Origin: a virus
DNA length: 24,312 bases
Reading direction: 5' to 3' (one strand)
IMG/VR virus record: IMGVR_UViG_3300025098_000275
Location: 1-24,312 of that record
Position numbers and translations under genes: made by a program. Position 1 is the stretch's first letter; each line of letters opens with the position of its first letter. This document shows positions 1 through 24,312 of this stretch, one piece after another. The notes beneath the pieces are model-generated. The model did no database searches. It saw only the letters and a list, made by a program, of their open reading frames with translations, and was not told where the DNA came from.

Positions 1-137
1 ACTGGCTGTAAAATATTTTCACAAAGTGCTTTTAGTTTATCTATTTGATCTGCGTTAGGTTCGTTGTCTATACCCTTACGTATAGCCGTGTCTGATTTAG
101 TAAGCTCCTGAAGAGAAAAATTTCGCGATAATTGCAT
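1..137 (-). CDS. M15-family peptidase endolysin, N-terminal fragment
   Basis: The 45 visible codons from ATG at 137 read MQLSRNFSLQELTKSDTAIR, then KGIDN..PNADQIDKLKALCENILQPV, and run off the window. This matches the N-terminus of phage peptidase M15 (D-Ala-D-Ala carboxypeptidase-like) lysins, in which FSL.ELT.SDTA..KGI.N precedes the zinc-binding catalytic core. Such enzymes cut the peptide stems of peptidoglycan in the periplasm and release the phage. The zinc ligands (a SxHxxGxAxD motif and a later His) would lie beyond the edge and cannot be checked. The start sits 4 nt after the stop of the small membrane-protein gene, with no clear Shine-Dalgarno sequence, so translation is probably coupled. 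Placement directly after a holin-like gene supports a lysis role. Confidence 0.8.
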   Translation of the reverse strand, partial: MQLSRNFSLQELTKSDTAIRKGIDNEPNADQIDKLKALCENILQP

Positions 138-141
138 AGAT

Positions 142-321
142 TTATTTTGTGATATCTGAAAGTAAAATTAATAGCACGGCTCCCATACCGCCAACAATCC
201 AATACTCTAATCTTTTGATTCGTTCTTGCATTTCTTTTATTTGCTCAAACGTTTGCTTCTGCATTATTCTGCAAAGCTTCTCATGTGATTCTATTTTTTG
301 TAGTGCAGATTTTTTAGCCAT
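142..321 (-). CDS. XhlA/holin-like small membrane protein
   Basis: This 59-residue protein starts at ATG 321, 2 nt after the stop of the 1302-residue gene, with a GAGG Shine-Dalgarno sequence inside that gene's last codons. Residues 1-40 are charged and helical (MAKKSALQKIESHEKLCRIM, then QKQTFEQIKEMQERIKRLE), probably a coiled coil. Residues 41-56 (WIVGGMGAVLLILLSD) form one C-terminal membrane segment. This layout of N-terminal amphipathic coil plus one C-terminal membrane helix is that of haemolysin XhlA-like phage proteins, which act with holins or endolysins. It lies just before an M15 lysin, so a role in membrane permeabilisation is likely. A spanin is less likely because there is no lipobox. 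Confidence 0.7.
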   Translation of the reverse strand: MAKKSALQKIESHEKLCRIMQKQTFEQIKEMQERIKRLEYWIVGGMGAVLLILLSDITK

Positions 322-323
322 AA

Positions 324-3300
324 TTATCCTCGTCCAAACAGTATTTCTAATTTTTGTTGTGTTGTCAAGCTAGAATATGACCCTGCTGCATTAGGGTTAT
401 TTACAATATTAGCATCAATACTTGGTAAATTTAATGATGTTGGTGTTGCAGGTGTGTCTTGCATAATAGGTAGTAATGGATTTTCTATAAATGGAAACTC
501 AGGTTCTAATAACGATGTTCTAGCTAACTGTTGTTGTATATTTCCAAGTGCGGTTAGTGCAGAAATTAATGGATTAGGTTCACCGATCTTTGCTGCGTTT
601 TCTGCAAATGCTTGTTGTAATTCTGATGATATATTTATTGGTCTAAATATATTTTGTTCTATAGACCCAACTTCTACACCAGATAATCTATCTGTAGAGT
701 TTCTTAGTCCTGATTGTGTAATTCCTAAAGTTCTTGCTGCATCTAAATCTAATTTAAAATTTTTTCTTACACCAAATAAAGCTCTGTTTGCATTTAAATA
801 TGCATCTACAATTTCACTTGGATCAATTGGTCCACCACGTAAAGCTTCTCTAGTAAACAACTGTCTAGATTCCCTTACACCTCTTTGATAGTTTGCAACT
901 TTAAATTTTAAAGTTCTATCTGGATTGACCGCTACAGATCTAAAACCAAACAAACCTGCAAACTCATCACCAAATTCATATGTTTGTCCAAACTTATCTA
1001 TTTTACCTTTTTGTAAAACGTCAACAGACTCAATAGATTGATCTAATCTTTTTAATTGATTAAGTGAGAATGGCATCTGTGCCTCTACTAGGTGAGCCAT
1101 AATTTTATATGCTTTGTCACCAGACGTATCTTGTGGATTAAATACTTGGAAACCATCTCTAGTTCTACCACCTCTAGCTATAATATCTGTTACTGCTTCT
1201 GTCCAAATAGACTCTGATATAAATGGCTGTGCAAATTCTTTCATAGATCCAAACATACCTGCAATAAAATCATCCATCATACCATCTTCATCTGTTCTAC
1301 CATCAGCTACTTGGTTTAAAATAGTTTGAATGGGTCTAACTAAAGTATCGTATGCATTAGCATGACTAAAATCTACGTATTTAAAATTACCTTCTTCGTC
1401 TTTTATTGGTAGTAGCGTTGAGTTTTTTGACCAGTCAGCTACATATCTTCTAAGAGCTTCTCGCTCTTCATCTGTTACATCATAGATAGCAGCAAATGCT
1501 TCTGCTGTTGCAGCTGGTACAGCTATTGTAGTTGCACCCATACCAAATAATCTAGTGTACCCTATCGATTGAAAAGGTTTTACTTTTGTACCGTCAGGTA
1601 AAATTATTTCTTCGTTTATTTCTTTAAGACCACGTCTTATAATATTAGTACCTGTTCTAGCTATTTCTGCAGGGAATGATACAAAGTTACCAATAGGTAG
1701 TTTTCTTAAACCTTTTACAAAGTCAGATACGTAATCATAGTTAGGCACATTATTTTTAATTATATCTGCTGCTTCTCTTTTCAAGAAGTTATCATCAAAC
1801 ACTTGTTCAATACCATTTCTTGTAAACGATTGTCCTTTTACTAAACCTTTAGCTGTAAGACTTTTTTCTAATCTAGATTTTTCCATGGCCCATGATGCTA
1901 TTTTCCAGAAGTCATCCTCAGCTGTGTATAAATCTTGTGACACTGATTTTAATTTTGACAATGGTTTTAACAACATTCTAAATCCTTTGTCTGCCGTCAT
2001 TGTTTCACCAAAGTTTACATCTTCTAATAGTCTTGTTAGGTCCCCCAATCTTACGTTAGAGTTTACAACACCAAGCTCTAGTAGTTCTTCGTATAAATCG
2101 TTTTGTTGTCTTGTGCCTTTTAGTGGTGTTTGTAATGCTTGGTATGCTTGTTTAATAGCGGCTTGATCAGGTATGATACCATTTGCTGTAGCAAAAAAAC
2201 TAGCACTAACAAAGTTTCTCATGTGTGTTACCGGTGATAAAATTGTTTTAGCTACTTGTGATAGACCCTTTGGATATAAAACTAAACTCTGATACAGCTG
2301 ACCCAACATCCCCGGATCCTGTTGCTGTAGTCCTGTATCTTTTAATGCCTTAGCGACACCAGGTCTTGCAAAAAACTGTGACTCTGAGAAGGGGTTAGTT
2401 GCACCCATAGCAACATTACCTTTATCTAATACTTCTTTTTTAACACCCTTACCTGCATCAACAGTCAGTCTTTTAGCAGGATCAATAACTTCTACCATCT
2501 GATAATCTGTACCAAATAATTCCCTAGCTTCGTCTTCACTTCTAGCTAAGAAAGGTTTTGTATTACTTTGTCCTGATCTAAATAGTTCTGAAACTTCATC
2601 ATTCTTTTTTAATAAGTCTCTGTAAAACATATTACGTCTTGTAAGCATAGACAGTTTTGCAGTGGCACCTATAATTGTTTGCATAGGATTTCTTTGTTTA
2701 CCAAACAATTCTTCAAATACTTCTCTGTCTGCTTTTGATTTTATTTCACCAATAGATACAAGAGGTTGTGCAACTCTTCTTTTTAATGTTTCATCTAATA
2801 CAGTTTTGTTAACAAAAAAATCTGGTACTTTAAATATAACATCAGATGGTTTATCTAATCTAAAACCTTTTGGAAGGTTAGGGTCTTTTAATGCATTGGC
2901 TACTATTTCTTCTGCCTGTAGATCTGTTATTGGTTTTCCTGCTTCATCAGCACTTTGTTTAAATACTGTTTTAGCTCTTTCAATTGCTTCTCTCGTAGGT
3001 GTGTATGCAAAGAAAGGTAGTATACTTTTGTTTTGAAATACATCATACGTTGCACCAATATAGTTTTTAAATTTGTTACCAAATAATTTTTTAAATTCTT
3101 GTATTTCGTTTTTACCTAATGTTCTTCCTAGATTAGAAAATAGATCAGCCCACTTATCTCTAATAGTTGTAAGGCTGCCAAATATAGTTCCCATAGTTTC
3201 TTCATCTACTTTTAAGTCTTGTAGTTTTTTAAGTAATGCTTCTTTTTTTGTTTGATCTAGTGCACCAAACTTTGCATAACCAAGATCATCTATTTGTGCG

Positions 3301-4232
3301 TCACCTGACAACAACAGATCGTTAATATCTTTTAATAATGCATCTCTTTGTTTTTGACTGGTTCTGTTAGCTATGTTTCTAAACGGTGGAAATATTTTAT
3401 CGATAGCTATATCTAATTCTCTAGATATATTTTTTGCTTTTACAGCGTCAGCAGATCTTTCACCAATGTTAGTTCTTTCAATATCAAAAAACTCTTGAGT
3501 CTTACCACTCCTTGCCCTGAACCCTTGTGCAATTTTATCTATAAATCTATCTATCTTATCGTTTGAATCTGTAATGTTTTTATTTCGATCAGTTAATCTT
3601 TTAATAACTTTCCCTGTGCCGCTAATAATACCAGTAAACAACGCACCTTCTGTACCAAACTTAACCCTGTTTAATAAATCTGTTAACGGGTCATCAGATT
3701 CTCTATCTATTTCTGTGGGTCCACCAATTAAATCACCGAACGTACCTATCTGCTCTACGTCACCAACAAACGCTGCCTCACCAACACCACCTCCTAACGC
3801 ACCACCAATAAATCTATTTGTTTTACCTTTAGTATTTAATTCTAAAACATCGTCAGCTAATTTTTTTACTTCACCCGAAGGTTTAAAATACTTACCAGTT
3901 TTTGCAGCTTTCATTGCATCAACTGCTATCTTTGACCCAACTCTAAAACCTGCAGTAGCCGGTATACCAATGTTAACTAATGCTTCTGTTATCTGACCAG
4001 CTATAGTTGCTTCTGCTTTCTCATCTAGTGTTGTAAGATCATCAAAGAATGCCTCAACTCTAGCCGCTCTGTTTTGATCAACACCTAAATCTAATAGTGT
4101 TGCACCTAATGAAAAGAAACCTTTTGGTATTGCAAGAAGACCAGAACCTACACCAGCAAGTACAGATTCAATTGTACCTACTTTATTATTATCGTTTGAT
4201 TCCGCTAATATTAGTTCTCGTGCAGAAGCCAT
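324..4232 (-). CDS. Very large internal virion / ejection-type protein (1302 aa)
   Basis: This is the largest gene in the window. It starts at ATG 4232 just after the 437-aa gene stops at 4242. Residues 24-50 are hydrophobic and glycine-rich (GVGSGLLAIPKGFFSLGATL), followed by VDQNRAARVEAFFDDLTTLD, a signature I associate with marine-phage proteins of this size. Another Ala/Gly-rich hydrophobic stretch lies near residues 890-915 (GMGATTIAVPAATAEAFAA). The rest is mostly helical and charged. I see no lytic transglycosylase or peptidase motif. Its size, its position as the last structural gene before lysis, and membrane-active-looking stretches suggest an internal core or DNA-ejection protein with a role like T7 gp16. 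That is inferred from context, not from a recognised domain. Confidence 0.65.
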   Translation of the reverse strand: MASARELILAESNDNNKVGTIESVLAGVGSGLLAIPKGFFSLGATLLDLGVDQNRAARVEAFFDDLTTLDEKAEATIAGQITEALVNIGIPATAGFRVGSKIAVDAMKAAKTGKYFKPSGEVKKLADDVLELNTKGKTNRFIGGALGGGVGEAAFVGDVEQIGTFGDLIGGPTEIDRESDDPLTDLLNRVKFGTEGALFTGIISGTGKVIKRLTDRNKNITDSNDKIDRFIDKIAQGFRARSGKTQEFFDIERTNIGERSADAVKAKNISRELDIAIDKIFPPFRNIANRTSQKQRDALLKDINDLLLSGDAQIDDLGYAKFGALDQTKKEALLKKLQDLKVDEETMGTIFGSLTTIRDKWADLFSNLGRTLGKNEIQEFKKLFGNKFKNYIGATYDVFQNKSILPFFAYTPTREAIERAKTVFKQSADEAGKPITDLQAEEIVANALKDPNLPKGFRLDKPSDVIFKVPDFFVNKTVLDETLKRRVAQPLVSIGEIKSKADREVFEELFGKQRNPMQTIIGATAKLSMLTRRNMFYRDLLKKNDEVSELFRSGQSNTKPFLARSEDEARELFGTDYQMVEVIDPAKRLTVDAGKGVKKEVLDKGNVAMGATNPFSESQFFARPGVAKALKDTGLQQQDPGMLGQLYQSLVLYPKGLSQVAKTILSPVTHMRNFVSASFFATANGIIPDQAAIKQAYQALQTPLKGTRQQNDLYEELLELGVVNSNVRLGDLTRLLEDVNFGETMTADKGFRMLLKPLSKLKSVSQDLYTAEDDFWKIASWAMEKSRLEKSLTAKGLVKGQSFTRNGIEQVFDDNFLKREAADIIKNNVPNYDYVSDFVKGLRKLPIGNFVSFPAEIARTGTNIIRRGLKEINEEIILPDGTKVKPFQSIGYTRLFGMGATTIAVPAATAEAFAAIYDVTDEEREALRRYVADWSKNSTLLPIKDEEGNFKYVDFSHANAYDTLVRPIQTILNQVADGRTDEDGMMDDFIAGMFGSMKEFAQPFISESIWTEAVTDIIARGGRTRDGFQVFNPQDTSGDKAYKIMAHLVEAQMPFSLNQLKRLDQSIESVDVLQKGKIDKFGQTYEFGDEFAGLFGFRSVAVNPDRTLKFKVANYQRGVRESRQLFTREALRGGPIDPSEIVDAYLNANRALFGVRKNFKLDLDAARTLGITQSGLRNSTDRLSGVEVGSIEQNIFRPINISSELQQAFAENAAKIGEPNPLISALTALGNIQQQLARTSLLEPEFPFIENPLLPIMQDTPATPTSLNLPSIDANIVNNPNAAGSYSSLTTQQKLEILFGRG

Positions 4233-4241
4233 GAGTTACTC

Positions 4242-5555
4242 CTAACCTGTGATACTATCTAAGTCTATTGGAAATACCGAACCATCTTGAACTTTAAAAG
4301 CTTTTTTGTTGACTACATACGTACCATTATCTAATCCACCATAGTTTTCTGTTAGATAATCTATTTCGTCTTTACCTTCATTATTCTTTTCCCATTTTTG
4401 AAACTTGTCGTCTGGGAAAGTAAAGTCAACATCTGTACCTTTAGATTGTAGTATGCTTGTTAATGTATTACTTGTTACTAAATTTTTACCACTTATTTCA
4501 GCTGTTGCAAGAACATCAGCTGCAGAACTACCTTTTAAATCTTTTTGTATTTTTGCAGTGGCTGCTTTTTTATATGCAAGATCGACTGCAGCAGATGGAT
4601 CATTTGCTTTAATATCTTTTTCAATTTCACCTTTAAGAACTGCAGCATCAATTTGTTTTTTAAGAGCAGAAGATTTATCTAAGTTTTGAGATATAGCACC
4701 TATTAATTGTGATTGTAAACTACCCGATTTGATAGCTCCTTTTAGGTCTCCACCTTCTTGTTGTATAATTTTACTTGCATCAATTAATGAATCGTAAACA
4801 GATTCTTTATTCATCTTATCTATACCCATTAATTTGTAGTATCTATCTTTTGTTGCTTGGATTCTGTCTTCGTTTATTTCTTGTTTTGTACCTTCTCCAG
4901 TTCCACTTACATTAGGTGTAGTTACAACTTTAGTTTTACCTTCTTCTTTTGTTCCACGTTTTAATCCAGTTTTATCACCTTCTGGTACTTTTGGTTGTTT
5001 AGGTTTGAATGGGTCAAATCTTTCACCCGGTACTAAAAAATTTGCAACACCTTTAGCACCTTCTGCTAACAAGGGTCCACCAATTCTTGCAGCATCATAA
5101 CCTAAACTAGGTGCTGATAATGTTAAAATTGGATTTTGTTTTGCAAAAGAACCTATTCTAAAACCAACGCTTTCAGGACGAGTAGCCATAGGTAAACCAA
5201 TACCTTTATTAATTCTTGCTAAATCTTTTACTCTATCGACAAATCCTAATTTACCTGGAGTAGCACCAAATCCTCTAGCTGCTTTAAAACCTCTAGCTAT
5301 AGCTGGCCCAGCAATTCTAGCAGCAGCAAGACCTGCTCTACCTATATTTAAAGCTCCAAGACCAGCAGCATATAAAGCAGGTATAAAATGATGCTCTCTA
5401 CCTTCTGAATCTTTTAAAGGGTGGGCTCCGGCTAGTAGTGGTGATTGTTTACCACCAACGATATTACCATCTTTCTTTGGCTCTCTCATACCGTCCATGA
5501 TACCCTCTTTGATAGGGCCGCCGTATCTAAACATTGGTCTATTTAATGTTTTCAT
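4242..5555 (-). CDS. Predicted internal virion protein with N-terminal RYGGPIKEGIM motif
   Basis: The 437-residue protein begins MKTLNRPMFRYGGPIKEGIM, followed by DGMREPKKDGN, an N-terminal signature I associate with marine-phage virion genes. Residues 58-95 are Ala/Gly-rich and hydrophobic (LYAAGLGALNIGRAGLAAAR). Residues 180-235 are Lys/Pro/Gly-rich and look disordered. Residues 235-370 are helical and charged, and the C-terminus (residues 375-437) is a small alpha/beta-like segment. No enzymatic motif is visible. It lies 3 nt after the stop of the 264-aa gene and just before the 1302-aa gene, so a role in the internal core or ejection assembly is likely. The exact function is unknown. Confidence 0.6.
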   Translation of the reverse strand: MKTLNRPMFRYGGPIKEGIMDGMREPKKDGNIVGGKQSPLLAGAHPLKDSEGREHHFIPALYAAGLGALNIGRAGLAAARIAGPAIARGFKAARGFGATPGKLGFVDRVKDLARINKGIGLPMATRPESVGFRIGSFAKQNPILTLSAPSLGYDAARIGGPLLAEGAKGVANFLVPGERFDPFKPKQPKVPEGDKTGLKRGTKEEGKTKVVTTPNVSGTGEGTKQEINEDRIQATKDRYYKLMGIDKMNKESVYDSLIDASKIIQQEGGDLKGAIKSGSLQSQLIGAISQNLDKSSALKKQIDAAVLKGEIEKDIKANDPSAAVDLAYKKAATAKIQKDLKGSSAADVLATAEISGKNLVTSNTLTSILQSKGTDVDFTFPDDKFQKWEKNNEGKDEIDYLTENYGGLDNGTYVVNKKAFKVQDGSVFPIDLDSITG

Positions 5556-5558
5556 ATA

Positions 5559-6353
5559 CTATCCGTATAATTTACCAAACAATCCTGCGATACCCATAGC
5601 TGTACTTAAACCTGTACCAAATGGACTAGATCCACCTGAAGTAGGTAATGGTGCAGCAGGTGCAAATCCAGCTAATTGACCTAAACCACCTCCGTATTGT
5701 TGGAGTCTTCCCATAGGCTCGTAAGCTGCAGTTCTATTAGCATCAGCTTGTGCTTGTAATCGTTGTTGATTTAATCCTTGTCTAAATGCTCCAAGGTTAC
5801 CTAGTGAAGCTACGTCTCCAGATAAACCAGATCTTTGAAAATTAGATAGTGCAAATTGATTTTGTAAAGCTGCTTGTCTTCTTTGTGTAGCATCTTGAAA
5901 ACCTTGTTGTAATAAATTAGCCGCGATTCCTGATCTATTAGCAGTAGAGTCAGCCATGAACTGTCCTTGTAAAGCACCTGTTCTACCACCACCAAATGCA
6001 CCTTGTGCTATTGCAGAGTCTTTAATGTTTTGCATACCAGCATTTCTTGATAAGTCATACTGTCTTAATGTTTCATCAATAACAGCTCCTTGATATGGAG
6101 ACATAAAAGATGAAATAGATCCAGGTCCAGTTCCTGCACCTGTTCCTGCAAATTGTTGTGCCTGTTGTAAGAACGGTTTATAACCACCAATACCTGACGT
6201 TGCAAGGTTGATTGCTTGTGTCTGTAAAGGATCTTCACCTGCAACAAAATTTGAACCAGTAAATGTACTAGTATCAATAGGTACAGATGTTGCTGCCGTT
6301 AATTGAGTTGCGTAATCTTGTGCTGCCTGTTGTAAATAATCTGGTAATGCCAT
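5559..6353 (-). CDS. Predicted internal virion / ejection-associated protein, Gln/Ala-rich
   Basis: This 264-residue protein is coupled to the upstream gene by a TAATG overlap at 6353. Residues 83-95 (FMSPYQGAVIDET) and 116-130 (AQGAFGGGRTGALQG) are landmarks of a phage family usually found among internal or injection proteins. In that family a helical, Gln/Arg-rich middle follows, here residues 98-175. The C-terminal 35 residues are Gly/Pro/Ser-rich and end in a hydrophobic segment (GLSTAMGIAGLFGKLYG) that could associate with a membrane. Neighbours of the same character on both sides support a place in the virion interior. The family call rests on remembered motifs, and no catalytic function is suggested. 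Confidence 0.6.
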   Translation of the reverse strand: MALPDYLQQAAQDYATQLTAATSVPIDTSTFTGSNFVAGEDPLQTQAINLATSGIGGYKPFLQQAQQFAGTGAGTGPGSISSFMSPYQGAVIDETLRQYDLSRNAGMQNIKDSAIAQGAFGGGRTGALQGQFMADSTANRSGIAANLLQQGFQDATQRRQAALQNQFALSNFQRSGLSGDVASLGNLGAFRQGLNQQRLQAQADANRTAAYEPMGRLQQYGGGLGQLAGFAPAAPLPTSGGSSPFGTGLSTAMGIAGLFGKLYG

Positions 6354-7717
6354 TATGCTATTCTACTCTCCAACATTTGTGATTGATCGAACATTTCTTG
6401 TGCAGGGTTTTCCATACCCTGAGACTCTTCTGATATAGTACCACCTGCTTCCAGATTGTCCATCATATTTTGCATAACCTCAGCGCCTTGGTCTATGTCA
6501 CCTCCGCCTGCATTTCTTACAGCGTCTGCTGTAAATACAAATTCGTTCTTGCTAAGTCTAGCTGGCACATCGTCCGCTCTTTCCTCAGCTCCTAGTGGTA
6601 CAAAACCACCTTCTCTATAATCTTTTTCTAGACCTCCTAGGTCCATAATACCACCGTCTGCTTTTCTATTTCTTAAAGCGTCATAGATCATTCTTGATTC
6701 TTCATCCATCATACCGGTTTCTCCACCCGTATAATAATCTTGACTTGCTATAAAATCATCCGCACTTTTACTATTTATTCGTAGTCTTTGAGTAATTAAA
6801 TCCAAAGCTCCTTCATCTAATGCATTGATAATGTATTCACCATCTGCATCTTTAGTAATGTCATAACCTTCGTCAATTAAATCTTCCATTACTTTTACGG
6901 CTTTTCTTGACTTAGGTATTATAAAAACATCTTGACCAACAGCTTGTGCTTGTGGTCCAAAATCTGTCATAACGTCTTCGTCTCTAATACTTACATTTAT
7001 ATCTGCATCATCAAATAATGATTTAACTTTACCTACACCAGATTTAACCATCTCACCTATTTTTTGACCACCTTTTATAGCTAATCCGGGCAGTCCAAAT
7101 GCTGAGCCACCAAGTCTATAACCTATTCTACCACCATCAGCAGCGTAATAAGATCTTTGTACAGCTGACTTAGGAGGCATAAAATATAATGCAGAGTTTG
7201 TTGGATCTGAATAATATGCTTTAGCTCTATCTCTAACACCCTCTATTAATGGTAGTGGGTCACCAAATGGTATACTATCATCTGCTTCTTCTTCATCACC
7301 ACCCATAAAAAATGGTGCTGCGATAGCGCCTGCTCCTAGTGCTCCACCTAATATTCTAGGTATACTAAACTTAGCTCCTTCTTTACCACCTACTCTAAAT
7401 AAATCCCCAAGTGTACTAAATTTACCACCTGATCCAAGTAATGCACTTATTCCTCCGGTGTTTCCAAATATACCTTTTGCAGCTCCACCAAAACCAGCTC
7501 TACCAAGTAGACCGCCAAAACTTGTTCCAGGTATTCCAAAACCAGCTGCTGCTAATAGTGCAGTTTTACCTAATGGTGATTTAACAACTTTTTTAACAAC
7601 TTTTTTAGCTTTCTTAACTAATTTACCTAAAAAATAACCTTGTCTCGGCTCTTCTAGTGTCATGATACCACCACCAGCTCTAAGTTGTCTTTCCATATTC
7701 ATTCTTGAAATTGCCAT
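6353..7717 (-). CDS. Predicted virion protein with repeated GG-type linear motifs (454 aa)
   Basis: The start is MAISRMNMERQLRAGGGIMT, followed by a basic amphipathic stretch at residues 31-52 (GKLVKKAKKVVKKVVKSPLG) and a long Gly/Ala-rich hydrophobic region (52-140) with two likely membrane-interacting segments. A compact alpha/beta region lies at residues 262-313. Residues 353-425 carry ADGGIMDLGGLEKDYREGGF, then VPLGAEERADDVPARLSKNE, which I associate with marine-phage proteins. Short GG-centred motifs occur at residues 14-20, 193-204, 353-362 and 369-376. An acidic, Met-rich tail ends the protein. No enzyme motif is seen. An internal capsid or ejection role is inferred from neighbours and from the basic plus hydrophobic N-terminus. 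Confidence 0.6.
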   Translation of the reverse strand: MAISRMNMERQLRAGGGIMTLEEPRQGYFLGKLVKKAKKVVKKVVKSPLGKTALLAAAGFGIPGTSFGGLLGRAGFGGAAKGIFGNTGGISALLGSGGKFSTLGDLFRVGGKEGAKFSIPRILGGALGAGAIAAPFFMGGDEEEADDSIPFGDPLPLIEGVRDRAKAYYSDPTNSALYFMPPKSAVQRSYYAADGGRIGYRLGGSAFGLPGLAIKGGQKIGEMVKSGVGKVKSLFDDADINVSIRDEDVMTDFGPQAQAVGQDVFIIPKSRKAVKVMEDLIDEGYDITKDADGEYIINALDEGALDLITQRLRINSKSADDFIASQDYYTGGETGMMDEESRMIYDALRNRKADGGIMDLGGLEKDYREGGFVPLGAEERADDVPARLSKNEFVFTADAVRNAGGGDIDQGAEVMQNMMDNLEAGGTISEESQGMENPAQEMFDQSQMLESRIA

Positions 7718-7760
7718 AGTTTTACCTTTTTATAGTCTTTTTCTTACATAATCAATACGA

Positions 7761-8750
7761 TTATGGAACCATGTCCTCATCATTAATTCTTCCGTAAGGT
7801 GAGTTATCAAATTGCGGTGTTTGTGTTATACCAAAATTTAAATTAGAAATAAAACGGCTCAAAGGATTTTCACCTATTGGAGGTGCCTCTAAATAATCAT
7901 ACATCCCTGCATAAGGTCCATCTTGTACACCTGTTGATATTAAATCGTCAGTTGTTGTAATAAAATTTTTATTTTCTCCAGGATATCCTGTGCTTGTAAC
8001 AACATCATTTAATGGGTTAGGGCTAGCAGTAGTTGACAATGCTACTTCATTACCTAAATCATTCATATAAGTTGGATTTATTGATGTGATGCCTCTCATG
8101 TCATAAGTTGGCTGATCGAATGTTTTACCTAAACCAAATTTCTGTCCTAGTCCTCTTATAAGATTTCCAAAAAGACCGCCACTTGTAAGAAAGCCCATTA
8201 AACCACCGCCTCTTGTATTTCTCATAGACTGCCTTGCAAACATATTATCACGGTTATTTGCAAATGCTTTTGCTCTTGCCATTTCAGCAGGACTCACAGT
8301 ATTTTTACTATCAAAAAAACCTGGATTAACTCTTTGTCCACCACCTGCTGCAATAAATTGATTTCTATAATCGTCTAAACCTTTATCTCTAACTCCTGGT
8401 GGTAAGTTTGCACTTCCAGGACCTTCAGCTCTTGTGTTAGCTGTATTTAAACCTGCCTCTGCATCACTTGTTGCTGCACCAGACATACCTGTATCTTTAC
8501 TTGGATCTGGACCATCGAATGATCCATAACCATTTAAACTCATAATACCAGATGGTCCTCTGTTAACACCACCTTTTAATGATCCATGTAGATCTTTTTT
8601 AACAAGTAAATCTTTTTCTGCTTTTGTAATATACGCTAATTCTGTTTCAGGATGATTTGGACTAGATTTCCATTTTACAGGAGCTGTAACTTCTTTTTGT
8701 TTACCTAGGTAGTTTTGTACTCCGCCTTGTAATATTGGTTTTTTGGTCAC
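7761..8750 (-). CDS. Predicted virion protein, GTG start (329 aa)
   Basis: The only reasonable start is GTG at 8750, preceded by a GGAG Shine-Dalgarno sequence about 8 nt upstream; the next in-frame Met is near residue 70. The protein starts (M)TKKPILQGGVQNYLGKQKEV. It has NRGPSGIMSLNGYGSFDG at residues 63-80 and a low-complexity Gly/Ser/Asn/Pro linker to about residue 125. A helical stretch follows at 145-180, then a Gly/Phe-rich segment (GGGLMGFLTSGGLFGNLIRG) around 182-201. It resembles its downstream neighbours in composition and shares the GIM-type motif with them, so it is probably another virion-associated protein. I recognise no fold or enzyme. Confidence 0.55.
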   Translation of the reverse strand: MTKKPILQGGVQNYLGKQKEVTAPVKWKSSPNHPETELAYITKAEKDLLVKKDLHGSLKGGVNRGPSGIMSLNGYGSFDGPDPSKDTGMSGAATSDAEAGLNTANTRAEGPGSANLPPGVRDKGLDDYRNQFIAAGGGQRVNPGFFDSKNTVSPAEMARAKAFANNRDNMFARQSMRNTRGGGLMGFLTSGGLFGNLIRGLGQKFGLGKTFDQPTYDMRGITSINPTYMNDLGNEVALSTTASPNPLNDVVTSTGYPGENKNFITTTDDLISTGVQDGPYAGMYDYLEAPPIGENPLSRFISNLNFGITQTPQFDNSPYGRINDEDMVP

Positions 8751-8811
8751 CTTTATTTCTCCAAATAAATATAAGTTTTAAACAGGCGTAGATAACCTGA
8801 AATATCATACT

Positions 8812-9702
8812 TTATTTGATTTTTTTGTCAACGTCAACACGTTTTAAAGCTTCTAATTGATCGTAGAATCTGCCGCAATACTGATGTTCTCCGACGTGTG
8901 TAATGTAGTCTAGTGCATAAATATACACTTTACCTCCCATATCTGTCCACCTTTGACAGAAACCAAAGTCTTCACCAAAGTACCTTTTAGTCTCTACATC
9001 ATGTAATGTATCAAATAAATTATAAAAATTTTCTTTTGATGTTTCTTTACCATTAACTATAGTAGGTTGATATATCTTTAATTCAGGGTGGTGTTCTATC
9101 ATTTTTTCTATTACTTTTCTTTTAATTAACATACATCCAGTAGGAGCATGGCTAACTTCTATAACTCCATGATCTGATATAATTTCCTGTTTATTATCTA
9201 GTTTAAGTGGAAAAAAATAACCTGCTCTTAACAAATCATCTTTTGTTTTTACTAAATCTGTTTGGTGTAATTTTGCCCACATTCTATCTGTGTCGATCAT
9301 TTTCATTGGATAGGGACAAGAGATAACGTCTTTGTCAGCACCTATCATTTTAAATATTGTATTTGCTTCAAAATCTATATCTGAATCAATAAATAATAAA
9401 TAATCATAATTATCTGAATGATTAATAAATTCTGCTGCACATAAATTTCTACCTTGGGTAACTAAAGATGATTTTAATAAAGTAAAACTAACCAATATAC
9501 CTTGTTTCATACACTCCATTTGAAATTTTAAAACAGCTTGTGTGTAGTGCATTGAAACATCACTATGACACGGAGTACATACCATTATTTTAGCTTTTGG
9601 TTCTTGTCCTATATCTATTTCTAAAGTCTCCGTTTCTACTTTTTTCTCTTTTATTGTTTGATAAGTATCCTCGTTAAACCAAATGGGTTTATTGTTTTTC
9701 AT
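8812..9702 (-). CDS. GT-A fold glycosyltransferase, family 2-like
   Basis: This 296-residue protein has the landmarks of an inverting GT-A glycosyltransferase. A beta-strand start (AKIMVCTPCHSDV) lies at residues 37-49. LLFIDSDIDF at 102-111 contains the DxD metal and nucleotide-sugar site (D106, D108). APTGCMLIKRKVIEKM lies at 186-201, and GEDFGFCQRW at 243-252 carries the ED pair (E244, D245) typical of the catalytic base region. It would transfer a sugar from a nucleotide donor in the cytoplasm. It overlaps the upstream GT-B gene by 14 bp, so the two are co-translated. The acceptor is unknown: virion protein, phage DNA or host surface glycan are all possible. Glycosyltransferases are frequent accessory genes in marine phages. 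Confidence 0.82.
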   Translation of the reverse strand: MKNNKPIWFNEDTYQTIKEKKVETETLEIDIGQEPKAKIMVCTPCHSDVSMHYTQAVLKFQMECMKQGILVSFTLLKSSLVTQGRNLCAAEFINHSDNYDYLLFIDSDIDFEANTIFKMIGADKDVISCPYPMKMIDTDRMWAKLHQTDLVKTKDDLLRAGYFFPLKLDNKQEIISDHGVIEVSHAPTGCMLIKRKVIEKMIEHHPELKIYQPTIVNGKETSKENFYNLFDTLHDVETKRYFGEDFGFCQRWTDMGGKVYIYALDYITHVGEHQYCGRFYDQLEALKRVDVDKKIK

Positions 9703-10630
9703 TTATTGCTCCTTGTAAGAAAGTAGTCCAGTTTATGGACCTAATACTCCAATCATAAAATCTATTAACATAATCTTTTTGAATTTCTAAATGGTCCCTG
9801 ATCCCCGTGCTATGAAGCGTGTCTGCTGCAACTTCTATACTCTTTGCAAACTTTCTAGCTAAACTTTTGTAATCATTTGAGTAAGGTACATATACTGGAA
9901 ACTCTGCTCCTGTTTCATATATAGCTCCATAGTTTGTTGTAATACAATACAGACCTGCAGACATAGATTCTAATAGTGATATACAAGATGTTTCTTCCCA
10001 AATACTAGGGTACACAAATAATCGATAATCTTTTAAATGTTCTTTAATGTATTCGTTTGATTTATATCCAATGTAATTAACATTTGATAGTTGTTTTGCT
10101 TGATCGTATAGCTCATGGTAATAGTGATCATTGTGATCATAAAAAGATTTACCATATACTTCACAAGAAGAATAAACATCTAAACTAACTAATGGATTTT
10201 TAACAAGTTGCATAGCACCTAACAATATAGATAGACCTCTCCAGGGTGTGCAGTGATGAATAATTTTTATTGGATCACCTTTTTTATATGTAGTTGATAC
10301 AGCTTCTACGTTTTCAATACCGTTTTTAATTACAACACATTTTTCTGTGGGCAAATCAAATTGTTTAATAAATTGTTCAAAGTTCCAATTAGAGTTAAAT
10401 ACATACCAATCATATTTATTATGATTAGATTTATCTTTAAACCAATTAATTAAATTAGGTTGATCCCATGAATTTTTTTGCCAAAGTATATTTAACTTAG
10501 TTGAATGAAGTGGTATTTTTTCTGGAACAGATGTACAAATTTGAACTTGATCTAATAACTTAGAATCAACGTGGTTTCTTAAATATTCAAATTGAAGTTC
10601 TGTTCCGCCCCTAGGACTCTGATTTGTCAT
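9689..10630 (-). CDS. GT-B fold glycosyltransferase, family 4-like
   Basis: The N-terminus SPRGGTELQFEYL (residues 5-17) matches the donor-side GGTE loop of GT-B enzymes. The C-terminal domain has IHHCTPWRGLSILLGAM (124-140), a nucleotide-domain start, then LFVYPSIWEETSCISLLESM (204-223) with the E213-x7-E221 motif that binds the nucleotide sugar in retaining GT4-type enzymes. At 313 residues it is slightly shorter than most family 4 members (about 350-400). The N-terminal Rossmann domain is compact, as often in phage versions. It overlaps the 76-aa gene by 20 bp and the GT-A gene by 14 bp. Together they probably make a two-step glycosylation set. The acceptor is not evident. Confidence 0.82.
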   Translation of the reverse strand: MTNQSPRGGTELQFEYLRNHVDSKLLDQVQICTSVPEKIPLHSTKLNILWQKNSWDQPNLINWFKDKSNHNKYDWYVFNSNWNFEQFIKQFDLPTEKCVVIKNGIENVEAVSTTYKKGDPIKIIHHCTPWRGLSILLGAMQLVKNPLVSLDVYSSCEVYGKSFYDHNDHYYHELYDQAKQLSNVNYIGYKSNEYIKEHLKDYRLFVYPSIWEETSCISLLESMSAGLYCITTNYGAIYETGAEFPVYVPYSNDYKSLARKFAKSIEVAADTLHSTGIRDHLEIQKDYVNRFYDWSIRSINWTTFLQGAINEKQ

Positions 10631-10841
10631 TATTTTGATTCATAACTTTCTGTAAAACGTTTAATCCTTTCGGCGATACCTCTACTGTTAAATCTTGAGC
10701 AATGTGTTCTGCTGCTGTTTCAGTATTAGGGTCTGCGATATCAGCATCTTTCTCTGCTTCATCTATATATATTTTATTTGTTCTGGTGTTTCTTAATACT
10801 ATCGTTGTAGTACAATCAATTTTTAATATATCATCTGACAT
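10611..10841 (-). CDS. Small acidic protein of unknown function (76 aa)
   Basis: The start at 10841 overlaps the stop of the preceding gene by one base (TAATG), and the 3' end runs 20 bp into the glycosyltransferase gene, which supports real translation. The sequence begins MSDDILKIDCTTTIVLRNTR and has beta-strand-like alternation to about residue 28. An acidic region (EAEKDADIADPNTETAAEHI) follows at 29-48, then a helical tail rich in Asn, Lys and Asp. There is no signal peptide, membrane segment or known motif. Its position among virion genes suggests a minor structural or assembly role, but that is inference. Confidence 0.6.
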   Translation of the reverse strand: MSDDILKIDCTTTIVLRNTRTNKIYIDEAEKDADIADPNTETAAEHIAQDLTVEVSPKGLNVLQKVMNQNNDKSES

Positions 10842-11176
10842 TATCCATTCTCCTGTGATCTATCTATCAAAGCATAACTTACAGCACCTGTTATTTTATT
10901 TGCTGCATCTGCTTGGATCTTAATAACATCTCCTGCTTCTAAATTCAAGGTGTTTACAATCATATTTGTCATGCTTTTATTAAGCTGCGCATGACCTATT
11001 TCTACATCACTACCACCAGATTTTTTTAAATAAAAATCTGTATTTACGTTAGACGCATCTTTATTACTAGCTTGCACAGTTTTTACAATTGCTATTGCAG
11101 AAGTCGATATTGTTAGGACTGTAGTTAAATTAGTATCTGTTAAATCAAATACTTCGCTTTTATATTGTATTGTCAT
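10841..11176 (-). CDS. Small beta-rich virion protein (111 aa)
   Basis: This gene is linked by an ATGA overlap to the gene before it (11176-11173) and by TAATG to the one after. MTIQYKSEVFDLTDTNLTTV begins a protein of alternating hydrophobic and polar residues, with NTDFYLKKSGGSDVEIGHAQ in the middle and LEAGDVIKIQADAANKITGA near the C-terminus. The LEAGDVIKI stretch recalls beta-sandwich or jelly-roll small virion proteins in which a loop precedes a strand. The partial gene at 24128-24312 has a related pattern (VPAGDVFSYNLAEDG). A minor tail or head-decoration protein is likely. No specific family can be named. Confidence 0.6.
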   Translation of the reverse strand: MTIQYKSEVFDLTDTNLTTVLTISTSAIAIVKTVQASNKDASNVNTDFYLKKSGGSDVEIGHAQLNKSMTNMIVNTLNLEAGDVIKIQADAANKITGAVSYALIDRSQENG

Positions 11177-11337
11177 GATAAAAAATAATTATATGTATCC
11201 TGTTCTTCTTTCAAGTCTTTTTGGTATGAAAAGTTTAATTCATTTTTAATTGAGTCTACTGATTGTAAAATTTGTCTTTGGTTTTCAACGTCATACTGTT
11301 GTTTTGGTTCTGGTATATAGGATGATATTTTTGCCAT
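11173..11337 (-). CDS. Small helical phage protein (54 aa), start revised
   Basis: The chosen start is ATG 11337, which overlaps the stop of the large upstream gene by one base (TAATG) and gives MAKISSYIPEPKQQYDVENQ, followed by a helical, charged tail. A longer in-frame start at 11388 would add 17 residues that lie inside the 650-aa gene, which is less likely. MAKISSY-type small proteins commonly follow the large tail protein in marine phages. The sequence is Gln/Glu/Lys-rich and probably one or two helices. Its stop overlaps the next start by 4 bp (ATGA). The role is unknown. It could be a tail assembly cofactor. Confidence 0.65.
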   Translation of the reverse strand: MAKISSYIPEPKQQYDVENQRQILQSVDSIKNELNFSYQKDLKEEQDTYNYFLS

Positions 11338-13289
11338 TATCTTCTTCCATCTGGTTTTATATCCACACGTAAGGTTCCATAACGCCATGTTTCACCTACA
11401 GCATCATTTTCTATTTTAATTGCAAGTAATCTTCCTCTAGCACGTGTGTCTACTTTATCTGTAGATGATGTTATTGTAAATGGACCAAGAGGTGAGCTTT
11501 TTGCTGTGTCACTTGGATAATTATTCAACAGTAGTGTTATTTTTGAATTACCACTTAACACTTTAAAGTCAGGTATAAATTTTCTTACAGACATAATAAA
11601 TTCACCATCACCTCTTAAATCACCCATATCTGTTAATACACCTTTTCCTGCTGTAATATCAAAATCACCAGATTGAATAAAAGCATCAATAGATGTTGTG
11701 ACTCCTGCTTTTATTTGATCAGTTCCTTTTTCGTGTTCATAGTAAGTAGACGAACCATACTTAGATGTTATACCTTGTATTGGAAAATTAGGTGTAGCAG
11801 ATTTACTATATTCTGTTGCGTAAGGTAGATCAAAAACTCCTTGATCAAGATAACTAGTTCTATTTAGTGAACTTGTGGTCCAAATATTTTCTGCGTAGTT
11901 ATATACTACACATCTATTAATTTGATCTGAAGTTGCTGAAGGATAGAACCAGTTTATTTCATTATATAAACTATTGTGTTCACAAAAAACTAATTGATTA
12001 GAACTATAATTTACTCCTAAATTATCTCCTGTTGTAGTAAATACAAAATCTTCAACAGGACATGGAAGCATTTTAACAGTACCATCGTACATAAAGAACC
12101 CACCTTCACCCGACATCCAAAAAACAATACCATTAGAATAACTAAGTGCATTTTGACCAATCAACCCACAGTTAGTACCTACCTGTCTAACAGAAAAGGT
12201 AAAAGGTGCTCCAACAAATTGAATTACATATGCAGATGTATCTGTTAAAACCAACGTATAGTCTTTACCCGACACTGCTCCTACAATTTCATTTCCTTTA
12301 TCAAGTCTAAAAGTACCAGCAGTATTTGTTGCTGTAGGTGTGTATGCATTTAAATCTTCTTGATTTGAAAATCTTATAAACATTGGGTCTTGAGTTGTAG
12401 AACTACCAACAGTTGTTTCAGTTCCAAAATGAAATAAATGCCTATCTCTATCTGATACTTGCGTTAGTATTGAAGAAGTTGGACTGCTTCCTGTTGCAAA
12501 ACCAGATGTCGTTGTAGATGCTCTATTAGCTCTTGGGCTAGCTGCACCTGCATTCCATGTAAATGTTTTACCATTACGAATAGTTGCAACCAACACTTGA
12601 CCAAAGTTATCTAAGGACCATAAACCTGGATCTAATACTACAGAACTAGTTGTACTAGCAGTTCCCCATGTACTTGATCCCCATGTAGATGTTCCCCAAC
12701 CTAAACCTGCGGTTTGAAACGTTGGACCCACTACTTCATACGGATCTATTTGTGCTGATCCCGTTCCCGATGTGGAACCTGCTGAATTTGAAGGCATAGT
12801 TATTTGAAAAGTATTTGCTGTTTTATTTAAAACTTCAAAAGTGTTACCTGTAAAATCTGCTATAGCATAACCTGAACCTGTTGGAACGGTTACACTAGTA
12901 AATGTTATATATCTTCCATCTAATAAACCATGTGAAGTTTTATTAACCGTAACTGTGGCAGAACCTGATACCGCAGTAAAAGTAACTCCTGTAATTACAT
13001 CATTATCTAAAGGAGAAATGTCAAAAAATTGTTCTTCATAATATAAAAATAAACCTTGTGAAGTTCCTATTGCAACATATTTCTCACCAGCAATACTAGT
13101 AAAAGCGTGCTGTGCTCTTGCAACACCTGGTAGTGTTTTATTACCGATAGTTAATTGACTCCAGCCCCCTATTTTTTCAGGGAAACCATACCTAAATCTA
13201 ACAAAATCGCCATCTACCCATTGGGATTCTCCTCCTGAATCCGTAACCATTTTATTAAAACCAGGTTTAAAATTAAGCTTTTGTAGCAT
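11337..13289 (-). CDS. P22 gp10-like / tail tubular B-like tail protein (650 aa)
   Basis: The start is set at ATG 13289 (MLQKLNFKPGFNKMVTDSGG, then ESQWVDGDFVRFRYGFPEKIGGW). An in-frame GTG at 13340 would place the start inside a long hairpin. The N-terminal signature and beta-rich character match a family placed with P22 gp10 packaged-DNA stabilisation or tail-hub proteins, with short beta-propeller-like repeats. Residues 100-185 look like an inserted beta domain (ATVTVNKTSHGLLDGRYITF), and residues 197-211 form a short GWGTSTWGSSTWGTA repeat. The C-terminus VDIKPDGRR is typical. It forms the lower tail or hub that seals DNA in the particle. Assignment to gp10 versus T7 gp12 is uncertain. 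Confidence 0.7.
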   Translation of the reverse strand: MLQKLNFKPGFNKMVTDSGGESQWVDGDFVRFRYGFPEKIGGWSQLTIGNKTLPGVARAQHAFTSIAGEKYVAIGTSQGLFLYYEEQFFDISPLDNDVITGVTFTAVSGSATVTVNKTSHGLLDGRYITFTSVTVPTGSGYAIADFTGNTFEVLNKTANTFQITMPSNSAGSTSGTGSAQIDPYEVVGPTFQTAGLGWGTSTWGSSTWGTASTTSSVVLDPGLWSLDNFGQVLVATIRNGKTFTWNAGAASPRANRASTTTSGFATGSSPTSSILTQVSDRDRHLFHFGTETTVGSSTTQDPMFIRFSNQEDLNAYTPTATNTAGTFRLDKGNEIVGAVSGKDYTLVLTDTSAYVIQFVGAPFTFSVRQVGTNCGLIGQNALSYSNGIVFWMSGEGGFFMYDGTVKMLPCPVEDFVFTTTGDNLGVNYSSNQLVFCEHNSLYNEINWFYPSATSDQINRCVVYNYAENIWTTSSLNRTSYLDQGVFDLPYATEYSKSATPNFPIQGITSKYGSSTYYEHEKGTDQIKAGVTTSIDAFIQSGDFDITAGKGVLTDMGDLRGDGEFIMSVRKFIPDFKVLSGNSKITLLLNNYPSDTAKSSPLGPFTITSSTDKVDTRARGRLLAIKIENDAVGETWRYGTLRVDIKPDGRR

Positions 13290-13299
13290 AGTTATCCAA

Positions 13300-13357
13300 A
13301 TATTATAAAAGAGACAGTGGTGGTATGTGGTGGTGTCCACTGTCTCTATTATAATAT
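13300..13357 (-). terminator. Long hairpin / probable intrinsic terminator after the oxygenase genes
   Basis: On the minus strand, arms of 21 positions (13357-13337 and 13320-13300) pair with one T:T mismatch. The inner 11 bp are AGAGACAGTGG with CCACTGTCTCT and the outer 9 bp are A/T only, around a 16-nt loop. The inner stem is followed by TTTT. It begins 2 nt after the stop of the last oxygenase gene and ends 11 nt before the large tail gene starts. It fits a rho-independent terminator or an RNase III processing site. The structure is symmetrical, so it could also act on the plus strand. Confidence 0.7.
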
Positions 13358-13358
13358 A

Positions 13359-13982
13359 CTACCTTTTAAACCAAGATGGAAGACCTAAATGTGGTCTTTT
13401 GTCAAACATATTTTCTTTGGATCCAGGAGTCTTTTTATTGTTATAGTGCAAAAAAACTTGAATACATTCTTTGCCTTTAAATTTATTTCTCCAATGTTCT
13501 AATTCACAACCGGAGTATACTAACATATCTCCTGGTTTTAAATCTACTTTAATACCTTTCATACCTTCTTTACCAGATGGCTCAAGATATATAGGCCAAG
13601 GATCACCACCTAAATTCATAGTAGTAGATATCTCACAACTAAATCTATCTTTATGCCTTACAAGTTCGTCACCTTTTTTATAAATTCTTGCATAAGTATA
13701 TGCAGGATATAATTTTAATCCTGTTGTTTTTTCCATAACTGGCTGACATTTCAACATTAAAGTTTCCATTGCGATGTCTGAATAACAAGAATAAGTATTA
13801 GGTATTTGTTCATCTTGTCCTTCATAATATCCAAGTAAAGTTTCATACGGAGAAATATATCTTTCTTTTCTACAAGTATCTAAAACTTGTTTTTGCATAC
13901 AAAAATAATTTGAAATAAACGTAGCTAAGTCTTTTGAGATAGCTTGCCTAATAACTGTGTATTTATTTTTTTTAAATGACAT
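13359..13982 (-). CDS. 2OG-Fe(II) oxygenase (207 aa)
   Basis: This is a double-stranded beta-helix oxygenase that would use 2-oxoglutarate, O2 and Fe(II). The iron-binding facial triad is visible as H110-K-D112 (ELVRHKDRFSCEISTTMNLG) and the distal H163 (CELEHWRNKF). A basic residue for 2-oxoglutarate lies downstream (R165, K169 or K171), before the strand ECIQVFLHYN. PAYTYARIYKKGDEL (93-107) is the typical strand before the HxD motif. It is the last of four consecutive genes, overlaps the previous one by 11 bp, and is followed at once by the long hairpin. The substrate is unknown. The families include protein (prolyl, lysyl), nucleobase and lipid hydroxylases. A virion or tail-fibre protein target is an inference from location. 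Confidence 0.85.
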   Translation of the reverse strand: MSFKKNKYTVIRQAISKDLATFISNYFCMQKQVLDTCRKERYISPYETLLGYYEGQDEQIPNTYSCYSDIAMETLMLKCQPVMEKTTGLKLYPAYTYARIYKKGDELVRHKDRFSCEISTTMNLGGDPWPIYLEPSGKEGMKGIKVDLKPGDMLVYSGCELEHWRNKFKGKECIQVFLHYNNKKTPGSKENMFDKRPHLGLPSWFKR

Positions 13983-14604
13983 CTCTAGCCATTTCTTTTG
14001 GTATAGCTTGTATATTCCAATGTATAAATCTAAAAGGTTCTACACCATGATCTACTGCAAATTCATGTTCTAAATATCCTGGAAATATAATTAAAGTTCC
14101 AGGTGTTACTTTAAAATGAATTAATTCAGTTCCATGAAATATACCATTACTATTTTTTAATTTTAATTTTGTAGAACGTGCACCAGTACGTGGTTCATGA
14201 AATATTGGAAAAGAAGTCTTATCACTTGCTTTTAAAAAGTAAAAACCTGATACGTGTTGATTCCAATGTATATGTGCATTATGATGTCCACCACCTTTTT
14301 TAGCAAACTCTTGTACCCATAACTCACTAAACATAGTCTGATATTGTTGCATATCAAAACCTTGCCAATCTAAAAACTCCCATGATTTCTGACCTACATA
14401 ATTTCTAAAATCTAAAAATTTATTATCGTTAATAAGTGGTGTAGAATGATAACTTCTTCCAAAATCACCATGTTTTTTTATATAATCTTTTTCTCTTTTT
14501 TTAGCTTCTTTTATATATTGATTAGAAGCTTTATTTAAAGATTTTACAAATTCAGGTTTTTGTTCAATCCATATAGGTGTTTTAAAATATTCATTTATTA
14601 TCAT
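13972..14604 (-). CDS. Putative 2OG-Fe(II) oxygenase, PF13759-like (210 aa)
   Basis: The start is set at ATG 14604, which follows the previous stop by 1 nt; a TTG at 14625 would only extend into that gene. The core shows HHNAHIHWNQHVSGFYFLKA (107-126) with candidate iron ligands H111 and H113. GTLIIFPGYLEHEF follows (169-182) with distal H180, and then FRFIHWN (191-197) with R192 as the 2-oxoglutarate anchor. HxH followed by SGFYFL and an EPRTGAR loop (137-143) is the pattern of the 2OG-Fe(II)_Oxy_5 group common in cyanophages and pelagiphages. This subfamily differs from its two neighbours, so the cluster is not a recent triplication. The substrate is unknown. Confidence 0.82.
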   Translation of the reverse strand: MIINEYFKTPIWIEQKPEFVKSLNKASNQYIKEAKKREKDYIKKHGDFGRSYHSTPLINDNKFLDFRNYVGQKSWEFLDWQGFDMQQYQTMFSELWVQEFAKKGGGHHNAHIHWNQHVSGFYFLKASDKTSFPIFHEPRTGARSTKLKLKNSNGIFHGTELIHFKVTPGTLIIFPGYLEHEFAVDHGVEPFRFIHWNIQAIPKEMARDVI

Positions 14605-14605
14605 A

Positions 14606-15235
14606 TTATTTAAAAGGATATCCAAGGTTCCACATGACCAATGAATATCTCACTCCTTTCGTTACAGGTTTTACTCTATGCCATACAAATGAAGGGAACA
14701 CAATAATAGATCCTTTCGGTAATATTTCTTTTGCTTGTTTTAAATGTTTGATTTCTTCTCTCATGTGAGGGTCATAGTTTCTAAAATCAAACTCTAATTC
14801 ACCACCTTCATATTCAGAGCCATCCGTAAGTTGACATGTCATAGATAACTTTCTAATTTTACCTTTTTCTGGTCCCTCTTTTTCATAAGGTTTGTCCCAA
14901 CTATCGCAGTGCCAATCATAATATTGATTTAATTTATATTTTGTAAATTGACAAGATTCACTTCTGTCCCAGTCAAAATTCCAACCAGCATTTCTATTTG
15001 CTTTATGTATGTAAGGATGTAATTCTTTATATATCCAAGTATCATTTAACCAAACTAAATCAGAGTTTCTTCTTTTTTTTATATCTTTTATTTCGTCATT
15101 AGTTAATTTTCTATCTCCATAACCACCAGTTCTAGCCATAGATTCAGATTTAGATAAACCGTATTTAATTATATCATCACAAATTTTAGGAGGTATTGCA
15201 GATGTAAAATACCAATAGTGATTAGATATATTCAT
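14606..15235 (-). CDS. PKHD-type 2OG-Fe(II) hydroxylase (209 aa)
   Basis: This is a textbook PKHD/prolyl-4-hydroxylase-like domain. YKLNQYYDWHCDSWDKP (100-116) gives H109 and D111. EYEGGELEFDF (141-151) forms the conserved beta turn. KGSIIVFPSFVWHRVKPVTK (174-193) supplies the distal H186, and GVRYSLVMWNLG supplies R196 for 2-oxoglutarate. The N-terminal 60 residues (SKSESMARTGGYGDRKL) resemble PKHD hydroxylases such as PiuC. It overlaps the upstream gene by 14 bp and is followed 1 nt later by the next oxygenase. PKHD enzymes hydroxylate proteins or small molecules. Here a virion protein target is possible but unproven. Confidence 0.88.
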   Translation of the reverse strand: MNISNHYWYFTSAIPPKICDDIIKYGLSKSESMARTGGYGDRKLTNDEIKDIKKRRNSDLVWLNDTWIYKELHPYIHKANRNAGWNFDWDRSESCQFTKYKLNQYYDWHCDSWDKPYEKEGPEKGKIRKLSMTCQLTDGSEYEGGELEFDFRNYDPHMREEIKHLKQAKEILPKGSIIVFPSFVWHRVKPVTKGVRYSLVMWNLGYPFK

Positions 15236-15746
15236 AAGTTATTGTCTGTATAAAATTCAATGAATCTTTCTGTTTGTTTTTTATGTAATACATATTTGTT
15301 GATGGAAACATAATAAACTTATTATCTTTAAGTTCTATATCCCAACTTCTTCCTTTACGTCTGTTGTCTTCATAATGTATTCGAACAAAACAATCTTTAA
15401 CTTTAACACCATAAAGCATTGTAAAGTCTGGAGAGTTTCGTAGATCTACTGGATCAACTTGCAATAAAGGAATTGTTGTTTCCGCAGGTTTATAGATATT
15501 TCCCCACGTTGATTTGTTAATTAAATTAATATTATATTCAAGACCGATGTGATCTCGCATATATGTATTTAACATATCCCAAGTTTTTGAAAATGGAAAA
15601 TTTTTGTTTTGAATTACTGATTGTAGGATGTCGTCTGATAATTTTTTTCTATCAATGTCCCAATCTTTAGGCATTGCTATATTGCCAAAATATAACGCTT
15701 GTTCTGTTAATACTTTCTTTTGCATACCTGGATGTAATATATACAT
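15222..15746 (-). CDS. Probable degenerate 2OG-oxygenase/cupin-fold relative (174 aa)
   Basis: The C-terminal half looks like the end of a 2OG oxygenase: CFVRIHYEDNRRKGRSWDIE (119-138), then KDNKFIMFPSTNMYYIKN (140-157) and a final strand (LNFIQTITYEYI). The position of the usual distal His (FPSxxxHxV in the next gene) is Tyr here (Y153 or Y154), and HYED (124-127) only partly resembles HxD. It may be inactive or use other ligands. Two starts are possible: ATG 15746, used here, or ATG 15725 eight codons in, which fits the promoter better because a dyad and -10 box overlap the first start. The gene opens the oxygenase cassette. Confidence 0.6.
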   Translation of the reverse strand: MYILHPGMQKKVLTEQALYFGNIAMPKDWDIDRKKLSDDILQSVIQNKNFPFSKTWDMLNTYMRDHIGLEYNINLINKSTWGNIYKPAETTIPLLQVDPVDLRNSPDFTMLYGVKVKDCFVRIHYEDNRRKGRSWDIELKDNKFIMFPSTNMYYIKNKQKDSLNFIQTITYEYI

Positions 15747-15748
15747 CC
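15730..15748. promoter_or_regulatory. Operator-like 19-bp dyad over the -10 region
   Basis: GGATGTA at 15730-15736 and TACATCC at 15742-15748 are a perfect 7-bp inverted repeat around a 5-bp A/T centre. The dyad covers the predicted -10 box and the ATG at 15746 of the first cassette gene. This is the geometry of a repressor operator. It could equally fold in RNA as a small stem-loop hiding that start codon. No cognate regulator is in the window. Confidence 0.4.
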
Positions 15749-15765
15749 GTCATTTATAATGTCAA
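15736..15765 (-). promoter_or_regulatory. Sigma70-like promoter before the oxygenase cassette
   Basis: On the minus strand a consensus TTGACA (15765-15760) is followed after 18 bp by TATATT (15741-15736), or after 16 bp by TATATA (15743-15738). The expected transcription start is near 15729, just before the ATG at 15725. It lies in the 48-bp gap after the MAHFAK-type gene and is the only exact TTGACA I found in an intergenic gap here. AT-rich DNA raises the chance of random matches. Confidence 0.5.
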
Positions 15766-15778
15766 TTGATATTAAAAG

Positions 15779-15796
15779 AATTGATCTAGATCAATT
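15779..15796 (-). terminator. Perfect 18-bp palindrome, possible weak terminator
   Basis: AATTGATCTAGATCAATT is fully self-complementary and covers the stop codon of the MAHFAK-type gene. On the minus strand it is followed by CTTTTAAT, so an mRNA hairpin of 7 bp with a 4-nt loop plus a short U-run could end transcription. The stem is AT-rich and therefore weak. It could instead be a binding site for a dimeric regulator next to the TTGACA box. Confidence 0.4.
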
Positions 15797-16244
15797 ATGC
15801 TTTAGAATCTGTTAGATCCCAAGACTGTCCTGATTCATTCCAAATGTAAGACCAGCTGTGAGTATCTGCTTCGTTTTGTGAAGTTTGTTCAGCTGTTAAT
15901 GCTGGAGCATCACCGATTGGTGAATGCCATTGAGCATCAGATGTATCTTTTACCCAAGAAGCGTAAGGTTTTTTAGGCCAGAAGATTTGATTATCTTCAT
16001 CCCAAGTATAACCAATACCTGCATAGTTTCCTCTTAATGGAGTTTTACCTTCTTTATGTTGGTTACTTCCTGTATTATAGGAAGTTTGAATCCACATTTG
16101 TGCAGGCCAGTTATTATGTGTTTCTAAATATTGTTGACCCACTGATTCATCTTCAACACCATCAGCATTTAACATATTTTTGTTATCAAGTGTTAATACT
16201 TGAATAACTTTACTGTTAGCTCCTAGTTTTGCAAAATGTGCCAT
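15795..16244 (-). CDS. MAHFAK-type virion/tail-associated protein (149 aa)
   Basis: The protein begins MAHFAKLGANSKVIQVLTLD and continues with GQQYLETHNNWPAQMWIQTS, then LRGNYAGIGYTWDEDNQIFW. This is a familiar family in cyanophage and pelagiphage genomes, usually near tail or fibre genes. The C-terminal half is Trp-rich (PYASWVKDTSDAQWHSPIGD and WSYIWNESGQSWDL), suggesting a small carbohydrate-contacting or beta-sandwich module. A good AGGAG Shine-Dalgarno sequence lies 7 nt before the ATG. The function has not been established to my knowledge. Its position right after the two Gly-rich adhesins suggests it belongs to the fibre apparatus. Confidence 0.7.
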   Translation of the reverse strand: MAHFAKLGANSKVIQVLTLDNKNMLNADGVEDESVGQQYLETHNNWPAQMWIQTSYNTGSNQHKEGKTPLRGNYAGIGYTWDEDNQIFWPKKPYASWVKDTSDAQWHSPIGDAPALTAEQTSQNEADTHSWSYIWNESGQSWDLTDSKA

Positions 16245-16293
16245 AATTATCTCCTATTATACAATTTATTTTAAATTAGTAAATACATTAATC

Positions 16294-17547
16294 TTATTGA
16301 TATTTATACCTTATTACTACTACTCCAGATCCACCAGCACCACCTGTATTATTTCCTACTCCTGGTTTTCTACCTGCTCCACCGCCACCACCTCCAGTGT
16401 TAGCTGTTCCAGCAGTTCCATTATTTCCTTTTGCTCCAGCGCCTCCACCTCCAGATCCACCAGAACCAGCGCTTCCAGGGACTGCGGGAAAACATCTAGC
16501 TCCTCCACCGCCACCACCAGCTCTTGCAGTTGGTGTTGCATTTATAGATGAAGTAACTCCGGCACCTCCAGTAACACATGAACCAGCTGCACCTGCTCCA
16601 CCACCTCCGGCTCCACGTTCTTGAGGTACTGACTGACCGCCACTATTTCCTTGAGGAGGACTAACTGGAGGAGTATTTCCTGCTCCAACACCTGATTGTC
16701 CTTGTCCTGCTCCACCACCAGAACCTCCTGCTACTCCAGCGCCAGCGCCGCCACCACCACCGCCACCAGCTGAGGTTTTAGAACTAAAAACTGAATTACT
16801 TCCTGATGATCCATTTCCAGCATTTTCTGGATCTCCTACGTGACCTGCTCCTCCACCACCTACAGTAATAGGGTAACCTTGTACTGCTACCGGTAAAGCA
16901 CTTACACCAGATCCTAAAGGAGAAGCTGAATAACAACCACTTGCTGCACCTGAAGATTCTCTAAAACCACCAGCACCTGCTCCACCTGCTCCATTACTAT
17001 TAGCAGCACCTCCGCCACCACCGGCAATCACCATATAATCTACTGTTGCCGAACCAGCGGCATTACCTGCATTGGATACACAAAAAGTACCAGGGCCTGT
17101 AAAAGTATGAATTTTAAAATCTCCAGATGTTGTAATTGTTCCACCAGTTGCTGTTACAAATTGTGGAGAAGTAATAGCACTTGCTTGTCCAGCATCGACT
17201 GATAACCAACCTTTTGTTGAATCAACATAAACTAATACTATACTTAATCCTTCTATATTTGCTTTAAAATCACCTGCCTCACCTTGAATTTTAGATCCAT
17301 TTCTACCTATCGTAACATTATTAGTATCAAAAGTATTTGCATAATCAGCAACAGCAACGACATCACCTGCACCTGGTGACGATGGCAGTGTGACTGTAAT
17401 AGCCCCTGAAGTAGTGTTTACAAAATACCCGTTACCGCTGACTGCTGTAAAATTTCCTGTTTTAGCAGTCGTGTCCCATGTAATGGCACCAATGTTTTTA
17501 AAAGTACCTTCATCTATTAAAGTTGTTCCACATGAATTTATTCCCAT
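16294..17547 (-). CDS. Glycine-rich adhesin-like tail protein, copy 2 (417 aa)
   Basis: Residues 1-115 (MGINSCGTTLIDEGTFKNIG, then WDTTAKTGNFTAVSGNGYFV) form a beta-rich N-terminal domain nearly shared with the next gene upstream. A strand block follows (GGTITTSGDFKIHTFTGPGT, then DYMVIAGGGGG), which is the canonical opening of phage Gly-rich domains. About 235 residues of GGGG/GAGG sequence end in GGSGVVVIRYKYQ. Such regions can fold as polyglycine-II sandwiches, as in the gp38 adhesin tips of some T-even-like phages. Receptor binding at the fibre tip is likely. Several Cys residues (SCVTGG, RCFPAV) are absent from its paralogue. The reverse strand has proline-rich open frames that are only shadows. 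Confidence 0.72.
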   Translation of the reverse strand: MGINSCGTTLIDEGTFKNIGAITWDTTAKTGNFTAVSGNGYFVNTTSGAITVTLPSSPGAGDVVAVADYANTFDTNNVTIGRNGSKIQGEAGDFKANIEGLSIVLVYVDSTKGWLSVDAGQASAITSPQFVTATGGTITTSGDFKIHTFTGPGTFCVSNAGNAAGSATVDYMVIAGGGGGAANSNGAGGAGAGGFRESSGAASGCYSASPLGSGVSALPVAVQGYPITVGGGGAGHVGDPENAGNGSSGSNSVFSSKTSAGGGGGGGAGAGVAGGSGGGAGQGQSGVGAGNTPPVSPPQGNSGGQSVPQERGAGGGGAGAAGSCVTGGAGVTSSINATPTARAGGGGGGARCFPAVPGSAGSGGSGGGGAGAKGNNGTAGTANTGGGGGGAGRKPGVGNNTGGAGGSGVVVIRYKYQ

Positions 17548-17558
17548 AACATTTTATT

Positions 17559-18782
17559 TTAGTTTCTATATTTGTAGGTGATAATAACAACACCCGAACC
17601 ACCGTTTGCAGATGGTGAAGATCCTGGATCAGGTCCACCTCCGCCTGAACCGCCACCTGTATTAGCTGTCCCTGCAACTCCTGGACTTCCACCGTTACCG
17701 CCAGCTCCACCACCGCCAGCTCCACCAGCACCGCCAGTTCCATTAGAAACACTTCCACCTCCACCACCAGCTCTTGTTACAGAACTTCCTGTGATTGAAT
17801 TAGCAGAACCTGCTCCTCCTGCAGCTGGGCCTGGTGTACCATTTTGTCCAGCAGCCGAAGCTCCACCACCGCCGCCTGCGTTAATAGGTGTTCCATCACC
17901 GGGGCCATCTCCACCAGGATTTCCTTGAGGTGGACTAACAGGGGGTGTATTTCCTGCTCCTCCACAACCACCATCTATACTTCCACCACCACCTGAACCA
18001 CCTGAAGCACCATTTCCATTTGGTTGTTTCGCACCTCCACCACCTCCAGCAGAGGTAATTGTACTAAAAACTGAATTGCTACCTGATGATCCAACTGAGC
18101 TTGGAGGTGTAACACCTGCTCCACCAGAACCTACTGTAATTGGATAACCTTGAACTGAAACAGGGATTGTTCCTGCTGGACTTGGAAAAGAAACCCTATG
18201 TCCACCAGCTCCTCCACCACCAGCTCCTCCATTACCAGAAGCGCCAGCACCGCCGCCAGCAACTACTACATAATCTACTTTGGCTGAACCTCCAGGAGCA
18301 CCTGCGTTTGATACACAAAATGTTCCAGGACCTGTAAATGTATGAACTCTGAAATCTCCTGTAGTGGTAATTGTACCACCAGTAGCTACTACATATTGTG
18401 TACTTTGAAGATCAGTTGCTTCAGATGCAGATGTTACTTTCCATCCTTGTGTTCCATCTACATAAACTAATAATACAGATCCTCCCGATGTAACTAAATC
18501 AAAGTTAGCAGCAGTTCCTTGAATATTAGAACTATTACGACCAATAACGATTTTATTTGTGTCTGCAGTATTTGCATAATCTTTTACACCTACTATGCTA
18601 CCAGCAGCAGGTGAACTAGGAAGTGTTACTGTAATAGATCCACTTGTAGTATTTACAAAATAACCATTACCACTTACTGCTGTAAAATTTCCTGTTTTAG
18701 CTGTTGTATCCCAAGTGACCGCTCCTATATTTTGAAAAACTCCTTGGTCTAACATTGTAGTTCCGCACGATACTACTCCCAT
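17559..18782 (-). CDS. Glycine-rich adhesin-like tail protein, copy 1 (407 aa)
   Basis: It is coupled by TAATG to the fibre gene upstream and lies 11 nt from its paralogue downstream. The N-terminal domain (MGVVSCGTTMLDQGVFQNIG, then WDTTAKTGNFTAVSGNGYFV) and the following GGTITTTGDFRVHTFTGPGT block align without large gaps with copy 2. The Gly-rich part differs in spacing and loops but keeps GNTPPVSPPQGN and the end GGSGVVIITYKY. Gly-rich domains of this kind occur in phage receptor-binding proteins, where variable loops meet the host surface. Tandem paralogues suggest two adhesins, alternative host ranges or a heteromeric tip. Assignment as an adhesin is inferred from family and position. 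Confidence 0.72.
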   Translation of the reverse strand: MGVVSCGTTMLDQGVFQNIGAVTWDTTAKTGNFTAVSGNGYFVNTTSGSITVTLPSSPAAGSIVGVKDYANTADTNKIVIGRNSSNIQGTAANFDLVTSGGSVLLVYVDGTQGWKVTSASEATDLQSTQYVVATGGTITTTGDFRVHTFTGPGTFCVSNAGAPGGSAKVDYVVVAGGGAGASGNGGAGGGGAGGHRVSFPSPAGTIPVSVQGYPITVGSGGAGVTPPSSVGSSGSNSVFSTITSAGGGGGAKQPNGNGASGGSGGGGSIDGGCGGAGNTPPVSPPQGNPGGDGPGDGTPINAGGGGGASAAGQNGTPGPAAGGAGSANSITGSSVTRAGGGGGSVSNGTGGAGGAGGGGAGGNGGSPGVAGTANTGGGSGGGGPDPGSSPSANGGSGVVIITYKYRN

Positions 18783-19465
18783 TATGAATCTCCTTCTATC
18801 TTAGATAAATTGATTTTAAATTTTTCTCCAGATATATTATTTATCATGAATATATTATCTTTTCCTTCTTGTAAAGTCCAGTTGCCTTTGGTTCCATCTA
18901 CAATGTTTCCTTGGTTTTTAGCTTGGTTGGATAAATGTAAATCCCCTGTGTATAAATTTTGCCAGACAGCAGTTGTAGTTCCTAAATCATATGTATCATT
19001 TGCCCCAGGAATAATGTGTCCAGTAGCAGTAATAGCACCAGAAGATATATCACCTAAGTCTGCTGTGATATCTACAACATTAGTTCCATCTGAATATACA
19101 ATTTTATATCCTTTATCTGTAGCAGCCCAGGTTGCTCCTGTTCCTGAACTTGTTTTAAAAGTTACAGTGTGTGCTCCTGATGTAGCATTTTCAACTAAAT
19201 AAGTTTTTTCTATTCCATCTGGAATTACAACATTTTTATTTCCAGAAATAGTTCCAGTTAATCTTAAAACTTGATTTTTACCATTAGATAATGCACCATT
19301 TGAAAAAGTTAAAGTTGCTGCTGCAGTAATTCCAACCGAATCATAACCACCAATTGCTTGCTCTAGAATTAATAAATTAGTATTTGTAATTTGTCCCCAA
19401 GTTCCAGAGTTTTCACCTGTTGTTTGGACCGTTAGTTTTAAATTTGCTGATGTTGCATTTGCCAT
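18782..19465 (-). CDS. Short tail fibre protein with YTGDLHLSN C-terminal module (227 aa)
   Basis: The N-terminus MANATSANLKLTVQTTGENS, followed by GTWGQITNTNLLILEQAIGG, is the common start of short phage fibre or base proteins (NLK..xxGENSGTWG..TN.N). Beta-strand repeats follow. From residue 145 the C-terminal module (LGTTTAVWQNLYTGDLHLSN, then GNIVDGTKGNWTLQEGKDN) repeats that of the 513-aa fibre upstream. An AGGGG Shine-Dalgarno sequence lies 8 nt before ATG 19465, and a good promoter lies just upstream (19488-19516). It probably forms part of the fibre and may be an alternative distal piece sharing an end module with the longer fibre. Confidence 0.72.
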   Translation of the reverse strand: MANATSANLKLTVQTTGENSGTWGQITNTNLLILEQAIGGYDSVGITAAATLTFSNGALSNGKNQVLRLTGTISGNKNVVIPDGIEKTYLVENATSGAHTVTFKTSSGTGATWAATDKGYKIVYSDGTNVVDITADLGDISSGAITATGHIIPGANDTYDLGTTTAVWQNLYTGDLHLSNQAKNQGNIVDGTKGNWTLQEGKDNIFMINNISGEKFKINLSKIEGDS

Positions 19466-19487
19466 TTTTTAAACCCCTAAATATTTA

Positions 19488-19516
19488 ATTATAATTATAT
19501 TGTTACCATAAATCAA
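19488..19516 (-). promoter_or_regulatory. Sigma70-like promoter before the second fibre gene
   Basis: On the minus strand TTGATT (19516-19511), a 17-bp spacer and a perfect TATAAT (19493-19488) precede an AGGGG Shine-Dalgarno sequence (19478-19474) and the ATG at 19465. The expected start near 19481 would keep the Shine-Dalgarno sequence on the transcript. The -35 box overlaps the stop codon of the repeat gene. The region is very AT-rich, so a chance match is possible. Confidence 0.45.
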
Positions 19517-20223
19517 GCTACTTCTTTCCATCCTGGAGGATCTATAGGCGCTGTACCTGTGTTTACTTCTGTCCAAATCAGTGTTCCAAGAGTCCCTTGA
19601 GCCATTGTCATAGCAATTCCAGTTACTTCTGCAGTTGCGTCATCAGCTTCTGCTTGACCTTCCTGCATAGTCAATTCTTGACCAGTTGTACTTACGTCTA
19701 CATCTGCTATTGCAGTAACACTAGCCAAAGCAACAGTCATTGCTTGACCAGTTAAATTAACATCTGCATCTCCAGTAACTGTTGGAGCATTTTCCTGCAT
19801 AGTCAATGCTTGACCAGTAATTGAAATGTCTGCATTAGCAGTTACATCAACACTACCTTCAGCTAGAGATAATAATTCGCCGGTTGGACTTGCTATAGTA
19901 TTAGCGTCTAAAGTTGCCGTTCCTAATGTAGAAGTTATTGTTTGACCAGTTAAAGAAATATTTGCTGTTCCAGTATTTGTTACAGAACCTAGATTAGAAG
20001 ATAAAGATTGACCTGTAACAAGTGCTTCAACACCTGCAAAAATACTAACTTGACCTTGTGTAGCGGTCATTGCTTGACCGGTTAAAGAAACAACTACATC
20101 AATAACAACACCAGGAGATGTTTCTGCAATAGTAAGCTCTTGACCGGTTACTGCAACATTAACACTTGTTGAACCTGTAGCTGCAAAAGGACTTTCTGCA
20201 AAAGCTGTTATACCGAAGGCCAT
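19513..20223 (-). CDS. Nine-repeat beta protein, 22-residue period (236 aa)
   Basis: The TG(Q/E) landmark recurs with Thr at residues 26, 48, 70, 92, 114, 136, 158, 180 and 201: seven intervals of exactly 22 and one of 21. Each unit has the form h-s-x-TGQ-x-h-[ST] followed by a Gly/Asn/Asp turn, as in LTGQAMTATQGQVS. Such short strict repeats fit a beta-solenoid or stacked fibre shaft. The C-terminus (WTEVNTGTAPIDPPGWKEVA) resembles fibre ends seen in marine phages. It sits between two fibre genes, 6 nt after the stop of the first. No enzymatic function is suggested. Repeat number could change by slippage or recombination between 66-bp units. Confidence 0.72.
   Translation of the reverse strand: MAFGITAFAESPFAATGSTSVNVAVTGQELTIAETSPGVVIDVVVSLTGQAMTATQGQVSIFAGVEALVTGQSLSSNLGSVTNTGTANISLTGQTITSTLGTATLDANTIASPTGELLSLAEGSVDVTANADISITGQALTMQENAPTVTGDADVNLTGQAMTVALASVTAIADVDVSTTGQELTMQEGQAEADDATAEVTGIAMTMAQGTLGTLIWTEVNTGTAPIDPPGWKEVA
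19550..20150 (-). repeat. Tandem 66-bp coding repeats (nine degenerate copies)
   Basis: The 22-residue protein repeats correspond to 66-bp units. On the plus strand a variable core like GCTTGACCAGTTA or TTGACCGGTTA recurs near 19677, 19743, 19809, 19941, 20007, 20073 and 20139. The copies diverge at synonymous and nonsynonymous sites, so the array is old and under selection rather than freshly expanded. It lies entirely in one reading frame. Boundaries are approximate. Confidence 0.7.
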
Positions 20224-20229
20224 GAGCTA

Positions 20230-21771
20230 CTAAACCTCTTCTAATTTGAACTTATATTTTTTACCTGATTTGTTATTGAATAAATAAAGATCTTCAGCAC
20301 CCTCTTGAATAGTCCAACTACCTTTGGTACCATCAATAGCATTACCTTCAGATTTTGATTCGTTAGATAAATGTAAATCTCCAGTGTATAAGTTTCTCCA
20401 AACATTGTCTGATGCACCTAAGTCGTGACTATCATTAGCTCCTGGTACAACATCTCCAGTTACTGTTAATGTAGATCCATCAAAAGTCATGTTAGCTTCA
20501 CCATTCATTGCATCAGCACCTGTAGCTGTTACAACTCTATTGTTTGAACCATTAGTCATAAAGTCAGATACGTCTACAGAAACTGCATCTGCTGCAACAT
20601 CAATACCTGTACCTGCTCCAACATTTAAAGTAGCAGCTCCACTAGTAGCTCCACCTGTCAAACCAGACCCTGCTACAACTGAAGTTATGTCCCCAGTAGT
20701 TGGTGTTTCAAAAGTAACTGCACCTGAACCATCTGTAGTTAAAACTTTTCCTGCCGATCCATCTGCAGTAGGTAATGTGTAAGCTGAAAGAGTAAAATTA
20801 GATCCATCACCTTGAATAATTTTTCCACTTGTTGTTGCTAATCCAGCAACATCTTGTAGTTGAGCATCTAATCTTGCGTTAGCAACTGTGCCTGAAAGTT
20901 GGGAGGCATTTATTGTTTTATTAGTTAGTGTGTCAGTAGAACTAGCTGTAATAGCTCCAGTATCAGATAAAACTTCAGCAGTACTTCTACTTTCTAAACC
21001 ATTAGCAGTGAAACGAGCATACTCATCATCAGCAACTGAAGAGCTGTCTATTTTTACTGCATTAGTATTAGATATACCAAAAGTTAACGAAGCCTGACCA
21101 CCTATATCCGAAAGAACTTCACTTGAAGAACGTCCTTCAATCGCTGTACCATCTACTCGTAAGAAATCATTGTCTGCTACACCAGAAGTAAATTTAGGTA
21201 CATTTGTATTTGATATACCTGTATCTAATACAGCAGCTGTTCCTAATCCTAATGATGTTCTAGCTGTAGCTCCATTTTCTGCAACAAAATTTGAACCATC
21301 TCCAACAATAATATTACCATCGGTAACGGCTAAACCTGCAACGTCTTGAAGTTGAGCATCTAATCTTGCGTTTGCAACAGTGCCGCTTGCTAATGCTGTT
21401 GCGTTTAATGCTGTTAAGTTAGATCCATTATTTGCAACAATGTTTCCGCTTGAATCTAGTATGACTGCTTTGGATGCAGGAAGGGTACAAAATACATCTT
21501 TAGTTCCCGCAGAAAAGTTTACTGCAGAGTCACTATTTGATGATGAGATAACTGTAGTTCTTGCGAGAGTATCTGGTGTTGCATCGGTTACTGTACCTAG
21601 GCCTACTTCAAACTCACCATTCTCATTTACTATTGAGTAGTAAGTTGTGTTACTATTTCCAATACCTGCAACAAATGTTTCAAAACCTGCTACTGCACCC
21701 GCTAAATTTAGTGTGCCTGTACCAGTAGTAGTCGAGGTTTCTTTAACCCTGTCATTTACGACCAATGCCAT
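20230..21771 (-). CDS. Long tail fibre protein (513 aa)
   Basis: The start ATG 21771 has an AGGAG Shine-Dalgarno sequence. Residues 1-105 (MALVVNDRVKETSTTTGTGT, then LARTTVISSSN and NFSAGTKDVFCTLPASKAV) form a virion-attachment domain seen in marine-phage fibres. The shaft carries two internal duplications: SGTVANARLDAQLQDVAGLA at 129-148 and 293-312, and ISNTN...EGRSSSEVLSD at 186-222 with its copy at 233-270. The C-terminal module (437-513) has NLYTGDLHLSN and KGSWTIQEGAEDLYLFNNKS and recurs in the 227-aa fibre downstream. It probably trimerises and contacts the host. No chaperone or peptidase autocleavage motif is visible. Confidence 0.78.
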   Translation of the reverse strand: MALVVNDRVKETSTTTGTGTLNLAGAVAGFETFVAGIGNSNTTYYSIVNENGEFEVGLGTVTDATPDTLARTTVISSSNSDSAVNFSAGTKDVFCTLPASKAVILDSSGNIVANNGSNLTALNATALASGTVANARLDAQLQDVAGLAVTDGNIIVGDGSNFVAENGATARTSLGLGTAAVLDTGISNTNVPKFTSGVADNDFLRVDGTAIEGRSSSEVLSDIGGQASLTFGISNTNAVKIDSSSVADDEYARFTANGLESRSTAEVLSDTGAITASSTDTLTNKTINASQLSGTVANARLDAQLQDVAGLATTSGKIIQGDGSNFTLSAYTLPTADGSAGKVLTTDGSGAVTFETPTTGDITSVVAGSGLTGGATSGAATLNVGAGTGIDVAADAVSVDVSDFMTNGSNNRVVTATGADAMNGEANMTFDGSTLTVTGDVVPGANDSHDLGASDNVWRNLYTGDLHLSNESKSEGNAIDGTKGSWTIQEGAEDLYLFNNKSGKKYKFKLEEV

Positions 21772-21782
21772 TTAAACTCCTA

Positions 21783-22235
21783 TTAGCCAGAGATTCTTAA
21801 TATAGCTGCTGATGTACTTGCTGCTGGAAATTTTACTGTAAAAGTTCCTGATGTAGCTGTTTTATCTCCTCCAAAATCTAAAACTGCAACTGCTGCATTA
21901 GTAACTGCAGAAGATGTGTTGTAGATTAATGCACCTCTAGCTGTCAACGTTACACCTGTGAAAGATAAATCTGCGAAGTCAACGAATGCAACACCTTTAC
22001 CTGAACCGGTTCCAATGTTTGTACTTTGACCTGTTAATGGATCTCCACCTGCTGCATAAGTACCAGTGTTACTAACTTCGTTAGTTGCACTGTAAGCAGT
22101 AGTTGTTGAGTTTAGAGTTGCTGAAGAAGTATAAAGAGCTAATTTAAAAACATCACCACCAGATGATTTAAAATTTGCATCACCTTCCAGTAATTGTTTT
22201 TTGAAAGCATTTGCAATTGCTTGTGTTATAGCCAT
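21783..22235 (-). CDS. Beta-rich virion protein (150 aa)
   Basis: An AGGAG Shine-Dalgarno sequence precedes ATG 22235. The first 22 residues (MAITQAIANAFKKQLLEGDA) are an amphipathic helix. The rest is beta-strand rich: FKLALYTSSATLNSTTTAYS, an EVSNTGTYAAGGDPLTGQ loop, FVDFADLSFTGVTLTARGAL and a final AVLDFGGDKTATSGTFTVKF. It resembles a frequent marine-phage structural protein that starts with KLALYTS.A.L and sits between the adaptor and fibre genes. A role in the tail knob, fibre base or head decoration is possible. No named function is established that I can cite. Confidence 0.65.
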   Translation of the reverse strand: MAITQAIANAFKKQLLEGDANFKSSGGDVFKLALYTSSATLNSTTTAYSATNEVSNTGTYAAGGDPLTGQSTNIGTGSGKGVAFVDFADLSFTGVTLTARGALIYNTSSAVTNAAVAVLDFGGDKTATSGTFTVKFPAASTSAAILRISG

Positions 22236-22246
22236 AATTTATCTCC

Positions 22247-22900
22247 TTATTTATTTCCCAAACGAGGAACACCTGATTGATATTCATCTCGTCTTCGTCT
22301 TCCCATTTGTTCTAAAGAGAAGCCTTCCAGCACTTGTTTATACTTTCCTTCGTATAATTGCAAGAGATCATTTGGCCCCTTTAAAAAAGAAAATGCTTCA
22401 ACTAAGCATGCATACAATAGTCCGTTGGGAAAATACTTACTGATGTATGTTTGAGTATTTGTACTGGATAATCCAGCATCTTTCAAGATATAGTTCAATT
22501 GAATTTCAAAAGTTGCATTTGGTGTAGGTGCTAAAACAATAGTATTATTATCCCACATACCATAATATTTTGGAACTCCTGTAGTTTCTTTTGGGTTAAA
22601 CTCAGACATAAAACTAGGGTCTCTATATTCTAAAAAATCTCTATTATCAGCTGAAGAAGTTCCATCAGAATCTACTATTTGTGCAGATCTAATAACTAAT
22701 AAATCAGCAGGCATATCGATAAATCTATCATTAGTAACTAAATTGGTTGTTGCGTATCTTCTGTTGTTATCAGAATCTACATCTCTATATATTCTAAACT
22801 CTGCATCATTAATAAATCCATTTACAATAGTGCTAGTTAATACAGTGCTATCTACTTCTGTGTAGTCTCTAATTTTTTGTACTAATTCTGAATATGTCAT
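22247..22900 (-). CDS. SU10-type adaptor / tail tubular A-like connector protein (217 aa)
   Basis: MTYSELVQKIRDYTEVDSTV, then LTSTIVNGFINDAEFRIYRD, is the helical N-terminal hairpin of phage adaptor proteins (SU10 adaptor and related connectors). A beta-rich centre follows (RYATTNLVTNDRFIDMPADL and TGVPKYYGMWDNNTIVLAP), and then FPNGLLYACLVEAFSFLKGP, the conserved C-terminal helix after the strand block. The length matches the family. Adaptors bind the portal and form the ring that carries the tail. It is coupled to the upstream gene by TAATG. A T7 gp11-like description is equally possible, because the two groups share this fold. Confidence 0.72.
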   Translation of the reverse strand: MTYSELVQKIRDYTEVDSTVLTSTIVNGFINDAEFRIYRDVDSDNNRRYATTNLVTNDRFIDMPADLLVIRSAQIVDSDGTSSADNRDFLEYRDPSFMSEFNPKETTGVPKYYGMWDNNTIVLAPTPNATFEIQLNYILKDAGLSSTNTQTYISKYFPNGLLYACLVEAFSFLKGPNDLLQLYEGKYKQVLEGFSLEQMGRRRRDEYQSGVPRLGNK

Positions 22901-23394
22901 TATGGTGATAGTGTAACCGGACCAGCCGATATACTTCCTCCTCCTATTTTTTCAGTTGCAGTTGCTGTGCCTGAAGCTGTAAATGTATAGTTATTAACAT
23001 CTGTAACTGTAATTGTAAATCCTGTAGAAACATTAATGTCTGCAGAAGTTATACCTGCACCAGGTTCACCGTCTCTAAATCTAACAACATCTCCTGTAGA
23101 TCTTCCATGGTTGTCTTCAAATACAGATATGGTTTGAGATCCATTTGTAGTGGACAAAGGATTTAAAGTTAATATTCTTGCAACAGCAGGCTCAACTCTT
23201 GCAGGTCTTGCATTTAATAAACCCTGAGGGTCTGCACTGTGTGGTTTTGGTTGTAACTGTGGATGTTTAGCTTCAAACTCTGATATGTGAACTCTTGCAC
23301 CATTCCATTCTATTACCATTTCAGAATATGGAAATGCTAATCCTGATCTATCAGAAATAAACTGTGCATATTTACCTGAAGAAAGATTTGACAT
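22900..23394 (-). CDS. Small beta-rich virion protein (164 aa)
   Basis: SSGKYAQFISDRSGLAFPYS, followed by EMVIEWNGARVHISEFEAKHPQL (residues 5-47), is a signature I recognise from marine-phage neck regions, where the N-terminal segment is a small mixed domain. Residues 75-155 form a beta module (GRSTGDVVRFRDGEPGAGIT, then FTITVTDVNNYTFTASGTAT) like the insertion in the 650-aa tail protein. It is coupled by TAATG overlaps to the genes on both sides. It may sit at the head-tail junction. I cannot assign a defined function. Confidence 0.6.
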   Translation of the reverse strand: MSNLSSGKYAQFISDRSGLAFPYSEMVIEWNGARVHISEFEAKHPQLQPKPHSADPQGLLNARPARVEPAVARILTLNPLSTTNGSQTISVFEDNHGRSTGDVVRFRDGEPGAGITSADINVSTGFTITVTDVNNYTFTASGTATATEKIGGGSISAGPVTLSP

Positions 23395-24119
23395 TAAGAC
23401 TCCGGATAATAAACTTTAGGACTAATATAAGTACTTGATGGGGAGCCGTCCTCTTGTAAAGCTCTTTGTAATTCATCTTCATACAACATCTTTAGCATTT
23501 GAACTCTATCAGGTGCATTTTTAATCGCAAGATAGTAAGATAAACCTGCAGTCATACAAGGTACAAATCTATAAGGAACATCAGTTGCATTAGTATAATC
23601 ACCTACATCTTGTATTCTTTTTACATAATAGTAGTTTAAAAACTTACCTGCTTCACTAGATCCAGGTGTTAAAAATAAAGTAATTGTAACTTTATCTATA
23701 AATCTTTGAACAAAATATTGTGATGGTGTTCCGGTAGATGTTTTATTTGATAGTGCTTGATACTGTGATCTGTTTACTTTTGTAAGGGGTGTATCTACAT
23801 TAGAGTTTCTGTAAGACGCTTCTAATATATCGTCAACACCATAAACAGCTGTAGCACTTGAAGTGCCATCTGATGTTGATCTAAACATTGTATAAGTTGC
23901 TTGATCTGCAACTAATGTAATATTATTGTTTGCAACTTCCCAATAGTGTAGGCCTCTATTAGACCATTCTTGAAATAAAATATTAAGAGATCTTCTTGCA
24001 GATTTTAATTGGTAACCAGAAAGATTCTGCATACCAATTCTTTCATAGGCTTCTGTAATTACTTCATCAACAGAAAACGTCTTATCAAAAGTTGTAGTTC
24101 CGGAAGTAGTGTTAGCCAT
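23394..24119 (-). CDS. P22 gp4-like tail accessory / DNA stabilisation protein (241 aa)
   Basis: The segment FSVDEVITEAYERIGMQNLS, then GYQLKSARRSLNILFQEWSN and RGLHYWEVANNNITLVADQA (residues 15-74), is the helical N-terminus of head-completion or connector proteins placed with P22 gp4. YTMFRSTSDGTSSATAVYGV and the closing VPYRFVPCMTAGLSYYLAIK segment complete the fold. It binds below the portal and helps keep packaged DNA inside. An AGGAG Shine-Dalgarno sequence precedes ATG 24119. It and the adaptor at 22247-22900 form the neck. I am fairly sure of a neck role and less sure of the exact P22 equivalence. Confidence 0.68.
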   Translation of the reverse strand: MANTTSGTTTFDKTFSVDEVITEAYERIGMQNLSGYQLKSARRSLNILFQEWSNRGLHYWEVANNNITLVADQATYTMFRSTSDGTSSATAVYGVDDILEASYRNSNVDTPLTKVNRSQYQALSNKTSTGTPSQYFVQRFIDKVTITLFLTPGSSEAGKFLNYYYVKRIQDVGDYTNATDVPYRFVPCMTAGLSYYLAIKNAPDRVQMLKMLYEDELQRALQEDGSPSSTYISPKVYYPES

Positions 24120-24127
24120 TTACTCTC

Positions 24128-24312
24128 CTATTTATCTAAGATGACAGTTACAGTTGAATTTGAAATTGCTGAAATAGTCATTCCACCTTCAAATAAAATT
24201 CCGTCTTCTGCTAGATTATAAGAAAATACATCACCTGCTGGTACATCTACTTGAAACTGTGTTACTGAGTTTCCATCTTGTAATGTAACTGAACCTGCAG
24301 AACCTGTTGATG
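24128..24312 (-). CDS. Small beta-rich virion protein, C-terminal fragment
   Basis: The last 61 codons of a gene that enters from beyond the window end at TAG 24128. They read TGSAGSVTLQDGNSVTQFQV, then DVPAGDVFSYNLAEDGILFE, and close GGMTISAISNSTVTVILDK. The alternation of strands with a VPAGDV turn is typical of small phage decoration or minor structural proteins and resembles the LEAGDVIKI part of the 111-aa protein at 10841-11176. The gap to the next start is 8 nt. The start and full length are not visible. Confidence 0.6.
   Translation of the reverse strand, partial: STGSAGSVTLQDGNSVTQFQVDVPAGDVFSYNLAEDGILFEGGMTISAISNSTVTVILDK

Follow-up and report, generated by a model that had tools for sequence, protein, structure and literature searches.

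Genes of the block

The window analysed here, 24,312 nt in all, represents part of an HTVC023P-type podovirus, a marine phage of SAR11-type bacteria. Its tail-fibre region, encoded on the minus strand, includes two Gly-rich fibre/adhesin-like proteins (17559..18782 and 16294..17547), both matching PF21722 (Pfam E 3.5e-18 and 3e-12, respectively). They are followed by the Trp-rich, fibre-associated gene T (15795..16244; 149 aa, phrog_7759), an intergenic element (15726..15796), and genes A (15222..15725), B (14606..15235), C (13972..14604) and D (13359..13982). An intrinsic-terminator-like hairpin followed by TTTT (13300..13357, minus strand) ends the block. Downstream lie a virion structural protein (phrog_3287; 11337..13289, minus strand, start set by alignment; PHROG E 4e-80) and two glycosyltransferase genes (9689-10630 and 8812-9702). 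The four genes called in the initial annotation proved real: ORFs of 174, 209, 210 and 207 aa, all running the same way on the minus strand, with neighbours overlapping or abutting.

Genes B and C carry the features expected of 2OG-Fe(II) oxygenases. B (209 aa) combines the HxD...H motif and Arg with the 2OG-FeII_Oxy_3 profile (PF13640, Pfam E 1.3e-15), and its ligands H109-D111-H186-R196 are at least 99.5% conserved across ~219 sequences. PDB profile matches place PKHD-type hydroxylases and a viral prolyl hydroxylase as its nearest solved relatives, and B appears related to PKHD/prolyl 4-hydroxylases while lying outside the curated PKHD equivalogs (NCBIfam PKHD models, E 1.6e-15, far below cut-off). 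C (210 aa) matches 2OG-FeII_Oxy_5 (PF13759/TIGR02466-like, Pfam E 8.8e-12) and bears its iron ligands and Arg in an HxH variant (H111/H113, H180, R192), at least 99% conserved.

Gene D is, judging from profile alignment and residue conservation, an oxygenase-fold protein with an altered active site, whereas the active sites of B and C appear complete. Its 207-aa product aligns with the PF13640-type family O165 (HHalign probability 88, E 4e-7) and has the HxD...H motif of the 2OG-Fe(II) oxygenase superfamily, its iron triad H110, D112 and H163 being invariant (100%). Twelve residues past the last His, where the Arg/Lys that binds the 2OG carboxylate is expected, D instead holds Gln175 (100%). 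Another invariant Arg (R99, R113 or R165) could substitute for it. The earlier proposal that three genes share HxD/H...H...R/K ligands holds for B and C and fails for D at this last position. In phage ACG-2014f, D is fused to B. The public label of D, 'ferrochelatase' (phrog_2954), is unsupported: searches returned no direct Pfam match at E ≤ 1 and no NCBIfam match at E ≤ 0.1.

Gene A has the oxygenase fold but not the iron ligands of an active enzyme. Among relatives its conserved start is the 8th codon of the 174-aa ORF (open from 15746), giving a 167-aa protein that begins at 15725. The AlphaFold model (pLDDT 89.9) adopts a prolyl-hydroxylase-like double-stranded beta-helix (DSBH) fold by Foldseek/VIA, with VIA Z-scores of 15.3 to 2rg4/3bvc, 14.5 to P4H and 14.1 to PHD2. 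With deep profiles, HHalign aligns A with the PF13759-type oxygenase family O183 (E 1e-10); shallow alignments returned nothing. Opposite the oxygenase ligands, A replaces HxH with LxQ/N and the distal His with Tyr146 (99%), and no His reaches at least 90% conservation in the alignment of relatives. Its dN/dS of 0.14 indicates purifying selection as strong as that on B-D. On fold and residue conservation, A is a conserved pseudo-oxygenase descended from a PF13759-type enzyme, and phage records beyond the 023P group yielded no copy of it. Rather than three oxygenases plus an unknown, the quartet is best taken as three oxygenase-fold enzymes, of which one has an altered co-substrate residue, together with an oxygenase-derived pseudo-enzyme.

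Elements at the ends of the block

The 3′ hairpin announced in the initial annotation is real and specific to the end of gene D. An 11-bp core stem (13310-13347), extended by nine A-U pairs, encloses a loop at about 13321-13336, and the structure folds at -24.3 kcal/mol (z -7.5). Across 26 distinct relatives, every one of the 11 core pairs has changed on both sides, and 100% of cells pair. Such hairpins lie 3′ of 109 of 172 D genes, versus 0-4 of the 132-231 examples of A, B, C and T. In this covarying hairpin with its T tail, the block has a terminator-like end of its own.

A promoter-like element is present in the window and optional among relatives. The T-A gap contains a perfect 18-nt palindrome (15779-15796) overlapping the T stop, a TTGACA (15765-15760) with TATATT (15741-15736) on the minus strand, and a dyad (15729-15749) overlapping the -10; the palindrome, TTGACA and dyad are as first described. 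With gene A starting at 15725, this -10 lies upstream of the likely coding sequence and not within it. The TTGACA/TATATT site matches 11 of 12 consensus positions and heads the list of 62 promoter-like sites from the scan, in which such sites overall occur at chance level (62 seen versus 62.7). The T-A intergenic element is near-identical in seven other contigs, and TTGACA turns up in 18 of the 28 distinct long T-A gaps, where 0.26 would be expected. The gap is short (<36 nt) at 189 of 228 junctions, however, and most relatives have 18 nt and no promoter. Of the promoter and terminator originally assigned to the block, the terminator-like hairpin is conserved and covarying, while the promoter-like element occurs in a minority that includes the window. 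These data support a transcription-unit-like block with a conserved 3′ hairpin and an optional promoter of its own.

The hairpin loop is also predicted to complement the first cassette gene's ribosome-binding site (form considered, GGTGGTGGTATG), weakly so in the window itself. The first gene ranked first in 59 of 68 loci, versus 44 of 68 with shuffled loops, so the gene-rank evidence is largely compositional; only the energies (-15.1 vs -8.8) and a permutation (0/300) stand out. At one locus (L100) the ribosome-binding site is altered and the loop is not. A comparable case is icaR mRNA (PMC3868564), whose 3′-UTR pairs with the Shine-Dalgarno sequence of the same transcript; the phage case differs in being only predicted, weak in the window and strongly confounded by composition.

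Gene content and fibre linkage among relatives

The block varies gene by gene within a nearly fixed order. About 370 related loci share an almost constant arrangement of Gly-rich fibre, T, A, B, (C), D; A-B-C-D order is kept in 213 of 215 loci. The four genes nevertheless run uninterrupted in only 62 of the 164 loci that have A through D. We counted 49 different compositions, in which the spaces within the A-to-D run take up added genes one at a time. These plug-in genes encode other 2OG oxygenases, a sulfotransferase, a carbamoyltransferase and a Trp halogenase whose closest solved relative is VirX1 (PDB 6qgm, E 3e-85); unlike the relatives' blocks, the window has no such halogenase. As initially claimed, oxygenases of different subfamilies occupy the fibre region. 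The block differs between relatives: in HTVC027P, the same slot lacks the quartet and holds three other oxygenases on the other strand.

This variation largely refutes, as a general statement, the idea that the quartet is a self-contained moron, a fixed four-gene unit gained whole with its own promoter and terminator. The promoter-like element and hairpin in the window and the absence of the quartet from HTVC027P fit such a unit. The interrupted order in most complete blocks does not, nor does the adjacency of T and A across an 18-nt gap in relatives that mostly lack a promoter. The block does not come and go as a single unit from between genes that otherwise adjoin; its content varies gene by gene and changes with the fibre module. 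We consider this origin distinctly improbable.

Gene T and the fibre genes travel with the block. T lies before A in 228 of 249 cases. In an unbiased sample of slots anchored on the downstream structural gene (phrog_3287), 37 of 41 complete slots contain oxygenases, which are co-directional in 20 of 21 Gly-rich slots and on the opposite strand in 16 of 20 others; Fisher p-values for this association of fibre type with orientation ignore relatedness. Phages with another fibre type carry other oxygenases in the same slot on the opposite strand. The orientation label changes at least six times on the tree of the downstream structural gene. After correction for relatedness, in a test whose Gly-rich label misreads truncated contigs, 4-5 informative pairs all point one way and the association is not significant (p 0.125). 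The block was originally seen as interrupting the tail module; because it changes together with fibre type, directly behind the fibre and T genes, it is part of the fibre module instead.

The same neighbourhood of fibre, T and oxygenases recurs in unrelated phages (HTVC033P, HTVC008M, Mosig, S-SM1, DSL-LC04 and P-RSM4), and T homologues adjoin fibres in other phages. T and Gly-rich proteins also occur in many phages without oxygenases. T itself has a confident structure model with no PDB match and only unnamed viral relatives. Two specific ideas about substrates, T for the halogenase and a fibre Pro motif for hydroxylation, gained no support. Trp-rich T is no richer in Trp where a halogenase is present (5.6% with, 5.9% without). 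The Pro motif GNTPPVSPPQG of Gly-rich fibres occurs in its GNTPP form in 167 of 224 loci with B, but is missing from the Gly-rich proteins of HTVC008M, Mosig and S-SM1 and is therefore not a required partner of B.

Possible roles of the encoded enzymes

We propose, at a probability of about 0.5, that the block represents one form of a variable island of tailoring enzymes, that this island belongs to the tail-fibre module in HTVC023P-type phages and their marine relatives, and that it probably modifies a virion protein. Comparison with hundreds of relatives suggests exchangeable fibre equipment and not a stray metabolic gene set. By sequence, the scaffold described above is fixed and takes plug-in genes within its A-to-D part. 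The three enzymes B, C and D would act late in infection to hydroxylate a virion protein encoded next to the block, with the Gly-rich fibre or T as the likeliest target, and in some relatives other enzymes would halogenate, sulfate or carbamoylate it. A may serve as a non-catalytic partner, binding or presenting the substrate. It would then resemble the dead second domain of OGFOD1/Tpa1, in which a catalytic beta-helix domain is joined to a dead one thought to bind substrate or partners (PMC4396695); in the phages a gene of its own encodes the dead partner, and the pairing with a mate enzyme is putative. The benefit could be chemical diversification of the host-contacting tip.

Support for this proposal comes from the fixed gene linkage, the oxygenase-filled slots with their repeated orientation changes, the recurring neighbourhood in unrelated phages, and the fold, descent and constraint of A, with OGFOD1 as precedent. 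In addition, the Trp halogenase, sulfotransferase and carbamoyltransferase in relatives' blocks are tailoring enzymes, B is closest to PKHD and viral prolyl hydroxylases, and D is fused to B in ACG-2014f. As counterpoints, the D homologues of Syn30 and P-SSM7 sit in the replication region beside dam and a clamp loader, that of ACG-2014f lies near nucleotide-metabolism genes, and enzymes encoded in the opposite-strand version cannot share the fibre transcript. A fuller version of the proposal is less likely: a dedicated virion-tailoring module in which fibre, T, a substrate-presenting pseudo-oxygenase and exchangeable hydroxylases, halogenases, sulfo- and carbamoyltransferases chemically diversify the receptor-binding tip. 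All would form one transcriptional module, its terminator loop base-pairing with the leading tailoring gene's ribosome-binding site to set enzyme dose.

The published alternative is that these are auxiliary metabolic genes acting on host metabolites, whether through 2OG/nitrogen status or iron or haem metabolism. The literature applies it to the 2OG oxygenases and 'ferrochelatases' of cyanophages and pelagiphages: Sullivan et al. 2010 (PMC3037559) proposed it, and both Wittmers et al. 2022 (PMC9599517) and a time series from 2024 (PMC11561400) assign such genes to host metabolism. Haem oxygenase and bilin-reductase genes adjoin the block in Mosig. The haem argument falls because D lacks ferrochelatase similarity and has an oxygenase fold. 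Exchange of some twenty non-orthologous enzymes in one fibre slot is unlike a single pathway, and A appears conserved without catalysis. We regard a metabolic role as unlikely.

Two further substrates are less probable still. Decoration of host surface glycans or lipids, for instance a receptor change during infection, together with the two downstream glycosyltransferases, would suit those genes and the sulfotransferase and NodU-like carbamoyltransferase of relatives; yet B is nearest to protein hydroxylases, and the block is tightly linked to the Gly-rich fibre and T, not to glycosyltransferases, which makes this quite unlikely. Modification or repair of DNA, RNA or nucleotides would fit the D homologues of Syn30 and P-SSM7, whose neighbours include a dam methyltransferase gene and replication genes, and one block family is publicly labelled DNA endonuclease V. 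That family is itself oxygenase-like, however, B matches protein hydroxylases and the block sits in a late fibre module; we judge this role improbable.

The proposed fibre-linked tailoring island extends earlier descriptions. Wittmers et al. 2022 (PMC9599517) reported the same phage group, the cluster and the co-location of oxygenase and 'ferrochelatase', reading these as host-metabolism genes with a haem-enzyme partner; the accessible text of that paper does not describe gene A, the fibre/T linkage, the plug-in halogenase, sulfotransferase and carbamoyltransferase, or the hairpin. Cyanomyoviruses S-SM1, P-RSM4 and S-CREM1 (Sullivan et al. 2010) have B and D homologues, often beside fibres, and their 2OG clusters include 'leprecan', carbamoyltransferase and Trp halogenase genes; they differ in that no gene A was found and D sometimes stands alone in the replication region. 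The oxygenase cluster itself dates from the 2022 report; what appears new is the pseudo-oxygenase, the corrected label of D and the link to fibres.

If the protein labelled 'ferrochelatase' is in fact an oxygenase-fold member of a tailoring island tied to fibres, published conclusions drawn from that label need re-reading. Why marine phages have so many 2OG oxygenases is a long-standing puzzle, which mass spectrometry of one cultured phage could address. With its conservation across hundreds of phages, the pseudo-oxygenase would offer a handle on the substrate.

Oxygenase genes in the fibre region

The window spans an entire virus record of 24,312 bases and is a fragment of an HTVC023P-type pelagiphage. 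Its oxygenase region is 74% identical to Pelagibacter phage HTVC023P across an alignment that covers 84% of the region, and it also aligns with phage 023Pt_psg01. The four ORFs of the initial annotation are present as described, all on the minus strand and in transcriptional order A (15746/15725-15222), B (15235-14606), C (14604-13972) and D (13982-13359). The start codon of A in relatives corresponds to 15725, for a protein of 167 aa. Upstream on the same strand lie the fibre-associated gene T (16244-15795) and two Gly-rich proteins (16294-18782; PF21722); a minus-strand virion structural protein (phrog_3287) lies downstream of D. T is unusually Trp-rich (family mean 5.9% vs 1.8% for all genes), with a confident predicted fold lacking a PDB match. 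Two glycosyltransferase-like genes a few genes downstream (8812-10630; PF00534, phrog_1574) have counterparts at this position in both HTVC023P and HTVC027P.

Gene order is conserved and gene content is not. Among related loci drawn from sequence collections, the genes almost always follow one another as Gly-rich fibre, T, A, B, (C), D: A has T before it in 228 of 249 cases, and A-B-C-D order holds in 213 of the 215 loci that contain three or more of these four genes. The proposed gain of the genes as one fixed unit fails this comparison, as just 62 of the 164 complete blocks consist of A-B-C-D without insertions and 49 different compositions occur. Inserted genes are mainly further 2OG oxygenases, joined by a sulfotransferase, a carbamoyltransferase and a Trp halogenase (Pfam E 1e-105) whose nearest solved relative is VirX1 (E 3e-85). 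One locus carries a 555-aa NodU-like carbamoyltransferase between A and B (L095:3807-5474); in P-RSM4 a carbamoyltransferase likewise adjoins B and D. Many loci carry an inserted member of the 'DNA endonuclease V' family (phrog_274; L003:16591-17073, L007:5362-5874, L372:11344-11832), which in marine phages is oxygenase-like: it conserves HxD...H...R and aligns at 97% (HHalign) with a PF13640-type family. The name is probably a mislabel there. A GNTPP(VSPPQG) motif is conserved in a Gly-rich fibre of most loci with B, once per motif-bearing protein, in otherwise variable Gly-rich sequence.

A second sample, drawn from the downstream structural gene, yielded 41 complete slots (the fibre-region space upstream of that gene), 37 with oxygenases. 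These were all co-directional in 21 slots, all opposite in 16 and mixed in none. Gly-rich fibre slots were co-directional in 20 of 21 cases and other slots opposite in 16 of 20; HTVC027P is a cultured phage of the opposite-strand type. Orientation changed at least six times on the structural gene's tree, and a relatedness-corrected test gave 4-5 informative contrasts, all in the expected direction and not significant.

A pseudo-oxygenase among oxygenases

Sequence and structural modelling identify A as a functional pseudo-oxygenase. We found neither a family match for A nor a conserved His in it. Its AlphaFold model is confident (pLDDT 89.9) and, among PDB structures, most closely resembles 2OG oxygenases (VIA Z 15.3 to 2rg4/3bvc, 14.5 to a prolyl-4-hydroxylase, 14.1 to PHD2). 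By deep profile comparison, a PF13759-type family matches A (97%, E 1e-10); where that family has HxH, A has LxQ/N, and Tyr146 takes the place of the distal His. A forms one clade, and its median dN/dS of 0.14 equals that of B-D (0.12-0.16). Loci L084 (4259-4813) and L030 encode, directly before T, an intact oxygenase that bears A's NSPD signature and groups with A in the tree (86/91); in both, ligand-less A follows T. These intact relatives possibly represent the active ancestor type.

The oxygenase ligands initially reported for three genes hold in B and C and partly in D. B belongs to PF13640 (E 1.3e-15) and conserves all four active-site residues; among solved structures, its profile comes closest to PKHD-type hydroxylases, with a weaker match to a viral prolyl hydroxylase. 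C is a PF13759/TIGR02466-like HxH variant. Every D sequence retains HxD...H, yet Gln occupies the position expected for the 2OG-binding Arg/Lys. D's public name, 'ferrochelatase' (phrog_2954), is unsupported, because D aligns with a PF13640-type family (probability 88%), a search for ferrochelatase similarity found none, and in cyanophage ACG-2014f a D homologue and a B-like domain form a single fusion protein.

Elements at the block boundaries

The hairpin reported after the genes (core 13310-13347) is a genuine conserved RNA element, as folding, covariation and D-specific placement all attest. Its folding energy is -24.3 kcal/mol (z -7.5). All 11 core pairs carry double-sided changes with every cell paired across 26 distinct relatives, vs 4.7 such pairs in shuffles. 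Similar hairpins follow 109 of 172 D genes, compared with no more than 2% for A, B, C or T, and the block's 3' end is the sole location of the exact loop CACCACCACATACC. The element resembles an intrinsic terminator.

The promoter-like element noted before the genes is genuine but optional. As a general feature it does not stand: 189 of 228 T-A junctions are shorter than 36 nt, and the typical 18-nt gap leaves no room for a promoter. TTGACA nonetheless occurs in 18 of 28 distinct longer junctions, vs 0.26 expected. The window's 69-nt T-A element (15726-15796) has near-identical copies in seven other contigs. It is almost unchanged even between contigs with about 13% difference in their A proteins, a pattern that points to strong constraint on the element or to its recent exchange.

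The loop of the hairpin complements the start of the first gene after T, both its ribosome-binding site and its start codon (GGTGGTGGTATG). GGTGG lies before 148 of 252 A starts vs 20 of 2,967 other starts. In 59 of 68 short-gap loci the loop pairs best with the start of this first gene, and where another gene is inserted ahead of A, the match shifts to the inserted gene (5/5 loci). Shuffled loops still rank the first gene best in 44 of 68, so composition accounts for much of the ranking; it is no sufficient explanation for the pairing energies (-15.1 vs -8.8) or the locus-specific fit (0/300 permutations). This complementarity (13321-13336 with the T-A junction near 15725) is seen in most relatives, is partly compositional and is weak in the window, where the match is 6 nt only and Gly codon runs in the fibre genes are better pairing partners for the loop. 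Such control has a precedent in icaR (PMC3868564).

A proposed host-contacting tip and its enzymes

Many phages have a T homologue after their fibre genes. Oxygenases adjoin it in HTVC033P, HTVC008M, S-SM1 and DSL-LC04, and do not in Greip, CRP-207, Melnitz, HTVC025P and CRP-143. In P-RSM4 and Bellamy, homologues of B and D are neighbours in the vicinity of fibres. In Syn30 and P-SSM7, D is found in the replication region, which is the strongest evidence against a role confined to fibres.

Wittmers et al. 2022 (PMC9599517) described the oxygenase/'ferrochelatase' cluster of this phage group, and phrog_61/phrog_2954 served as seasonal markers in 2024 (PMC11561400). Our open-access literature search found no account of the pseudo-oxygenase, the label error, the linkage of fibres with plug-in tailoring enzymes or the covarying hairpin; being limited to open-access work, it is no proof of novelty.

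We give about an even chance to an account in which the module encodes a host-contacting tip together with its modifying enzymes. B, C and D would hydroxylate a putative substrate among the virion proteins, be it the fibre, T or another. A, unable to bind iron in the usual way, would bind or position the substrate, by analogy with the dead domain of OGFOD1/Tpa1, for which a substrate-binding role has been proposed (PMC4396695). The plug-in enzymes would attach other groups.
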